A stretch of DNA of 64,000 bases from the NCBI RefSeq assembly GCF_041053055.1, contig NZ_CP163443.1:9035001-9099000 (forward strand). Direction: 5' to 3'. Origin of the DNA: Streptomyces sp. R41 (GTDB lineage: Bacteria > Actinomycetota > Actinomycetes > Streptomycetales > Streptomycetaceae). The position numbers and the translations under genes were made by a program. The notes under the pieces were generated by a model, which did no database searches, had not been told where the DNA came from, and saw nothing but the letters and a program-made list of their open reading frames with translations. Numbering within the stretch: position 1 is the stretch's first letter; each line of letters opens with the position of its first letter. Below are positions 1-64,000 of this stretch, piece by piece.

Positions 1-1687
1 TGCCGGACGTGATCGACCCGTCGGTGTTCAGTCCGAACGAACCGCCACCCACGTGCTCCCACCGCGCGAAGGACTCCTGCGAGCCGTCGAAGATCTTGCG
101 GTAGCCGTCGGTCTGGCCCGGCTTGCCGATGCCGGACTGCTTGGCCGCCTTGTTGATCCTGTTGTACTCGCGCTGGTCGATGACACCTTCCTCGAGAAGC
201 CTGTCCAGGACGGTCTTGACGTGCTTGAGGAACAGCGCCTGGGAGGTCCACTCCTTCTCGTCCTCGATCAACTCATTGATACGGCAACGGTTGTTGGTGA
301 CCCGGTTCGGTACACCCGAGTCGACCGTCCCCACGATCACCGTCAACCGCTCGTCGTACTCGGCGCAGTTGGGCGCAGGCACGCCGCCGCCCGACGCGAC
401 CGTGAAGCTCACGGCGCGCGGCTGCGACATGTTGCCCGCCTTGTCGCTCGCCCGGTACGCCACCGTGTGGGCGCCGACGCGGTCGACCAACACCGGGGCG
501 GAGTACGCCAGATAGGGTCCGCCGTCCAGGGAGTACTCGATCGCGGCGACCCCCGAGCCACCCTCGTCCGTCGCGCTCACGGTCACCTTGGCACTGTTCA
601 CATACGCGCCGTCGGAGTTCTTCGTCCCGTCGACGCTCACCCCGGTCACCGGCGGGGTCGTCTCGGAGACCGGCGGCGCCACCACCGTGAAGTCGACGCT
701 CTTCTCGGCTGCCGTGTTGCCCGCCTTGTCACTCGCGCGGTAGCGCACTTGGTGGGCGCCGAGCGCGTGCACCATCACGGGAGCCGTGTAGGGCTGCCAG
801 CCGCCGGCATCGACCGCGTACTCGATCGTGTTGACTCCGGAACCGGTGTCGGAGGCAGAGACGGTGACGGTAGCCATGTCGATGTACGCACCGTCGGCAT
901 TCCGCTCGCCGCTCACCGTGGCCGAGGTCTCGGGCGCGGTCGTGTCGTCCGTCGGCGGCGCGACCACCGTGAGGTCGACGCTCTTCTCGGCAGCGGTGTT
1001 GCCCGCCTTGTCGAACGCGCGATAGCGGACCTTGTGGGTGCCGACCTGGTCGACCACGATGGGCGTGGTGTACGGCTGCCAGGCACCGGCGTCCTCGAGC
1101 GCGTACTCGATCCGGTCGACACCGGAACCCGCGTCCGTCGCGGCGACCGTGACCGTCGCCGAACCGACGTACGCGCCCTGCGAGTCCTGTGCGCCGCTCA
1201 CCGAGGCCGATGTCTCGGGCGCCGTCGTGTCCGAGCCGCCGCCCTCCGTGACCACGAGGATGCCCTGCATCCGTTCATGGCCCGGCATCGTGCAGTAGAA
1301 GCGGTAGCGGCCCGGGGTGAGCGTGACTTCGGCCGTGTGCCTGCCGCTCTGGTCGTCGTTCGGGTTGGCCAGGATGTTCAGCGGGACGTCGTTGTTGTAC
1401 TCCGGGTCGGAGACGTCGAACGTCAACGTGTGAGGCATTCCGGTGGTGTTGCCGGTCGCCGCGCTGTTCTCGAACACGATCGTCGTCGGGCCGGCGACCG
1501 CGGTCTGCGGCACGGAGGCGTACTGGGTGATGTCGTCCCCGGCGGTCCAGGTGAGCACCTGAGCGGCCGCTTCCCTCGGGGACTCGGCGATCGGGGACTC
1601 GGTCCGCCCGAACGCGGAGGTCGACGTCAGGCCCAGCACCATCAACAGGGACGCCAGCAAGGCCGTCCACCAACGTCTTTGGGACAT
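1..1687 (-). CDS. Secreted cupredoxin / OmpL47-repeat / DUF1080 protein (3' end outside window)
   Basis: Partial: 562 codons lie in the window and the gene continues past base 1. A signal peptide (residues 1-27) precedes a plastocyanin-like domain (about 45-147) with type-1 copper ligands His86, Cys132, His137 and Met140. Three OmpL47/Ig-like repeats of about 88 residues follow (about 154-241, 248-335, 342-425), each containing TVxxxDxGSGV and YRAxDKAGN signatures. From about residue 526 a DUF1080 (3-keto-disaccharide hydrolase, LamG-like) domain begins with the motif FDGSQESFARWE. Its ATG overlaps the TGA of the upstream ThuA gene by one base (TGATG), so translation is probably coupled. Inferred role: extracellular sugar binding or cleavage, with a copper electron-transfer module acting beside the partner dehydrogenase. 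The domains are clear; the joint function is a guess. Confidence 0.85.
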   Translation of the reverse strand, partial: MSQRRWWTALLASLLMVLGLTSTSAFGRTESPIAESPREAAAQVLTWTAGDDITQYASVPQTAVAGPTTIVFENSAATGNTTGMPHTLTFDVSDPEYNNDVPLNILANPNDDQSGRHTAEVTLTPGRYRFYCTMPGHERMQGILVVTEGGGSDTTAPETSASVSGAQDSQGAYVGSATVTVAATDAGSGVDRIEYALEDAGAWQPYTTPIVVDQVGTHKVRYRAFDKAGNTAAEKSVDLTVVAPPTDDTTAPETSATVSGERNADGAYIDMATVTVSASDTGSGVNTIEYAVDAGGWQPYTAPVMVHALGAHQVRYRASDKAGNTAAEKSVDFTVVAPPVSETTPPVTGVSVDGTKNSDGAYVNSAKVTVSATDEGGSGVAAIEYSLDGGPYLAYSAPVLVDRVGAHTVAYRASDKAGNMSQPRAVSFTVASGGGVPAPNCAEYDERLTVIVGTVDSGVPNRVTNNRCRINELIEDEKEWTSQALFLKHVKTVLDRLLEEGVIDQREYNRINKAAKQSGIGKPGQTDGYRKIFDGSQESFARWEHVGGGSFGLNTDGSITSG

Positions 1688-4206
1688 CACTCCACCCTCC
1701 TGGCCAGTTGATCGGCGGTCGGCGTCGGGCCGCCACCCGTGTAAGTGACCTTCCACAGTGCCGACTTGGAGTCCGAGGTGAAGAAGCCGCGCCCGTAGTC
1801 GAGGACATACAGCGCGCCGTCCGGTCCGAACTTCCAGTCCATGAGGTTCTTGATGCCGTCGTTGCCGATGGGCACGATCTTCTTCAGCGACTCGGAGTGG
1901 ATCGGCAGGCCGCCGTCACCGGCCGTCTTCGGGTCGGTGAGGACGGCGTTGCGTGGCTGGTCGGAGTCGTAGAAGTCGCCGACGAACCACTTGCCGTCCC
2001 AATAGGCGGGCCATTTCGCGGAGTTGAGGATCGAGGCGTCGTACCGGTAGACCGGCCCGTTCATCGCCGCTTGGCCGCCGCCCTTCAGCCACGGCAGCAG
2101 ATAGGTGGCCTCCTCCTGCTTGTACGAGGGGATGCCGTTCGCGTCGCGGGGATAGTCCGGTGCGCCGCCCTGGGGCGAGTACCAGATGTTGTTGCCGGTG
2201 ACCGGCGGGAGGTTGACGAGGCCGTCGTTGTTCGGGGACTCGTTCTTGGGGTGGTCGCAGTCGTACCAGCCGAGCGGCTTGGTCGGGTCGGGCAGATTGC
2301 GGTCCCGGTAGGGCTGCTTGTTGCCCATGCAGTACGGCCAACCCCGGTTGCTCGCCTTGGTGATGACGGCGAAGGTGTCGTACTTGGCGGGGCCCCATGT
2401 GGTCGACGGCTCGCTCGCGTCCGGGCCGACCCACCCGGCGTACAGGGTGTCGGTCTTCTTGTCGACGGAGATCCGGGCGGGGTTCCTGACGCCCATGACA
2501 TAGATCTCGCCGCGGGTCTTGCCGCCACCCTCGGCGGTCTCTTCACCAGTGAAGAGATTCCCCTCCGGCAGCGTGTACGTGCCGTCGGGTTCCGGGTGGA
2601 TGCGCAGGATCTTGCCGTTGAGGTTGTTGGTGTTGCCCGCGGTGCGGCGCGCGTCCGCGAACGACACGCCCTTGTAGTTGGGTTCGGGGTTGTTGCCCGA
2701 GTAACCGTCGCTGAAGCGACTGGAGTTGTTGTCACCGGTCGCGATGTAGAGATTGCCCTTGGAATCCCAGGCCATCCCGCCGCCCGCGTGGCAGCAACTG
2801 TGGATCTGCACCGGCCACTTGAGGAGCACCTTCTCGCTGCTCAGGTCCAGCTTGTTGGTGGCGAGATCGAGTGTGAAGCGGGAGACGCGGCGCTCGGCCA
2901 TCTGCGTGTCGCGGTTGATCTGCGAGTGTGGTGTGTAGTGCAGATACACCCAGCCGTTCTGCTCGAACTTCGGATCGATCTCGATGCCGAGCAGGCCCTC
3001 CTCGACCTTGATCAGCTCGTCGCCGCCGCCCTTGTTGCCGAACACGGTGAGCGCGCCGGCCAGGGTGACCTTGCTGGTCCTGGGGTCGTAGACGTGGATC
3101 TCGCCCTTGCCCTTGCCGACGTCCGGGTTGTTCCAGTCGGTGATGACGGGCTGGGAGGAGTCCGCGCCGCCGCGGCCGATGTAGAGCACCCGTCCGTCGG
3201 GTGCGGTCACCAGCCCGTGCGGCTCGCCGATCTGATCGTTCTGGCCCGGCTGATTGGGCTGTGTCAGGCGCTCCGCCTTGTAATTGGCGTTGATCGCCGC
3301 CTTGCAGTCGGCCTGCACGAGCCGGGTCGTCCAGAGCAGGGCGCCGCGCAGATGCGTACGGAAGTCGCTCTCGTCGTACGACGAAGCAGTGCCGCCCATT
3401 CCGGTGTAGAAGGAGCGGCCGCCGTCGTAGTCGCGGCACCAACTCACGGGATGGTCCCAGCCGTTCTTGCTCGCACCCGGCTGATACGTCGACTCGCGCA
3501 CCCTGGCCACGGTGTGCACCTCGCCCGACGGGTTCTTCACCCAGTTGAGCCACTGGTCGGGGCGCTTCCACTGGACCGGGAGGTCCTTGGTGGCGGGGTG
3601 CTGCCGGTCGCCTACCTCAACGGTCGCTCGCTGTACGTTCGTCGGGCTCGTGCTCGCCGGACGGGCACCGATGAGTCCGGTGAACCAGTCCGAATACGGT
3701 TCGGCTCGGGCTGCGTCATGGACGCCGACGAAACCGCCGCCCGCTTTCATGTACGCCTCCAGGCCGGCCTCCTGCTCCGGGTCGAGGACGTCCCCGCCAC
3801 CGGTGAGGAAGACGACGGCGTTGAACCGGCCCAGCTTCGTCTCGTTCGTGAAGACCGAGGCGTCGTCCGTCGTCTCGACCTTGAAGCGCTGCGCGGCCGG
3901 ACCGGACAGTCCGATCTTCTCGATGGCCTCGATCCCGGCGTTCACGACCGGCGACTCGTCCCCGGCCGCCGCCGAGCCGTAGAAGATCAGCACCCGTACA
4001 TTGGCCCCGCCCGGTGGCGACTTGACGGACATCGTTGTCAACGCCGGATCCGGAGCCGGGCCCGCACTCGCGGACGGTGCCGAGAGCACCCCGGCGGTGA
4101 CGGCTCCGGCGGCCAGGGCGGCGGCCCAGGCGCGGCGCCGGCTTCTGCGTCTTCTCGCGCTCAACCCTCGTAATTCTGACGGTGTTTGATGCGATGTGAA
4201 CCGCAT
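1687..4206 (-). CDS. Secreted ThuA domain / PQQ-type sugar (sorbosone) dehydrogenase fusion
   Basis: About 839 residues. A basic N-terminus and signal peptide end near SASAGPA. A ThuA (glutamine-amidotransferase-like) domain follows, with VRVLIFYG, VVFLTGGGDVLD and GGGFVGVHDA motifs. The rest is a glucose/sorbosone dehydrogenase beta-propeller with the HSCCHAGGG motif and repeated blade sequences (GNLYIATGDNN, GEIYVMGVRNPARIS, DGALYVLDYG). ThuA proteins are linked to 3-keto-sugar metabolism and the propeller family oxidises sugars using PQQ. The DUF1080 partner downstream fits keto-sugar chemistry outside the cell. Start: a GTG at 4218 directly abuts GAGGAG, leaving no spacing, so ATG 4206 (11-nt spacing) is preferred. 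Substrate unknown. Confidence 0.9.
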   Translation of the reverse strand: MRFTSHQTPSELRGLSARRRRSRRRAWAAALAAGAVTAGVLSAPSASAGPAPDPALTTMSVKSPPGGANVRVLIFYGSAAAGDESPVVNAGIEAIEKIGLSGPAAQRFKVETTDDASVFTNETKLGRFNAVVFLTGGGDVLDPEQEAGLEAYMKAGGGFVGVHDAARAEPYSDWFTGLIGARPASTSPTNVQRATVEVGDRQHPATKDLPVQWKRPDQWLNWVKNPSGEVHTVARVRESTYQPGASKNGWDHPVSWCRDYDGGRSFYTGMGGTASSYDESDFRTHLRGALLWTTRLVQADCKAAINANYKAERLTQPNQPGQNDQIGEPHGLVTAPDGRVLYIGRGGADSSQPVITDWNNPDVGKGKGEIHVYDPRTSKVTLAGALTVFGNKGGGDELIKVEEGLLGIEIDPKFEQNGWVYLHYTPHSQINRDTQMAERRVSRFTLDLATNKLDLSSEKVLLKWPVQIHSCCHAGGGMAWDSKGNLYIATGDNNSSRFSDGYSGNNPEPNYKGVSFADARRTAGNTNNLNGKILRIHPEPDGTYTLPEGNLFTGEETAEGGGKTRGEIYVMGVRNPARISVDKKTDTLYAGWVGPDASEPSTTWGPAKYDTFAVITKASNRGWPYCMGNKQPYRDRNLPDPTKPLGWYDCDHPKNESPNNDGLVNLPPVTGNNIWYSPQGGAPDYPRDANGIPSYKQEEATYLLPWLKGGGQAAMNGPVYRYDASILNSAKWPAYWDGKWFVGDFYDSDQPRNAVLTDPKTAGDGGLPIHSESLKKIVPIGNDGIKNLMDWKFGPDGALYVLDYGRGFFTSDSKSALWKVTYTGGGPTPTADQLARRVE

Positions 4207-4296
4207 GTGGTCATCCACTCCTCGTCGGTCACAGCAACAGCGCCAAGGAAGCTAGACCTCTTTTCGCGGCTCGCCAATAGGTATGACCGCGATGGA

Positions 4297-4307
4297 ACAA
4301 ACTTTGT
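4297..4307. promoter_or_regulatory. 11-bp palindrome in the divergent ThuA/laccase promoter region
   Basis: ACAAACTTTGT is a perfect odd-centred palindrome. It sits 90 bp upstream of the ThuA start and 86 bp upstream of the laccase start, in the 186-bp divergent intergenic region. It is AT-rich relative to its surroundings, so it may be an operator for either gene. No regulator can be assigned from sequence. Confidence 0.3.
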
Positions 4308-4365
4308 CCTGAGTGTGGATAAACGAGAGCCGGGCCGCTACCGTCTCACCGGTTCATCTCCGTAA

Positions 4366-6231
<1,866 letters not shown>

Positions 6232-6303
6232 GGGCCTTTCTCATGGTCATGCCGTGATCTTCGTCCGGCCCGACTCGTCGGCGCAAGCCGATTTCGGTGA
6301 TCC

Positions 6304-6315
6304 GGGAGCGCTCTC
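6304..6315. promoter_or_regulatory. Candidate LacI-family operator
   Basis: GGGAGCGCTCTC is a near-perfect palindrome centred on AGCGCT, the shape bound by many Streptomyces LacI-family proteins. It lies 59-70 bp upstream of the proposed GTG start of the LacI-family gene and about 73 bp from the divergent gene start at 6231. Autoregulation is inferred. Confidence 0.5.
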
Positions 6316-6373
6316 ACGGAGCGCGCGGCGGCGCGGCTATCCTGATCCGCAACCGCCGAGGAGGTGCCCAGAG

Positions 6374-7420
6374 GTGACCGGGACAGCGTCGCGCCCCACG
6401 TTGGAGGCCGTGGCCGCGCGGGCCGGGGTCTCCCGGGCCACCGTGTCGCGTGTGGTGAACGGCGGTGACGGGGTGCGCGAACCGCTCGTCGAGCGGGTGC
6501 GGCGGGCCGTCGAAGAGCTCGGGTATGTGCCGAACCAGGCCGCGCGCAGCCTTGTCACCCGGCGCCACGACGCGGTGGCCGTCGTGATCGCCGAACCGGA
6601 GACCAGGGTCTTCGCCGACCCCTTCTTCGCTCTTCAACTCCGCGGTATCAGCAAGGAGTTGACGGCACATGACTCGCAGCTCGTGCTGCTGCTGACGGAG
6701 GGCCGGGACGACCACGTTCGCGTCGGCCGCTATCTCGCCGGCGGCCATGTCGACGGCGCGCTCGTCTTCTCGCTGCACCTCGACGACCCCTTGCCCGGAC
6801 TGATCCATGGCGCGGGCGTCCCGACCGTGTTCGGCGGCCGGCCCGGCTGGGGCGACGGGCCCCGCAACGCGGTGCCCACGGTGTACGTCGACTGCGACAA
6901 CCGGGGCGGCGCCCGCGAAGCCGTACGTCACCTCGTCGGACTCGGCCGCACACGCATCGCCCACATCACCGGTGCCCTCGACCAGACGTCCGCGGTCGAC
7001 CGGCTCGACGGGTTCCGGGACGTCATGGTCGACGTCGATCCCGTGCTCATCGCCGAGGGGGACTTCACGCCCGCGGGCGGCGAGCGTGCGATGCGGGAGC
7101 TGCTGGAGCGCCGCCCGGACGTGGACGCGGTGTTCGCCGCGAACGATCTGTCGGCCGCGGGAGCCCTGCGTGTCCTGCGCGAGCGGGGACGACGGGTGCC
7201 CGACGACGTCGCCGTGATCGGCTTCGACGACATGCTGCCGGTCGCCGAACAGACGGACCCGCCCTTGACGACGGTCCGGCAGGACATAGAGGAAATGGGC
7301 CGGTTGATGGCCCGGCTGCTACTGCGCCGCCTCGACCGCGGGACCGATGAGGACAACCCGGTGGGCGCACCCTCGAGTGTGGTGTTGCCGACGACGCTCG
7401 TACGTCGGACTTCCGCCTAG
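6374..7420 (+). CDS. LacI-family transcriptional regulator
   Basis: 348 residues from GTG 6374, preceded by an AGGAGG-type site; the longer reading back to 6230 would cross the operator and lacks a LacI-like N-terminus. The HTH (TLEAVAARAGVSRATVSRVVNGGDGV) is followed by the hinge (NQAARSLVTRR) and a periplasmic-binding-protein-like sensor domain with DAVFAANDLSAAGAL and DVAVIGFDDM motifs and the usual TTVRQD segment. It probably represses sugar-responsive genes; the neighbouring secreted sugar-oxidising proteins or the frameshifted gene are candidate targets. Effector unknown. Confidence 0.93.
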   Translation: MTGTASRPTLEAVAARAGVSRATVSRVVNGGDGVREPLVERVRRAVEELGYVPNQAARSLVTRRHDAVAVVIAEPETRVFADPFFALQLRGISKELTAHDSQLVLLLTEGRDDHVRVGRYLAGGHVDGALVFSLHLDDPLPGLIHGAGVPTVFGGRPGWGDGPRNAVPTVYVDCDNRGGAREAVRHLVGLGRTRIAHITGALDQTSAVDRLDGFRDVMVDVDPVLIAEGDFTPAGGERAMRELLERRPDVDAVFAANDLSAAGALRVLRERGRRVPDDVAVIGFDDMLPVAEQTDPPLTTVRQDIEEMGRLMARLLLRRLDRGTDEDNPVGAPSSVVLPTTLVRRTSA

Positions 7421-7540
7421 GTCTCACGGCGCTGGTGCTGGGCGGCGGCGGAGCCATACGAACGTGTGCCCCGTGACCGGGGGGGCCGCGGAGGAGTCGG
7501 CCCACGTCGGCGCCTTGCCGTTCATAGGAGTTGACGATGC

Positions 7541-7577
7541 ATCAGTGGGGCCCCGATGCGTCCGGGACCCCACTGAT
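7541..7577. terminator. Bidirectional hairpin terminator
   Basis: Perfect 10-bp arms ATCAGTGGGG (7541-7550) and CCCCACTGAT (7568-7577), with a second small stem (CCCG/CGGG) in the loop. It sits between the convergent LacI-family and VOC genes and has no strong U-tract on either side, as is common in Streptomyces. Confidence 0.7.
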
Positions 7578-7584
7578 CCGGGCC

Positions 7585-8379
7585 TCAGCTCTGCTGCGGG
7601 GCGCTCTTGATCACCGCGAAGCGTGCCCCGTACGGGTCGGCGAGCTTCGCCATGCGGCCCACGCCCTCCAGGTCCGTCGCGGGCATGCGGACCTTGCCGC
7701 CCAACTCCTGGGCCTTGCTGACCACCGCGTCCGTGTCGGTGACCTCGATGTACGGCAGCCAGTACGCGCCGGACTCGGCCTCGGTCGGGTCGTCGGCCAG
7801 CGGGACGACGCCGCCGAACATGGCCTCCTCTTCGGTCCCCGCCGGATTGATACAGGTGTAGGTGCCGCCCGGGAAGGGCACGGCCGAGGTCTCCCAGCCG
7901 AACACGGAGTTGTAGAACGCGGCGGCAGCGGCGATGTCCTGGGTGTACAGCTCCACCCAGCACAGCGAGCCCGGGTCACTGGCCACGTCCAGGCCCTTGG
8001 TGCGGCCCGGCTGCCAGATGCCGAAGGGCACGCCCGCCTCGTCGGCGAGGATCGCCATGTGGCCCTCGCCCATCACGTCCATGGGCTGCATGAGGACGGC
8101 GCCCTTGGCCTGCTCGGCCGCCTTGGCGGTGGCCTCCGCGTCGGGGCTTTGGAAGTACACGGTCCAGGAGGGCGGGCCCTGCTCCGGGGTGGTCTGCATG
8201 CCGCCGGCCACGGTCTTTCCGTCGAGCTGGAAGAAGCCGTAACCGCCGGCGTCGGGCCCCGCGGACTGGAACTGCCAGCCGAAGAGGCCTCCGTAGAAGG
8301 AGATGGCGCCGTCGATGTCGGAGGTGCCGACATCCAGCCAGTTCGGGGCGCCGGTGACAAAACGGGTCGTGAGCATCAT
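7585..8379 (-). CDS. Tandem VOC-domain (glyoxalase-like) protein
   Basis: 264 residues with two vicinal-oxygen-chelate domains. Domain 1 opens FVTGAPNWLDVGTSDIDGAISFY; domain 2 contains SLCWVELYTQDIAAAAAFYNSVFGWE and ends VGRMAKLADPYGARFAVIK. Family members bind a metal and act on small molecules (glyoxalases, dioxygenases, resistance proteins). The duplicated form with the GDPNW-like opening is a common Streptomyces hypothetical with no fixed substrate. Start: ATG 8379 has AAAGGAGGG 3 bases upstream; a longer frame back to 8439 has no ribosome site. Confidence 0.9.
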   Translation of the reverse strand: MMLTTRFVTGAPNWLDVGTSDIDGAISFYGGLFGWQFQSAGPDAGGYGFFQLDGKTVAGGMQTTPEQGPPSWTVYFQSPDAEATAKAAEQAKGAVLMQPMDVMGEGHMAILADEAGVPFGIWQPGRTKGLDVASDPGSLCWVELYTQDIAAAAAFYNSVFGWETSAVPFPGGTYTCINPAGTEEEAMFGGVVPLADDPTEAESGAYWLPYIEVTDTDAVVSKAQELGGKVRMPATDLEGVGRMAKLADPYGARFAVIKSAPQQS

Positions 8380-8641
8380 TGCCCTCCTTTGAGGGGTCCC
8401 GTTGCCTGCACTGCCGAGTCTTGCACCGCCCACTGACAATCGCTGCCGCAGCGCGCGGGCGGGCCGGGGAGACGGCAGAGCTCACCCTGGGTCACCGGGC
8501 GAGTTTTTCTTGTTGTCGCGCTTCCCGCGCGCCGCCGTGTGCTTCCCCGTCCGGCGGGGCCATCATCAGACGCTGCCGGAGGCCTCGGAACGTGCCGTTG
8601 ATCGCGCGTTGATCGAACGTTTTTCGCCGCCAGGCACGATC

Positions 8642-8896
8642 ATGCCCATGCACTTGGAAACGATCACTGCGGCCGACATCGCCTGGCAGCAGCAGGCGCT
8701 GTGCGCGCAGACGGGGGCCGACTTCTTCTTTCCCGAACCGGGCAGTTCGGTGCGGGAAGCGAAGCGCATCTGCGGTATGTGTGAGATGCGTTCCGCGTGC
8801 CTGGAGTACGCGCTGAACAACGACGAACGCTTCGGGGTCTGGGGCGGCCTCTCCGAGAAGGAGCGCCTCTGTCTCCGTCGAACGGAGCAGAACTGA
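8642..8896 (+). CDS. WhiB-family iron-sulfur regulator
   Basis: 84 residues from ATG 8642 (ATG 8648 is also possible). The four cluster cysteines are Cys21, Cys44, Cys47 and Cys53 in the C-x22-C-x2-C-x5-C arrangement, followed by the GVWGG turn (65-69) and a short basic tail. WhiB-like proteins hold a 4Fe-4S cluster, bind the vegetative sigma factor and control development or stress genes. The sequence (WQQQALCAQTGADFFFPE, SACLEYALNNDERFG) is closer to WhiB itself than to WblA or WblE as I remember them. Gene context matches where I recall wblH lying in S. coelicolor, but I did not verify that. Confidence 0.93.
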   Translation: MPMHLETITAADIAWQQQALCAQTGADFFFPEPGSSVREAKRICGMCEMRSACLEYALNNDERFGVWGGLSEKERLCLRRTEQN

Positions 8897-9004
8897 CCGG
8901 GTAGCTCCTCCGGCACGGATGCAGGTGGACAGACCCACTTCGGGGCACCTACATTGCACCTCCTCAAGCCGACCGGATTCGGCCACGGCGATGGAGGAGT
9001 ACTG

Positions 9005-9544
9005 GTGGGCAGGGGTTCAGGCGGTGTGGTGTGCGCCGCGCTCGGAGCGAACGCGGCCCTCGCCGTGGCACATCTGGTGGCACAGGTGCGTTTGTACAAC
9101 GTGCTGGGACACATGCGGCACGGCGAGCCCGTCCTGCGTGCCGAGATGTGGGTGGGCAACCTCTCGGGCATCCAGATGGCCGCCTGCGCGGGGGCGGGGC
9201 TTCTCTTCTTGGGGTGGTTCGTCGAGGCGCGGAATCACATCGCTCTCGAATTGCGCGGGTCGGGCCGCCCGCAGGAGACCGCTCGCCATCAATCCCGGCT
9301 GTGGGCCATCGCATGGGCGGTCTGCTTCGTGGCGTGGACAGTCGTCGGCCTCTGGGCCCAGAACCTCCACCGGCGGGCCGAGCAGGCGGAGGCCGCGACG
9401 CACGCACTGCGCGCAGGCATGTTCACGGACGTTCTCGGCGTTCTCGCTGCCCTCGCCGCCATCGCCTTCGTCTGGCGGCTGCGCCGGTCGCAGTTCCCGA
9501 GGGGGCGCGCGGGATCTCCCGCCGGTCCCGTCGTGCCCGTCTGA
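9005..9544 (+). CDS. Small integral membrane protein, unknown function
   Basis: 179 residues from GTG 9005, which has GGAGGAG five bases upstream; the longer frame from 8954 includes that ribosome site. Four hydrophobic segments are visible (about 8-24, 55-72, 100-120 and 140-160). The N-terminal half carries the short soluble motif LYNVLGHMRHGEPVLRAEM, which resembles DUF4328-type membrane proteins of Streptomyces. No catalytic residues are recognisable. It lies just upstream of the tRNA pair. Confidence 0.75.
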   Translation: MGRGSGGVVCAALGANAALAVAHLVAQVRLYNVLGHMRHGEPVLRAEMWVGNLSGIQMAACAGAGLLFLGWFVEARNHIALELRGSGRPQETARHQSRLWAIAWAVCFVAWTVVGLWAQNLHRRAEQAEAATHALRAGMFTDVLGVLAALAAIAFVWRLRRSQFPRGRAGSPAGPVVPV

Positions 9545-9605
9545 CGTCGGGGCGGCCACCGGGCGGCGGTCGTAAATCGATGCGGACGCCTGGCGGGTGG
9601 GCCGT

Positions 9606-9611
9606 TAAGGT
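9606..9611 (+). promoter_or_regulatory. Candidate -10 element for the tRNA-SDR-LRR unit
   Basis: TAAGGT is a good Streptomyces-type -10 hexamer, placing the start of transcription only a few bases before the first tRNA at 9624. A weak -35 (CGGACG, 9583-9588) lies 17 bp upstream. If active, it would transcribe both tRNAs and, without an obvious terminator, the following protein genes. Confidence 0.4.
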
Positions 9612-9623
9612 CCGGGGGCGCAT

Positions 9624-9695
9624 CCGGGCGTAGCGCAGAGGCAGGCGCACCTGCATGGCATGCAGGAAACGCCGGTTCGAATCCGGCCGCCGGGA
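9624..9695 (+). tRNA. Atypical tRNA-Ala(GGC)-like gene
   Basis: 72 nt, manually folded. Acceptor arms are 9624-9630 and 9688-9694, with six pairs and a G-G mismatch at 3:70. D arm 9633-9648 has a 4-bp GCGC stem and an 8-nt loop. Anticodon stem CCTGC/GCAGG (9650-9654, 9662-9666) has a 7-nt loop and anticodon GGC at 9657-9659. The variable loop is 4 nt and the T arm (9671-9687) has the invariant TTCGAAT loop. Discriminator A9695; no encoded CCA. The anticodon arm and its flank match the standard tRNA-Ala(GGC), but the acceptor lacks the G3:U70 pair that alanyl-tRNA synthetase recognises. Normal alanylation is therefore doubtful. Confidence 0.7.
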
Positions 9696-9705
9696 CCGGC
9701 GCATC

Positions 9706-9777
9706 GGTCCTGTAGAGCAGAGGCAGACTCGCCGCCCTCTCAAGGCGGATACGCCGGTTCGAATCCGGCCGGGACCA
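9706..9777 (+). tRNA. Atypical tRNA-Glu(CTC)-like gene
   Basis: 72 nt, manually folded. The acceptor is GGTCCTG (9706-9712) with CGGGACC (9770-9776), seven pairs including one G-U. D arm 9715-9730 has three pairs plus a C-A mismatch and the same 8-nt loop as the first tRNA. Anticodon stem CCGCC/GGCGG has anticodon CTC at 9739-9741. The T arm 9753-9769 is identical to that of the first tRNA. Discriminator A9777; no encoded CCA. It starts 10 bp after the first tRNA, and both follow the same GGCGCATC octamer. The anticodon arm matches normal tRNA-Glu(CTC), while the acceptor stem differs. The next coding gene begins 28 bp downstream. Confidence 0.72.
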
Positions 9778-9805
9778 CGGCAGCGCATACGTGGGGCGGG
9801 GACAC

Positions 9806-11149
9806 ATGGGTGACGGTGGGGGGATCACGGAGGACGAGCTGGCGGGCTTCCACCGTACGGTCGGAAAGCTGCGGGCTCTGCCCGTCGAGGACCCGGTGCG
9901 GTTGCGTGCCGAGCGGGTAGCCGCTTCCTTCGCGCGCGACGGGCGGTTGCGCAGGCGGAAGGCGCGCGGCGCCGAGCTGTCCGCCGCCGACGCGGCCGCG
10001 ATGGCGGCGACCGCGACCGGGGCGCTCGACCGGCGGGAGGACGCGCCGCTGGCCCACCCCGGTGCGGCCGGTGCGGGGGGCGTTTTCGTCAAGCCGCGCA
10101 CCTGCTATGTCTGCAAGACGTCCTATCGACAGGTCGACTCCTTCTACCACCGGCTGTGCCCGGACTGCGCCGCCGACAACACCGCACGGCGGGGGCTCAG
10201 CACCGACCTGAGCGGCCGCCGTGCGCTGCTCACCGGGGGCAGGGTCAAGATCGGCTTCCAGCTGGCCCTGATGATGCTCCGCGACGGCGCCGAACTCCTG
10301 GTCACCAGCCGTTTTCCGCACGACACCGTGCGCCGCTTCCGCGCCGAACCGGGGAGCGAGAAGTGGCTGGACCGGCTGACGGTGCTCGCCGTGGACCTGC
10401 GCGATCCACGGCAGGTCCTCGGGCTGTGCGAACAGTTGCGGCAGGAGGGCGAGCCGCTCGACATCCTGGTGAACAACGCGGCGCAGACGGTGCGGAGGCC
10501 CCCGGAGTCGTACGCGTTGCTCGCCGCGGGGGAGTACGCCGAACTGCCCGAGGGAGCCCGGCAGGCGCCGGGGTTCACGCCGATGCGGGCACTGGAGGGA
10601 GGCCCCTCGGCGCTGCCCGTGGTGCTGCGCGAGGCCGACGAGGCCGGGCTTCTGCCCGACCCCTCCCCGGACAACTCCTGGTCGGCGCGGCTCGGCGAAC
10701 TCGACCCGGCCGAGGTGCTGGAGACACAGCTGGTCAACGCGCTCGCTCCAGCGCTCCTCTGCGACCGGCTGCTGCCGCTGCTGCTCGCCTCACCGCAGCC
10801 GCGCCGCTATGTCGTCAACGTGACCGCCGTCGAGGGCCGGTTCGCGGTCCGCAACAAGATGGCCGGCCATCCGCACACCAACATGGCCAAGGCCGCCCTC
10901 AATATGCTCACACGCACCAGCGCCGCCGAACTGGCGGAGCGGGGCGTGCACATGTGCGCCGTCGACACGGGGTGGATCACCGACGAGAACCCCGCTCCGA
11001 AGAAGGGACGCATAGCGGGCGCCGGGTTTCGCACGCCGCTCGACATCGTGGACGGGGCGGCCCGGGTGTACGACCCGATCGTGCGGGGTGAGGCGGGCGA
11101 GCCCCTGTCCGGGGTGTTCCTCAAGGACTACCAGGCGGCGGAGTGGTGA
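9806..11149 (+). CDS. Zinc-ribbon SDR-fold protein lacking the catalytic Ser/Tyr
   Basis: 447 residues from ATG 9806 (GTG 9791 is an alternative). An N-terminal helical region of about 95 residues leads to a Cys4 zinc ribbon (Cys100, Cys103, Cys118, Cys121). A Rossmann fold follows with TGGRVKIG (143-150) and NNAA (223-226). Classical SDR residues are altered: Thr340 stands at the catalytic Ser, Thr358 at the Tyr of YxxxK, while Lys362 is kept. A long insertion (about 228-300) precedes the active-site region. The protein should bind NAD(P) but is unlikely to be an ordinary dehydrogenase. It follows the two tRNAs by 28 bp and its stop overlaps the LRR gene start (GTGA). Confidence 0.85.
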   Translation: MGDGGGITEDELAGFHRTVGKLRALPVEDPVRLRAERVAASFARDGRLRRRKARGAELSAADAAAMAATATGALDRREDAPLAHPGAAGAGGVFVKPRTCYVCKTSYRQVDSFYHRLCPDCAADNTARRGLSTDLSGRRALLTGGRVKIGFQLALMMLRDGAELLVTSRFPHDTVRRFRAEPGSEKWLDRLTVLAVDLRDPRQVLGLCEQLRQEGEPLDILVNNAAQTVRRPPESYALLAAGEYAELPEGARQAPGFTPMRALEGGPSALPVVLREADEAGLLPDPSPDNSWSARLGELDPAEVLETQLVNALAPALLCDRLLPLLLASPQPRRYVVNVTAVEGRFAVRNKMAGHPHTNMAKAALNMLTRTSAAELAERGVHMCAVDTGWITDENPAPKKGRIAGAGFRTPLDIVDGAARVYDPIVRGEAGEPLSGVFLKDYQAAEW

Positions 11150-12093
11150 GCGGGTCCCGGACCGAGCCCGAGTCCTGTTCCGATTGCGATTCTGGGTACG
11201 AGTCCGAGTCCGCGCCGGAGTTCGCGGGCGTGCCATCCGTCGTGCCTCGTCCGGTGGCCGAACTGGCGCCGCTGCTCGGCTGGTTGCGCGGTGGCCGTCC
11301 GGCAGGGGAGCGGCTGGACTTCACGGCGGGTACGGCGCTGCCCGACGGCCGGCTCGACCTGTGCAAGCAGGGGATCGGGGCGGAAGGTGCCGCGCTGGTC
11401 GCCGAGGTGCTGTCCGAAAGGTTCGAAGGGCCGTCTCCCGTACGTCACTTGCTGCTCGGCACCGACGGGCTCGGCGACGACGGCGCAGCCGCCGTGGCCG
11501 CGGGCGCGAACGTAGAGACGCTCTACCTCGGCTGCAACGGCATCGCCGCGGGAGGCGCCTGCCGCATCGCCGACAACCTGCGCGCCTCGCCGCGCGTCGT
11601 CACCGGCGTTTGGCTCAAGCGCAACCCGCTCGGCAGCGGGGGAGGGCAGGCCGCGGCCGAACTCATCGAGGCGGCCCGATCGCTGCGCACGCTCGACCTC
11701 GTGCAGACCGGCCTCGACGGGGCGGGCACGGCCGTCCTGGCCGACGCCCTCCTCGCCGCGGCGGACACCGGTCGCCGCGTCGAGCGGCTGTTCATCGGCG
11801 GAAACCCCCTGGGCGCGGACGGTGCGGTGCCCCTGGCCGCCCTGATCGTCGCGGGCGCGATCGACGAACTCTAGGTGTCGGCGGCGCAGTTGGGCGACGA
11901 GGGCGCGCTCCGTCTCGCCGGCGCCCTGGGACGGGCGCCGTACGGGCGGCTCGTCCGGCTCTCCGTCGCAAGCAACGGCGTCGGGCCGACAGCCGCCGCC
12001 CGACTGGTGAAGGCCGCGACCTCGGCCGGAGTCACCCTCCTCGACCTGGGGAGGGTGCGCGCGGCCGCCGTCCTCGGCGCGGCCGACAACCTG
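11146..12093 (+). pseudogene. Leucine-rich-repeat (ribonuclease-inhibitor type) gene, in-frame TAG and lost 3' end
   Basis: The start GTG (11146, or 11143) overlaps the SDR stop, implying coupled translation. After a Pro/Ser-rich N-terminus come repeats of 28-30 residues: VRHLLLGTDGLGDDGA, VETLYLGCNGIAAGGA, VTGVWLKRNPLGSGGG, LRTLDLVQTGLDGAG, VERLFIGGNPLGADGA. An in-frame TAG at 11872-11874 falls exactly where each repeat has a residue after Leu. Translation would otherwise continue with two or three more repeats (VSAAQLGDEGA, LVRLSVASNGVGPTAA, VTLLDLG). Similarity to repeats ends near 12090, where sequence from a convergent gene begins. RI-type LRRs usually bind proteins. The product ending at TAG would have about 242 residues and five repeats. 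Confidence 0.75.
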
Positions 12094-12412
12094 AATATCT
12101 CCGTCCAGAACCGCTGCTGCTCGTACGTGGCGCCCACGAGATACGTCGCCCGCAGCTTCGGCGGCAGCAGGGGAACCAGCCGGGCCACCACCTTCCGGTG
12201 TTTCTTCCACTGGGACAGCTCGGCGTTGGCGAGGATCTGGTGCACCACGTCGCTGTCATCGGCGCCTTCGTCGGAGTGCTTGTACGGCCCATCAGGTCCG
12301 GCAGCTCCTGCTCGGCGCCCGCATGCCCGCGACGGGCCGCGAGCAGCGCGTTGAGCAGCGCAGAGGAGGAGACCTTGTCGAAGTTCTCCTGGTCGGCGGG
12401 CACGTCGGACAT
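12091..12412 (-). pseudogene. Remnant of an unknown gene, frameshifted and 3'-truncated
   Basis: From ATG 12412 one frame reads MSDVPADQENFDKVSSSALL and on to QELPDLM. A second frame then reads GPYKHSDEGADDSDVVHQIL through KLRATYLVGATYEQQRFWTE, ending near 12091, where the sequence becomes the antisense of the LRR gene. The frame switch is near 12290-12300. The composition (charged, with a coherent amphipathic C-terminal part) looks coding in both pieces. I do not recognise the family. The tail-to-tail junction with the truncated LRR gene suggests a deletion that removed both 3' ends. Confidence 0.5.
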
Positions 12413-12550
12413 GAGATGGACGCACAGCCGAACTCGATCGCGCGTCGCGACGTGCTGTTGTCATGCGTAGGCGCAAGATGCCTGGGCGGCCCGGCGGTCC
12501 GCACCGGGAAATCAGTACGCCGCACGGCTTCCAGCAGGCACAATCCCCGC

Positions 12551-15500
12551 ATGACCCGCACCCCGCAGCAGGACGCCGACAGTCTGCTGAACGCCCTCGA
12601 CCCGCTTGCGTACCCGCAGCGCATGCGCGAACTCGCCCTGCGGGTACCGGAAATGGTCCCGCTGCGGCCGGTGCTGGAGGAGCTCGAAGCCCGTGGCCCC
12701 TACGAGGGAGGGATCGCTGTCGTCGCGGCGTCCGTAGGCCGGGACGTCGAGTGGATCGCGGACCGCCTCGCCGCCCCGGACGCCTTCGTGCGCGGACACG
12801 CCCTGCGCGTCGCCGGGAGTCTGCATGTGCCCGACTCCGCCTACGAGGCGGCGCTCGACGACGCCCCGGAGGCGATCCGCAGAGAGCTGCTGTGCGCGAT
12901 CGTCGCCGCACGGCGCACCGCGCTCGCCGACCGGCTGGTGGACGGACTGCGGCGCGACTGGGGCGACGCGGAGGCGGCGCGGCTGCTGCCCGGGTGCACG
13001 GCGGAGACGGTCGGCAGGCTGCTTCCCGAACTCTTCCACGCGGTCACCGGCTGGAGGGCCCTCGCCAAGCGGCATCCCGGAACCCTTCTCGACGTCGCCG
13101 AAAGGGAGTTGACCGCGCTGCCCGAGGCGTTGCGCGCCACCTGGTGGGCCCGGTACACGCCGGGCTTGGCCGCCACCGTCGGAGCGGAGCCACTGCGCGT
13201 GCTCGACCTGCTCGAACGCTTCGGGCCCGCCACACTTCCGTACCAACTGCACGAACGCCTCGGAGAGTTCGCGGCGGCCGACGCGAGCCGGCTGCTGAGG
13301 CTGCTGCTCCGTAGCGGATTCGCCGCGCGCCGCAGCCGGGCCCTGGGACCCGCCGTGCTGCGCAGGCTTGCCCGCTCCGGTGCGCCCGAACTCACCGCGT
13401 TCGGCAGGGCCTTGGCCGAGTGGGGCGATCTCGCGCCGCTCGTGAAGGCCCTGCCGCCCGCGCGACGCCACGCCTTCTACCAGGCCGCGCAGGAAGGCCG
13501 CGGAGCGGGTCACGTCACCATCGACGCCGTGATCCTCGAAGTGCTGCCCCGCAGTTGCGTCGCCGAGGAGGCCCGGCGGATGGCCGCCGTCGCACGCGAA
13601 AGCGGTGCCCTGCCGAACTCTCTGCTGCTCGCCGACTCCTTCCTGCCCGTTGCCGAAGTACGCGAACGGCTCGTCGAGGCCACCCGCCGCCCGGCCGCCG
13701 AAGACCGCGCCGAAGCCTGGCCGTTGCTCATCCGCAACGCCGCCCGCTCCGGCGACCGCGCGGCCGTCACATCGGTACTGGAGGAGATGGGGCGGCTGCG
13801 CAACGAACAGGACCCGGTGCGCTCGGCCGCGCTGTACGCCCTGTCCCGGCTGCGGCCCGCGCTGTTCACCGAGGACGCCGAGCCGCACCTCGACCGCATC
13901 GCGGTGGACGCCGTCGAGGCCCGCGACTCCTCGCCCGCCACCCGGCAGCACCTCAGCCGCCTCGCCGTCTCCGTGCTGCGCGAGCACGCGGCAGGCGGGG
14001 GACGGGAGTTGGTGAACTGGGCGCTGCGCACCCTCGTCCGTATCTCCGGCAACACCGGCGGCGCCGACCTCGGCCGGCTGGACGCGAGGCTGCGCCGCGG
14101 CCAGGAGCACCAGGTGTACGAGGCTCTGCGCCCCTGGATCGAGGCGGGCGCGGAGAAGGCCGACTACAGCCTCGCCTTCGCGCTCGCCCGCGCGGTGGGA
14201 CGCCGCGCGGCAGGCATGCCCGAGCTGCAGGAACTGCTGTGGCAGGCCATCCGTTACGGCAACGACGTGACCGTGCGCGCCGCCGTCGAGCTGTGGCTGG
14301 AGGCGCCCGCGACACGGGACGAGCGGGTGGCACGCATCCTCGCGCTGGAACCGTCCACGGGGGCGCTGTGGCCCGTCCGCCAGGTCGTCACCCGGCGCCG
14401 CACCGATCTGCTCGACCTGCTGCTCGCCGAGGCTCCTCCGTACGGGCGCTTTCTGACCAAGGGCACCCCCTGGACCGTACCGGCGGACCGTGACGTACGG
14501 CGTTGGGTGCCACGCCAACAGCTCGCGGTGGCACGGCAGTTGACGACGGAGGCCGAGGACGCCGGACTGCCGCTCTATCAGCGGGCCGCGGCCGTCGCAC
14601 AGAGTGCGCGAGTCCCGGGCAGGGGCGCCGATCTCGTACGTCGCTGGACGGACTCCCCGGACGTGGTGCTCGCCGAGGCGGCCCTCGCCGCGCTCGCCCG
14701 CACCGACCGGCCCGCCGACGCACTGCCCGAGCTGCTGGCACACGCGGGCGGCGAGCGGGCGCGGGTCGCCGTGTACGCGGCCACGCAGGCGTCCCGGTAC
14801 GCGGCGCCGTCACGCCTTGCCGAGCAGCTGCGCGCGGTGCTGTTCGCGCCGCGCGCCAAGGTGACCAGCCGCAAGGAGGCCGCCCGGCTCGCCGCCGTAC
14901 GGCTCCCGATGCCACGGGCGGCGGCGCTGCTGACCGAGGCGTACGCGGCGCCGGGCGCCCACCTCGACGTCCGCGCCGCCTGCGTGGCCTTCGCGGGCGG
15001 CCTGCTCGCCCAGGAACCGGTCTGGGACCTGCTGCGCGACGCCGCCGGCGCCGAGCCGGTGCTGCGCACCGCTGTCCTGCGGGTGTCCCCCCTCGACCTG
15101 CCCGAGCCCGACCGCGAGCGGTACGCCCAGCTGGTGCGCGAGGTGTCCTCCACCGACGACCCGGAGACCGCGACCCTCGCCTTCGACGCCCTGGCCCGCT
15201 GGGCGCCCTGGTCACCGCAGGCCCCGACGGTCCTCGCCGACGCCGTCACCGACCTGACGGCACGCACGAGCTGGCGCGCCGCGGCCAACGGTCTGGTGAC
15301 CGCGGCGGCGGGCTCGCCACGGGGTGGCCTGGGGCTCGAGCAGGCGCTGAGGACGTTGGCCGAGGCGGAGACCGCCGCCACGGCGGAAGACGTCAGCCAT
15401 GCCGATGCCGACGAGCGGCGCGACCGGCCCGCCCGGCAGCGCGTCGACTACCTTGTCGCGCGCCTCGCCCAGCAGGCCAGGACGGTCCCGGCACCCATCC

Positions 15501-15916
15501 GCCCCGCGGCCCTCGCCGCCGGTGAGCTGCTGGCCGGGTACGACGCCTTCGTCCCGCAGGCGGCCGCCATCACGGCGTTCCACCTGGACCTGGACGAGGA
15601 GCCGGCGCGGCTGGAGCGGTTGGCCGCCCTCACCGACGGCCGCCCGGCGCTCGCCGCCCGGACGGCCGGGGAACTCGGCGAGCGGCTGCGGCGGCAGGCG
15701 CATGAGGGGGATCCCGAGGTACTGCTCGACGCGGTACGGCGCCTCACCGCCCACGGCGGGCACGGCGAGGGGCTGCTCGCGGCGGCCGTCACCGGGGCGA
15801 TCGGCAGCCGTACGGGCTGGGCCGCGCCCTGGCGGGAGCGGCTGAGAGCACTACGCCGCCACCCGGTGGCCGACGTGCGGGACGCGGCGCTGGACCAGGT
15901 GACGGCGTACGAGTAG
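12551..15916 (+). CDS. Large HEAT-repeat-like protein
   Basis: 1121 residues from ATG 12551, with only a weak AGCAGG upstream; an in-frame extension back to 12323 overlaps the gene remnant and is unlikely. The protein is almost entirely helical Ala/Leu/Arg-rich repeats with HEAT-like units (for example LADRLVDGLRRDWGD, DRAAVTSVLEEMGRLRNEQDPVRSAALYALS). No signal peptide, membrane segment or catalytic motif is visible. HEAT scaffolds usually bind proteins or nucleic acids; the partner is unknown. It is a conserved-looking hypothetical type in Streptomyces, but I cannot name an ortholog. Confidence 0.85.
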   Translation: MTRTPQQDADSLLNALDPLAYPQRMRELALRVPEMVPLRPVLEELEARGPYEGGIAVVAASVGRDVEWIADRLAAPDAFVRGHALRVAGSLHVPDSAYEAALDDAPEAIRRELLCAIVAARRTALADRLVDGLRRDWGDAEAARLLPGCTAETVGRLLPELFHAVTGWRALAKRHPGTLLDVAERELTALPEALRATWWARYTPGLAATVGAEPLRVLDLLERFGPATLPYQLHERLGEFAAADASRLLRLLLRSGFAARRSRALGPAVLRRLARSGAPELTAFGRALAEWGDLAPLVKALPPARRHAFYQAAQEGRGAGHVTIDAVILEVLPRSCVAEEARRMAAVARESGALPNSLLLADSFLPVAEVRERLVEATRRPAAEDRAEAWPLLIRNAARSGDRAAVTSVLEEMGRLRNEQDPVRSAALYALSRLRPALFTEDAEPHLDRIAVDAVEARDSSPATRQHLSRLAVSVLREHAAGGGRELVNWALRTLVRISGNTGGADLGRLDARLRRGQEHQVYEALRPWIEAGAEKADYSLAFALARAVGRRAAGMPELQELLWQAIRYGNDVTVRAAVELWLEAPATRDERVARILALEPSTGALWPVRQVVTRRRTDLLDLLLAEAPPYGRFLTKGTPWTVPADRDVRRWVPRQQLAVARQLTTEAEDAGLPLYQRAAAVAQSARVPGRGADLVRRWTDSPDVVLAEAALAALARTDRPADALPELLAHAGGERARVAVYAATQASRYAAPSRLAEQLRAVLFAPRAKVTSRKEAARLAAVRLPMPRAAALLTEAYAAPGAHLDVRAACVAFAGGLLAQEPVWDLLRDAAGAEPVLRTAVLRVSPLDLPEPDRERYAQLVREVSSTDDPETATLAFDALARWAPWSPQAPTVLADAVTDLTARTSWRAAANGLVTAAAGSPRGGLGLEQALRTLAEAETAATAEDVSHADADERRDRPARQRVDYLVARLAQQARTVPAPIRPAALAAGELLAGYDAFVPQAAAITAFHLDLDEEPARLERLAALTDGRPALAARTAGELGERLRRQAHEGDPEVLLDAVRRLTAHGGHGEGLLAAAVTGAIGSRTGWAAPWRERLRALRRHPVADVRDAALDQVTAYE

Positions 15917-16015
15917 CGGGTCCTCGTGAGGGCCCGGGTGACGGCGTGCGGGGAGGGGCTCCGCGAGGGGCCCCGGTCAGCGGCGTACCAGTGCCGCTGC
16001 CTCGACCGGAGGTCG

Positions 16016-16993
16016 TCAGCCGGCGGCGCGTGCCGCCATGCGGGCCTTGCGGGCCGCGAGCTTCTCGTCGAACTTCGAGGCCTCCGCGTCCAGGCCGCGC
16101 ATGAAGAGGCCGAGCTCTTCCTGGGCCTGCAGGCCCTCGGGGCCGAAGCCGTCCATCTCCAGGACCTTGAGGTGGCGCAGCACCGGCTGGAGCACGTCGT
16201 CGTGGTGGATGCGCATGTTGTAGACCTCGCCGATGGCCATCTGCGCGGCGGCGCGCTCGAAGCCGGGCATGCCGTGACCGGGCATCCGGAAGTTGACCAC
16301 GACGTCGCGCACGGCCTGCATGGTCAGGTCGGGGGCCAGCTCGAATGAGGCCTTCAGGAGGTTGCGGTAGAAGACCATGTGCAGGTTCTCGTCGGTCGCG
16401 ATGCGCGCCAGCATGCGGTCGCAGACCGGGTCGCCCGACTGGTGACCGGTGTTGCGGTGCGAGATGCGGGTCGCGAGCTCCTGGAAGGCGACGTACGCGA
16501 CCGAGTGCAGCATCGAGTGGCGGTTGTCCGACTCGAAGCCCTCGCTCATGTGCGCCATGCGGAACGCCTCGAGCTTGTCGGGGTCGACGGCGCGGGAGGC
16601 GAGCAGGTAGTCGCGCATCACGATGCCGTGCCGGCCCTCCTCCGCGGTCCAGCGGTGCACCCAGGTGCCCCAGGCGCCGTCACGGCCGAAGAGCGTGGCG
16701 ATCTCGTGGTGGTAGCTCGGCAGGTTGTCCTCGGTGAGGAGGTTGACGACCAGCGCGATCCGGCCGATCTCGGTGACCTTGGACTGCTCCTTGTCCCAGG
16801 CCTCGCCGTCCTCGAAGAAGCCGGGGAAGTTGCGGGCGTCGCTGAACGGCACGTACTCGTGCGGCATCCAGTCCTTGGCCACCTTCAGGTGGCGGTTGAG
16901 CTCCGTCTCGACCACTTCTTCCAGCGCATACAGCAGTCGAGCGTCGGTCCAGGCGGCGGACGGGCTGCCGAGGTGGGGAGAAGTGATCGTCAC
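16016..16993 (-). CDS. Acyl-ACP (stearoyl-ACP type) desaturase
   Basis: 325 residues. This soluble di-iron desaturase introduces a double bond into acyl-ACP, using oxygen and ferredoxin, and so adjusts membrane fluidity. Di-iron ligands are visible in the two ExxH-type motifs, EEGRH (118-122) and DENLH (201-205), with additional carboxylates near TEDN (88) and FQELATR (172). Length and layout match the actinobacterial DesA family. The ATG at 16993 is preceded by a GGGGGA-type ribosome site. Four tandem palindromes at 17036-17095 lie upstream, suggesting repressor control. Confidence 0.93.
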   Translation of the reverse strand: MTITSPHLGSPSAAWTDARLLYALEEVVETELNRHLKVAKDWMPHEYVPFSDARNFPGFFEDGEAWDKEQSKVTEIGRIALVVNLLTEDNLPSYHHEIATLFGRDGAWGTWVHRWTAEEGRHGIVMRDYLLASRAVDPDKLEAFRMAHMSEGFESDNRHSMLHSVAYVAFQELATRISHRNTGHQSGDPVCDRMLARIATDENLHMVFYRNLLKASFELAPDLTMQAVRDVVVNFRMPGHGMPGFERAAAQMAIGEVYNMRIHHDDVLQPVLRHLKVLEMDGFGPEGLQAQEELGLFMRGLDAEASKFDEKLAARKARMAARAAG

Positions 16994-17035
16994 GGGTGCT
17001 CCAGGGGGGACGGGGACGTGTAAAACGAGCGGGGA

Positions 17036-17095
17036 CGTAACTTACGGCATCGTAGGCTACGTCTCCGTAGGTTACGACACCGTAGGTTAAGTTCC
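17036..17095. promoter_or_regulatory. Four tandem 15-bp operator-like repeats upstream of the desaturase
   Basis: Repeats at 17036-17050, 17051-17065, 17066-17080 and 17081-17095 each begin with an 11-bp core: CGTAACTTACG, CGTAGGCTACG, CGTAGGTTACG, CGTAGGTTAAG. The first two cores are perfect odd-centred palindromes (CGTAR-N-YTACG), the third has one mismatch and the fourth is degenerate. The array starts 43 bp upstream of the desaturase ATG, in promoter range. A dimeric repressor (TetR or GntR type) binding side by side at 15-bp spacing is the likely reading. Confidence 0.7.
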
Positions 17096-17211
17096 CTGTA
17101 AAGACTGCTGATCAGTAGGGGTCCCGGGGGAGATCGCACGCTCCCGGGCGCACGCCGGAAGCGCCCCGGATCCCCAGGTCCCAGAGCCGAACGAACACCG
17201 CGATCACCCGA

Positions 17212-17988
17212 TCAGACGTACAACTCCCGGAGCCGGACCGAGAGGCATGTCACACAGCCTTCGAGTTTCTCGAACTCGCTGATGTCCACGAGAACCGGTT
17301 CGTGGCCGAGGTCCGCGAGCAGCTCCGCCGTCTTCGGGGCGCTCGCGGCCATCAGGAGCTTTCCGCCGCCCAGGAGCACGACGTGCGCCCCGGACTCCTC
17401 CGGTACCGGCAGGAAGCGCGGGAACAGCGACGGCGTGTCCACCAGCGGCTCGTGCCCGATGACCGTGCCGTCGGGCAGCGCGGTCACCGCGGACTTCAGG
17501 TGCAGCACCTTGCTCACCGGTACGGCGACGACCCGCGCCCCGAGCGGCTCGAAGGCCGCCCGCAACTGCTGGACCCCGGCCGCGTTGGTGCGCCCGCCAC
17601 GGCCCACGTACACCGTGTCGCCGACCTTCAGGATGTCGCCGCCGTCGAGGGTGCCCGGCTCCCAGATCCAGTTCACCGAGCAGCCGAGGCGGGCCACGGC
17701 CTCCTCTACCCCGGCGGTCTCGCCGCGCCGGGACTCCGCGCCGGGGCGGGAGATCAGCGCCACATTGCGGAAGACGACCACGGTGTCCTCGACGAACACC
17801 GAGTCCGGGCAGTCGTCGGCCGGGTCCACCTCGACGGTCTCCCAGCCGTGCGTGCGCAGTGCCTCCGCGTACGCCTCCCACTGCTCGACCGCCAGGTCGA
17901 CGTCCACCTTCGCGCGCTCGATGTGCGTCACCAGCCCCTCGGCGAGGCGGGGACTGGGCCGGCGGATGAGGGCTTTCTGGCTGGGCAC
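17212..17988 (-). CDS. Dimethylarginine dimethylaminohydrolase (DDAH family)
   Basis: 258 residues from GTG 17988, which has GGAG 8 bases upstream; the longer frame to 18030 lacks one. DDAH hydrolyses methylated arginines to citrulline and methylamines, and belongs to the amidinotransferase superfamily. Visible motifs are the substrate-binding DDCPDSVFVEDTVVVF, the DGGD loop (GTLDGGDILKVGDTVYVG), a central His (VIGHEPLVDTPSLF) and the catalytic Cys248 in CLS near the C-terminus. Arginine deiminase is longer and less similar. No partner enzyme lies nearby. Confidence 0.9.
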   Translation of the reverse strand: MPSQKALIRRPSPRLAEGLVTHIERAKVDVDLAVEQWEAYAEALRTHGWETVEVDPADDCPDSVFVEDTVVVFRNVALISRPGAESRRGETAGVEEAVARLGCSVNWIWEPGTLDGGDILKVGDTVYVGRGGRTNAAGVQQLRAAFEPLGARVVAVPVSKVLHLKSAVTALPDGTVIGHEPLVDTPSLFPRFLPVPEESGAHVVLLGGGKLLMAASAPKTAELLADLGHEPVLVDISEFEKLEGCVTCLSVRLRELYV

Positions 17989-18116
17989 GGGTGGATCTCC
18001 GAATCGGCAGGGGGTGTCGGCGCACATCATGCAGCGCGGGTCGCGCGCGCAAAAGCCCCCGGCCTGACGTCGGGTAACACCTGCACCTCGACGCTAGGCG
18101 GCTCCCGGGCCCGGCA

Positions 18117-19751
18117 CTAGGCGGAATACCCCACAGTTTCCGGAGCGATTTCTTTCAGTTCTCCTCCTTCCAGGATGAGCCAGCGCGTGATCGCGAGGGA
18201 CTCCAGGAACGGCAGGTCGTGGCTGGCGACGATCAGTGCTCCCTCGTAGGACTCCAGGGCCGTCGTCAGCTGCCGGACGCTCGCCATGTCGAGGTTGTTC
18301 GTCGGCTCGTCGAGCATCAGCAGCTGCGGCGCGGGCTCGGCCAGCATCAGCGCGGCGAGTGCCGCCCGGAAGCGTTCGCCGCCGGAGAGCGTCGCGGCGC
18401 GCTGGTCGGCCTTCGCGCCCTTGAACAGGAAGCGGGCCAGGCGCGCCCTGATCCGGTTGTTGGTCGCGGCCGGCGCGAACCGGGCCACGTTCTCGGCGAC
18501 GGTCAGCTCGTCGTCGAGGACATCGAGCCGCTGCGGCAGGAAGCGCAGCGGCACATGGGCCCGCGCGTCGCCGGACACCGCGTCCAGCTCCCCGGCGATC
18601 GTGCGCAGCAGCGTGGTCTTGCCCGCGCCATTGCGCCCGATCAGCGCGATCCGTTCGGGCCCGCGCAGGTCGAATACGCCGTCCACGCGGGCGCCGTACC
18701 GCAACTCCAGGTTCTCGAGCGTGAGGACATTGCGGCCCGGCGGCACGGCCGTGTACGGCAGGTCGACACGGATCTCGTCGTCGTCCCGTACGGCCTCCAC
18801 CGCGCCGTCGAGTCGCTCCTTCGCCTCGGCGAGCCTATCCTCGTGCATGATGCGGTGCTTGCCCGCCGACTCCTGGGCCGCGCGTTTGCGCGCCCCCATG
18901 ACGATCTTCGGCTCGCGCTTCTGCTCGAACATTTTCTGGCCGTAGCGCTTGCGGCGGGCCAACTTGACCTGTGCGTCGACCAGTTCGCGCTTCTGCTTCT
19001 TCAGGTCGGCCTCGGCGACGCGCACCATGCGCTCCGCCGCCTCCTGCTCGCCGGCGAGCGCCTCCTCGTACGCGGAGAAGGTGCCGCCGTACCAGGTGAC
19101 CTCTCCGGAGCGCAGATCGGCGATCTGGTCCACCAGATCGAGGAGTTCGCGGTCGTGGCTGACCACGATCATGACTCCGGACCAGGCCTCGACGGCCGCG
19201 TACAGGCGCCGCCGCGCGAACAGGTCGAGGTTGTTGGTGGGTTCGTCCAGCAGGAGTACGTCGGGTCGGCGCAGCAGGAGCGCGGCAAGGCGCAGCAGCA
19301 CCGACTCGCCGCCCGAGACCTCACCGATGGTGCGGTCCAACTCGATGTGCCCGAGGCCGAGTTCGCCGAGCGTGGCGAGTGCCCGCTCCTCTACGTCCCA
19401 GTCGTCGCCGACGACGTCGAAGTGCTCCTCTGACACGTCACCCGCCTCGATGGCTTGCAGCGCGGCCCGGGTGGCGGCGATGCCGATCGCCTCGTCGACC
19501 CGCAGACCGGTGTCGAGTGCGACGTTCTGCGGCAGATAGCCGACCTCGCCGGCGACCCGGACCGTGCCGTCGGCCGGGGTGAGCTCCCCGGCGATCAGCT
19601 TCAGCAGGGTTGATTTTCCTGATCCGTTGACGCCGACGAGGCCGGTCCTGCCGGGGCCGAAGGCGGCCTGGAGGTCGTCGAAGACGGCGGTGCCGTCGGG
19701 CCAGGCGAAGGAGAGGGAGGCACAGGTGATGGAGGTGGGGAAGGTAGACAT
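18117..19751 (-). CDS. ABC-F family ATPase (ribosome-associated, possible antibiotic resistance)
   Basis: 544 residues with two ABC cassettes and no membrane domain. Walker A motifs are GVNGSGKST and GRNGAGKTT; signatures are VSGGE and LSGGE; Walker B motifs lead into the EPTNNLD boxes. A charged linker (AERMVRVAEADLKKQKREL and beyond) joins the cassettes. ABC-F proteins act on the ribosome, either easing translation or displacing macrolide, lincosamide or pleuromutilin antibiotics. The ATG is immediately downstream of a hairpin (19756-19808) that contains its ribosome site. This kind of leader is more typical of inducible resistance genes than of housekeeping factors. Confidence 0.92.
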   Translation of the reverse strand: MSTFPTSITCASLSFAWPDGTAVFDDLQAAFGPGRTGLVGVNGSGKSTLLKLIAGELTPADGTVRVAGEVGYLPQNVALDTGLRVDEAIGIAATRAALQAIEAGDVSEEHFDVVGDDWDVEERALATLGELGLGHIELDRTIGEVSGGESVLLRLAALLLRRPDVLLLDEPTNNLDLFARRRLYAAVEAWSGVMIVVSHDRELLDLVDQIADLRSGEVTWYGGTFSAYEEALAGEQEAAERMVRVAEADLKKQKRELVDAQVKLARRKRYGQKMFEQKREPKIVMGARKRAAQESAGKHRIMHEDRLAEAKERLDGAVEAVRDDDEIRVDLPYTAVPPGRNVLTLENLELRYGARVDGVFDLRGPERIALIGRNGAGKTTLLRTIAGELDAVSGDARAHVPLRFLPQRLDVLDDELTVAENVARFAPAATNNRIRARLARFLFKGAKADQRAATLSGGERFRAALAALMLAEPAPQLLMLDEPTNNLDMASVRQLTTALESYEGALIVASHDLPFLESLAITRWLILEGGELKEIAPETVGYSA

Positions 19752-19755
19752 CAGG

Positions 19756-19808
19756 GCCTCGCGGTTGCTGGATGCGGTCGGGGGTACGCGTTCGGGACAC
19801 CGCGAGGC
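19756..19808 (-). promoter_or_regulatory. Leader hairpin masking the ABC-F ribosome binding site
   Basis: Perfect 10-bp arms GCCTCGCGGT (19756-19765 on the plus strand) and ACCGCGAGGC (19799-19808) with a 33-nt loop. In the minus-strand mRNA the arm next to the gene carries the only plausible ribosome site (GAGG), 4-8 bases before the ATG at 19751, so the stem would block initiation. A short upstream frame starting ATG-GAT-CGT-CGT-CGC near 19821 runs through the hairpin, so a ribosome translating it would open the stem. This would be translational attenuation. Confidence 0.5.
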
Positions 19809-20082
19809 GACGACGATCCATTTCCGAGGTCAGCCGGTTCGAAGGGCAGCCAGTTCGGAGGCATGAAGAAGGCCCTGCGCCGGAGGACGGCTCGTACGCC
19901 GAGGTCGCACGCTGCGCACACGGAGGCCAGGAGGAGCTGGCTGCGTGTGACGCGGTGTCTCAGACCTCAGACGAGCAACGTCCTTCTCCAATCGACGGCA
20001 ACAGGACCGCTATGCACCGTAGGGGCGGCTCTGGAGGCTGTCAAAGGATTAACGTGACCCCCGACGACCCGAAGGAGATCCC
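19809..20082. other. Intergenic region between the ABC-F and GPP34 genes
   Basis: Divergent spacer. It must hold promoters for both neighbours, but I see no clear -35/-10 pair or further large palindrome. A short plus-strand frame starting at 19863 (MKKALRRRTARTPRSH) has no ribosome site and looks like noise. Confidence 0.5.
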
Positions 20083-20763
20083 GTGCCGAACGGCTCGCTC
20101 TCGCTGCCCGCCCGGCTCTACCTCCTGGCCTGGGACACCAGCAGGCTCAAGGTCACCGGCGCCACCCATCTCCACCACCTGGTGCGCGCCGGCGCCCTCA
20201 CCGAGCTGGCGCAGCGCGGACTGCTCATCGACGAGAACGGCATCGTCACCCCTATCGACGCCGACTCCCGCACGGGCGACGCCGTCCTCGACGGGCTTTT
20301 GGAACTCGTCGCGGAGTCCCGGCCGCGGAAGTGGAAGGCATGGGTGACGCTGCGGGCGCGCGTCACCCTGGACGCCGTACGCGCGCAGCTGGCGGCCGAG
20401 GGCTACCTCAGGGCGGAAAAGAAGCGCGTCCTCGGCCTCTTCCCCTCCGTGGAGTACGAGCTGGAGCGGGTACCCGCCGTGGACGCACTGCGCACGGACG
20501 CCCGACAGGTGCTCGAAGGCCCGCTCCCCGTCGCCGAGGTCTCCGATCGCGACGCGGCCCTCGTCGCCCTCGCCGCCGCGGCCGAACTCCGCACCCTCGC
20601 GCCGGCCAAGGATCGCAAGCTCTACAAGAACCGCCTCGAAGACCTGACCGACCGCAGCGGCGCGGCGGCGCCGGCCCTGAAGAAGGTCATCCAGGAGCTG
20701 CGCACGGCGGTGATCGTGGCGACGACGGCTGCGTCGGCCACGGGGGCGGCTGCGGGGGGTTGA
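20083..20763 (+). CDS. GPP34 (Golgi phosphoprotein 3-like) family protein
   Basis: 226 residues from GTG 20083 with AAGGAGA 4 bases upstream. The opening SLPARLYLLAWDTSRLKVTG and the DRDAALVALAAAAELRTLAP block are typical of the GPP34 family. Eukaryotic GOLPH3 binds phosphatidylinositol-4-phosphate on Golgi membranes; the bacterial homologues are abundant in actinomycetes and of unknown role, though membrane lipid binding is plausible. A short Ala/Gly tail ends the protein. No membrane-spanning segment. Confidence 0.88.
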   Translation: MPNGSLSLPARLYLLAWDTSRLKVTGATHLHHLVRAGALTELAQRGLLIDENGIVTPIDADSRTGDAVLDGLLELVAESRPRKWKAWVTLRARVTLDAVRAQLAAEGYLRAEKKRVLGLFPSVEYELERVPAVDALRTDARQVLEGPLPVAEVSDRDAALVALAAAAELRTLAPAKDRKLYKNRLEDLTDRSGAAAPALKKVIQELRTAVIVATTAASATGAAAGG

Positions 20764-21116
20764 GGGGGGCACGGCAAGTGGCCGCGTGCCGACGGCGTCG
20801 GGGTGTACTCGTGGGCACGCACGCGCCTGCGAGTCCTTGCCACCGGGCGCATCCGCGCTCGCGCTCCCGGTGCGCGAGCCAACGCCGACGCCACCGCAAG
20901 GCGCCCTCACGCCGGCGTCACCGCAAGGCGCCCTCACGCCCGCGCTTCTGGTGCGGGCGCACCACCACCGCGGGCGCTTCTGCCCGCACGAGCTTCCCGC
21001 GCACTCTCCCGGCAACTCAACCTGGCCAAATCTCGCCCATCCCCCCCTTCCGCCGCCCCACGTACACGTCGTTTTCCTGCCAGCCCCCAACCCCGCCCCA
21101 TGCTTGGCTCATCCCC
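20764..21116. other. 353-bp intergenic region with a 21-bp direct repeat
   Basis: No supported gene. A 21-bp direct repeat beginning ACCGCAAGGCGCC lies at 20893-20913 and 20920-20940, spaced 27 bp, and includes the self-complementary GGCGCC core. The 3' part (20990-21110) is C-rich and pyrimidine-skewed on the plus strand. The promoter of the downstream PEP mutase-like gene should lie here but is not obvious. Confidence 0.5.
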
Positions 21117-21977
21117 ATGACGAACCCCAATTCCCTCCGCACGGACCCGAGTTCCCTGCGTGAAACCGCCCTCGCCTTTCGTGCGCTGCACGTGCCCGGT
21201 CGGCCTCTCGTCCTGCCGAATGTGTGGGACGCGGTGAGTGCCCGGATCGTCGAGGGGGCGGGCGCGGGGGCGGTGGCGACGACCAGTGCGGGGCTCGCTT
21301 GGGGGTTGGGGGTGGCGGACGGGGACCGGCTGGACAGGGACGGGGCTCTCGGCGCGGTCGGGCGGATCGCCGCGGTGGTCCGGGTGCCGGTGAGCGCGGA
21401 CATCGAGAGTGGCTATGCGCGGGACGCCCAAGGCGTCGCGGACACGATCCGCGCGGTGCTCGCGGCGGGTGCCGTGGGCGTGAACATCGAGGACGCTCTC
21501 TACGACGCCGCGGGTGGTGCTCGGCTGCGCCCGATCGCCGAGCAGGCGGAGCGCATCGCGGCGGCCCGCGCGGCCGCCGACGCGGCCGGGGTAGCGCTGT
21601 ACGTCAACGCCCGCATCGACACCTGTCTGCGGGGCGCCGGCAAGATCGGGGAAACCCTGGAGCGGGCCGCCGCCTTCCTCGCCGCCGGAGCCGACGGTGT
21701 CTTCGTACCCGGAGCCGTCGATCCGGTGACCGTCAAGACACTCGTCGAGGGCGTCGAAGGCCCGCTGAACGTGATGGTGGGCCCCGGCGCGCCGTCCGTC
21801 GCCGAGCTGGCCGCCCTCGGAGTCGCCCGGATCAGCGCGGGTTCGGGCATCGCGCAGGCCGCGCACGCCGTGGTCCGCCGGGCCGCGCGGGAGCTGCTGG
21901 ACGCGGGGACCTACGACTCGCTGACCGACGGGCTCGACTACGCCGAGCTCAACACCCTGATGGGCAGGAGCGGCTGA
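21117..21977 (+). CDS. Isocitrate lyase / PEP mutase superfamily enzyme
   Basis: 286 residues from ATG 21117. The TIM-barrel family motifs are present: LPNVWDAVSARIVE, the substrate-binding AVATTSAGLAWGLG, ADIESGYA with metal-binding acidic residues, and VNIEDALYD. The family includes methylisocitrate lyase, PEP mutase and oxaloacetate decarboxylase. The lyase KKCGH signature is absent, so it is more likely a carboxyvinyl-phosphonate/PEP mutase-like enzyme that cleaves or forms C-C or C-P bonds. Substrate unknown; no phosphonate genes nearby. Confidence 0.88.
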   Translation: MTNPNSLRTDPSSLRETALAFRALHVPGRPLVLPNVWDAVSARIVEGAGAGAVATTSAGLAWGLGVADGDRLDRDGALGAVGRIAAVVRVPVSADIESGYARDAQGVADTIRAVLAAGAVGVNIEDALYDAAGGARLRPIAEQAERIAAARAAADAAGVALYVNARIDTCLRGAGKIGETLERAAAFLAAGADGVFVPGAVDPVTVKTLVEGVEGPLNVMVGPGAPSVAELAALGVARISAGSGIAQAAHAVVRRAARELLDAGTYDSLTDGLDYAELNTLMGRSG

Positions 21978-21992
21978 GGGCTGGAACCCCAC

Positions 21993-22409
21993 TCAGCAGG
22001 TGCCCCGCATGAGCTCCGCCAGGTCGTGGTCCAGGTCCACCTGCAGGTGTTCGAGCCCCACGGGCACCAATTCCGTCGTGCGCTGCAGGAACCGCCGCAC
22101 CTCGCCCGAGCGCACATGCACCACCGCGGTGCCCTCGGGAGCGTGGAACTCCACAACGGTGCGGTCGTAGCCGTACGGCCGCACCCGTACATCGCCCCAG
22201 CCCACCGACTCCTCGAGCCCCGAGGTGAGGAGCTCGCGCGCGAAGGTCCAGCAGACCTCCACGCCCTCCAGCGTGGCCGGAGCGGGGAAGGTCATACGGA
22301 CCGCGAAGGGATCGCTCCGGTCGTAGTGGAGCGTTGCGGGAATGCTCGGCATCCGCGGCGCGGCGGCGACGAGGCGGGCCTCTACGGGCTGCTCGATGAC
22401 GGTGGACAA
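21993..22409 (-). CDS. ssgD: SsgA-like sporulation and cell division regulator
   Basis: 138 residues, typical of SsgA-like proteins, which position septa and cell-wall synthesis during sporulation in Streptomyces. Family hallmarks are PATLHYDRSDPFAVRMTF, VCWTFARELLTSGL, GDVRVRPYGYDRTVVEFHAPEG and VGLEHLQVDLDHDLAELM. The frame opens far upstream, but homology starts at STVIEQPVEARLV, so TTG 22409 with GGGAG about 10 bases upstream is the chosen start. Of the S. coelicolor paralogues, I recall ssgD with this N-terminus and in this gene context; the paralogue assignment is from memory. Confidence 0.85.
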   Translation of the reverse strand: MSTVIEQPVEARLVAAAPRMPSIPATLHYDRSDPFAVRMTFPAPATLEGVEVCWTFARELLTSGLEESVGWGDVRVRPYGYDRTVVEFHAPEGTAVVHVRSGEVRRFLQRTTELVPVGLEHLQVDLDHDLAELMRGTC

Positions 22410-22544
22410 CGCCTTGCTCCCTTGTGACGGCTGGACGAACTCCGGGCGGATGAGGCCGGTCAATTGAAGAGACGAAGAAATGAGCCAATGAGTGCACCTG
22501 AAACCCGAGTGACCTCTGTCACCGCGTTCATGCACTGTGGTGAT

Positions 22545-22576
22545 CCACGCGGTGATCGGTGACCCACGCGGTGATC
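22545..22576. repeat. 13-bp direct repeat in the ssgD upstream region
   Basis: CCACGCGGTGATC occurs at 22545-22557 and 22564-22576 (19-bp period, nearly two helical turns), within the 280-bp divergent space between ssgD and the YCF48-like gene. It may be a binding site for a regulator contacting one face of the helix. No specific regulator can be named. Confidence 0.35.
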
Positions 22577-22689
22577 CATCTCTCGTCCCGTCGTCTTCGG
22601 ACAACCGAAAGGACACTCGGTCGGGGTCCCGGGGTTCCCGGAGAACGCCATCTGGACGGCACCGGGGGAGTGGGCTAGCTTCGCCCGCC

Positions 22690-23775
22690 ATGAGGGGCTT
22701 GGGGAAGACGAGACGTACGAGTCGGATGGTCACCGTGGGACTGTGCGCGGCCGCACTTGCCGCCACGCTGACGGCACCCGCGCAGGCGCACGAGGCGGCG
22801 AAGGCGCCGCACTGGGAACTCAGGAACAGCGGTACGGACGTGCGGTTCCGCGGCCTGTCGGCTGTCAGCCGGGACACGGCCTGGGTGGCCGGCTCCAAGG
22901 GCACCGTGCTGCGCACCACCGACGGCGGCGCGAACTGGCGGAACGTGTCCCCGCCCGGTGGCGCGGACCTGGAGTTCCGCGACATCGAGGCGTTCGACGC
23001 ACGGCGTGCCGTGGTCCTCGCCATCGGCGAGGGCGAGGCCTCCCGTGTCTTGCGCACGGACGACGGGGGCGCGACCTGGACGGAGTCCTTCCGCAACACC
23101 GACGCGAAGGCCTTCTACGACTGCCTCACCTTCTTCGACCGGCGCCACGGCCTGGCGATGAGCGACCCGGTGGACGGCAGGTTCCGCATCCTGTCGACCG
23201 GTGACGGCGGCCGCTCCTGGAAGGTGCTGCCCAGCGACGGGATGCCCGCGGCGCAGGACGGCGAGGCGGGCTTCGCGGCGAGCGGGCAGTGCCTGGTGAC
23301 CTCGGGGCCGCGTGATGTGTGGCTGGCCACCGGCGGGGGTGCACGCGCGCGCGTGCTGCATTCCTCGGACCGGGGACTGAACTGGACGGCAACCGACACG
23401 CCGATCCCGGCCGGCGACCCGGCGCGCGGCGTCTTCGCCCTCGCCTTCCGCGACCGCACCCACGGCCTCGCGGTCGGCGGCGACTACCGCGCCGACCAGG
23501 CCTCACCCCGGGCCGCCGCACTCAGCGCCGACGGTGGCCGCACCTGGACGCCCGCCACGCAGCCCCCGTCCGCCTACCGCTCGGGAGTGACCTGGCTCCC
23601 GCACAGCCGCACCGCAGCGCTCGCGGTCGGCCCCACCGGCACCGATCTCACGACGGACGGCGGCCGCACCTGGCGCACCGTGGACACCGGCTCGTACGAC
23701 ACCGTGGACTGCACCCCCGACCTGGGCTGCTGGGCCTCCGGTGAGAAGGGACGGGTGGCCCGCCTGGAGCGCTGA
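22690..23775 (+). CDS. Secreted YCF48 / sialidase-like beta-propeller protein
   Basis: 362 residues from ATG 22690 with a signal peptide ending PAQAHEA. Repeating blades carry the Asp-box-like TTDGGANW, TDDGGATW, TGDGGRSW, SDRGLNW, SADGGRTW and TTDGGRTW motifs, as in the photosystem II assembly factor YCF48 and BNR-repeat sialidases. The catalytic residues of sialidases are not evident, so it is probably a binding protein rather than a glycosidase. Two Cys near DTVDCTPDLGCW may form a disulfide. Exported; ligand unknown. Confidence 0.88.
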   Translation: MRGLGKTRRTSRMVTVGLCAAALAATLTAPAQAHEAAKAPHWELRNSGTDVRFRGLSAVSRDTAWVAGSKGTVLRTTDGGANWRNVSPPGGADLEFRDIEAFDARRAVVLAIGEGEASRVLRTDDGGATWTESFRNTDAKAFYDCLTFFDRRHGLAMSDPVDGRFRILSTGDGGRSWKVLPSDGMPAAQDGEAGFAASGQCLVTSGPRDVWLATGGGARARVLHSSDRGLNWTATDTPIPAGDPARGVFALAFRDRTHGLAVGGDYRADQASPRAAALSADGGRTWTPATQPPSAYRSGVTWLPHSRTAALAVGPTGTDLTTDGGRTWRTVDTGSYDTVDCTPDLGCWASGEKGRVARLER

Positions 23776-23850
23776 CCCGTGCGGTGTCCGCCCCGAAGCG
23801 GGGTACTCGGGTCGCGCAAGGCAGTGACCGCGAAAAGGAAGTGATCAGCC

Positions 23851-24177
23851 ATGCCACGCGGTTCGAGCCCCAAACGGGAACGCCAGTACGAGCACATCAA
23901 GGAGAGCGCACGCGACCGGGGAGAGAGCGAGCAGCGCGCCGAGGAGATCGCCGCGCGGACGGTGAACAAGGAGCGCGCCCGGTCTGGTGAGTCGAAGACC
24001 GCCAGCCGTACGTCCGTCGAGGACATGTCGTCCGGCAAGCGCGGCGGTCAGCGCTCGCACAAGGGCGCCCAGGGGCCCACGTATGACCAGCTGTACGAGG
24101 AGGCCAAGCGGCGGAACATCCACGGCCGCTCGGACATGAACAAGAGCGAGCTGAAGCGCGCCCTCGGCGGCAAGTGA
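23851..24177 (+). CDS. Small basic protein with C-terminal SAP/Rho_N-like motif
   Basis: 108 residues, very rich in Arg, Lys, Glu and Ser, beginning PRGSSPKRERQYEHIKESA. The C-terminus PTYDQLYEEAKRRNIHGRSDMNKSELKRALG resembles the SAP/Rho N-terminal helix-extension-helix motif that binds nucleic acid. Similar proteins are often labelled plasmid stabilization proteins in Streptomyces without direct evidence. GGAAGTGATC precedes the ATG. Confidence 0.85.
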   Translation: MPRGSSPKRERQYEHIKESARDRGESEQRAEEIAARTVNKERARSGESKTASRTSVEDMSSGKRGGQRSHKGAQGPTYDQLYEEAKRRNIHGRSDMNKSELKRALGGK

Positions 24178-24193
24178 AGCGCGGAGGTCCGGT

Positions 24194-24490
24194 TCAGCCG
24201 AGCGTCTCCCGGTACCGCTCCAGGGTGGGCGCCGTCTTGGTCGCCACGAACTCGGTGACGCGGTACAGGCACACGCCCGAGGTGACGAACGGGTCGCCCG
24301 CGGTGATCTCCTCGATCCGCGCCCGGTCCTCCGCGACGGCGAGAATCACACCGCCGTCGCGGGGGTTCTTGGGCCCGGACGCCAGGAAGACCCCCGCGGC
24401 GTACTGCTTGTCGAGCCACGTGACATGCGCTTCCAGAGCGGCGTCGACCGCTTCGAGCGGCGCGGTGTAGGTCAGCTCCAGTACGAACAT
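24194..24490 (-). CDS. YciI-like protein
   Basis: 98 residues from ATG 24490. The family motif set is present: FVLELTYTAPLEAVDAALEAHVTWL, ASGPKNPRDGGVILAV, and the DPFVTSGVCLYRVTEF segment. YciI-like proteins have a ferredoxin-like dimeric fold with a conserved His-Asp pair; some are hydrolases, most are unassigned. A TAGGAT -10 hexamer on this strand ends 7 bases before the ATG, so the mRNA is probably leaderless. Confidence 0.88.
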   Translation of the reverse strand: MFVLELTYTAPLEAVDAALEAHVTWLDKQYAAGVFLASGPKNPRDGGVILAVAEDRARIEEITAGDPFVTSGVCLYRVTEFVATKTAPTLERYRETLG

Positions 24491-24535
24491 GATCGCGATC
24501 CTATCCCTGTCCGACCGGCTCGTTCCGTAGCCGCC

Positions 24536-24541
24536 TAGGCT
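24536..24541 (+). promoter_or_regulatory. -10 element of the endonuclease V gene (leaderless)
   Basis: TAGGCT ends 9 bases before the ATG at 24551, so transcription probably starts at or next to the start codon. No ribosome site is present in that interval, which agrees with a leaderless transcript. Confidence 0.5.
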
Positions 24542-24550
24542 CTTCTCACC

Positions 24551-25252
24551 ATGACGACCGTAAGGATTCCCGCGGGCTGGCCCGCCTCCGAAGAGCAAGC
24601 CCGTGCCGTGCAGGACGAGTTGCGGGAGCGGGTGGTGCTCGACGAGCCGGGGCCGCCGCCCGGCACCGGCCGGGTGACGGGGGTCGACGTCGCCTACGAC
24701 GACGAGCGGGACATCGTCGTGGCCGCCGCCGTCGTACTCGACGCGGTCACCCTCGACGTCGTCGCCGAGGCCACCGCCGTCGGCCAGGTTTCCTTCCCGT
24801 ACGTTCCCGGGCTGCTCGCCTTCCGTGAGATCCCGACCGTCCTGGCCGCGCTCGATGCCCTGCCCTGCGCGCCCGGCCTCGTCGTCTGCGACGGCTACGG
24901 CCTGGCCCACCCGCGCCGCTTCGGCCTGGCCAGCCACCTCGGTGTGCTCACCGGGCTCCCCACGATCGGGGTCGCCAAGAACCCCTTCACCTTCTCGTAC
25001 GAGGAGCCGGGCGCCCGGCGCGGCAGCGCGTCCCCGCTCCTCGCGGACAGTCCCACGGGCACCGAGGAGGTCGGCCGCGCGCTGCGCACGCGGGACGGCG
25101 TGAAGCCCGTGTTCGTGTCGGTCGGCCACCGGGTGAACCTCGACAACGCGTGCGCGCACACACTCGCACTCACTCCGAAGTACCGCCTCCCGGAGTCCAC
25201 CCGCCGCGCGGACTCCCTCTGCAGGCGGGCTCTCCAGGAGGCAACTCCGTGA
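24551..25252 (+). CDS. nfi: Endonuclease V (deoxyinosine 3'-endonuclease)
   Basis: 233 residues, near the 223 of the E. coli enzyme. It nicks DNA one base 3' of deaminated adenine (inosine) and starts alternative excision repair. The RNase H-like active site is intact: Asp46 (GVDVAY), Glu93 (GLLAFRE) and Asp114 (VCDGYG). The wedge motif FPYVPG (82-87) and the conserved IGVAKN segment are present. Divergent from the YciI-like gene with a 60-bp spacer. Confidence 0.95.
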   Translation: MTTVRIPAGWPASEEQARAVQDELRERVVLDEPGPPPGTGRVTGVDVAYDDERDIVVAAAVVLDAVTLDVVAEATAVGQVSFPYVPGLLAFREIPTVLAALDALPCAPGLVVCDGYGLAHPRRFGLASHLGVLTGLPTIGVAKNPFTFSYEEPGARRGSASPLLADSPTGTEEVGRALRTRDGVKPVFVSVGHRVNLDNACAHTLALTPKYRLPESTRRADSLCRRALQEATP

Positions 25253-25348
25253 GGCGCCCCGCCCGTTGACTGAGTACGCCTTCTGAGTACGCGTTCTGAG
25301 TACCTGTACGGATGTGGCGGCACCCTCATGATCGGCAGGCTGTGCAGC

Positions 25349-25495
25349 ATGACGACGCACCGTGCCCCGAAGCCCGCCGCCAACCCCGCCCAGCCCGTCG
25401 AACGCGCGGTGATGGCCGCGCTGGTCCTCGCCGTGATCGCCGGACTCGCCTGGATAGGCGGGATGATCTACACGGTCACGGGATGGTCGTCCTGA
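25349..25495 (+). CDS. Small single-pass membrane protein
   Basis: 48 residues from ATG 25349 (an in-frame ATG at 25328 would add seven). A short polar N-terminus (TTHRAPKPAANPAQPVERA) leads to one transmembrane helix, VMAALVLAVIAGLAWIGGMI, and a short tail. No ribosome site is strong. Such mini membrane proteins are common in Streptomyces; the role is unknown. Three imperfect copies of GACCATCCCGAGCAG-type sequence follow the stop. Confidence 0.6.
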   Translation: MTTHRAPKPAANPAQPVERAVMAALVLAVIAGLAWIGGMIYTVTGWSS

Positions 25496-25547
25496 AGCCC
25501 GACCATCCCGAGCAGTCCGACCATCCCGAGCAGCCAGACCACGTCGA

Positions 25548-26720
25548 CTAGCGGGTGGCCGCGACGCGGAAGACGATCCCGGCCTTGCGGAGACGTTCCA
25601 TCAGCGCGTCGCCCATCGCCACCGCCGTCGTGACCTGCCCGGAGGTCTTCGGCAGGTCGTCGAAGGCGAGGGACAGCGCCGACTCCGCGAGCATCTTGGC
25701 GGTCTCGTCGTAGCCCGGGTCACCGCCCGCGACCTCGGTGAAGACGCGCCGTCCGCCGCCCTCTCCGACGAACCGCACCGAGAACCAGCTCTTCGCGCGT
25801 CGTGAGGCGCTCGGCCCGTCCCCGGGCTTGAGCCGGTCGGACAACCAGCGGCGCGCGGCCGGCAGTTGGGCCGCCGCGAAAATAGCGCCCACTGTCGCGA
25901 CCCCGCCCACGGCGAACGGCAGCCGTTCGACGGCCGCGTAGTGGCGGTAGCGGAAGTCGGGCCCGTACCGCTCCAGCGCACGCGCGGACCGCTCCACCAC
26001 CTGAGCGTCGATCGTGGGCAGCGGCAGCGCCCACGCACCGACCTCCTTGGCGAACCGCGGAGCGCTCAGCGGCGCCTCCGCGCGCCGCGTCATCAGCCGC
26101 GGCTCATGGCGTTTGCGGTCCCGCGCCGCGGCGAGCATGTGCCGCCCGCGCGCGAACTGGTTGAGCGCCGAGGCGAAGGTGCCGCCCGAGAACATCGCCT
26201 GGGTGCGGACGAATCCGTCGACCCTGAGCGGTACGCCCTCGGGAAGCTGTCGCACGGTGAAGTACGCGCCCAGGTCGTGCGGGATGGAGTCGAAGCCGCA
26301 GGCGTGCACCAGCCGCGCCCCCGTCTCCCGCGCGCGTGCGTCGTGCCGGACGTACATCAGGTCCACGAACTCGGGCTCACCGGTGAGGTCGACGTAGTCG
26401 GTGCCGGCGTCCGCGCAGGCGGCCACCAGCTCCTCGCCGTAGGTGACGTACGGCCCGACCGTCGTGGCCACCACCCGTGCGTGCCGGGCGAGTTCGTGCA
26501 GCGACTCCGGATCGGCGACATCCGCCTGGAGTACACCGGGGGCGCCGGCCAACCGCTCCCGCAGCCGCTCCAGCTTCTGTGCGCTGCGCCCCGCGATCGC
26601 CCAGCGCAGCCCCTGGGGCGCATGCGCGGCGAGGTACTCCGCGGTGAGTTCCCCGACGAACCCCGTGGCTCCGAAAAGCACGATGTCGTACGCGCGATCC
26701 GTCCCGTTCAGCCTGCTCAT
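25548..26720 (-). CDS. Saccharopine dehydrogenase-like (trans-acting enoyl reductase type) protein
   Basis: 390 residues. The N-terminal Rossmann motif YDIVLFGATGFVGELTAEYLA and the following CADAGTDYVDLTGEPEF and ACGFDSIPHDLGAY motifs define the saccharopine-dehydrogenase NADP-binding family. Actinobacterial members of this size resemble the mycobacterial trans-acting enoyl reductases that act on lipid intermediates, so lipid metabolism is more likely than lysine metabolism. The C-terminal part contains a hydrophobic stretch (LPFAVGGVATVGAIFAAAQL) that may attach it to the membrane. Confidence 0.88.
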   Translation of the reverse strand: MSRLNGTDRAYDIVLFGATGFVGELTAEYLAAHAPQGLRWAIAGRSAQKLERLRERLAGAPGVLQADVADPESLHELARHARVVATTVGPYVTYGEELVAACADAGTDYVDLTGEPEFVDLMYVRHDARARETGARLVHACGFDSIPHDLGAYFTVRQLPEGVPLRVDGFVRTQAMFSGGTFASALNQFARGRHMLAAARDRKRHEPRLMTRRAEAPLSAPRFAKEVGAWALPLPTIDAQVVERSARALERYGPDFRYRHYAAVERLPFAVGGVATVGAIFAAAQLPAARRWLSDRLKPGDGPSASRRAKSWFSVRFVGEGGGRRVFTEVAGGDPGYDETAKMLAESALSLAFDDLPKTSGQVTTAVAMGDALMERLRKAGIVFRVAATR

Positions 26721-26823
26721 GACACCTCTCAGCCGTTGCGCGAAGCGCCGTTATCGGTGGCTGAGGCTAGCGTGAGGTACGAGCAGCCGAACGACGAGGT
26801 CGGACGAAGAGGTCGGAGGAGCC

Positions 26824-27204
26824 GTGGCCGTGCCGAAGAACGCCCTGAAAAAGTGGGAGAAGGTGCGCGAGTTCGCCCTCGGCCTGCCCGGCGCCGCGGA
26901 GGAGTTCCCCTGGGGCGAGTCCGTCGCGAAGGTCAACAAGAAGGTGTTCGTCTTCCTCGGAGTCGACGACGGCCGATATCCGCTGGGCGTCACCCTGAAG
27001 CTCAAGGACGAGTCCGCGCACGCCCATGCCCTCACCGCACCCGGCGCCGAGCCCGCCGGCTACGGCCTCGGCAAGGCCGGCTGGGTGCGCATACCCCTGG
27101 ACGGGCGAGGTGCTCCGGCCGCGGAGCTGCTGTGCGACTGGGTCGAGGAGAGCTATCGGGCGATCGCGCCGAAGAAGCTGATCGGCGAGCTGGACGAGCG
27201 CTGA
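26824..27204 (+). CDS. MmcQ/YjbR family protein
   Basis: 126 residues from GTG 26824, preceded by GGAGGAG. The family has a CyaY-like fold and is described as DNA-binding-like; the GAAEEFPWGE and KVFVFLGVDDG motifs and the C-terminal DWVEESYRAIAPKKL are diagnostic. Function in actinomycetes is not established. Confidence 0.88.
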   Translation: MAVPKNALKKWEKVREFALGLPGAAEEFPWGESVAKVNKKVFVFLGVDDGRYPLGVTLKLKDESAHAHALTAPGAEPAGYGLGKAGWVRIPLDGRGAPAAELLCDWVEESYRAIAPKKLIGELDER

Positions 27205-27255
27205 CACGCCCTGTTTAGGCCCTCTTCATCCCGATCCGCACCCGGGAATTTAACT

Positions 27256-27263
27256 AAGCGCTT
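27256..27263. promoter_or_regulatory. AAGCGCTT operator-like site upstream of the acyl-CoA operon
   Basis: The 8-bp palindrome AAGCGCTT lies inside ACTAAGCGCTTGCT (27253-27266), 83 bp before the first gene of the operon. Sites of the form TAAGCGCTTG are typical of TetR-family repressors that control acyl-CoA degradation genes in actinobacteria and release on binding acyl-CoA. No such regulator gene is in the window. Confidence 0.45.
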
Positions 27264-27308
27264 GCTCGTCAAGGGCTTGCCCGATGTGGAACACGTTCTT
27301 AACATCGC

Positions 27309-27321
27309 TGATGTCACATCA
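27309..27321. promoter_or_regulatory. 13-bp perfect palindrome before the acyl-CoA operon
   Basis: TGATGTCACATCA is a perfect odd-centred palindrome 26 bp upstream of the ATG at 27347. Its position suggests a repressor site over the transcription start; the form would suit a GntR-family dimer. Regulator unknown. Confidence 0.45.
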
Positions 27322-27346
27322 GTAGTGTCACAGTGCTGGGGGCTTG

Positions 27347-28501
27347 ATGGCAGTGGCAGGAACGCCAGGGCACGGCCCGCTCGCCGGGGTGCGCGTCGTC
27401 GAGCTGGCGGGCATCGGCCCGGGCCCGTTCGCCGCCATGCTCCTCGGCGACCTCGGCGCGGACGTCGTCCGCGTGGACCGGCCCGGCGGCGCCGGGCTCG
27501 CGATCAACCCTGAGTTCGACATCACCAACCGCAACAAGCGGTCCGTGATCATCGACCTCAAGACCCAGGACGGCCAGGACCGCGTCCTCGACCTGGTCGA
27601 GCGCGCCGACGTCCTCATCGAGGGCTACCGCCCCGGCGTCGCCGAGCGCCTCGGCGTGGGCCCCGAGATCTGCCACGCCCGCAACCCGAAGCTCGTCTAC
27701 GGGCGGATGACCGGCTGGGGCCAGGAAGGTCCGCTCGCCCAGCGCGCCGGGCACGACATCGCGTACATCGCCCTCACCGGCACCCTCGGCATGATCGGCA
27801 GGCCGGACGAGCCGCCCACGGTTCCAGCGAACCTCGTCGGCGACTACGCGGGCGGCTCGCTCTACCTCGTCGTCGGGATCCTCGCCGCGCTCCACCACGC
27901 GCGCGCGACCGGCGCGGGACAGGTCGTGGACGCGGCCATCGTCGACGGCGCCGCGCACCTCGCCGCGATGATCCACGGCATGCTCGCCGCCGGCGGCTGG
28001 CAGGACCGGCGCGGCGCCAACCTCCTGGACGGCGGCTGCCCCTACTACGGGACGTACGAGACGGCCGACGGCCAGTACATGGCGGTGGGCGCCCTGGAGC
28101 AGCAGTTCTACGACGAGTTCGTGGAACTCCTCGGCATCGGGGAACTGGCCTCCGCACGCAAGGACCTGGCCCGCTGGGCGGAACTGCGCGAGACGGTCGC
28201 CGCCCGCTTCAAGACCCGTACGAGAGACGAGTGGACCGCGGTCTTCGAGGGCTCCGACGCGTGCGTGGCACCGGTCCTGTCGCTGCGCGAGGCGCCCGCC
28301 CACCCGCATCTCGCCGCCCGCGGCACCTTCGTCGACCATGGCGGCATCACCCAGCCGGCCCCCGCGCCCCGCTTCTCCCTCTCTCGCACCGCCATCCGTA
28401 GTGGTCCCGCCCAACCGGGCGCGGACACCGCGGACGTGGCCCGCGACTGGGGCGTACCCGGCCTGATGAAAGACGGCGACCCGATGAAGGACGGCGATTG
28501 A
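27347..28501 (+). CDS. Family III CoA-transferase, alpha-methylacyl-CoA racemase type
   Basis: 384 residues from ATG 27347, with GGGGG upstream. The enzyme inverts the 2-methyl stereocentre of branched acyl-CoAs so that they can enter beta-oxidation. The racemase catalytic pair is visible: His in RAGHDIAYIALTG and Asp in VGDYAGGS. The family signature FDITNRNKRSVIIDLK and the GVRVVELAGIGPGPFAAMLLGD opening are also present. The C-terminus carries a small repeat (MKDGDPMKDGD). The stop overlaps the next start by one base (TGATG), so this is the first gene of the operon. Confidence 0.9.
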   Translation: MAVAGTPGHGPLAGVRVVELAGIGPGPFAAMLLGDLGADVVRVDRPGGAGLAINPEFDITNRNKRSVIIDLKTQDGQDRVLDLVERADVLIEGYRPGVAERLGVGPEICHARNPKLVYGRMTGWGQEGPLAQRAGHDIAYIALTGTLGMIGRPDEPPTVPANLVGDYAGGSLYLVVGILAALHHARATGAGQVVDAAIVDGAAHLAAMIHGMLAAGGWQDRRGANLLDGGCPYYGTYETADGQYMAVGALEQQFYDEFVELLGIGELASARKDLARWAELRETVAARFKTRTRDEWTAVFEGSDACVAPVLSLREAPAHPHLAARGTFVDHGGITQPAPAPRFSLSRTAIRSGPAQPGADTADVARDWGVPGLMKDGDPMKDGD

Positions 28502-29514
28502 TGGAGCTCTCCCTCCCGCTCGAGTACGCGGGCGACCCCCGGCAGGCGGCCGACGAGGTCGCCGCGCTGGAGTCCGCGGGCCTGGACGCCGTCTGGGTCG
28601 CCGAGGCCTACGGCTTCGACTCGCCCACGATCATGGGCTATCTGGCCGCCCGCACCGAGCGGATGAAGATCGGCGCCGCGATCCTCAACGTCTACTCGCG
28701 CACCCCCGCGCTGATCGCTCAGACGGCCGCCGGGCTCGACGCGATCTCCGCAGGACGGGCCATCATCGGACTCGGCGCCTCCGGCCCGCAGGTCGTCGAG
28801 GGCTGGCACGGGAAGGCGTACGACAAGCCGCTCGGCCGGACACGCGAAGCCATCGAGCTGACGCGCCGCATCCTGCGCCGCGAGGTCATCGACCACCACG
28901 GCATCACCGACATGCCCCGCCCCGGCGGCCTCGGCAAGCCCCTGAAGATCCTCACCAAGCCCGTACGCCCCGAAGTACCCCTGTACGTCGCCTCGCTGGG
29001 CCCCGCCAACGTCCGCATGACCGCCGAGGTCGCCGACGGCTGGCTGCCCACCCTGTTCCTCCCGGAGAAGGCCCACCAGGTGTGGGGCACCGCGCTGGCG
29101 GAGGGCGCCGCACGCCGGGACCCGGCCCTCGGTCCGCTGCGGACCGTCGCGGGCGGGCTGCTCGCCATCGGCGAGGACGCGGCGGCCGTACGGGACCTCG
29201 CGCGTCCCAAAATCGCCCTCTACGTAGGAGGCATGGGCGCGCCCGGCAAGAACTTCTACAACGATCTCGCGGTGGCGTACGGCTACGAGAAGGAAGCCCG
29301 GCTCATCCAGGAGCTGTACCTCTCCGGGCGGAAGAAGGAGGCCGAGGCCGCCGTGCCGGACGAGTTCTGCGAGCTCATGTCGCTGTGCGGACCCGAGGCT
29401 TACGTCCGTGAGCGTGTCGAGGCCTTCCGGGAGGCCGGAGTGACGATGCTCAACGTCATTCCCGTCGGGCCGGAACCGGCAAGGCTCGTCGAAACCGTCA
29501 AGAGCTGGCTCTAG
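28501..29514 (+). CDS. LLM-class F420-dependent oxidoreductase
   Basis: 337 residues. Luciferase-like TIM barrel with LESAGLDAVWVAEAYGFDSPTIMG, IGAAILNVYSRTPALIAQTAAGLD and LGASGPQVVEGWHG motifs typical of the F420-binding branch, which reduces or oxidises alcohols, ketones or enoyl groups. In this operon it may supply an F420-coupled dehydrogenation of the acyl-CoA intermediate. Translationally coupled to the racemase gene. Confidence 0.9.
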   Translation: MELSLPLEYAGDPRQAADEVAALESAGLDAVWVAEAYGFDSPTIMGYLAARTERMKIGAAILNVYSRTPALIAQTAAGLDAISAGRAIIGLGASGPQVVEGWHGKAYDKPLGRTREAIELTRRILRREVIDHHGITDMPRPGGLGKPLKILTKPVRPEVPLYVASLGPANVRMTAEVADGWLPTLFLPEKAHQVWGTALAEGAARRDPALGPLRTVAGGLLAIGEDAAAVRDLARPKIALYVGGMGAPGKNFYNDLAVAYGYEKEARLIQELYLSGRKKEAEAAVPDEFCELMSLCGPEAYVRERVEAFREAGVTMLNVIPVGPEPARLVETVKSWL

Positions 29515-29517
29515 GAA

Positions 29518-29561
29518 GGCGTTTCCCGCATGAAGTCCAGGAGGGCGTTTCCCGCATGAAG
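29518..29561 (+). repeat. 18-bp direct repeat creating a duplicate start site
   Basis: GGCGTTTCCCGCATGAAG occurs at 29518-29535 and 29544-29561 (26-bp period), each preceded by AGGAR. The duplication gives two ribosome site/ATG pairs. The second ATG (29556) starts the acyl-CoA dehydrogenase and the first starts a 9-codon frame. Confidence 0.85.
29530..29559 (+). CDS. Nine-codon upstream ORF coupled to the acyl-CoA dehydrogenase
   Basis: ATG 29530 encodes MKSRRAFPA and ends in TGA 29557-29559, which overlaps the dehydrogenase ATG (29556-29558) as ATGA. AGGAAGG lies 6 bases before its start. Whether it is translated is unknown; its tandem-duplication origin suggests accident, but the overlap would allow ribosomes to be handed on. 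Confidence 0.4.
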   Translation: MKSRRAFPA

Positions 29562-30698
29562 CGGCAGATCTTCACCGCCGAGCACGACGCGTTCCGCGAG
29601 ACCGTGCGCACCTTCCTCGCCAAGGAGGTGCTGCCCCACTACGAACAGTGGGAGAAGGACGGCATCGTCTCGCGCGACGCCTGGCGGGCGGCCGGGAAGC
29701 AGGGGCTGCTCGGTCTCGCCGTTCCCGAGGAGTACGGAGGCGGCGGCAACGCCGACTTCCGCTACAGCGCCGTACTCGCCGAGGAGTTCACGCGCGCGGG
29801 GGCCGCGGGGCTCGCCCTCGGGCTGCACAACGACATCATCGGGCCGTATCTGACGGACCTGGCCACCGAGGAGCAGAAGCGGCGCTGGCTGCCCGGATTC
29901 TGCGACGGTTCGCTGATCACGGCGATCGCCATGACCGAGCCCGGCGCCGGATCCGACCTCCAGGGCATCAAGACGCACGCCGAGGACAAGGGCGACCACT
30001 GGCTGCTCAACGGCTCCAAGACCTTCATCTCCAACGGCATCCTGGCCGACCTGGTGATCGTGGTCGCGAAGACGACACCCGAAGGCGGTGCGCACGGGCT
30101 GTCGCTGCTCGTCGTCGAGCGCGGCATGGAGGGCTTCGAGCGCGGCCGCAACCTCGACAAGATCGGCCAGAAGTCCCAGGACACGGCCGAGCTGTTCTTC
30201 AACGACGTACGCGTCCCCAAGGAGAACCTGCTCGGCGAGCCGAACGGCGCCTTCGTCCATCTGATGACGAACCTCGCGCAGGAGCGCATGGGCATCGCCG
30301 TCGCCGGCATCGCGGCCGCCGAGTACCTGCTGGAGATCACCACCGCATACGTCAAGGAGCGTGAGGCCTTCGGGCGGCCGCTCTCCAAGCTCCAGCACAT
30401 CCGCTTCGAGATAGCCGAGATGGCCACCGAGTGCGCCGTCACCCGGACGTTCCTCGACCGCTGCATCGTCGATCACTCGAACGGGGAACTGGACGCGGTG
30501 CACGCCTCGATGGCCAAGTGGTGGGCCACCGAACTGCAGAAGCGGGTCGCGGACCGCTGCCTCCAACTGCACGGCGGCTACGGGTACATGGCGGAGTACC
30601 GCGTCGCCAGGGCCTTCACCGACGGACGTATCCAGACCATTTACGGCGGGACCACCGAGATCATGAAGGAGATCATCGGCCGTTCCCTGCTCGGCTGA
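29556..30698 (+). CDS. Acyl-CoA dehydrogenase
   Basis: 380 residues. FAD enzyme that oxidises acyl-CoA to trans-2-enoyl-CoA and passes electrons to ETF. Family motifs are AMTEPGAGSDLQGIKTHA and HWLLNGSKTFISNG in the middle domain, and GGYGYMAEYRVARAFTDGRIQTIYGGTTEIM at the C-terminus. The length is standard. AGGAGGG lies 7 bases before ATG 29556. First oxidation step of this operon's acyl-CoA pathway. Confidence 0.93.
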   Translation: MKRQIFTAEHDAFRETVRTFLAKEVLPHYEQWEKDGIVSRDAWRAAGKQGLLGLAVPEEYGGGGNADFRYSAVLAEEFTRAGAAGLALGLHNDIIGPYLTDLATEEQKRRWLPGFCDGSLITAIAMTEPGAGSDLQGIKTHAEDKGDHWLLNGSKTFISNGILADLVIVVAKTTPEGGAHGLSLLVVERGMEGFERGRNLDKIGQKSQDTAELFFNDVRVPKENLLGEPNGAFVHLMTNLAQERMGIAVAGIAAAEYLLEITTAYVKEREAFGRPLSKLQHIRFEIAEMATECAVTRTFLDRCIVDHSNGELDAVHASMAKWWATELQKRVADRCLQLHGGYGYMAEYRVARAFTDGRIQTIYGGTTEIMKEIIGRSLLG

Positions 30699-30746
30699 CC
30701 CTCACAGCCCAGCTCAGCCCTCCCGGCTCTCTTGAAAGGCTTACCA

Positions 30747-31961
30747 GTGAGCACCGAAGCGTACGTGTACGACGCGATCCGCACCCCACGCGGCCGCGGC
30801 AAGGCGAACGGCGCCCTGCACGGCACCAAGCCCATCGACCTGGTCGTCGGGCTCATCCACGAGGTCCAGCGCCGCTTCCCGGGTCTCGACCCGGCCGCGA
30901 TCGACGACATCGTCCTCGGTGTCGTGGGCCCGGTCGGCGACCAGGGCTCCGACATCGCCCGCATCGCCGCGGTCGCCGCCGGACTGCCCGACACGGTCGC
31001 CGGCGTCCAGGAAAACCGCTTCTGTGCCTCCGGTCTGGAAGCGGTCAACATGGCGGCGATGAAGGTCCGCTCCGGCTGGGAGGACCTCGTCCTCGCGGGC
31101 GGCGTCGAGTCGATGTCGCGGGTGCCGATGGCCTCGGACGGCGGCGCCTGGTTCGCCGACCCGATGACCAACATGGCCACCAACTTCGTGCCGCAGGGCA
31201 TCGGCGCCGACCTCATCGCCACCATCGAGGGCTTCTCGCGGCGGGATGTCGACGAGTACGCGGCCCTGTCCCAGGAGCGGGCTGCCGCCGCCTGGAAGGA
31301 CGGACGCTTCGAGAAGTCCGTCGTCCCCGTCAGGGACCGCAGCGGGCTCGTCGTCCTCGACCACGACGAGCACATGCGCCCCGGCACCACCGCCGACTCG
31401 CTCGCCAAGCTGAAGCCGTCGTTCGCCGACATCGGCGAGCTGGGCGGATTCGACGCCGTGGCGCTGCAGAAGTACCACTGGGTCGAGGAGATCGACCACG
31501 TCCACCACGCGGGCAACTCCTCCGGAATCGTCGACGGCGCCTCCCTCGTCGCCATCGGCTCGAAGGAGGTCGGCGAGCGCTACGGCCTCACCCCCCGCGC
31601 GCGGATCGTCTCCGCTGCCGTCTCCGGTTCCGAGCCCACCATCATGCTCACCGGACCCGCGCCCGCGAGCCGCAAGGCGCTCGCCAAGGCCGGACTGACC
31701 ATCGACGACATCGACCTCGTCGAGATCAACGAGGCCTTCGCCGCGGTCGTGCTGCGGTTCGCGAAGGACATGGGCCTGTCCCTGGACAAGGTCAACGTCA
31801 ACGGCGGCGCGATCGCGCTGGGCCACCCGCTCGGCGCGACCGGCGCGATGATCCTCGGCACCCTCGTCGACGAACTGGAGCGCCAGGACAAGCGCTACGG
31901 CCTCGCCACGCTGTGCGTGGGCGGCGGCATGGGCATCGCCACGATCGTCGAGCGCGTCTGA
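30747..31961 (+). CDS. Acetyl-CoA C-acyltransferase (thiolase)
   Basis: 404 residues from GTG 30747 with GAAAGG 7 bases upstream. It cleaves 3-ketoacyl-CoA with CoA to release acetyl- or propionyl-CoA. The nucleophile is Cys93 ([12 protein letters not shown]); the second active-site motifs are [11 protein letters not shown] and [15 protein letters not shown], plus the C-terminal CVGGGMG with the acid/base Cys. It most resembles FadA-type degradative thiolases and pairs with the FadB-like gene next to it. Confidence 0.93.
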
Positions 31962-32000
31962 CCTCTCCCAACGGATACACGGATCAACGGAGCACCCCTG

Positions 32001-34199
32001 ATGAGCACTGAGTCCACCACCATCCGCTGGGAACAGGACGAGACCGGCGTCGTCACCCTCGTCCTCGACGACCCCAACCAGTCCGCCAACACCATGAACC
32101 AGGCCTTCAAGGACTCGATCGCGGCGATCGCCGAGCGCGCCGAGGCCGAGAAGGACTCCATCCGCGGCATCATCTACACCTCCGCCAAGAAGACCTTCTT
32201 CGCGGGCGGCGACCTCAAGGACATGATCCAGGCCGGGCCGGAGAACGCCCAGCAGGCCTTCGACACCGGTACGGCCATCAAGTCCTCCCTGCGCCGCATC
32301 GAGACCCTGGGCAAGCCGGTCGTCGCCGCCATCAACGGCGCGGCGCTCGGCGGCGGATACGAGATCGCCCTCGCCTCCCACCACCGCATCGCCCTCGACG
32401 CGCCGGGCTCCAAGATCGGCCTGCCCGAGGTGACCCTCGGTCTGCTGCCCGCCGGCGGCGGCGTCACCCGCACCGTCCGCCTCATGGGCATCACGGACGC
32501 CCTCCTGAAGGTGCTGCTCCAGGGAACCCAGTACTCCCCGAAGCGGGCCCTGGAGAGCGGCCTCGTGCACGACTTGGCGGCGACCCCCGAGGAGATGCTC
32601 GCCAAGGCGCGCGCCTTCATCGACGCCAACCCCGAGTCGCAGCAGCCCTGGGACAAGCCGGGCTACAAGATCCCGGGCGGTACGCCGTCGAACCCGAAGT
32701 TCGCCGCCAACCTGCCCGCTTTCCCGGCCAACCTGAAGAAGCAGCTGAACGGCGCCCCGTACCCGGCACCGCGCAACATCATGGCGGCCGCCGTCGAGGG
32801 CTCGCAGGTCGACTTCGAGACCGCGCTGACCATCGAGGCGCGCTACTTCACCGAGCTGGTCACCGGCCAGACCGCGAAGAACATGATCCAGGCGTTCTTC
32901 TTCGACCTCCAGGCGGTCAACTCCGGTGCCAACCGGCCCAAGGGCATCGAGCCGCGCCAGGTCCGCAAGGTCGCCGTCCTCGGCGCCGGGATGATGGGCG
33001 CGGGCATCGCCTACTCGTGCGCCCGTGCGGGCATCGACGTCGTCCTCAAGGACGTGTCCGCCGAGGCGGCGGCCAAGGGCAAGGCCTACTCCGAGAAGCT
33101 CTGCGCGAAGGCCGTCTCCCGGGGCCGTACCAGCCAGGACAAGGCCGACGCCCTCCTTGCGCGCATCACGCCCACCGCGGACCCGAACGAGCTGGCCGGC
33201 TGCGACGCCGTGATCGAGGCCGTCTTCGAGGACACGGCGCTCAAGCACAAGGTGTTCCAGGAGATCCAGAACATCGTCGAGCCGGACGCACTGCTGTGCT
33301 CCAACACCTCGACCCTGCCGATCACCGTGCTCGCCGAGGGCGTGGACCGGCAGGACGACTTCATCGGGCTGCATTTCTTCTCGCCCGTCGACAAGATGCC
33401 GCTCGTCGAGATCATCAAGGGCGAGCGCACCGGCGACGAGGCACTGGCGCGCGCCTTCGACCTCGTACGGCAGATCAAGAAGACCCCGATCGTCGTCAAC
33501 GACTCGCGCGGCTTCTTCACCTCCCGCGTCATCGGGCACTTCATCAACGAGGGCGTCGCGATGGTCGGTGAGGGCATCGAGCCCGCGTCCGTCGAGCAGG
33601 CCGCCGCCCAGGCCGGCTACCCGGCCAAGGTCCTCTCCCTGATGGACGAGCTCACGCTCACCCTGCCGCGCAAGATCCGCAAGGAGTCGAAGCAGGCCGT
33701 CGAGGAGGCGGGCGGCACCTGGCAGACGCACCCGGCCGAGGCGGTCATCGACCGCATGGTCGAGGAGTTCGGCCGCAGCGGGCGCAGCGGCGGCGCGGGC
33801 TTCTACGAGTACGGGGAGGACGGCAAGCGCGGCAAGCTGTGGCCGGGGCTGCGTGAGCACTTCACCAAGCCGGGCTACGAGATCCCGTTCAAGGACATGC
33901 AGGAGCGCATGCTCTTCTCCGAGGCGCTGGACACCGTCCGGCTCCTGGAGGAAGGAGTGCTGACCTCGGTCGCCGACGCCAACATCGGGTCCATCTTCGG
34001 CATCGGCTTCCCGGGCTGGACCGGCGGCGTGCTCCAGTACATCAACGGGTACGACGGCGGCGGGTCAGGTGCGGGCGCCGGGCTGCCCGGATTCGTGGCA
34101 CGCGCGCGTGAACTCGCCGAGCGCTACGGGGAGCGGTTCACGCCGCCCGCGCTGCTCGTCGAGAAGGCGGAGAAGGGCGAGCGGTTCAGCGACAAGTAG
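32001..34199 (+). CDS. FadB-like enoyl-CoA hydratase / 3-hydroxyacyl-CoA dehydrogenase fusion
   Basis: 732 residues with a crotonase domain (about 1-190; SAKKTFFAGGDLKDM, NGAALGGGYEIALASHHRI), a linker, an NAD-binding domain with VAVLGAGMMGAGIAYSCARAG (about 325-345), and 3-hydroxyacyl-CoA dehydrogenase C-terminal domains. It hydrates enoyl-CoA and oxidises the product, joining the dehydrogenase and thiolase steps. The domain layout equals the alpha subunit of the beta-oxidation complex, so a physical FadB-FadA complex is likely. GGAG lies 8 bases before the ATG. Confidence 0.95.
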   Translation: MSTESTTIRWEQDETGVVTLVLDDPNQSANTMNQAFKDSIAAIAERAEAEKDSIRGIIYTSAKKTFFAGGDLKDMIQAGPENAQQAFDTGTAIKSSLRRIETLGKPVVAAINGAALGGGYEIALASHHRIALDAPGSKIGLPEVTLGLLPAGGGVTRTVRLMGITDALLKVLLQGTQYSPKRALESGLVHDLAATPEEMLAKARAFIDANPESQQPWDKPGYKIPGGTPSNPKFAANLPAFPANLKKQLNGAPYPAPRNIMAAAVEGSQVDFETALTIEARYFTELVTGQTAKNMIQAFFFDLQAVNSGANRPKGIEPRQVRKVAVLGAGMMGAGIAYSCARAGIDVVLKDVSAEAAAKGKAYSEKLCAKAVSRGRTSQDKADALLARITPTADPNELAGCDAVIEAVFEDTALKHKVFQEIQNIVEPDALLCSNTSTLPITVLAEGVDRQDDFIGLHFFSPVDKMPLVEIIKGERTGDEALARAFDLVRQIKKTPIVVNDSRGFFTSRVIGHFINEGVAMVGEGIEPASVEQAAAQAGYPAKVLSLMDELTLTLPRKIRKESKQAVEEAGGTWQTHPAEAVIDRMVEEFGRSGRSGGAGFYEYGEDGKRGKLWPGLREHFTKPGYEIPFKDMQERMLFSEALDTVRLLEEGVLTSVADANIGSIFGIGFPGWTGGVLQYINGYDGGGSGAGAGLPGFVARARELAERYGERFTPPALLVEKAEKGERFSDK

Positions 34200-34316
34200 C
34201 GCGAAGAGTTCGGCGACACGTGACGTATCGCTGAGTGGTATGCGGGGCTTGCTCCTCGGGGGCGGGCACCGGACGCTGACCCGCGAACCGGTACTCGCCC
34301 CCACCGAGGAGCTCCC

Positions 34317-35948
34317 ATGGGTCGCCGCCCCGCCCTCGCCCTGCTGGACATTCTGCGCGGCGAGGGCGTGGACCGCGTCTTCGGCAACCCCGGCACCACC
34401 GAACTGCCCTTGCTGGCCGCCCTCGCGGAAACCAAGGACGCGCCCGAGTACGTCCTCGGCATCCACGAGGGCGCGGTCGTCTCCATGGCCGACGGATACG
34501 CCCGCGCCACCGGGCGGCCCGCCTTTGTCAGCCTGCACATCGCGGCCGGGCTCGCCAACGGACTCATCGGCCTGCTCAACGCCCGCCGCTCACGCACCCC
34601 GCTGGTGGTGATCGCGGGCCAGCAGGACCGCCGCCACCTCCAGCAGGACCCCATGCTGTCGGGCGACCTCATCGGGCTAGCCCGCCCGGCGGTCAAGGCG
34701 GCCGTCGACGTCCAGCACGCCCGTGACCTGCCGCTCGCCGTGCGCCGGGCCTTCGCCCTGGCCGTACGGCCGCCCGCGGGACCGGTGTTCCTCTCCGTGC
34801 CGATGGACCTGCTCACCGAGGACACCGAGGTCGACGTCCCGGCCCGTACGCCGACACCCCTTACAGGGCCGGCCGTTGGCCTGGAGCGCGCCGCCGTGCT
34901 GCTGGGCGCCGCCACCCGCCCCGTGATCGTCGCGGGAGACGGCGTGGGCCGCGACGACGCCGTCCCGGCGCTCGTGCGCGCGGCCGAGACCTGCGGCGCG
35001 CCCGTTCACCACCAGCCGATGGCCGACTGCCTGAACTTCCCGACCACGCACCCCCTGTACGCGGGCATGCTGCCTCCGCGCCACGACGCGATCCGCGACG
35101 CGCTCACGCCGTACGACACCGTGCTCATCGCGGGCGCGCACGCGTTCACCCCGCACCACTACAGCCCCGGTCCCGCGCTGCCACCCGGCCTCACCGTCGT
35201 GCAACTCGACTCCGACCCCGCCGAGATCGGCCGCAACTTCCCCGCCGACAGCGGACTCGTCGGCGCGCTCGCCCCCTCCCTCGACCGGCTCGCCGAGCTG
35301 CTGCGCGAACACGTGCCCGCGCACACCGCGAAGGCCCGAGTGCTGCGCGCCGGCGAGCGACATACCGCCGAGCGGAACCGCACGGAGGCCGCCGCCCGGG
35401 CCGCCTACTCCCCGGCGCCGCTCGCGCCCTGGGCCGCCGCGCACGCCGTGGCGCGCGGACTGCCGCCGGACGCCGCGGTCGTCGAAGAGGCCATCACGGT
35501 CGGCCTGTTGCTGCGCCGGCTCGTGCGCCTCGACCGTCCCGGCAGCTATACGCACACCGTCGGCGGCGGCCTCGGCTGGGGGATCGGGGCCGCCGTCGGC
35601 CGGGCGCTCGCCGAACCCGGGCGACCGGTTGTCGCCGTCCTCGGCGACGGCTGCGCACTCTTCGGCCTCCAGGGACTGTGGAGCGCGGCGCGCTCTGCGG
35701 TACCCGTGCTGTTCGTGGTGATGAGCAACGGCGTCTACCGCACACTTCAGGACACGTACCAGGCGATGGGAGACCACGGCCCTTGTCCCGGAACGGAGTT
35801 GGGCACACTCGACTTCACGCAGGCGGCGCGCTTCTTCGGCGTCGACGCGGTCCGGGCGGCGAGCGCCGATCACCTACGCGAACTCGTATCGGGGGCAGGG
35901 GAGTTGACCGGTCCCCTCCTCGTCGACGTACCACTTGGGCAGCGATGA
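34317..35948 (+). CDS. Benzoylformate decarboxylase-like ThDP enzyme
   Basis: 543 residues from ATG 34317 with GAGGAG upstream. ThDP enzymes of this group decarboxylate 2-keto acids. Sequence features match bacterial benzoylformate decarboxylase: VFGNPGTTELPLL, the cofactor-activating Glu in LGIHEGAVVSMADGYA, HIAAGLANG, VIAGQQDRR, and the ThDP-binding GDGCALFGLQGLWSAA ending in MSNGVY. The next gene is an IclR regulator 10 bp away, so this may be a regulated aromatic or branched keto-acid step. Other mandelate pathway genes are absent, so the substrate is open. Confidence 0.88.
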   Translation: MGRRPALALLDILRGEGVDRVFGNPGTTELPLLAALAETKDAPEYVLGIHEGAVVSMADGYARATGRPAFVSLHIAAGLANGLIGLLNARRSRTPLVVIAGQQDRRHLQQDPMLSGDLIGLARPAVKAAVDVQHARDLPLAVRRAFALAVRPPAGPVFLSVPMDLLTEDTEVDVPARTPTPLTGPAVGLERAAVLLGAATRPVIVAGDGVGRDDAVPALVRAAETCGAPVHHQPMADCLNFPTTHPLYAGMLPPRHDAIRDALTPYDTVLIAGAHAFTPHHYSPGPALPPGLTVVQLDSDPAEIGRNFPADSGLVGALAPSLDRLAELLREHVPAHTAKARVLRAGERHTAERNRTEAAARAAYSPAPLAPWAAAHAVARGLPPDAAVVEEAITVGLLLRRLVRLDRPGSYTHTVGGGLGWGIGAAVGRALAEPGRPVVAVLGDGCALFGLQGLWSAARSAVPVLFVVMSNGVYRTLQDTYQAMGDHGPCPGTELGTLDFTQAARFFGVDAVRAASADHLRELVSGAGELTGPLLVDVPLGQR

Positions 35949-35958
35949 CCGACTCACA

Positions 35959-36747
35959 GTGACTCGCACCTTGTCAACCGACCCCGGGCGCCCCGACCAT
36001 CGGTCCATGACGGACGGTCCGGCGCCCAAGTCGGTGCTCGCGCGCGGGGCGGCGCTGCTGCGTGCCTGCGGGGATTCCGAGGGCGCCCTGAGCCTCGCCG
36101 AGCTGGCGCTGCGCACCGGGCTGCCCAAACCGAGCGCGCACCGCCTGATCGGCGAGCTGGTCCGGCTCGGGCTGGTCGAGCGCACTCCCGATGGGCTCTA
36201 CCGCATCGGGCTCGCCCTCTTCGTGCTCGGTCAGTCGGCGCCGTCCGCCCGGGAGTTGCGGGACGCCGCGCTGCCCTACCTGGGGGATCTCCACGAGGAG
36301 ACCCACGAGAACGTGCACCTCGCCGTGCCCGACGGCCCCGACACCCTCTTCCTCGAGAAAGTCACCGGCCGCCGTGCCACCCCGATCGTCTCGCGCGCCG
36401 GAGGCCGGCTGCCCGCGCACTGCACGGCCACCGGCAAGATCTTTCTGGCCCACGATCCGCGTCCGCCGCACGGCGGACTGCCCCGGCTCACCCCGCGCAC
36501 CCTCGTCCTGCCGGGGCAGCTCGCCCGTGACCTCGCCGCGACGCGCGCTCGCGGGTACGGCGTGAACCTGGAGGAGGCCGAGATCGGGGTCTCCGCGGTG
36601 GCGGCGCCCGTCTACGAACGGGGCCGGGGGCCGCGGCCGATCGCGGCGATCTCGGTCACCGGTGGTACGCGCCGCCTGGACATGGACCGGATCGGAGCGC
36701 GGGTGTGTGCGGCGGCCCGTGCCCTGACCCGCACGCTGTCGGCGTGA
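35959..36747 (+). CDS. IclR-family transcriptional regulator
   Basis: About 262 residues from GTG 35959; ATG 36007 would give 246 and is also plausible, since neither has a clear ribosome site. The N-terminal winged HTH (LSLAELALRTGLPKPSAHRLIGELVRLGLVER) and the effector domain (NVHLAVPDGPDTLFLEKVTG, LPAHCTATGKIFLA, GYGVNLEEAEIGVSAVAAPVY) are diagnostic. IclR proteins sense small organic acids and often control the adjacent catabolic gene, here the ThDP decarboxylase. Confidence 0.92.
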   Translation: MTRTLSTDPGRPDHRSMTDGPAPKSVLARGAALLRACGDSEGALSLAELALRTGLPKPSAHRLIGELVRLGLVERTPDGLYRIGLALFVLGQSAPSARELRDAALPYLGDLHEETHENVHLAVPDGPDTLFLEKVTGRRATPIVSRAGGRLPAHCTATGKIFLAHDPRPPHGGLPRLTPRTLVLPGQLARDLAATRARGYGVNLEEAEIGVSAVAAPVYERGRGPRPIAAISVTGGTRRLDMDRIGARVCAAARALTRTLSA

Positions 36748-36757
36748 CGGAGAGTCT

Positions 36758-36930
36758 TTCGCCCCCGCCGCCCCTGCCCATTCCCGTCCCTGGGGCTCCG
36801 CCCCAGACCCCGTTCGCGCGGTTCCCCGCGCCCCTGAAAAGGGGCGCGGGGAACCGCGCAATCTTTTAGCGGGGGGTCTGGGGGCGGCAGCCCCCAGGGG
36901 ACGGGAATGGGCAGGGGCGGCGGGGGCGAA
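36758..36930. repeat. 173-bp nested inverted repeat with a 20-bp perfect core hairpin
   Basis: The core arms are 36816-36835 and 36840-36859, a perfect 20-bp GC-rich stem closed by a GAAA tetraloop. Outer arms (36758-36810 and about 36870-36930) are complementary almost throughout, from TTCGCCCCCGCCG at the left end to CGGCGGGGGCGAA at the right. It lies between the convergent IclR and ABC transporter ATPase genes, so it should terminate both transcripts. The core sequence resembles a dispersed Streptomyces terminator repeat I remember from many genomes. Confidence 0.85.
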
Positions 36931-36958
36931 CACCGCCTGGGCTGTCACCCCGACCCCG

Positions 36959-38476
36959 TCACCCCGACCCCGTCACCCCCGACTGCACCGCCACCGCCAG
37001 CGCATGCTCCGTAAGCCTCTCCCCACGCACCTCACCCACGACCCGCCCCCGCACGAAGACCAGCACCCGGTCACACACCTCGGTCAGCTCCGCCAGATCG
37101 GTGGAGGCGATCAGCACCGCCGCCCCGCCCGCCGCCAACTCACCCACAATGCGATGCATCTCGGCGCGCACCCCCACGTCGACACCTCGGGTCGGATCGT
37201 CGAGGACGACGATGCGGGGGTCCGTGGCGAGCCACTTCGCGAAGACGACCTTCTGCTGATTGCCACCGGAGAGGCGGGCCACCACGTCGTACGGACCGCC
37301 GCGCAGCCGGAGCCGGTCAGTCAAGTCGCCGGTGTGGCGGACGAGTTCGGCACGCGAGGGCAGCATGCCGCCGCGCCCCAGCGCCAGCCAGCTCACCGCG
37401 GTCGCGTTCTCCCACACCATCCGCTCGGCCATCAGCCCGCACCGTTTGCGATCACTGGGCACGAACGCGACCCCCGCGCGCACCGCGGCCCGAAGCGAGT
37501 GCGGCAGCCCCCGGCCGCCCACGTCGACCCGCCCCGCAGAGATCGCCGTACGCCCGCACACCACCTCCAACGCGGCGAGATGGCCCGCCCCCTGCAGTCC
37601 AGCCACCCCCACCACCTCGCCCGAGCGCACCGTGAAGGTGACATCGGCGAGCCGCCCCGGGACGCTGACCTCGGACAGCACCACCGGCGGTGGCCCGTCG
37701 GCGACGGCGCGCGTACGGCGTACGGGCTGGGGAGGCCGGCCACCCAGCATCGCCGTCACGAGCTCATTCACGTCCACGTCCTCCCGTCGCGCCCCGGCCA
37801 GCGCCACCCGTCCGTCCCGCAGCACGGTCACGCGCTGCGCGAAGCGCATCACCTCCTCCAGGAAGTGGGTGACGTACAGGACCGCGATGCCCCTCCCGGT
37901 GAGGGTGAGCAGCACTCGTTCGAGGCGGTCCACGGCGGCGGCCGACAGCGCGGAGGTCGGTTCGTCGAGCACAAGGATCTCGGGGCGCCGCAGCAGCGCC
38001 CGGGCGATCTCGGTCAACTGCTGGTCGGCCAGGGAGAGTTCGCCGAGAATCGTGCTGGGGTCGACGTCGAGTCCGAGCTCGGCGAGGACCGGGCGGGCGG
38101 CGCGGTCCGTGGCGCCCCGGTCGAGCAGGCCGAAGCGGCGATGGGGGTGCCCCCTGGTCGAGCGAAGACGAGAGCTTGAGGGAGGGCCGTAGGGGTAGAG
38201 GTTCTCGCGGACGGTGAGATCGGGAAAGAGGCTCAACTCCTGGGAGACGACGGCGATTCCACCGGCCGGCGCCTCCCGCGCGAGCAGCACCTACCCGTCG
38301 TCGGGCGCCACCGCGCCCGACAGGATCCGTACGAGCGTCGACTTGCCCGCCCCGTTCTCGCCGACCAGGGCGTGGACTTCGCCGCCGCGCAGGCTGATGC
38401 CCGCTCCGTCCAGGGCCTTTACCCCGCCGTACGACTTGACGAGGTCCCGCGCCACGAGCATGTCGCCGTCATTCAT
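36959..38476 (-). pseudogene. Sugar ABC transporter ATP-binding protein, in-frame TAG
   Basis: 506 codons with two ABC cassettes, as in RbsA/XylG-type sugar importers. The first piece (38476-38294) holds [11 protein letters not shown] and Walker [10 protein letters not shown], then stops at TAG 38291-38293. The frame continues at once with GTG (LLAREAPAGGIAVVSQELSLF), with ELSLADQQLTEIARALL, the EPTSALS box, and the second cassette's LSGGNQQKVVFAKWL and DDPTRGVDVG. A foreign segment (SSSRLRSTRGHPH) interrupts the first cassette, matching a dispersed repeat at 38143-38186. As read, the full protein would not be made. The start lies one base after the stop of the binding-protein gene. Confidence 0.8.
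38143..38186. repeat. Dispersed Streptomyces repeat inserted in frame in the ATPase gene
   Basis: About 44 bp beginning GGGGGTGCCCCC and including TCGAGCGAAGACGAGAGC. I recall this sequence type from many Streptomyces intergenic regions. Here it encodes about 14 residues (SSSRLRSTRGHPH) between ENLYPYGPP and RRFGLLDRG, where family members have no insertion. It keeps the frame. Identification as a dispersed repeat is from memory. Confidence 0.6.
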
Positions 38477-38477
38477 C

Positions 38478-39545
38478 TCAGCGCGCGTCCTTCAGGGGCT
38501 TGAGCTGGGCCTGCTGGTCGCCGAGCAGCTTGTCGATGGTCGGCTTGTACCAGTCGTACGCCGCCTTCGCGGACTTCTGCCGCGTGATGATCTCGTCGAT
38601 GTTGGACTTGTCGACGACTCCGCCGGGGGACAGGAACCAGCCCTTCGGCAGCTTGCCGTCGTTGTCGCGCACGGCCTCGATCAGCATCGCCGTGGACAGA
38701 TAGCCCTTGAGGAAGTGCTGCGGGTCGATGGTGACGAAGTTCGAGCCGTCCTTGACCGCGTCGAGGGTCTTGGGGTCGACATCGAAACCGGCCGTGAGCC
38801 AGGTGCCCTTCTCGGCCTTCTTGATCTTGGCGAGGTTGTAGCTGTCGGCGTCGCCGACCCCGAGGAAGGCCAGCGCCTTGGGGTGTGCGTTCACCTGTGC
38901 CGACCAGGAGCTGTAGTTCTGTCCGGGATCGCTGTACGTCTGGAAGGGGCCAAGGACCTTGACGTTCGGGGCCTCCTTCTTGAACGTGTCGGCGATGCCC
39001 TTGGCCCGGTTGTCCAGCACCGGAGTCCCGGGGTTGGGCACGCCGATGACGATCTGCCCCTTCGGATCGCTGCCCAGCCGCTTCAGCGCCTCCTTCGCCA
39101 TCAGCTCGCCGAGCGCGTAATTGTCGTTGCCCACATAGAAGTCGACCTTGCTGCCGTCGGTCGGCGAGGTGTCGAGGGCGACGATCGGGATGCCCTGGTC
39201 GACGGCGCGGGCGGCCGGCCGGGTGAAGATCGGCGGGTCGAGGTTCTCCAGGACGATGCCGTCCTTGGCGCGGGCGGTGAGGTTCTGGAACAGCTGCACC
39301 TAGGCGGGCCCGTCCGTGTTGGGGGGCCCGACCGCCTTGAAGTTCACGTTGCCCTCGTGGCTCGCCGCGCTTTCCGCGCCGAGGACCATCTCGTGGGCGA
39401 AGTTCAGGCTGATGTTGGCCACGGCGATGCCCATATTGAGCTTGCCGTTCTTGCCGCCGGAGCCGTTGCCGCTGCCGCAGCCGGCCGCGGCGAGGAGGGC
39501 CAGCGCGGCGGGCACGGCCAGCAGCGTACGCAATCGGGGGTGCAT
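38478..39545 (-). pseudogene. Sugar ABC transporter substrate-binding lipoprotein, in-frame TAG
   Basis: 356 codons from ATG 39545, with GGAGG 5 bases upstream. Lipoprotein signal (LLAVPAALALLAAAGCGSG) with the lipobox Cys. The mature protein has the periplasmic-binding fold: LNMGIAVANISLNFAHEMV, then after TAG 39300-39302 VQLFQNLTARAKDGIVLEN, DQGIPIVALDTSP, DFYVGNDNYALGELMAKEAL and IVIGVPNPGTPVLDNR. This is the ribose/xylose type. The stop follows residue Ala in GPPNTDGPA and is followed directly by GTG. All remaining parts look intact. Confidence 0.82.
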
Positions 39546-39602
39546 CACGGCCTCCAAACAGGCTCCGAACGGGATCTGAACAGGCACAGGACCGAGGGGA
39601 CT

Positions 39603-40630
39603 TCAACGGCGTCGGCGTCCCGTACGGCGCAGTGCGCTGTCCGCCGCGACCGCGACGAGGATCACCCCGCCCGTCGCGAACGACGTCCAGTTGATGGGTA
39701 CTTCGAAGAAGACGAGCCCGGAGGCGACCACGGAGAGGATCATCGCGCCGGCCACCGCCCCGACCACCGAGCCCGCCCCCCGGCGAGCGGAGTGCCGCCG
39801 ATGATGCACGCGGCGATGGCCTGCAACTCGTAGCCCTGACCGAGCGTCGGGTCACCGGCCCCGTAGAAGGCGAGCGCGAGCGCGGCCGCGCAGGCCGTGG
39901 TCAGCCCGGACAGGGCGAGTGCCTGGATGCGGGTGCGGACGACGGGGATGCCGCTGAACTCGGCGGCGTCGGGGTTGGACCCGATCGCCCGCACCCGCGC
40001 CCCGAACGGTGTCCGGGTCAGCACGACCGCCAGCACCACGACCACGGCGAGCAGCACCCACAGCGCGAACGGAACCCCCGCCGCGTCACCGCCCGCCAGC
40101 GTGAAGAACGAGTCGTCGAGCGGCAGATCGGTGATCTGCTTGCCGTCGGCGAGGGCGAGACCGACGCCCCGGTAGAGCATCAGCGTGCCCAGCGTCACGA
40201 TGAACGACGGCAGCGCGAGCAGCGTCGTCACCAGTGCGTTGAAGACCCCGAGAACGGTCCCGGTGACCAGGACCACCGGGACCGCCAGCCAGGGCGCCGT
40301 CCCCTCCCGCACCAGCAGCGCCCCGACGACCAGACACATCGCGTACGTGCCGCCCACCGAGAGATCGACCTCGCGCATCGCGAGCGCGAAGACCATCCCG
40401 CACGCCATCAGGGAGATGTAGACGGAGTTGTGGGCGGTGGTGAGCAGATTGTCGCTGTCGAGGAAGTCCGGGTACGGGATGCCGATTCCGGCGATCAGCA
40501 GCCCGAGCACGACGAGCACGCCCAGCTCGTCACGGACCAGCCGCCGGGGCAGCGCCCCGAACTGCCGTCGTCCGCCGCCCTCTTCGCGGGCGCGCTCGGC
40601 GTCGTCCACGGCACGCTCGGTCTCTGTCAT
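39603..40630 (-). pseudogene. Sugar ABC transporter permease, frameshifted near the C-terminus
   Basis: About 342 residues once joined. From ATG 40630 it reads through eight or more transmembrane segments typical of RbsC-like permeases (SVYISLMACGMVFALAMREVDLSVGG, PSFIVTLGTLMLYRGVGLALADG) to GYELQAIAACIIGGTPLAGG. In the next frame the expected end follows (GSVVGAVAGAMILSVVASGL, then INWTSFATGGVILVAVAADS). The switch is a run of six C on the plus strand at 39776-39781; a seventh would restore the frame. First gene of the operon, divergent from an SDR gene. Confidence 0.82.
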
Positions 40631-40765
40631 GGGACACGGCTCCCGTACGGCTGGCGCTGGCGGTCGCCCGCAGCGTGGGCTCCGCGAACGCCCGCGGCAA
40701 CACGGCCGTTCCGGCGAGTGGAATGCGCCCTTGCCGAGCGCCTGACGGGTCCTCACACTCGGCGC

Positions 40766-41491
40766 ATGGAGACACGTACCGCCCTGGTGACCGGAGCGGC
40801 ACAGGGCCTCGGGCAGGAGTTCGCCGTCGCGCTGGCAGGGCGCGGATACCGGGTCGCGGGGTTGGATCTCGTACCGCAGCCGGAGACGGCCAAGCGGGTG
40901 CTGGACTACCTGGAGTTGATCGCCGACGTCACCGACGAGCAACAGATCGAGTCGGCGGTGGAGCGTGTCATCGACAGGTTCGGGACGCTGCACGTGCTCG
41001 TCAACAACGCGGGTGTCTACCCTGAGTCGGCCTTCGAGGACACCACGCCCGAGGAGTGGCGACGGATCATGCGCGTCAACCTGGAGGCCCCGTTCCTGGT
41101 GACGCGCGCCGCGTTGCCGCATATGAAGGCGGCGGGCTGGGGCCGGATCGTGAACATCACGTCGGCGGCCGTCCTCACCGCGCCGCCCACGATGGTCGCG
41201 TACGTCTCCTCGAAGGCGGGGCTGATCGGCTTCACGCGCGCGCTGGCCTCCGCCCTGGGGCCCTACGACATCACCGTCAACGCGATCGCGCCGAGCATGG
41301 TGCGCACGGCCACCGCCGAGCGGACCGTCGGCGCGGCCGGCGGCTTCGAGCACGTCCGCGCCCAGCAGGACGTCCCCAGGACCCAGGAGCCGCCCGATCT
41401 CGTCTCCACCCTCCTGTACGTGGTCGACGAGGGCAGCGGCTTCCTGACCGGCCAGACCCTCAATGTGGCAGGCGGGTCCGCCTACTTGTGA
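40766..41491 (+). CDS. Short-chain dehydrogenase/reductase (3-oxoacyl-ACP reductase type)
   Basis: 241 residues from ATG 40766. Classical SDR with TGAAQGLGQEF, NNAGVYPES, catalytic Ser in NITSAAVLT, and YVSSK holding Tyr and Lys, plus the C-terminal FLTGQTLNVAGGSAYL. Unlike the protein at 9806 this one is catalytically complete. It is divergent from the sugar transporter operon by 135 bp, so it may oxidise the imported sugar or polyol. Confidence 0.92.
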   Translation: METRTALVTGAAQGLGQEFAVALAGRGYRVAGLDLVPQPETAKRVLDYLELIADVTDEQQIESAVERVIDRFGTLHVLVNNAGVYPESAFEDTTPEEWRRIMRVNLEAPFLVTRAALPHMKAAGWGRIVNITSAAVLTAPPTMVAYVSSKAGLIGFTRALASALGPYDITVNAIAPSMVRTATAERTVGAAGGFEHVRAQQDVPRTQEPPDLVSTLLYVVDEGSGFLTGQTLNVAGGSAYL

Positions 41492-41544
41492 GGGTTTTCT
41501 GTGCGTCCACCGGCGACGCAACCGGATCCGCCTCGTCCACGTCC

Positions 41545-41550
41545 TAGGCT
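41545..41550 (+). promoter_or_regulatory. -10 element of the lipoprotein gene
   Basis: TAGGCT, a good Streptomyces -10 hexamer, puts the transcription start near 41557. That leaves about 30 bases of leader before GTG 41588, including its GGAGGGG ribosome site, or a leaderless start at ATG 41561. Confidence 0.45.
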
Positions 41551-41587
41551 GCCGTAGATCATGATCACGCCAACGGAGGGGCCGTAC

Positions 41588-42301
41588 GTGCGGTGCACCA
41601 CCAAGCGAGTGCTGCGAGGAGCCGGAGTCGGCGTTCTCGTCCTGTCGCTCGCGCTCACGGGATGCCAGGGCAAGAAGCACAAGAAGAAGAGCCGGGGGTA
41701 CTCGTCCACCTCCCGCAGCCGCACCAACGGCGGTTCGACGGGAGGCGGGTCGCTGACCGGAGCCCGGCAGGCGCAGTCCGTGCTGCCGCCCGCGGACAGC
41801 ATGCCCACCGCCCTGCGCACGGTCACCGAGGCGCTCTCCAGCCGCGCCAAGGCCCCCACGAGCTGCAAGGAGCCGTCCTCGAAATGCAGGAACGCCGTGG
41901 CGCACGGCGACGTCGGCTACAGCGGTTCCGGCGCCGGTGAGGGCGCCCGCTTCGAGGTCATCGTGTACAGCAACGCGAAGGCCGCATCGAAGGCGTTCAA
42001 CGCCTGGGACAGCTACGCCCGCAACCGCACCAGCAAGCTCCAGGTGCTCAACACCCGGACGTACGACGCCGGAAGCGTCACCTTCCAGAACAAGTCCGTC
42101 TCCAAGGAGCACACCCAGGAGACGGTGATCCTCCAGGGGAAGTACATCGGCACCCTGGAGCACCGCGCCGACACCAACTCGGCGCGGTCGGGGGCCTCCG
42201 GCACCCTGACCGGTCTCGCCCAGATGTACGCCGAGCGGCTGCGGCAGCTCGCGGCAGGCGACACACCCACCGCGTCGGCGGCGGGGCTGAAGGTCTCGTA
42301 G
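41588..42301 (+). CDS. Putative lipoprotein
   Basis: 237 residues from GTG 41588, with GGAGGGG 8 bases upstream; ATG 41561 gives a longer N-terminus. The lipobox LSLALTGC predicts a lipid-anchored extracytoplasmic protein. After a Lys/Ser-rich linker comes a compact domain with Cys pairs (SCKEPSSKC) and the FEVIVYSNAKAASKAFNAWDSYARN segment. The family is unknown to me. Confidence 0.8.
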   Translation: MRCTTKRVLRGAGVGVLVLSLALTGCQGKKHKKKSRGYSSTSRSRTNGGSTGGGSLTGARQAQSVLPPADSMPTALRTVTEALSSRAKAPTSCKEPSSKCRNAVAHGDVGYSGSGAGEGARFEVIVYSNAKAASKAFNAWDSYARNRTSKLQVLNTRTYDAGSVTFQNKSVSKEHTQETVILQGKYIGTLEHRADTNSARSGASGTLTGLAQMYAERLRQLAAGDTPTASAAGLKVS

Positions 42302-42316
42302 AGCGGGGGGAGTGGC

Positions 42317-43015
42317 TCAGGACTCCTTGAGCCACTCCCGCAGTTCCTCCTTGAGCGAGCGCTGGAACGTGGTCAGCAGCGCCTGCACCACCAGCGGCTG
42401 CATGTGCGCCGACAGCGACTTCACCGCCGCCACCGACTCCCGCTCGCCCACCGCCTCCCGCAGCAGTGTGGACAGCTCGTGGGCGGCCGCACGCGAGTGC
42501 TCCAGAAGGACCGTGCGCGCCGCGAGGATCGACTCCTGCGCGAGCGGTACGTCGAGCAGTTGTACGCCGAGCCGCAGCAGCCCCGGGTCCACGCGGAAGG
42601 AGTCCGCGGTCCGCTCGATGACGCTCATCGCGGTGAGCCGGTCCAGGTCCCCGTCGTCCAGGGAGCGCCCTGCCCGCCGCTCCAGCTCCTCGCGCGTCAC
42701 GTCCTCCGCCGCGTCGGGCGCCCAGGAGGCCACCACGGCACGGTGGATGGCGAGGTCGTGAGCGCTCAGGCCGGGCGGCAGCTGCGTCAGATAGCGCTCG
42801 ATCGCGGCGAGCGTCATGCCCTGGTGCTGCAGCTCCTCGATGAGTGCGAGCCGGGCCAAGTGCTCCTGGCTGTAGTGGCCCACGCGCCGGGGACCGATCA
42901 CGGGCGGCGGCAACAGCCCCTTGGTGCTGTAGAAGCGGACCGTACGGACCGTGACGCCCGCCCGCGCGGCCAGCTCGTCGACCGTGAGCGTCGGCTCTTC
43001 GGTGTCCGTCGTCAT
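42317..43015 (-). CDS. MerR-family transcriptional regulator
   Basis: 232 residues. The N-terminal winged HTH LTVDELAARAGVTVRTVRFYSTKGLLPPP and the HYSQEHLARLALIEELQHQGMTLAAIERYL coiled-coil are typical. The longer C-terminal domain lacks metal-binding Cys, so an organic effector (perhaps an acyl-CoA or fatty acid) is more likely than a metal. Divergent from the acyl-CoA ligase gene, its probable target. Confidence 0.9.
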   Translation of the reverse strand: MTTDTEEPTLTVDELAARAGVTVRTVRFYSTKGLLPPPVIGPRRVGHYSQEHLARLALIEELQHQGMTLAAIERYLTQLPPGLSAHDLAIHRAVVASWAPDAAEDVTREELERRAGRSLDDGDLDRLTAMSVIERTADSFRVDPGLLRLGVQLLDVPLAQESILAARTVLLEHSRAAAHELSTLLREAVGERESVAAVKSLSAHMQPLVVQALLTTFQRSLKEELREWLKES

Positions 43016-43074
43016 GGCAGGTCCTTGTCTCTCCGGGCTGTGCAGCGATCAGGAGCAGCGGTCGATCCGGTGCA

Positions 43075-43087
43075 ACAGTATTGCTGT
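43075..43087. promoter_or_regulatory. Candidate MerR operator between the regulator and acyl-CoA ligase genes
   Basis: ACAGTATTGCTGT has inverted ACAG/CTGT arms around a 5-bp centre. It lies about 60 bp from the MerR-family start and 65 bp from the ligase start. MerR-type sites usually sit in a long -35/-10 spacer; the exact promoter is not clear. Confidence 0.35.
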
Positions 43088-43151
43088 CTCACCAGTGTTG
43101 TGAAAGCGTCCGGAGCCCGGTGCACCGAGCCGACGGCGCCAGGAGGCGGTC

Positions 43152-44918
43152 ATGACCACGATCCTGCGACTCCCCGGGGAACCCGCCGAACTCACGCTCC
43201 CCGCCCTGCTGCTGCGCAATGCCGAGGACCATGGAGATCTGCCGGCGCTGTCCTGGCGCACGGAGGACGGCTGGGCCACGCTCACCTGGAGCGAGGTGCG
43301 CCGTGAGGCCGCCGTCCTCGCCGCCGGATACGCGGACCTCGGCGTCGAGCGCGGCGAGCACGTCCTCATGATGATGAGCAACCGCCCCGAGCACTGGCTG
43401 AGCGACCTGGCGCTGACACACCTCGGCGCCGTGCCGGTCACCGTCTACGGCACCGCGGCCCCCGAACAGGTCGCGCACATCGCCCGGCACAGCCGCGCCC
43501 GCCTCGCGATCATCGAGGGGGTGCGTGAACTGGCGCGTTGGGAGCCGCTGCTGGAGGACTCCGGCACGCCACTGGAGCGACTGGTCGTCGCCGAGGCGGC
43601 GGAGGCGGGGCCCCATCGGACGTACGACTCCCTCAAGGGGCGGGCGAGCGCCGACGAGGGGCGGGAGACCGCCGACAAAGGCTGGTCCGAGACGCGCTCC
43701 ACCGACCCCCTCACCGTCGTCTACACCTCGGGCACCACCGGCGACCCCAAGGGCGTACGCATCACCCACCGCAAGGTCGTCCTCAACGCGCTCGCGCTCG
43801 ACCGCCTCGTCGAACTCCCCGACCATGTCGAGCACCTCTGCTATCTCCCCTTCGCGCACATCGCCGAGCGCATGCTCGGGATCTATCTGCCGGTGTTCCG
43901 CGCCTCGCATGTGTACCTGTGCGCGGAACCCACTCAGGTGGCCGCGATCGCGCGAGAACTGCACCCCGCGCAGTTCTTCGGGGTCCCGCGCGTGTGGGAG
44001 AAGCTCGCCTCCGCCGTACGGGCCGCGCTGGCCGGGCTTCCCGAGGAGCGGCGCCGGGCCGTGGAGGCCGCCAGGGAGACGGCACGCGCGCGCGTGGCCC
44101 GTCTCGAACGGGGCGAGGAGCCGTCCGCCGAGCTGGAACAGGCGTACCGCGCGGCGAAGGAACAGGTGCTCGACCCGATCCTCGCCCTTGCCGGATTCGA
44201 CCGACTGACGTGGACGGCGAGCGCCTCGGCTCCGATGCCGCCGGACGTCGTGGACTTCTGGGCGGGCTTCGGCTTCGCGATCATGGACGCGTGGGGGCTG
44301 ACGGAGACGATCGGGGTCGCCACCACCAACAGTCCCACCGCCTTCCGGCTCGGTTCGGTGGGCAAGCCCCTGGACGGCCTGGAACTCCGCCTCGCCGAGG
44401 ACGGCGAGATCTTCGTACGGGGTGCGACCGTCTTCGACGGCTATCTGTGCGCGGACGGCTCGGTCGAGGACGCCCGTGACGCCGACGGCTGGTTCGCCAC
44501 CGGTGACATCGGGCGGATCGACCAGGACGGCTTCCTCTGGCTCACCGACCGCAAGAAGGAAATGATCGTGACCTCGACGGGCAAGAACGTCTCGCCCGCG
44601 CTCGTCGAGAACGCGCTCAAGGAGCATCCCTTCGTGGACCAGGCCTATGTGCACGGCGACGGGCGTTCCTACCTGGTGGCCCTGCTTGTCCCGGACCCGT
44701 CGGCGGCGACCGACCCGGCAGCGCTGCAGGACGGCATCGCCCGCGCCGTGGAGCAGGCGAACGCGCGCCTCAGCCGCACCGAGCAGATCAAGCGCTACCG
44801 GGTGCTCGACCGCGAGTGGAGCCCGGAGACCGGCGAGCTCACGCCCTCGCTCAAGCTGCGCCGCAGGGCGATCCGGGAGCGCTACGGGCACGTGATCGAG
44901 GAGCTTTACACCCCTTGA
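43152..44918 (+). CDS. Long-chain fatty acid-CoA ligase (AMP-forming)
   Basis: 588 residues from ATG 43152 with AGGAGG upstream. Adenylate-forming enzyme that activates fatty acids to acyl-CoA. Motifs are VVYTSGTTGDPKGVRITH (P-loop), YLPFAHIAERM, AWGLTETIG and the adenylation hinge GDIGRIDQDGFLWLTDRKKEMIVTSTGKNVSP. Related to the FadD15-like group. Imperfect copies of its 3' end follow in the intergenic space. Likely controlled by the divergent MerR-family gene. Confidence 0.93.
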   Translation: MTTILRLPGEPAELTLPALLLRNAEDHGDLPALSWRTEDGWATLTWSEVRREAAVLAAGYADLGVERGEHVLMMMSNRPEHWLSDLALTHLGAVPVTVYGTAAPEQVAHIARHSRARLAIIEGVRELARWEPLLEDSGTPLERLVVAEAAEAGPHRTYDSLKGRASADEGRETADKGWSETRSTDPLTVVYTSGTTGDPKGVRITHRKVVLNALALDRLVELPDHVEHLCYLPFAHIAERMLGIYLPVFRASHVYLCAEPTQVAAIARELHPAQFFGVPRVWEKLASAVRAALAGLPEERRRAVEAARETARARVARLERGEEPSAELEQAYRAAKEQVLDPILALAGFDRLTWTASASAPMPPDVVDFWAGFGFAIMDAWGLTETIGVATTNSPTAFRLGSVGKPLDGLELRLAEDGEIFVRGATVFDGYLCADGSVEDARDADGWFATGDIGRIDQDGFLWLTDRKKEMIVTSTGKNVSPALVENALKEHPFVDQAYVHGDGRSYLVALLVPDPSAATDPAALQDGIARAVEQANARLSRTEQIKRYRVLDREWSPETGELTPSLKLRRRAIRERYGHVIEELYTP

Positions 44919-45153
44919 ATCAAAGGAGCTGTACGCCTCTGACCGGTGGCGTTACACCTCACGATCAGCCCCTGTACACCCCTTGATCACCATGTGAGAT
45001 GTGCCGCTATGTGACGTGCGCCATCGCATACGGGGTGATCTCTGGGGGAAGGTGCCGCCTTGGTCTGTGCCGCGTCAGGGGCGGCACGGGCCGAGGAACA
45101 TCCGGACACCCGCGCACCCAGTGCGTCGGGCGCACCAGAGAGTGGATCCACCC

Positions 45154-46620
45154 GTGAGCAAGGACGCCGTGGACACGGCCAAGGCCGCATCCCCCACCCA
45201 CGCGACCCAGACGCCCGCGGACGCGGGCGACGCCGGTTACAGCAAGGACCTCAAGGCCCGTCACGTCAACATGATCGCGATCGGCGGCGCGATCGGCACC
45301 GGACTCTTCCTCGGAGCCGGCGGCCGCCTCCACAACGCTGGCCCCGCACTCGCGATCGCCTACCTCGTCTGCGGAATCTTCGCCTTCTTCGTCGTACGGG
45401 CCCTCGGCGAGCTGGTCCTCTACCGGCCCTCCTCGGGGTCCTTCGTGTCGTACGCGCGCGAGTTCCTCGGCGAGAAGGGCGCGTACGTCGCCGGGTGGAT
45501 GTACTTCCTCAACTGGTCGACGACCGGAATCGCGGACATCACGGCGATCGCGCTCTACACGCACTACTGGAGCCTCTTCACCGACATCCCGCAGTGGACG
45601 CTGGCCCTGATCGCCCTCGCGGTGGTCCTGGCCGTGAACCTGATCTCGGTGAAGATCTTCGGCGAGATGGAGTTCTGGTTCGCGATCATCAAGGTCGCCA
45701 CCCTCGTCGCCTTCATGCTGATCGGCATCTTCCTGCTGGCCACGCAGCACGAGGTCGGCGGGACCACGCCCGGCCTGAGCGTCATCACGGACCACGGCGG
45801 CATCCTCCCGCACGGCATGATGCCGGTCGTCCTGGTCATGCAGGGCGTGATCTTCGCGTACGCCGCCCTGGAGCTGGTCGGTGTCGCCGCGGGCGAGACC
45901 GCCGAGCCGGAGAAGGTCGTCCCGCGCGCGGTGAACTCGATCATGTGGCGCGTGGGTCTGTTCTACGTCGGCTCGGTCGTCCTGCTCGCCCTGCTGCTGC
46001 CCGGCTCGGTCTACTCGGCAGACCAGAGCCCCTTCGTCACGGTCCTCTCCAAGATCGGCGTCCCGGCGGCCGGTGACGTCATGAACCTGGTCGTTCTGAC
46101 GGCCGCCATGTCGTCGCTGAACTCCGGTCTGTACTCCACCGGCCGCATCCTGCGCTCCATGGCCATGGCGGGCTCGGCCCCCAAGTTCACCGCGAGGATG
46201 AACCGCAGCCAGGTCCCGTACGGCGGCATCCTGCTCACCTGCGCGGTGTGCGTGCTCGGCGTCGGCCTCAACTACCTCATGCCGAGCCAGGCCTTCGAGA
46301 TCGTCCTGAACGTGGCCTCCCTCGGCATCATCAGCACCTGGGTGATCATCATGATCTGCCATCTGGTGTTCGTCCGCCGCGCCAAGGAGGGGGTGGTGAC
46401 GCGTCCGTCGTTCCGCCTCCCGGGCAGCCCGGTCACCGAGATCGTCACCATCGCCTTCCTGCTCGCCGTGCTCGGCCTGATGTGGAACGACCCCGAGGTC
46501 GGCCGGAAGACGCTGCTGCTCATCCCGGTGATCGCGGCCCTGCTGGTCGGCGGCTGGTTCGCGCTGCGCCGCCGGATCTCGAAGGCCGAGGACCAGGAGC
46601 TGAGCGAGCTCACGAAGTAG
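45154..46620 (+). CDS. Amino-acid permease (APC family, L-asparagine/GABA permease type)
   Basis: 488 residues from GTG 45154, in frame with the conserved region; about 150 codons of upstream open frame lack APC similarity. Twelve transmembrane segments follow the family opening [30 protein letters not shown], with the [33 protein letters not shown] loop. This pattern is closest to AnsP-type asparagine permeases as I recall them. It imports an amino acid by proton symport. Confidence 0.9.
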
Positions 46621-46630
46621 CAGGTCACGG

Positions 46631-46645
46631 GCCACTGTCAGTGGC
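46631..46645. promoter_or_regulatory. 15-bp palindrome in the macro-domain gene promoter
   Basis: GCCACTGTCAGTGGC is a perfect odd-centred palindrome. It occupies the spacer just before a TACGGT -10 hexamer (46652-46657), 18 bp upstream of the macro-domain ATG and 10 bp after the permease stop. It may be an operator, or a small terminator hairpin for the permease gene. Confidence 0.5.
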
Positions 46646-46663
46646 AGCGCCTACGGTGGCGGC

Positions 46664-47152
46664 ATGTCGGAGATCACGTATGTCCGGGGTGACGCCACCG
46701 TTCCGTCGGTCAAGGGCGTCAAGGTGATCGCCCATGTCTGCAACGACATCGGGGGATGGGGGAAGGGCTTCGTCCTCGCGCTCTCGCGCCGCTGGCCGGA
46801 GCCGGAGAAGGCCTACCGCGCCTGGCACCGGGACCGCGCGCACAACGACTTCGGCCTGGGCGCGGCCCAGTTCGTCCAGGTCGACCGGTACGTGTGGGTG
46901 GCGAACCTGGTGGGGCAGCGTGGCATACGCACGGGCAGCAAGGGCGTTCCCGTGCGCTACGACGCGATCGACACGGCCCTCGGCCGCCTCGCAGACAAAG
47001 CGCTGGAACTGGGTGCCTCCGTCCATATGCCCCGGATAGGCTGCGGTCTGGCCGGCGGCACGTGGTCCCGCGTCGAACCGCTGATCGCCGAGCGGCTCGT
47101 GCGGCGGGGGGTCGCGGTAGCGGTCTACGACTATGGGGAGGGCCAGAGTTGA
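46664..47152 (+). CDS. Macro domain (ADP-ribose binding/hydrolase) protein
   Basis: 162 residues, a single macro domain. The family binds ADP-ribose and often removes it from proteins or from ADP-ribose-1''-phosphate. The motifs ITYVRGDATVPS, VIAHVCNDIGGWGKGFVLAL and MPRIGCGLAGGTW define the POA1/Appr-1''-p-like branch. A TACGGT hexamer ends 6 bases before the ATG, so the mRNA may be leaderless. The stop overlaps the PfkB start (TTGA), implying that both products are needed together. Confidence 0.92.
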   Translation: MSEITYVRGDATVPSVKGVKVIAHVCNDIGGWGKGFVLALSRRWPEPEKAYRAWHRDRAHNDFGLGAAQFVQVDRYVWVANLVGQRGIRTGSKGVPVRYDAIDTALGRLADKALELGASVHMPRIGCGLAGGTWSRVEPLIAERLVRRGVAVAVYDYGEGQS

Positions 47153-48069
47153 GCCGTGACACCGACGTCCTCGTGCTCGGCGGGGCGGGCGTGGACACCA
47201 TCGTGTACGTGCCGGAGCTACCGCTGCCGTACGCCGACAGCTACATGATCGAGCCCGGGATCCGCACCCGCGCCGGACAGACCGGCGACTTCGTCGCTCT
47301 GGCCCTGACCGCCCTCGGTCTGCGGACCCACCACATCGACATGCTCGGCGACGACCCCGAGGGCGACCTGGTCCGCGCCCTGCACCGGGAGAAGGGCATC
47401 GCGCTCACCGCCGTCCCGCAGGCCGCCGGTACCAAGCGGGCGGTCAACCTCGTCAGCCCCGACGGCAGACGGCTGTCCCTCTACGACACGAGCCGCGCAC
47501 ACGCCGACGACCGGCTGCCGGAGCCGGTGGTCCGGAAGCTGGCCGAGTCGAGCCGCCACGCCCACGTGTCCATCACCCACCCGTGCGCCTTCGCCCTGCC
47601 CGTGCTGCGCGAGGCCGGGGTGACCCTCTCGACCGACCTGCACAACTGGGACGGCGAGAACGCGTATCACGAGCCGTTCGCTCTCGCGGCGGACGTCGTC
47701 TTCGTGTCCGCTGCCGCCCTGACCGACCCGGAGCGGACCGTGCGCGGCATCGTCGAGCGCGGCCGGGCCGAGGTGGTCGTCGCCACGGCCGGGGCCGACG
47801 GCGCGTTCCTGCTGGCCGACGGCGCGCTGACCCACATACCGGCCGTCACGCCTCCCGCGCCGGTGGTGGACTCCAACGGCGCGGGCGACGCCTTCGCCGC
47901 GGCCTTCCTCTTCGGGTGGCTGAACGGCGAGCCGCCAGGACGCTGCGCCCAGTACGGCGCGGTGGCCGGGGCGTACGCGTGCACGGTGCCGTCCACGGAG
48001 GCCGCCGCCCTGTCCCGCGACGAACTCCTGACCAGGGCGGCCGCCTCAGAGCCGACGACGTCGAAGTAG
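47149..48069 (+). CDS. PfkB-family carbohydrate/nucleoside kinase
   Basis: 306 residues from TTG 47149, which overlaps the macro-domain stop by 4 bases and has GGGGAGGG 6 bases upstream. The ribokinase fold is shown by VLVLGGAGVDTIVYV, RTRAGQTGDFVALALTALG and the C-terminal anion-hole/catalytic motif NGAGDAFAAAFLFG with its catalytic Asp. Substrates in this family are ribose, adenosine, fructose-phosphate and others. Coupling to a macro domain hints at salvage of ribose units released from ADP-ribose. Confidence 0.9.
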   Translation: MSRDTDVLVLGGAGVDTIVYVPELPLPYADSYMIEPGIRTRAGQTGDFVALALTALGLRTHHIDMLGDDPEGDLVRALHREKGIALTAVPQAAGTKRAVNLVSPDGRRLSLYDTSRAHADDRLPEPVVRKLAESSRHAHVSITHPCAFALPVLREAGVTLSTDLHNWDGENAYHEPFALAADVVFVSAAALTDPERTVRGIVERGRAEVVVATAGADGAFLLADGALTHIPAVTPPAPVVDSNGAGDAFAAAFLFGWLNGEPPGRCAQYGAVAGAYACTVPSTEAAALSRDELLTRAAASEPTTSK

Positions 48070-48283
48070 CCCGCCTGTTCCGGTGGTTACTTCGGCGGCC
48101 CGCGCTGCCGTCGGCCGTACGTGCTCATGGCCGCCGCCGCACCGATCACCCAGGCAGCGGACAGGCCCAGGACGAAGGCCCACGACCCGAACCCCGCGTC
48201 ATGCGTGAAAGGAGTAGGTCTCGGGTGTCCCTGCCGTACGGCCCGGGGCAACTGCCCCGAGTCGCACGGCGTTTGCCCGCGGC

Positions 48284-49774
48284 TCAGCCCTCGTGGAGGT
48301 CGTTCGTCGCCGCGATCTTCTTCCACGACTTCGGCTGCACGGCAGCCGCCGAGGCCTTCGCGATCGACGCGGTCCGCGCCGCCGGAGCGGCCGGCTTCGT
48401 CGGCTGGAGCAGCCACGTGTCGAAGAGCGAGGCGAGCGGCTTGCCGGACACCTGCTCGGCGTACTTCTGGAAGTCGCCGACCGACGCGTTCCCGTACGCG
48501 TGATCCTTCGGCCAGCCCTTGAGGATGGCGAAGAACGCGTCGTCCCCGACCTCGTTGCGCAGCGCCTGGACCGCCAGGGCGCCCCGGTCGTAGACCGCGA
48601 TGTCGAACTGGTTGTCCGGGCCGGGGTCACCGGGCTTGACCGTCCAGAAGGCGTCGTCGGCCGGATGCGACGCGTACACGTAGTCCGCGAGCTCCTGCGT
48701 CGTGCCCTCGTCCTCGTGCTCCGACCACAGCCACTGCGCGTAGCGCGCGAAGCCCTCGTTGATCCAGATGTCCTTCCAGCCCTTCAGCGACACATCGTCG
48801 CCGTACCACTGATGCGCCAACTCGTGGACAACGACGGAGGTGTTGGAGCCGTTCGCGAACTGCTTGGGGCTGTAGTACACGCGGGTCTGCGTCTCCAGCG
48901 CGTACCCGGTGGTGGTGTTCGGGACGTAGCCGCCGACCGAGTTGAAGGGGTACGGGCCGAAGTACCCGGTCAGCCAGTCGACGATCTCCCCGGTCCGCTC
49001 GACGCTCGCCCGCGCGGCCCCGTCGTTGTCGCCGAGGTCCTTGCTGTACGCATTGATGACCGGGACGCCACCCTCCGACGTGCCGGTACTGATGTCGAAC
49101 TTTCCGACCGCGAGCGTCGTGAGATAGGTGGCCTGCGGCTTGTTGGACCGCCAGTTGTAGCGCGTCCAGCCGAGCTTCGAACTGGTCGACTGGAGTGTGC
49201 CGTTGGAAATCGCCTGGGTACCGTCGGGGACGGCAACCGACACGTCGTACGTGGCCTTGTCGAGCGGGTGGTCGTTGCTCGGGTACCACCACCACGCCGC
49301 CTCGGGCTCGTCCGCCGCGACCGCCCCGTCCGGAGTGCGGTGCCAGGTCGAGAAGCCGTACGCGCTCTTCGTGGACGGCACTCCGCTGTAGCGGACGACG
49401 ACCGTGATCGGCGTGCCCTTGGGCAGCGGTTTCGCCGGGGTGATCTCCAGCTCGTGCTGACCCGAGGTCGCGAAGGACGCCTTCGCGCCGTTGACCCGCA
49501 CCTCGCTCACATCGAGCAGGAAGTCCAGATCGAACCGCGACAGATCCTGCGTGGTGGTGGCCAGGAGGGTCGCCGTGCCCTCCAACTCGTCCGTCTGCGG
49601 CTGGTACTTGAGCCGCAGATCGTAGTGCGAGACGTCGTATCCGCCGTTGCCGTAGGCCGGGTAGTAGGGGTCGCCGATGCCCGGCGCCCCGGGAGAGTAA
49701 CTGGCCGCCGATGCCGGGATCGCCAGCAGGAGGGAGGCCGCGAGCGCGCCCGGGGCGATGAGTCTGCGGTGCAC
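48284..49774 (-). CDS. Secreted M1-family metallopeptidase
   Basis: 496 residues from GTG 49774 with GGAG 6 bases upstream. Signal peptide (LIAPGALAASLLLAIPASAAS). The aminopeptidase N-like domain holds the zinc motif HELAHQWYG with the third ligand Glu in WINEGFARYAQWLW, 18 residues on. It is shorter than full aminopeptidase N (about 850), as are the secreted Streptomyces M1 enzymes. Probably trims peptides outside the cell, alongside the dipeptidyl- and carboxypeptidases next door. Confidence 0.93.
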   Translation of the reverse strand: MHRRLIAPGALAASLLLAIPASAASYSPGAPGIGDPYYPAYGNGGYDVSHYDLRLKYQPQTDELEGTATLLATTTQDLSRFDLDFLLDVSEVRVNGAKASFATSGQHELEITPAKPLPKGTPITVVVRYSGVPSTKSAYGFSTWHRTPDGAVAADEPEAAWWWYPSNDHPLDKATYDVSVAVPDGTQAISNGTLQSTSSKLGWTRYNWRSNKPQATYLTTLAVGKFDISTGTSEGGVPVINAYSKDLGDNDGAARASVERTGEIVDWLTGYFGPYPFNSVGGYVPNTTTGYALETQTRVYYSPKQFANGSNTSVVVHELAHQWYGDDVSLKGWKDIWINEGFARYAQWLWSEHEDEGTTQELADYVYASHPADDAFWTVKPGDPGPDNQFDIAVYDRGALAVQALRNEVGDDAFFAILKGWPKDHAYGNASVGDFQKYAEQVSGKPLASLFDTWLLQPTKPAAPAARTASIAKASAAAVQPKSWKKIAATNDLHEG

Positions 49775-50001
49775 GTCAAGCTCCAAGTCGTAGGGGCATG
49801 AGGTCTGTTCGGAGCCTATTCAGTCCCTGCGGTCCCGGTCATGTCCATGGCCGCCCCTGTCACACGATCGCCATTCGGCCGACATGAGCGATTCCGCCCC
49901 ACGGACCTTTCACCTCCGACCACGGCCCGTGCGTCCCGCATGCCTTTTGGACCGTCACCGGCCCCCTTTTGCACGGGAGTTGACCGGGGTACGTTCCGCG
50001 C

Positions 50002-51963
50002 ATGCCGATATCAGCGCGCCGCATGCGCTTCACGACCTGGAGATCGCTCGCGACGGCGGCCACGGCCGCCCTGATGGCCGCCTTCCTCGTCCCCACCGCT
50101 GCACACAGCGCCCCACGGGAGAGCACCCCGGTCTATTCGTACGAGAACGCGATCCGTGAATCCGTCTGGGTGGACACCGGCCTCGACGGCGACAGCGACG
50201 GAAAGACCGACCGCGTGGCCGTCGACATCGTCCGCCCCCGCGAACTCGCCCAGCAGGGCCGCAAGATACCCGTGATCATGGACGCCAGCCCGTACTACTC
50301 CTGTTGCGGACGCGGCAACGAGAGCCAGAAGAAGACGTACGACGCGGGCGGCAACGTCGTCCAGATGCCGCTGTTCTACGACAACTACTTCGTGCCGCGC
50401 GGCTACGCCTTCGTCGGCGTCGACCTGGCCGGCACCAACCGGTCCGACGGCTGTGTGGACGTCGGCGGGCGCTCCGACATCCAGTCCGCGAAGGCGGTCG
50501 TCGACTGGCTCAACGGCCGGGCCAAGGGGTACACCTCCCGGGCCGGCACCGCCACGGCCACGGCTACCTGGACCAACGGCAAGACGGGCATGATCGGCAA
50601 GAGCTGGGACGGCACCATCGCCAACGGCGTGGCCGCCACCGGCGTCAAGGGCCTCAAGACCATCGTGCCGATCAGCGCCATCTCCTCCTGGTACGACTAC
50701 TACTTCGCCAAGGGTGCCCCGCTCTACGACTCGGGCCCCGACTGGCTCTCCGACTACGTCGACAGCCCCGACGCCCGCACCAAGTGCGCCGCCGTCCAGC
50801 AGAAGCTGGTCGACGAGGCGCCGCGCACGGGTGACTGGACCTCGCTGTGGACCGAGCGCGACTACGTGAAGGACGCGAGCAAGGTCAAGGCAAGCGTGTT
50901 CCTGATTCACGGCATGCAGGACCTCAACGTCCGCACCAAGCACTTCGGCCAGTGGTGGAGCGCCCTGGCCAAGAATGGCGTCGAGCGCAAGATCTGGCTC
51001 TCCCAGACCGGCCACGTCGACCCCTTCGACTTCCGCCGCGCCACCTGGGTCGACACCCTGCACCACTGGTTCGACCACGAACTCCTCGGCTACGACAACG
51101 GCATCGACGACGAGCCCATGGCCGACATCGAGCGCCACCCCGACCAGTGGGTCACCTCCAGCGTCTGGCCGCCCCGCGCCACCGAGACGACGACCCTCCG
51201 CCCCGGCACGGGCACCCAGGCGGGCGTCGGCACCCTCGGCCTGCGTACGAACTCCGGAACCGAGACCTTCACCGACAACCCGGCGCTGAGCGAGACCGAC
51301 TGGGCCGCGCACATCGACCAACCGACCCCCGACAAGGCGGGCTTCGTCAGCAAGCCGCTCACGCACGACCTCCGACTGTCCGGCTCGTCCAAGGTGACCG
51401 TCACCGCCACCCCGACGACCTCGACAGCCCATCTCTCCGCCGTACTCGTCGACCTCGGCCCGGACACCATCCGCGACTACAACGCGGCCGGGGAGGGCAT
51501 CACGACGCTCACCGACCGCACCTGCTGGGGCGCGAGCACGACCGGCGACAGCCCCTGCTTCAAGGTGACGCAGGCGAACAAGGCCGACGTCGACTACACG
51601 GTCTTCAGCCGTGGCTGGGCCGACCTCGGCAACTACGCCTCCGACCTCAAGGGCGTCCCGCTCACCCCGGGCAAGGCGTACACCATCACGCTCGACCTGG
51701 CGGCCTCCGACCACGTCGTCCCCAAGGGCCACCGGCTCGCGCTGATCGTTGCGGGCACCGACAAGGACCTCATCGACCCTCCGTCCACCACCCCGACCCT
51801 GACGCTCGACCTGTCCCGTACGTCGGCCCGGGTCCCGCTGGTCGGCGGCGCCGACGCCTTCACCAGGGCGACGTCCGGTTCCGCCGCGACGCGGAGCACG
51901 GCCGTCCTCGACGGCGTACAGGAGCCGCGCGCCGCCCACCGTGTCCCGGGAGAGACCCGTTGA
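50002..51963 (+). CDS. Secreted Xaa-Pro dipeptidyl-peptidase (CocE/NonD, S15 family)
   Basis: 653 residues with a Tat- or Sec-like signal ([20 protein letters not shown], ending AAHSA). The alpha/beta-hydrolase triad is visible: Ser in GKSWDG, Asp in HGMQDLN, His in QTGHVDPF. The C-terminal jelly-roll domain ([21 protein letters not shown]) is normal for the family. It removes Xaa-Pro dipeptides from secreted peptides. The stop overlaps the start of the carboxypeptidase gene (TTGA). Confidence 0.93.
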
Positions 51964-53243
51964 TCCACTTACGCATCCGCGCCCTGGCCGTGGCGGTCAC
52001 CGCCACGGCCCTGGCCGCGCCCCTGCTGACGGCACCGGCGTACGCGACGGAAACCCCGCCGCGTACCGGATTCGAGCAGACCGACGGCGCACGCTGGACC
52101 AGCCAACCGGAGGAGCAGGACTTCCTGGCCGCTGTCGACAAGGCGAGCGGCCGGGTGTCCCTGTCCAGGATCGGCACCACCGAGCAGGGCCGCCCGCTCC
52201 AGCTCGTCCGGATCGGCGCCCATCGCCCGGCCACCACCGTGCTCCTCGTGTGCAGCCAGCACGGTGACGAGCCGTCCGGGCGCGAGGCCTGCCTCACCAC
52301 GATCCGCGACCTGGCGTACGCGAAGGACCAGAGCACCCGGCGATTCCTGCAGAGCACCAGCGTGCTCGTCGTCCCCACCGCCAACCCCGACGGCCGCGCC
52401 GCCGACACCCGCGAGAACAGTGACGGTGTCGACATCAACCGCGACCACCTCGCCCTCAAGACGGCCGAGGCCCGCGCGATGGCGGCCGTCCTGCGCGACC
52501 ACCGGCCCGACGTCGTCTACGACCTGCACGAGTACGGGGCCACGCCCAAGTACTACGACAAGGACCTCTTCGACCTCTGGCCGCGCAACCTCAACACGGA
52601 CGCGGCCGTGCACGACGAGGCGGTGACCCTGTCGCGGGACTATGTACGGCCCGCCGCCCGGGAGGGCGGGTACTCGACGGGCACGTACGGCATCTGGACC
52701 GACCCCGTGACCGGCGACCCGATCAAACAGACCGCCGGTGACGGCCAGGAGCGCATCCTGCGGAACATGTCGGGCGTAAAACACTCTGTCGGCCTGCTCA
52801 TCGAGAGCCGCGTCGACCCGGTCACGGATGCCGAGCGGGCCGATGCCTCCTTGAACAACCGGCGTCGGGTGCACTCCCAACTGGCGGCGCTCGGCGGCCT
52901 GTTCGGCTTCGCGGGCGAGCGCGGCGCACGCGTCGCCGCGGCCACCGGGGCGGCCCGGCTCGCGGGTTACCGGGACACCGGCCCGGTCTACCTCGGCGGC
53001 GCCGACAACGACCCGGCCGAACCCGCCGAGGTGATCCAGGATCCGCCCTGCGGCTACCGGCTCACGGCGGACCAGTACGCGGACGTGCGCGACGAACTCG
53101 CCCTGCACGGCGTGCGCGTACGACCGGACGGCGGCGGCGTCCTCGTACCGCTGCGGCAGTCCCTGCGCGCCCTCGTCCCGTTGCTCCTCGACGGGCGTGC
53201 GCCGTACCACCTCACGGCCGGGGAGCCGGAGACGGCCTGCTGA
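51960..53243 (+). CDS. Secreted M14-family zinc carboxypeptidase
   Basis: 427 residues from TTG 51960, overlapping the upstream stop by 4 bases with GGGAGAG in the preceding gene. Signal peptide ([21 protein letters not shown]). Zinc ligands are His and Glu in [10 protein letters not shown] and a later His in DLHEYG; the catalytic Glu is probably in LLIESRVD. The [22 protein letters not shown] block is the M14 substrate-binding region. It acts on C-termini of extracellular peptides, complementing the adjacent dipeptidyl-peptidase. Confidence 0.9.
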
Positions 53244-53250
53244 GGACGAT

Positions 53251-53297
53251 CCCCAGGTCCCCAGGTCCCCAGGTCCCCAGGTCCGCAGGTCCTCAGG
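53251..53297. repeat. 8-bp tandem repeat (six copies) between convergent genes
   Basis: CCCCAGGT is repeated four times exactly (53251-53282), then CCGCAGGT and CCTCAGG. The array fills the space between the carboxypeptidase stop and the oxidase stop at 53293. Slippage during replication is the likely origin. It would be a fast-evolving marker. Confidence 0.85.
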
Positions 53298-54258
53298 CGG
53301 AGGCGGTCGGGTGCACGAGCCCGGCCGCCTTTCGCGCGCACCCCCACGCCACCGTGACGCCCGCGCCGCCATGACCGTAGTTGTGCACCACCACCCGCCC
53401 GTCCGGCAGCACCTCGCGCTCCAGCCGGACCGAGTCGCGCACCGGCCGCAGGCCCACCTGGTGGTCGAGCACGCGCGCCCCGGCGATCTCGGGACGCAGC
53501 GCCGTGCACCGTTCGACGATCTCCCGCGCCACGACCGGGTCGGGCGTCAGCGACCAGTCGTCCTCGTCGGTCGTGCCGCCCAGGACCAGCCGGTCCGGCT
53601 GCGGAAAGACGTATGTGGTCGTCCCGGCGTCCGCGTCCGTCGACACCAGCCAGGTGCGGATACCCGGGTTCTCCACGATCACCAGCTGCCCGCGCACGGG
53701 CCGTACCGCCGGATCGGGTACGAGCTCGCGGGCGCCGAGGCCCGTGCAGTTGACGACGACCGGTGCCTCGGCCTCCGCGAGGTCCGCCACCGTGCGCGCC
53801 TCGATCGTCCCTCCCGCCCCCAGGAACCGCTCGCGGAGCCACCGCAGATGCACCGGCATGTCGAGCAGCGGCAACCGCGCCCACAGCGCCGTGCCCGCGT
53901 ACTCCTCCGCCGTCGCCGCCCGCAGTCCCGGCACCCGGGTGGCGACCCACGAGACCTGCTCGTCCAGCCGCGACTCGCCCAGTACGCCCTCGACCATGCG
54001 TACGCCCGTCTCCTCGGACCGCAGCGCCAACTCTTCGTACACGGAGAGTGATTGGATGGCCCACACGCGGGCGAGAGTCTTCGGCTCGATGCGATACGGC
54101 CACCACAGCGCGCCCGCAACCGCCGAGGTGGTCCGCTCGGCGGGCTCTCGCGCCCAGACCCGTACCCGTGTGCCGCCCTCGGCCAGGACAACGGCCGTCG
54201 TCAGGCCGATGACACCACTGCCGACCACGATCACTTCACCGCTGCGAGCGTTCTTCAC
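53293..54258 (-). CDS. FAD-dependent D-amino-acid oxidase
   Basis: 321 residues. The dinucleotide-binding motif IVVGSGVIGLTTAVVLAEGG (9-28), AGALWWPY, TGLGARELV, and the C-terminal VHNYGHGGAGVTVAWGCA define the D-amino-acid/D-aspartate oxidase family. It oxidises D-amino acids to keto acids, ammonia and peroxide, perhaps recycling cell-wall D-amino acids. Divergent from the next gene with a 66-bp spacer. Confidence 0.9.
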   Translation of the reverse strand: MKNARSGEVIVVGSGVIGLTTAVVLAEGGTRVRVWAREPAERTTSAVAGALWWPYRIEPKTLARVWAIQSLSVYEELALRSEETGVRMVEGVLGESRLDEQVSWVATRVPGLRAATAEEYAGTALWARLPLLDMPVHLRWLRERFLGAGGTIEARTVADLAEAEAPVVVNCTGLGARELVPDPAVRPVRGQLVIVENPGIRTWLVSTDADAGTTTYVFPQPDRLVLGGTTDEDDWSLTPDPVVAREIVERCTALRPEIAGARVLDHQVGLRPVRDSVRLEREVLPDGRVVVHNYGHGGAGVTVAWGCARKAAGLVHPTASA

Positions 54259-54324
54259 GCGGGGACGTTAACGGAATCTGTCATGCCGTGCTCACATCAC
54301 TCTCAGTCTGGGGATACTCACAGT

Positions 54325-55347
54325 ATGTCTGCCGAGTACGCGACCTTCGGCCTGGCACCGGCGATGCGTGCCGGTGGAGTCCTCGCCAACGGTGACTACC
54401 AAGTGCACCGGGATTTCGTGGACTTCATCGTCGACGGTCGCCCGCTGCTGTTCCAGCTCTCCGACCTCGACGCGGTGTCCCCGCTCGCCTCCGATGTGCC
54501 GCCCGCGATCTTCACCGCCCAGGTGCGCGGCCTCCTCCTGGAGGCCGATGCCCCGCTCGACGGCGGCCGGTATGTCATCTACGGCTGCCCCGAGTGCGCA
54601 AGCCTCGAATGCGGTGCCGTCACCGCCGTCATCGAGAAGGCCGGCGACGACTATGTGTGGCGCGACTTCGCCTGGCAGACCGACGAACGGGCCGACCTGG
54701 AGCTCAATGGCTACCACGGCATAGGGCCCTTCCGCTTCCACGGCGCCGAGTACCGCAGCGCGCTGAACTCCCTCCTCGACGGCGACTCGGGACCGCGCCG
54801 CCGCGTCCTCCTGATCGGCGCCCGCGTCGCGCTGCTCGCCAAGCTCGCCGCCGCCCTGCGCACCATCGGCATCGGCGCCGACATCACCCGCGACGCCACG
54901 GACGTCCCGGCCGACGAACTCCGTACGTACGGCGCGGTGGTCTTCGGCCGGGCCGTCGGCGAGGGCGAGCGTGCGGCCGTGCGGCAGTCCTTCCAGCGGG
55001 CGGGCGTCGAGGTCGCGTACGTCGAGGGCCTCGCCCCGATCATTCCGCTCCTGGTCGCCCAGATCGAGCACGCCCTGGACCGCAGCCCGCAGGAGCTGCG
55101 CCGTCTCACGCGCCTGGTCGCCGCGGACGGCGAGGCGGGCATCGAGGTCACCTCCACATGCCGCGTCCAGTTGACCGCGTACCGCCTTGACCGCCTCTCC
55201 CGCACCCACGCGCACGAGGTCTTCGACGGGATCCTGGAGACGGGCCGGCACCGGGTCGCGCTGGATGCCAGGGCGGTGAAGGGGGAATCGTTCATCGTGG
55301 CGCGGACGTCGGGGAGTGTGCTGGTGGAGGCGATGGCCCATGGGTAG
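54325..55347 (+). CDS. Unknown two-domain protein with a Cys-rich CPECASLECG motif
   Basis: 340 residues from ATG 54325; the open frame extends upstream but overlaps the divergent oxidase gene. N-terminal domain (about 1-150) holds the soluble motif YGCPECASLECGAVTAVIE, with three Cys that could bind a metal or form a disulfide. C-terminal domain (about 155-340) has a Rossmann-like strand RRVLLIGARVALLAKLAAAL and VAYVEGLAPIIPLLVAQIEHAL. Similar proteins are labelled oxidoreductase in Streptomyces, but I see no proof of that here. Confidence 0.8.
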   Translation: MSAEYATFGLAPAMRAGGVLANGDYQVHRDFVDFIVDGRPLLFQLSDLDAVSPLASDVPPAIFTAQVRGLLLEADAPLDGGRYVIYGCPECASLECGAVTAVIEKAGDDYVWRDFAWQTDERADLELNGYHGIGPFRFHGAEYRSALNSLLDGDSGPRRRVLLIGARVALLAKLAAALRTIGIGADITRDATDVPADELRTYGAVVFGRAVGEGERAAVRQSFQRAGVEVAYVEGLAPIIPLLVAQIEHALDRSPQELRRLTRLVAADGEAGIEVTSTCRVQLTAYRLDRLSRTHAHEVFDGILETGRHRVALDARAVKGESFIVARTSGSVLVEAMAHG

Positions 55348-55434
55348 GCGGGCCGCTGAAAACGGAGAGGCGGGCCGGTGAAACGGCCGGACCGGCCGCT
55401 GAAAACCGTGGCGCGGGTCACGAGGCCTGGCCGT

Positions 55435-55440
55435 TAGGAT
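55435..55440 (+). promoter_or_regulatory. -10 element of the second ABC-F gene (leaderless)
   Basis: TAGGAT ends 10 bases before the ATG at 55451, so the transcript probably begins at or near the start codon. No purine-rich ribosome site lies between. Confidence 0.45.
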
Positions 55441-55450
55441 CGGCCTCCTG

Positions 55451-57097
55451 ATGACTGCCACTCTCGTCGCCAAGAACCTCGCCGCCGGACACGGCGACCG
55501 CTCGCTCTTCTCCGGGCTCGACCTCGTCGTCGCGCCCGGCGATGTGATCGGGCTCGTCGGTGCCAACGGCGCGGGCAAGTCCACGCTGCTGCGCCTGCTC
55601 GCCGGTCTCCTCACGCCGGAGGAGGGGGAGCTGCGGCTGTCCCCGCCGTCCGCGACCGTCGGGCATCTGCCGCAGGAGCCGGAGCGGCGGGAGGGCGAGA
55701 CCGTACGGGAGTTCCTCGCGCGCCGCACGGGCGTCGCCGAGGCCCAGCGGGTGATGGACGAGGCGACACAGGCGCTCGTCGACGGAGCGCCCGGCGCGGA
55801 CGACGCGTACGCCACCAGCCTGGAGCGGTGGCTCGACCTCGGCGGCGCCGACCTCGACGAGCGCGCCGAGGAGGTCGCCGACTCCCTGGGGCTCCGCGTC
55901 GACCTGGACCAGCCGATGACGTCCCTGTCCGGCGGCCAGGCTGCCCGCGCCGGACTCGCTTCCCTCCTCCTCTCCCGCTACGACGTGTTTCTGCTCGACG
56001 AGCCGACGAACGACCTGGACCTGGACGGTCTGGAACGCCTCGAACGCTTCGTGAGCGGCCTGCGCGCCGGGACCGTCGTCGTCAGCCACGACCGCGAGTT
56101 CCTGACCCGGACGGTCACCAAGGTGCTCGAACTGGACCTCGTACAGCAGCGGATCACGCTGTACGGCGGTGGATACGAGGCCTATCTGGAGGAGCGGGAC
56201 GTGGCCCGCCGGCACGCCCGCGACGACTACGAGGAGTACGCCGACAAGCGGTCCGCGCTCGAGGGCCGGGCCCAGATGCAGCGCTCCTGGATGGACAAGG
56301 GCGTCAAGAACGCCCGGCGCAAAGCGGGCAACGACAACGACAAGATCGGCCGCAAGTTCCGCAGCGAGGCCAGCGAGAAGCAGGCCGCGAAGGCCCGGCA
56401 GACCCAGCGCATGATCGAACGCCTCGACGTCGTCGAGGAGCCGCGCAAGGAGTGGGAGCTGCGCATGGAGATCGCGGCGGCCCCGCGGTCCGGCGCGGTC
56501 GTCGCCGCGCTGCGGGACGCGGAGGTGCGGCGTGGCGAGTACACCTTCGGCCCGGCCACACTGCAGATCGACTGGGCGGACCGGGTCGCGGTCACCGGCG
56601 CGAACGGCGCGGGCAAGTCGACGCTGCTCGGCGCCCTGCTGGGCCGAGTCCCGCTGGACGCGGGCCACGCCACGCTCGGCTCGGGCGTGATCGTCGGCGA
56701 GGTCGACCAGGCCCGCAAGCTGTTCCTCGGCTCCGAGTCCTTGCTGGACGCGTTCTGCGCGGCGGTCCCGGACACGGAACCGGCCGAGGTCCGCACACTG
56801 CTGGCCAAGTTCGGCCTGAAGTCGCACCACGTCCTGCGCCAGGCGGCGACCCTCTCCCCGGGCGAACGCACCCGCTCGGCACTGGCCCTGTTGCAGGGCC
56901 GAGGCGTCAACCTCCTCGTCCTCGACGAGCCGACCAACCACCTCGACCTCCCCGCCATCGAGCAGCTGGAATCGGCCCTGGACTCCTACGAGGGCACGCT
57001 CCTGTTGGTCACCCACGACCGCCGCATGCTCGACGCGGTCCACACGACCCGCCGCCTGGAGGTGGCGGACGGCAAGGTGACGGAACTGCCGTCGTAG
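55451..57097 (+). CDS. ABC-F family ATPase (housekeeping type)
   Basis: 548 residues, two ABC cassettes without membrane domain. Walker [10 protein letters not shown] twice, signatures LSGGQ and LSPGE, and Walker B with EPTNDLD and EPTNHLD. The linker is highly charged ([20 protein letters not shown]). The second signature deviates (SPGE), as in many actinobacterial copies. Such proteins adjust ribosome function; no leader hairpin is present here, unlike the ABC-F gene at 18117. Probably translation-related rather than resistance. Confidence 0.92.
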
Positions 57098-57123
57098 GGG
57101 CACTGCTCAGCCGCGCGCAGCCG

Positions 57124-57213
57124 TGCCGCCGGGGCGGCAGCCCACCCGCAGCGACACGTGAGTGCCGGGTGCAACTGTCGTAGCTGTGGGCATGCGTGCC
57201 GCTAGGGGCGGCA
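57124..57213. terminator. Two hairpins between the ABC-F and tex genes
   Basis: Stem 1: TGCCGCC (57124-57130) with GGCGGCA (57133-57139). Stem 2: TGCCGC (57197-57202) with GCGGCA (57208-57213). Both lie in the 226-bp convergent gap and are GC-rich without U-tracts, as is usual here. The rest of the gap holds nothing I can identify. Confidence 0.5.
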
Positions 57214-57323
57214 TGGGTGGGCCAGAGCGGCACCCCGTATGCGCCGGGCTGCGCACCCGCCCCCGAGCTCAGCCCCCGCGCCGGGGCCCTGTCACCAAGG
57301 CCCCGGCACCGATAGCCGAAGGA

Positions 57324-59711
57324 TCAGCCCCGACCCCGCTTGGGGTCCACCAACCCCGCCCGCCGCAACGCATCCGCCATCGCACTGTTCGCAGGCGGCG
57401 GCGCCTGCCGAGACCCACCGCCCCCGGCACCGCCCGCACGCCCCTGCCGCGGCTGCTGACCCCGCTGCTGCGGCGGCCGCCCCCCACGCTGAGGCCGCCC
57501 GCCCCCCTCGGGAGCCGGTGCCGCCGCCTCGTCGTCCAACCGCAGCGTCAGCGAAATCCGCTTCCGCGGAATGTCGATGTCCAGCACCTTCACCTTGACG
57601 ATGTCCCCGGGCTTCACCACGTCCCGCGGGTCCTTGACGAAGGTCTTGGACATCGCGGAGACATGCACAAGCCCGTCCTGGTGGACGCCGACATCCACAA
57701 AGGCTCCGAAGGCGGCCACATTCGTGACGACCCCCTCCAGCACCATCCCGGACGCCAGGTCGGAGATCTTCTCCACACCCTCCTTGAAGGTGGCCGTCTT
57801 GAAGGCGGGCCGCGGGTCGCGCCCGGGCTTCTCCAGCTCCTTCAGGATGTCCGTGACGGTCGGCAGACCGAACGTCTCGTCGACGAAGTCGTCCGGCCGC
57901 AGCGAGCGCAGCACCCCCGTGTTGCCGATCAGCGACGCGACCTCGCTCCCCGCCGTCTTCACCATCCGCCGCACCACGGGGTACGCCTCGGGGTGCACGC
58001 TGGACGCGTCCAGCGGATCGTCCCCGCCCCGGATCCGCAGGAAGCCCGCACACTGCTCGTATGCCTTCGGACCGAGCCGGGCCACGCCCTTGAGGGCCGT
58101 ACGTGACCGGAAGGGCCCGTTCGCATCCCGATGCGCCACGATGTTCTCCGCGAGCCCGGAGGTGATCCCGGAGACCCGCGCCAGCAGCGGCGCCGACGCC
58201 GTGTTCACGTCCACGCCCACGCCGTTCACACAGTCCTCGACGACCGCGTCGAGCGACCGGGACAGCTTCACCTCGGACAGGTCGTGCTGGTACTGCCCGA
58301 CCCCGATGGACTTCGGGTCGATCTTCACCAGCTCGGCGAGCGGGTCCTGGAGCCGGCGCGCGATGGACACGGCGCCGCGCAGCGACACGTCCATGTCGGG
58401 CAGTTCCTGCGAGGCGAACGCGGACGCCGAGTACACGGATGCCCCCGCCTCGGAGACCATCACCTTGGTGAGCTTCAACTCGGGGTGCTTGGCGATGAGC
58501 TCACCGGCGAGCTTGTCCGTCTCACGGGACGCCGTGCCGTTGCCGATCGCGATCAGCTCGACCGCGTGCTCCTTGGCGAGCCGCGCGACCTTGGCGATGG
58601 CCTCGTCCCACTTGTTGGCCGGGACGTGCGGGTAGATGACGTCCGTCGCGACGACCTTGCCGGTCGCGTCGACCACGGCGACCTTCACACCGGTACGGAA
58701 CCCGGGGTCGAGGCCAAGCGTCGCGCGCGTGCCCGCGGGGGCGGCGAGCAGCAGGTCGCGCAGGTTGGCCGCGAAGACGTTCACCGCCTCGTCCTCGGCG
58801 GCCGTCCGCAGCCGCAGCCGCAGGTCGATGCCGAGGTGCACGAGAATCCGGGTCCGCCAGGCCCAACGGACGGTGTCCGTGAGCCACTTGTCGGCGGGGC
58901 GGCCGCGGTCGGCGATCTGGAAGCGGTGGGCGACGATCCCCTCGTACGAGGAGGGACCGGGCTGCTCGGACGGCTCCTCGGGCTCCAGGACGAGGTCGAG
59001 GACCTCCTCCTTCTCGCCGCGCAGCATGGCGAGGATGCGGTGCGAGGGCAGCTCCTTGAAGGGCTCGGCGAAGTCGAAGTAGTCGGCGAACTTGGCGCCC
59101 GCCTCCTCCTTGCCGTCCCGCACCTTGGCGGCGAGCCGCCCGCGCACCCACATGCGCTCACGCAGCTCGCCGATCAGGTCGGCGTCCTCCGAGAACCGCT
59201 CGGTGAGGATCGACCGGGCCCCGTCAAGGGCGGCCTGCGGATCGGCGACTCCCTTGTCGGCGTCGACGAAGGCCGCCGCCGCGGCGAGCGGGTCGATCGA
59301 CGGGTCGCCGAGCAGGCCCTCGGCCAGCGGCTCCAGGCCCGCCTCGCGCGCGATCTGCGCCTTCGTGCGCCGCTTCGGCTTGAACGGCAGATAGATGTCC
59401 TCAAGACGCGCCTTCGTCTCGGCGCCCCTGATCTGCGCCTCGACCTCGGCGGTGAGCTTGCCCTGCTCGCGCACCGAGTCGAGGATCGCGGCGCGCCGCT
59501 CCTCCAGCTCCCGCAGATAGCGCAGCCGCTCCTCGAGGGTGCGCAGCTGCGCATCGTCGAGCATCTCGGTCGCTTCCTTGCGGTAGCGGGCGATGAAGGG
59601 CACCGTCGAACCGCCGTCGAGCAAGTCGACGGCGGCCTTGACCTGCCGCTCCCGTACGCCGAGCTCCTCGGCGATCCTGCCTTCGATGGACCCTACGAGG
59701 GGTGTCGTCAC
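57324..59711 (-). CDS. tex: Tex-family RNA-binding transcription accessory protein
   Basis: 795 residues from GTG 59711, the usual Tex size. Domains in order: helical N-terminal Tex domain ([29 protein letters not shown]), YqgF/RNase H-like domain ([17 protein letters not shown]), helix-hairpin-helix region ([19 protein letters not shown]) and a C-terminal S1 domain ([29 protein letters not shown]) followed by a Gly/Arg/Gln-rich tail. It binds RNA and assists transcription and toxin or stress gene expression. The disordered RGG-like tail is longer than in proteobacterial Tex. Confidence 0.95.
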
Positions 59712-59799
59712 GATCCCGTACCGCCTTCTCCACTGAGGTTGCGCGGCAATTGTGGCAGGTGACACCGACAACGGGGGATCAGGGCACCGATCGGCGGTG

Positions 59800-60666
59800 T
59801 CAGCCCTTGCCGGTCATGCCCTCGGGGAAGGCGCCGGCCGCGAGCGCCGTCATGAGAAGGCCCTTGGCCAGTTCGGTGAGCCGTTCGACGCCCGCGGCGC
59901 CCAGATGCTCGTACGGGGCGCGGTCCAGCCGGTCCGTCCGCGCCTCGATCTCGCTGCGCAGGGCCACACCTGCCTCCGTCAACTCGCCCTCGGCGTCGAG
60001 CAGTCCGCGTTCCCGCAGCCGCCCGGCCGCCGCCTCCCAGTCCGTCCGGGACCAGCCGCGCGTGCCCAGCGCCCACTTCGGGGACATGCCCTTGCCGGTC
60101 GCGGTGTGACTCACCAGGGCCTCCACCGGGTCGAGTTCCGCGTCGAGCAGCACCGCGAGGTGGCCGTCGCCGCGGTGCTCGCGCAGCAGGGTGGCCGCGT
60201 GCCAGAGCGCGAGGTGCGGCGCGTCGGGCACCGGCAGGTCGGCGTGGGCTGCGTACAGCGGGCGCGCGGTCCTGGTGCAGGCCTCGGCCGCGCGCAGCGC
60301 GAGTTCCGCCGCCTCGGCCACCTCCTTGGAGGCGATGAGGTCCTCGCCGAGCAGTCGGCGCAGTGTCGCGTCGACGGCACGCGCGCGTGCCGCGAGTACG
60401 GTCTCCGGAGAGGCCGCCCGCCATACCTCGGGCACGTGCTTCGCCACCAGCTCGTGGCGGAAGTTGTAGAACGTCGCGGTCACCGTGCCTGGGCCCACCG
60501 CGCCCATGGCCGCGGCCCGGACGGCGATGTACGCGCCCCTGCTGTCCTCGATCCCGACCGCGGCGAGCTCCCGCCCCAGATCGGGCGAGAAGTAGTGCGT
60601 CGAGTGCAGCGGGTTGAGGACGTTGTGGCAGCGCCGCCCGGCGCGCTCCGGCAGTGGAGTGGTCAT
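59800..60666 (-). CDS. SCO6745 family protein
   Basis: 288 residues from ATG 60666. The opening [29 protein letters not shown] is characteristic of this actinobacterial helical family, as is the C-terminal wHTH-like part ([28 protein letters not shown]). It has conserved His (NPLHSTHYF), but no known activity. A 16-bp perfect palindrome lies 12 bp upstream, suggesting TetR-type repression. Confidence 0.88.
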
Positions 60667-60677
60667 GCCCGGCACAT

Positions 60678-60693
60678 TACCGACTGGTCGGTA
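60678..60693. promoter_or_regulatory. TetR-type operator between the SCO6745-family and GlxA-type genes
   Basis: TACCGACTGGTCGGTA is a perfect 16-bp palindrome, the form typical of TetR-family operators. It lies 12-27 bp upstream of the SCO6745-family start and 86 bp from the GlxA-type start. No TetR gene is present in the window. Confidence 0.65.
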
Positions 60694-60778
60694 CGCCGGG
60701 AACGGTGGAGTCGGTGATGGCAGGAAAGGCGGGGTACTCGTCATTGCGGCCATCACCCCGGCCGCCAAGAATCAAGGC

Positions 60779-61732
60779 ATGCGAACCGTCCTGGTCGTCC
60801 TCTTCGACGCCGTGCAGAGCCTCGACGTCACGGGTCCCGTGGAGGTCTTCGCGGGCGCCGAGAACTACCGCGACGGCTCGTACCGCATCCGCACCGCCTC
60901 CCTGGACGGCACGCCGGTGCGCACCTCCAGCGGCCTCACCCTCGTCCCGGACCACTCGCTCGCCGACGCGCCCACCGCGCACACCCTTCTCGTCCCGGGC
61001 GGCGCCGGCACCCGCCGCCCCGACCCCCGCCTGACCCACTGGCTGCGCGAGAACGGCCCGCGCGCCGAACGCCTGGTCTCCGTCTGCACCGGCGCCCTCC
61101 TGCTCGCCGGAGCGGGCCTCCTGGACGGCCGCCGCGCCACGACCCACTGGGCCTACTGCGACAAGCTCGCCCGCGACCACCCGGCGATCCAGGTCGACCC
61201 TGATCCCATCTACGTCCGAGACGGCCAGGTGTCCACCTCGGCGGGCGTCACCTCCGGCATCGACCTGGCCCTCGCGCTCGTCGAGGAGGACCTGGGGCGC
61301 GAGGCCGCCCTCACCATCGCCCGTCACCTGGTCGTCTTCCTCAGGCGCCCAGGCAACCAGGCCCAGTTCAGCGCCCAGCTGGCCGCCCAGACCGCGCAGC
61401 GCGAACCGCTGCGCGAGGTCCAGCAATGGATCACCGAGCACCCCGACGACGACCTGAGCGTCGATTCGCTCGCGGCCCGTGCCCGCCTCTCGCCCCGCCA
61501 CTTCGCCCGCGCCTTCCGGACCGAGACCGGCATGACGCCCGGCCGGTACGTCGAGCGGGTCCGCCTCGAACACGCACGGCGCCTCCTGGAGGACACGGCC
61601 GACGGCATCGAGGAGATCTCCCGCGCGTCCGGCTACGGCACGCCCGAGGGGATGCGGCGCGCCTTCGTGAAGACCCTCGGCTCGGCACCGGCGGAGTACC
61701 GCCGCCGTTTCCGGCCGGCCATCAACCACTGA
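60779..61732 (+). CDS. GlxA-type regulator (DJ-1/PfpI domain plus AraC HTH)
   Basis: 317 residues from ATG 60779. An N-terminal DJ-1/PfpI-like domain (VVLFDAVQSLDVTGPVEVFAGA, VSVCTGALLLAGAGLL with the conserved Cys, STSAGVTSGIDLALALVEEDLG) precedes an AraC HTH (about 230-315; LSVDSLAARARLSPRHFARAFRTETG, EISRASGYGTPEGMRRAFVKTLG). Family members are activators or repressors sensing a small molecule. It is followed 21 bp later by a stand-alone DJ-1 enzyme, a possible target. Confidence 0.92.
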   Translation: MRTVLVVLFDAVQSLDVTGPVEVFAGAENYRDGSYRIRTASLDGTPVRTSSGLTLVPDHSLADAPTAHTLLVPGGAGTRRPDPRLTHWLRENGPRAERLVSVCTGALLLAGAGLLDGRRATTHWAYCDKLARDHPAIQVDPDPIYVRDGQVSTSAGVTSGIDLALALVEEDLGREAALTIARHLVVFLRRPGNQAQFSAQLAAQTAQREPLREVQQWITEHPDDDLSVDSLAARARLSPRHFARAFRTETGMTPGRYVERVRLEHARRLLEDTADGIEEISRASGYGTPEGMRRAFVKTLGSAPAEYRRRFRPAINH

Positions 61733-61753
61733 ATCCCACTGGAAGGGATCTCC

Positions 61754-62389
61754 ATGCAGATCGCCATCGTCCTCTACGAGCGCTTCACCGCCCTCGACGC
61801 CATCGGCCCGTACCAGATGCTCGGCGGCATCCCGGATGCGGAGGTGGTCCTCGTCGCCGAACGGCAGGGACCGGTCCGGGACGACCGGAACAGCCTCTCC
61901 CTGGTCGCCGACCGATCCTTCGCGGAAGTCCCGAGCCCCGACGTCCTCGTAGTTCCCGGCGGGCCGGACCTGAGCGCCGAACTGCGCAACGACGTCGTGC
62001 TCGACTGGCTGCGTACCGCCGATGCCACGACCACCTGGACGACGTCCGTGTGCACGGGCTCACTGCTGCTGGCCGCCGCGGGCCTGCTCAAGGGCCGCCG
62101 CGCCACCTCGCACTGGCTGGCGCTGGAGGAACTGAAGCGGCTGGGGGCGGAGGCGACCGGCGAGCGCGTCGTGACCGACGGCAAATACGTCACCGCGGCC
62201 GGAGTGTCGTCGGGCATCGACATGGGGCTCACCCTTGTCGGCAGGATCGCCGGTGACCGGGTCGCCCAGTCCGTCCAACTGCTGACCGAGTACGACCCGC
62301 AGCCGCCCTACGACGCGGGGTCCCCGGAGAAGGCCCCGGCCGATCTGGTCGAGCAGTGGCGCGCCGGGAACGGCCTCAGCCTCACGTAG
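61754..62389 (+). CDS. DJ-1/PfpI family protein, isonitrile hydratase-like
   Basis: 211 residues with AAGGGATC-type ribosome site before ATG 61754. It has the family nucleophile Cys in TSVCTGSLLLAAAGLLKG, the oxidised-Cys Glu position near YERFTALDAIGPYQML, and GVSSGIDMGLTLVGRIAGD. The RRATSHWLALEELKRLGAE stretch is reminiscent of isonitrile hydratase (InhA), which converts isonitriles to N-formyl amides. Its 3' end overlaps the convergent enoyl-CoA hydratase gene by 8 bases. Confidence 0.88.
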   Translation: MQIAIVLYERFTALDAIGPYQMLGGIPDAEVVLVAERQGPVRDDRNSLSLVADRSFAEVPSPDVLVVPGGPDLSAELRNDVVLDWLRTADATTTWTTSVCTGSLLLAAAGLLKGRRATSHWLALEELKRLGAEATGERVVTDGKYVTAAGVSSGIDMGLTLVGRIAGDRVAQSVQLLTEYDPQPPYDAGSPEKAPADLVEQWRAGNGLSLT

Positions 62390-63125
62390 TCCATGTGAAG
62401 CGCGGCTGCCTGCGCTCCAGAAACGCGGCGACCCCCTCCGCGGTGTCGCCGCTGCCCCGCGCCCGCTCCGCCCAGTACGCGTCCCGGTCCGTGCGCCCGT
62501 TCGCGAACTCCTTGGCCGCCGCCTGCGTCAGCAGCGAGCGCGCGGTCAGTACGCGCGTGAATTCCGCGACGCGCTTGTCGAGCTCGCCCGCGGGCAGTAC
62601 CTCGTCGACCAGACCCGTGCGCTGTGCCCGCTCCGTGTCGATCAACTCGCCCGAGAACAGCAGGTACTTGGCGGTGGCGGGCCCCACCAGCGACACCAAC
62701 CGCCGCGTGGAGGACGCCGGGTAGACGATCCCCAGCTTCGCCGGAGTCACCCCGAACAGCGACCCCTCCTCCGCGAACCGCAGATCGCAGGCGGCCGCGA
62801 GCTGGCACCCGCCGCCCACGCAGTACCCGCGGATCGCGGCCAGCGTCGGCTTCGGGAACGCGGCGAGCGCTTCCTCGGCGAGTGCGGCGAGGCCCTGCGC
62901 CTCGTCCGGGGAGCCCCGCAGCGTCGAGATGTCGGCCCCGGCGCAGAATGTCTCACCCTCGCCGGTGAGCACCAGCGCGTGTACATCGGCGTCGGCGGTC
63001 AACTCGTCGAGCAGGGACGGCAGCGCCCGCCACATGTCCGCCGTCATGGCGTTGCGCTTGGCCGGGTAGCGGATGACGACGGTGGCGACCCCGTCGCCGA
63101 CACGGTGCGACAGCTGCGGTTCCAT
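62382..63125 (-). CDS. Enoyl-CoA hydratase/isomerase family protein
   Basis: 247 residues from ATG 63125. Crotonase fold with RYPAKRNAMTADMW, GETFCAGADISTLRGSPDEAQG, GYCVGGGCQLAAACDLRFAEEGSLFGVTPAKLG. One catalytic Glu is present in the LRFAEEGSLFG region, but the second hydratase Glu is uncertain, so isomerase or hydrolase activity is possible. Separate from the acyl-CoA operon at 27-34 kb. Confidence 0.9.
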   Translation of the reverse strand: MEPQLSHRVGDGVATVVIRYPAKRNAMTADMWRALPSLLDELTADADVHALVLTGEGETFCAGADISTLRGSPDEAQGLAALAEEALAAFPKPTLAAIRGYCVGGGCQLAAACDLRFAEEGSLFGVTPAKLGIVYPASSTRRLVSLVGPATAKYLLFSGELIDTERAQRTGLVDEVLPAGELDKRVAEFTRVLTARSLLTQAAAKEFANGRTDRDAYWAERARGSGDTAEGVAAFLERRQPRFTWTT

Positions 63126-63189
63126 ACGCCGGATGCTAGCGGCATCCGCCGAACGTACGATCAAGGAGGGCAGGCGCGAGGAGGCGCTG

Positions 63190-63797
63190 ATGGCCACATC
63201 GCGGAAGGCCCGGCCCAGGAGCGAAACCGCGAAGCTCACCCGCAGTTTCGGCCGGCTCGCGGCGCTCGGCGTGATCCTCGTGCTCGCGGGGCTCGTCGGG
63301 CTCGTCTACACCGCGGCCGCCACTTTGACGTCGATGATCCTCTTCGGCTGGCTCCTGCTGATCGGCGGCGCGGTCGGACTGGTGCACGCGATCCAGGCGC
63401 GCGGCACCAACTTCTTCTGGCTCGGCCTCGCGGTCGCCGCCCTGAACCTCGCGGCCGGCGCGGTCGTCATCCGCCGACCGGACGCGGCCGCCGAGGCACT
63501 GACCATGTTCGCCGCGCTACTGTTCCTGACCGGCGGGGTGTTCCGCCTGGCCGGCAGCATCGTCGTGCGCGGCCCCCAGTTCGGCTGGACCTCGTCCAGG
63601 GCGCCTTCGACCTGCTGCTCGGCATCCTGGTCCTCGCTTCCTGGCCGAGCAGCAGCAAGTACGTCATCGGCGCCTTCTTCTCGCTCGCGCTGCTCTTCGA
63701 CGGCCTGGGCCTGATCGCGGCGGGACACGGCGGGCGGCGCGTCGTGGGCATGGTCTCGGAGCGCCTCGCGGACGACGGGAGGACGGGGAACGAATAG
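63190..63797 (+). pseudogene. HdeD/DUF308-type membrane protein, single-base frameshift
   Basis: About 202 residues when joined. From ATG 63190 (GAGGAGG upstream) it reads MATSRKARPRSETAKLTRSF and five hydrophobic segments (LGVILVLAGLVGLVYTAA, TSMILFGWLLLIGGAVGLVHAI) to RGPQFGWT. In the next frame the expected end follows (LVQGAFDLLLGILVLASWP, then SSKYVIGAFFSLALLFDGLG). One extra C near 63590-63591 restores the frame. HdeD-like proteins are small multi-pass membrane proteins, linked to acid stress in enterics. Confidence 0.75.
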
Positions 63798-64000
63798 GGC
63801 GAGCCCGGCCCCAAACCCGTACAACCCGAATAGTTCCGAAGTCCGCACAACAGGGACAGGAGCAGTCTCACAACTGACCGTGTCATACGCCGACGATCAG
63901 AAGCTGTCGATAAGAGCTGACTTCTGTTCAGTCATACGGCACCGACCAGCGCGTTACCAACACTCGATGTGTGGTGACAATCGAGCGCAAGGGCGGCGAC
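63798..64000. other. Window end: intergenic DNA and possible start of a further gene
   Basis: A CAGAAG/CTTCTG inverted pair (63898-63903, 63921-63926) may form a hairpin. At the very end, GTG 63971 or 63974 opens a frame reading VTIERKGGD to the edge, with no clear ribosome site. It could be the start of a plus-strand gene but cannot be judged. Confidence 0.25.

What the first reader, a model, noticed from the sequence alone, without database searches (positions are those of the whole stretch)
9606..11874. Tandem altered tRNA genes leading an SDR-fold/LRR operon
Two 72-nt tRNA genes with intact anticodon arms of tRNA-Ala(GGC) and tRNA-Glu(CTC), but changed acceptor stems and identical T arms, sit 10 bp apart and 28 bp before a protein gene. 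No terminator is visible between them and the protein genes. The SDR-fold protein carries a zinc ribbon and lacks catalytic residues, and its stop overlaps an LRR gene. This suggests a linked system in which these tRNAs are bound or modified by the protein outside normal translation. The link is inferred from spacing only.
Basis: partly seen in the sequence, partly recalled or inferred. Interest (0 to 1): 0.8.

Follow-up and report, generated by a model that had tools for sequence, protein, structure and literature searches.

The report
Odd tRNA genes leading protein operon
In many actinobacteria a small family of odd tRNA-like genes, whose anticodons keep changing while the rest stays much the same, sits at the head of one conserved set of protein genes, which suggests tRNA-shaped RNAs working as parts of a protein machine rather than only in protein synthesis.

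Summary
Two 72-nt tRNA-like genes stand 10 bp apart and 28 bp before a zinc-ribbon SDR-fold gene. Their RNA family is unlike the genome's other recovered tRNAs. Of 80 SDR relatives, 65 have such RNAs within 500 bp upstream; conversely 79 of 86 variable RNAs (71 of 77 without genomes chosen by the SDR and the window's own) have SDR or LRR downstream. LRR is kept in 41 of 63 loci with the RNA and 0 of 15 without. Anticodons switch often while base 36 is usually C. A second subfamily has a 9-bp acceptor stem supported by compensatory changes and mostly lacks U33. A nearly constant tRNA-Trp(CCA)-like member co-occurs. Fuller modules add MoxR, VWA and, in the second subfamily, ankyrin proteins; the window's copy is decayed.

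One member is in print as 'tRNA-Asp-AUC', read as a GAU decoder (PMC9262613). Identity elements and structure make ordinary decoding doubtful for many members, though that paper reports it for one. Best reading: RNA parts of an RNA-protein module acting largely off the ribosome, perhaps as baits mimicking anticodon arms. Linkage is shown; mechanism is inferred.

The parts
9606..9611 (+). position of the -10-like box of the operon (TAAGGT here; TAGGAT in most relatives)
   Evidence: TAGGAT 16-19 nt before the first RNA in 41 of 65 loci with an ARAGORN call (window counted, which lacks it), 0.2% of random 45-nt windows
9624..9695 (+). tRNA-like RNA 1 (Ala-GGC anticodon arm, C1:G72 acceptor with one mismatch)
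9706..9777 (+). tRNA-like RNA 2 (Glu-CTC anticodon arm, acceptor stem resembling the genome's tRNA-Asp)
9806..11149 (+). zinc-ribbon SDR-fold protein, 447 aa (alternative GTG start 9791)
10103..10168 (+). zinc ribbon C100-C103-C118-C121 of the SDR protein
   Evidence: all four Cys invariant in 11 aligned homologues
11143..11874 (+). 5' part of a broken LRR gene (ORF ends at TAG; homology runs on to about 12090)
12093..12281 (-). remnant of the MoxR-type AAA ATPase gene (63 aa, 94% to L001)
12173..12430 (-). remnant matching the VWA/DUF2201 gene (87 aa, 59%); overlaps the MoxR remnant in coordinates

Best explanation
The two genes make tRNA-like RNAs that are the RNA parts of a conserved RNA-protein module: variable RNA(s), zinc-ribbon SDR-fold protein, LRR protein, (ankyrin protein,) MoxR ATPase and VWA protein, plus a nearly constant tRNA-Trp(CCA)-like RNA near by or elsewhere in the genome. 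I propose that the RNAs act mainly off the ribosome: the SDR and/or LRR/ankyrin proteins hold them, and their changing anticodon arms present look-alikes mostly of the G-N-N-decoding tRNAs (Ala, Gly, Asp, Glu, rarely Val) as bait for agents that attack or modify tRNA anticodon arms. MoxR/VWA would be the responding or remodelling part. Shown: the RNA family, its linkage and co-retention, anticodon switching, the C36 bias, the 9-bp acceptor of subfamily 2, and decay of the module in the window. Inferred: co-transcription, binding by the proteins, the bait role, the MoxR/VWA role.
For: Linkage both ways: 65 of 80 and 79 of 86. Co-retention: LRR or MoxR in 51 of 62 loci with the RNA, 0 of 13 without (p 2e-8; loci are related, so p is optimistic). 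Promoter-like box at a fixed distance before the first RNA (41 of 65), and still within 500 bp upstream in 7 of 16 loci where ARAGORN finds no upstream tRNA (2.7% of random 500-nt windows). Anticodon changes at one locus: at least 16 on the SDR tree for RNA 2 (42 loci) and 28 for RNA 1 (57 loci). C36 in 59 of 65 subfamily-2 RNAs and in 92 of 114 assigned subfamily-1 RNAs. Charging elements not kept: G3:U70 in 1 of 25 subfamily-1 Ala-type RNAs, and G73 does not follow the Asp anticodon (p 0.2). Subfamily 2: C33 in 43 of 65, U33 in 13 of 65; 9-bp acceptor. Trp-type and variable type co-occur in 17 of 392 genomes, 3.2 expected.
Against: PMC9262613 reports that one subfamily-2 RNA helps translate GAU codons and that A34G weakens its antibiotic phenotype. 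A nearly fixed C36 is not what free diversification under attack would give. Subfamily 1 has canonical 7/5 geometry, and the window's RNAs keep U33. No nuclease gene was recognised in the module and no specific defence match was found. SDR homologues exist without RNAs. 22 of 114 assigned subfamily-1 anticodons are not GNN type. Identity rules for charging are recalled general knowledge, not measured here.
Confidence: 0.35

Rival explanations
1. Accessory decoding tRNAs: the RNAs are charged and read GNN codons (GAU and others), raising translation of regulators; the neighbouring proteins are unrelated or assist. This is the published reading of one member.
For: PMC9262613 (abstract, passages, Results section on structure and context, and Discussion read): RNA expressed (48,557 small-RNA reads), GFP with six GAT codons made in S. 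coelicolor when the RNA is co-expressed, A34G weakens the antibiotic effect. C36 mostly kept, as for GNN decoding. 28 of 65 subfamily-2 RNAs have ATC or AGC, anticodons not among the tRNAs recovered from this genome.
Against: U33 replaced by C in 43 of 65 subfamily-2 RNAs and a 14-bp acceptor/T stack; 113 of 116 subfamily-1 RNAs, from many species, repeat an anticodon that the window's genome already has; no codon reason for SDR/LRR linkage; the charging state is not reported in that main text ('aminoacyl', 'acceptor', 'synthetase' 0 occurrences).
Confidence: 0.25
2. Dedicated aminoacyl donors: the RNAs are charged (small or acidic residues, and Trp), are kept off the ribosome by their long acceptor stem or odd loop, and hand amino acids to a reaction run by the SDR/LRR proteins.
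For: Anticodon classes mostly of GNN amino acids (59 of 65 and 92 of 114) plus a Trp type that co-occurs; long acceptor stem in subfamily 2; no ligase is needed if one of the proteins is an unknown transferase.
Against: Ala-type RNAs lack G3:U70 (24 of 25) and discriminators do not follow the anticodon; Ser-type RNAs lack the long variable arm (sequences); no known aminoacyl-transferase domain in the proteins scanned with Pfam/NCBIfam.
Confidence: 0.15
3. Cis leader: the RNAs are 5' ends of the operon mRNA, cut out by RNase P/Z or forming stems that tune transcription and translation of the SDR gene; they have no trans role.
For: Promoter-like box directly before the first RNA and a short gap to the SDR start (22-46 bp in 45 of 65 loci); T-rich tail after 19 of 65 subfamily-2 RNAs.
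Against: 0 of 116 subfamily-1 RNAs have such a tail, and no terminator was found in the window stretch. The C36 bias and a mostly free-standing Trp type (16 of 20 unlinked) that co-occurs with the linked type are not explained.
Confidence: 0.1
4. Hitch-hiking or relic: tRNA genes left by an integrative element, as suggested in PMC9262613, with no link to the proteins.
For: Module on chromosome arms (PMC9262613; window at 9.04 of 10.46 Mb); decay in the window and in several relatives.
Against: The same upstream neighbour (up395) is found in 50 of 80 SDR loci within the 6 kb held, so the place is old; compensatory changes and co-retention speak for selection.
Confidence: 0.05

Closest known systems
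tRNA-Asp-AUC of Streptomyces violaceusniger SPC6 and its locus (PMC9262613)
   Same: A mutagenic primer printed there (passage) matches the subfamily-2 RNA core found here (G053 hit) apart from its marked base; same order of 3' neighbours (gala LRR, a protein called PE-PGRS that probably corresponds to our ankyrin gene, MoxR, a hypothetical that probably corresponds to the VWA gene).
   Different: The window type has paired 7/5 RNAs with Ala/Glu and, in relatives, other anticodons, an SDR gene between RNA and LRR, and in relatives a Trp-type partner; the paper reports no homologues outside streptomycetes, whereas searches find them in another family (code f17, unnamed), mostly with the SDR.
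Ro60/Y RNA (YrlA) and Rtc RNA-repair operons
   Same: Works like: a tRNA-like non-coding RNA encoded beside its protein partner, one with a VWA domain (recalled; PMC7790460 seen in a search listing only).
   Different: No TROVE, RtcA or RtcB match among the proteins scanned; our RNAs keep a full cloverleaf. RtcR matches of MoxR are weak and cover the generic AAA part.
MoxR-vWA ternary conflict systems (PMC7159879)
   Same: MoxR ATPase paired with a VWA protein in multicellular actinobacteria (recalled, and search listing and passages); weak bpMoxR match of L149's MoxR (20.5 bits, cut-off 27).
   Different: In that paper's main text 'SDR' and 'leucine-rich' occur 0 times, 'tRNA' and 'LRR' once each, both in references (passages only).
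Allo-tRNAs and tRNA-Sec (recalled)
   Same: tRNAs with lengthened acceptor stems or unusual acceptor/T geometry.
   Different: Ours has a 9-bp acceptor plus 5-bp T stem and a short variable loop; no long variable arm.
SDR5C1/MRPP2 of mitochondrial RNase P (recalled)
   Same: An SDR-fold protein that works with tRNA.
   Different: No zinc ribbon, and catalytic residues kept there (recalled); binding here is not shown.

Membership tests
canonical translational tRNA | cloverleaf with 7-bp acceptor and 5-bp T stem | tested here: met
   Window RNAs and subfamily 1: strong pairing for 7 pairs, chance at pair 8 (43 of 116); the window's RNA 1 has one mismatch. Subfamily 2 fails, with 9 pairs, 62-65 of 65 standard at each
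canonical translational tRNA | U33 and a paired anticodon stem | tested here: inconclusive
   Window RNAs keep both; subfamily 2 has C33 in 43 of 65 and often a bulged stem
canonical translational tRNA | identity elements for the synthetase matching the anticodon | tested here: not met
   G3:U70 in 1 of 25 subfamily-1 Ala-type RNAs; G73 not tied to GTC; rules themselves recalled; Glu and Gly elements not tested
canonical translational tRNA | aminoacylated and on ribosomes in vivo | not testable with these tools
   needs acid-gel northern and polysome data
published tRNA-Asp-AUC locus (PMC9262613) | RNA homologous to the SPC6 RNA | tested here: met
   Subfamily 2 matches the printed primer core; the window RNAs share the GCAGAGG D loop and the T-arm core with subfamily 2
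published tRNA-Asp-AUC locus (PMC9262613) | AUC anticodon | tested here: not met
   Window GGC and CTC; ATC in 14 of 65 subfamily-2 RNAs
published tRNA-Asp-AUC locus (PMC9262613) | 3' LRR, second gene, MoxR and fourth gene | tested here: met
   Order LRR-ANK-MoxR-VWA in L149, L150, L152, L163; the window has only relics of LRR, MoxR and VWA
Ro60/Y RNA module | TROVE-domain protein next to the RNA | tested here: not met
   No TROVE hit for the ten module and neighbour proteins scanned with Pfam
known anti-phage defence system | specific PADLOC match | tested here: not met
   Among 8 proteins only weak matches in AAA or ankyrin regions; best PDC-M72A, 32 bits over the ankyrin repeats
active short-chain dehydrogenase | Ser/Thr-Tyr-Lys catalytic set (YxxxK, recalled) | tested here: not met
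   Thr358 replaces Tyr in 11 of 11; Lys362 invariant
SDR fold | Rossmann SDR fold | tested here: met
   adh_short 5.8e-17; Foldseek best hits are SDRs, model pLDDT 68 only

The most novel reading that the evidence does not exclude
A new kind of RNA-protein system: tRNA-shaped RNAs with fast-switching anticodons and, in one branch, a 14-bp acceptor/T stack serve as baits or guards for a zinc-ribbon pseudo-SDR, LRR and ankyrin proteins and a MoxR-VWA machine, together with a nearly constant tRNA-Trp-like partner RNA; the published GAU-decoding tRNA would then be one of its parts, misread as an accessory decoder.
Probability: 0.3. Interest if true: 0.92.

Novelty: new variant of a known kind. Interest (0 to 1): 0.77.

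Why it matters
If the RNAs work off the ribosome, bacteria hold a class of tRNA-derived parts in a protein machine that gene finders list as ordinary tRNAs, and a published explanation of antibiotic boosting by such an RNA needs to be re-examined. If they do decode, a tRNA with a 9-bp acceptor stem and C33 that functions on the ribosome would itself break textbook limits. Either way the question becomes directly testable in Streptomyces.

Tried and rejected
Chance or annotation artefact: rejected by linkage in both directions. Ordinary housekeeping array: the tRNA array at 7425 kb of the genome is ordinary Gln/Glu, and no other recovered tRNA has the D loop. 'All anticodon arms are copies of housekeeping arms': rejected, only 14 of 116 subfamily-1 arms and 0 of 65 subfamily-2 arms equal an arm of this genome. 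Charging-identity idea (G73 with Asp): no association. Phage or plasmid origin: the ten phage rows shown, of 14 records, are tRNA genes at 76-80% identity (four unlisted records are in the 80-90% band); the ten plasmid rows shown, of 22, cover 39-75% of the query. Known defence system: no specific hit. A conserved neighbour of the free-standing Trp-type RNAs: no similar gene pair among the genes called around 15 loci (none called in L195). The AlphaFold model is of low confidence (pLDDT 68) and was used only for the fold. Per-position conservation had the D arm and T loop fixed by the search pattern, so only other positions count.

Of the 86 variable RNAs, nine came from genomes first found by the SDR or from the window's own genome; without these it is 71 of 77. 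Two of 80 loci with too little downstream sequence were left out of the LRR table, and five out of the LRR-or-MoxR table.
Full report
WHAT IS THERE. The window is G000:C1:9035001-9099000 of a 10.46-Mb single-contig genome; the closest named relative of the SDR is from Streptomyces albiflavescens (96%). ARAGORN and Rfam both call the two RNAs. The anticodon arms are identical to those of the genome's tRNA-Ala(GGC) and tRNA-Glu(CTC); the D loop (GCAGAGGCAG) occurs in none of the other tRNAs recovered (66 of them), and an exact pattern over the whole genome finds only these two. The SDR-fold protein follows 28 bp later.

RELATIVES FOUND BY THE PROTEIN. A scan of the species-genome collection gave 175 relatives, of which the best 80 loci were kept. 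With ARAGORN plus a motif search, 65 of 80 have one to four odd RNAs within 500 bp upstream, and 55 of 80 have a downstream tRNA-Trp(CCA) call whose sequences share the odd D arm. In the fullest form the order is RNAs, SDR, LRR on one strand, then MoxR ATPase and VWA/DUF2201 protein on the other, with the Trp-type RNA near the VWA gene's start (Pfam). LRR is present in 41 of 63 loci that keep an upstream RNA and in 0 of 15 that do not; LRR or MoxR in 51 of 62 against 0 of 13 (loci with too little downstream sequence left out; the p values ignore relatedness). A TAGGAT box lies 16-19 nt before the first RNA in 41 of 65 loci with an ARAGORN call, against 0.2% of random 45-nt windows, and is found within 500 bp upstream in 7 of the 16 loci where ARAGORN finds no upstream tRNA, against 2.7% of random 500-nt windows. 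This supports one transcript but does not prove it.

RELATIVES FOUND BY THE RNA. Patterns for the D loop and T arm hit 7 of 150 and 55 of 392 Streptomyces genomes, with different patterns; 15 of 296 genomes of the class; and 34 of 250 genomes, 14 of 68 genera, of another family (code f17). In the loci fetched, 79 of 86 variable RNAs have SDR or LRR downstream on the same strand, all within 400 bp; 4 of 20 Trp-type RNAs lie within 1.5 kb of one (three with SDR downstream, one with LRR upstream). Dropping the genomes that had been chosen by the SDR and the window itself, 71 of 77 variable RNAs are linked. In the second subfamily the order is RNA, SDR, LRR, ankyrin protein, MoxR, VWA in f17 genomes (L156, L157; L156 was fetched only as far as MoxR), and the same without SDR in Streptomyces (L149, L150, L152, L163) and in one f17 genome (L155). 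Variable RNAs without SDR or LRR: L125, L131, L141, L185, L187, L212, and L221 (ankyrin only). The variable and Trp types, found by one pattern, co-occur in 17 of 392 Streptomyces genomes where 3.2 are expected. Genes called around 15 free-standing Trp-type RNAs show no similar pair.

RNA STRUCTURE. In 65 subfamily-2 RNAs each of nine acceptor pairs is standard in 62-65 sequences, with changes on both sides in at least one sequence at every pair (32 sequences at pair 6, 22 at pair 7), and at seven of the nine above the maximum of 500 shuffles; pair 10 holds in 55 of 65. In 116 subfamily-1 RNAs pairing is strong for seven pairs (103-115 of 116) and drops to chance at pair 8 (43 of 116, shuffled mean 40), which is an internal control; its pair 10 (73 of 116) is again above the shuffles (maximum 69), which I cannot explain. 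With the 5-bp T stem, subfamily 2 has a 14-bp stack, if the outer pairs survive end processing. Its base 33 is C in 43 of 65 and U in 13; base 36 is C in 59 of 65 (positions set by fixed offsets from the T arm). Counts are of sequences, not events.

ANTICODONS. At one homologous place the anticodon changes at least 16 times on the SDR tree for RNA 2 (42 loci: GTC 20, CTC 16, GCC 3, others 3) and 28 times for RNA 1 (57 loci) (quick tree, no shuffled control). In RNA 2, bases 36-37 (C-A) never vary in 42 sequences while 32, 34, 35 and 38 do. In subfamily 1, C36 holds in 92 of 114 assigned RNAs; the 22 exceptions are GCT (15), GCA (5) and CCA (2), and 13 of the GCT and all 5 GCA ones have C37. 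113 of 116 repeat an anticodon that the window genome's other tRNAs already provide. Charging elements do not follow: G3:U70 is present in 1 of 25 Ala-type RNAs, and G73 is not tied to the Asp anticodon (8 of 17 against 7 of 27, p 0.2). The identity rules used here are general knowledge.

THE PROTEINS. The SDR protein has an N-terminal helical part rich in Arg/Lys, a zinc ribbon and an SDR domain whose catalytic Tyr is Thr in 11 of 11 aligned homologues within an invariant HPHTNMAK. A low-confidence model matches SDR structures; no solved chain matches by sequence at 1e-20. A phylum-wide search finds the family in 26 of 296 genomes; of 27 loci checked (one an 83% orthologue, the rest at 42-53%) none has a tRNA in the flanks held, so the RNA link belongs to one branch of the SDR family and is not kept even there in every genome. 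The window's genome has such a second copy (L249).

THE WINDOW'S COPY IS DECAYED. The LRR ORF ends at a TAG inside the homologous region; homology then stops near 12090, followed by remnants of MoxR (63 aa) and VWA (87 aa); no Trp-type RNA was found in the genome with the exact pattern. RNA 1 has an acceptor mismatch and the promoter box reads TAAGGT. Function should therefore be studied in intact relatives such as L001.

PRIOR ART. PMC9262613 (abstract, passages, the section on structure and genome context, and the Discussion read) describes tRNA-Asp-AUC of S. violaceusniger SPC6. A primer printed there matches the subfamily-2 core, and its 3' neighbours match our LRR and MoxR genes in the same order. 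The authors show expression, GFP data read as GAU decoding, and more antibiotics in S. coelicolor; they note the odd anticodon stem and C33, report 32 streptomycete genomes and no homologues elsewhere, and suggest an integrative-element origin. Two reviews that cite it repeat that reading (passages). Searches (20 of 58 papers listed), 53, 93, 94 and 97 of the open library listed no paper that I recognised from title or abstract as describing the SDR link, the anticodon switching, the 9-bp acceptor or the Trp-type partner; subscription papers and preprints are not held there.

MECHANISM. Decoding is hard to square with absent charging elements, C33 and a 14-bp stack in subfamily 2, and with redundant anticodons in subfamily 1, yet the published reporter result and the C36 bias speak for it. 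Aminoacyl donation would explain C36 and insulation from the ribosome but not the missing G3:U70. A bait or guard role explains anticodon switching with a constant body and the linkage to repeat-protein and MoxR/VWA genes, but not C36 by itself. I rank bait/guard first at low confidence, and hold the broader claim, that the RNAs are parts of a selected RNA-protein module, at about 0.8.

Noticed in passing
window 16572-16639 (+): Rfam ASdes sRNA match (69.6 bits, cut-off 40); perhaps the conserved part of a desaturase gene (inference, not checked).
   Followed up: no
window 12551-15916 (+): 1121-aa protein without any Pfam hit at 0.01 or NCBIfam hit at 0.001 next to the module; full-length homologues also near the SDR in L004, L031 and L164.
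   Followed up: partly
L249 / G000:C1:9341135-9342538: A second zinc-ribbon SDR of the same family in the window's genome, with no tRNA in the 1.5 kb flanks.
   Followed up: partly
L169, L179-L182, L188, L189, L191, L193-L195, L133, L147, L162, L128: Free-standing tRNA-Trp-like RNAs (anticodon CCA; CCG in L128), mostly with long acceptor stems, and no shared neighbour found.
   Followed up: partly
L204-L209 and similar: T-rich tails right after some subfamily-2 RNAs (19 of 65 with at least 5 T in 8 nt), which could act as terminators or attenuators.
   Followed up: no
L067 (Allokutzneria) 3308-3382, 5442-5515, 5904-5978: Three odd RNAs spread over 2.7 kb upstream of one SDR gene.
   Followed up: no
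L251 / G000:C1:8106252-8106321: Weak tRNA match of 37.3 bits just upstream of a strong stem followed by a T run (sequence); not examined further.
   Followed up: no
subfamily-1 RNAs, pair 10 of the acceptor count: Bases three pairs beyond the 7-bp acceptor match more often than shuffles allow (73 of 116, maximum 69), although pair 8 is at chance.
   Followed up: no
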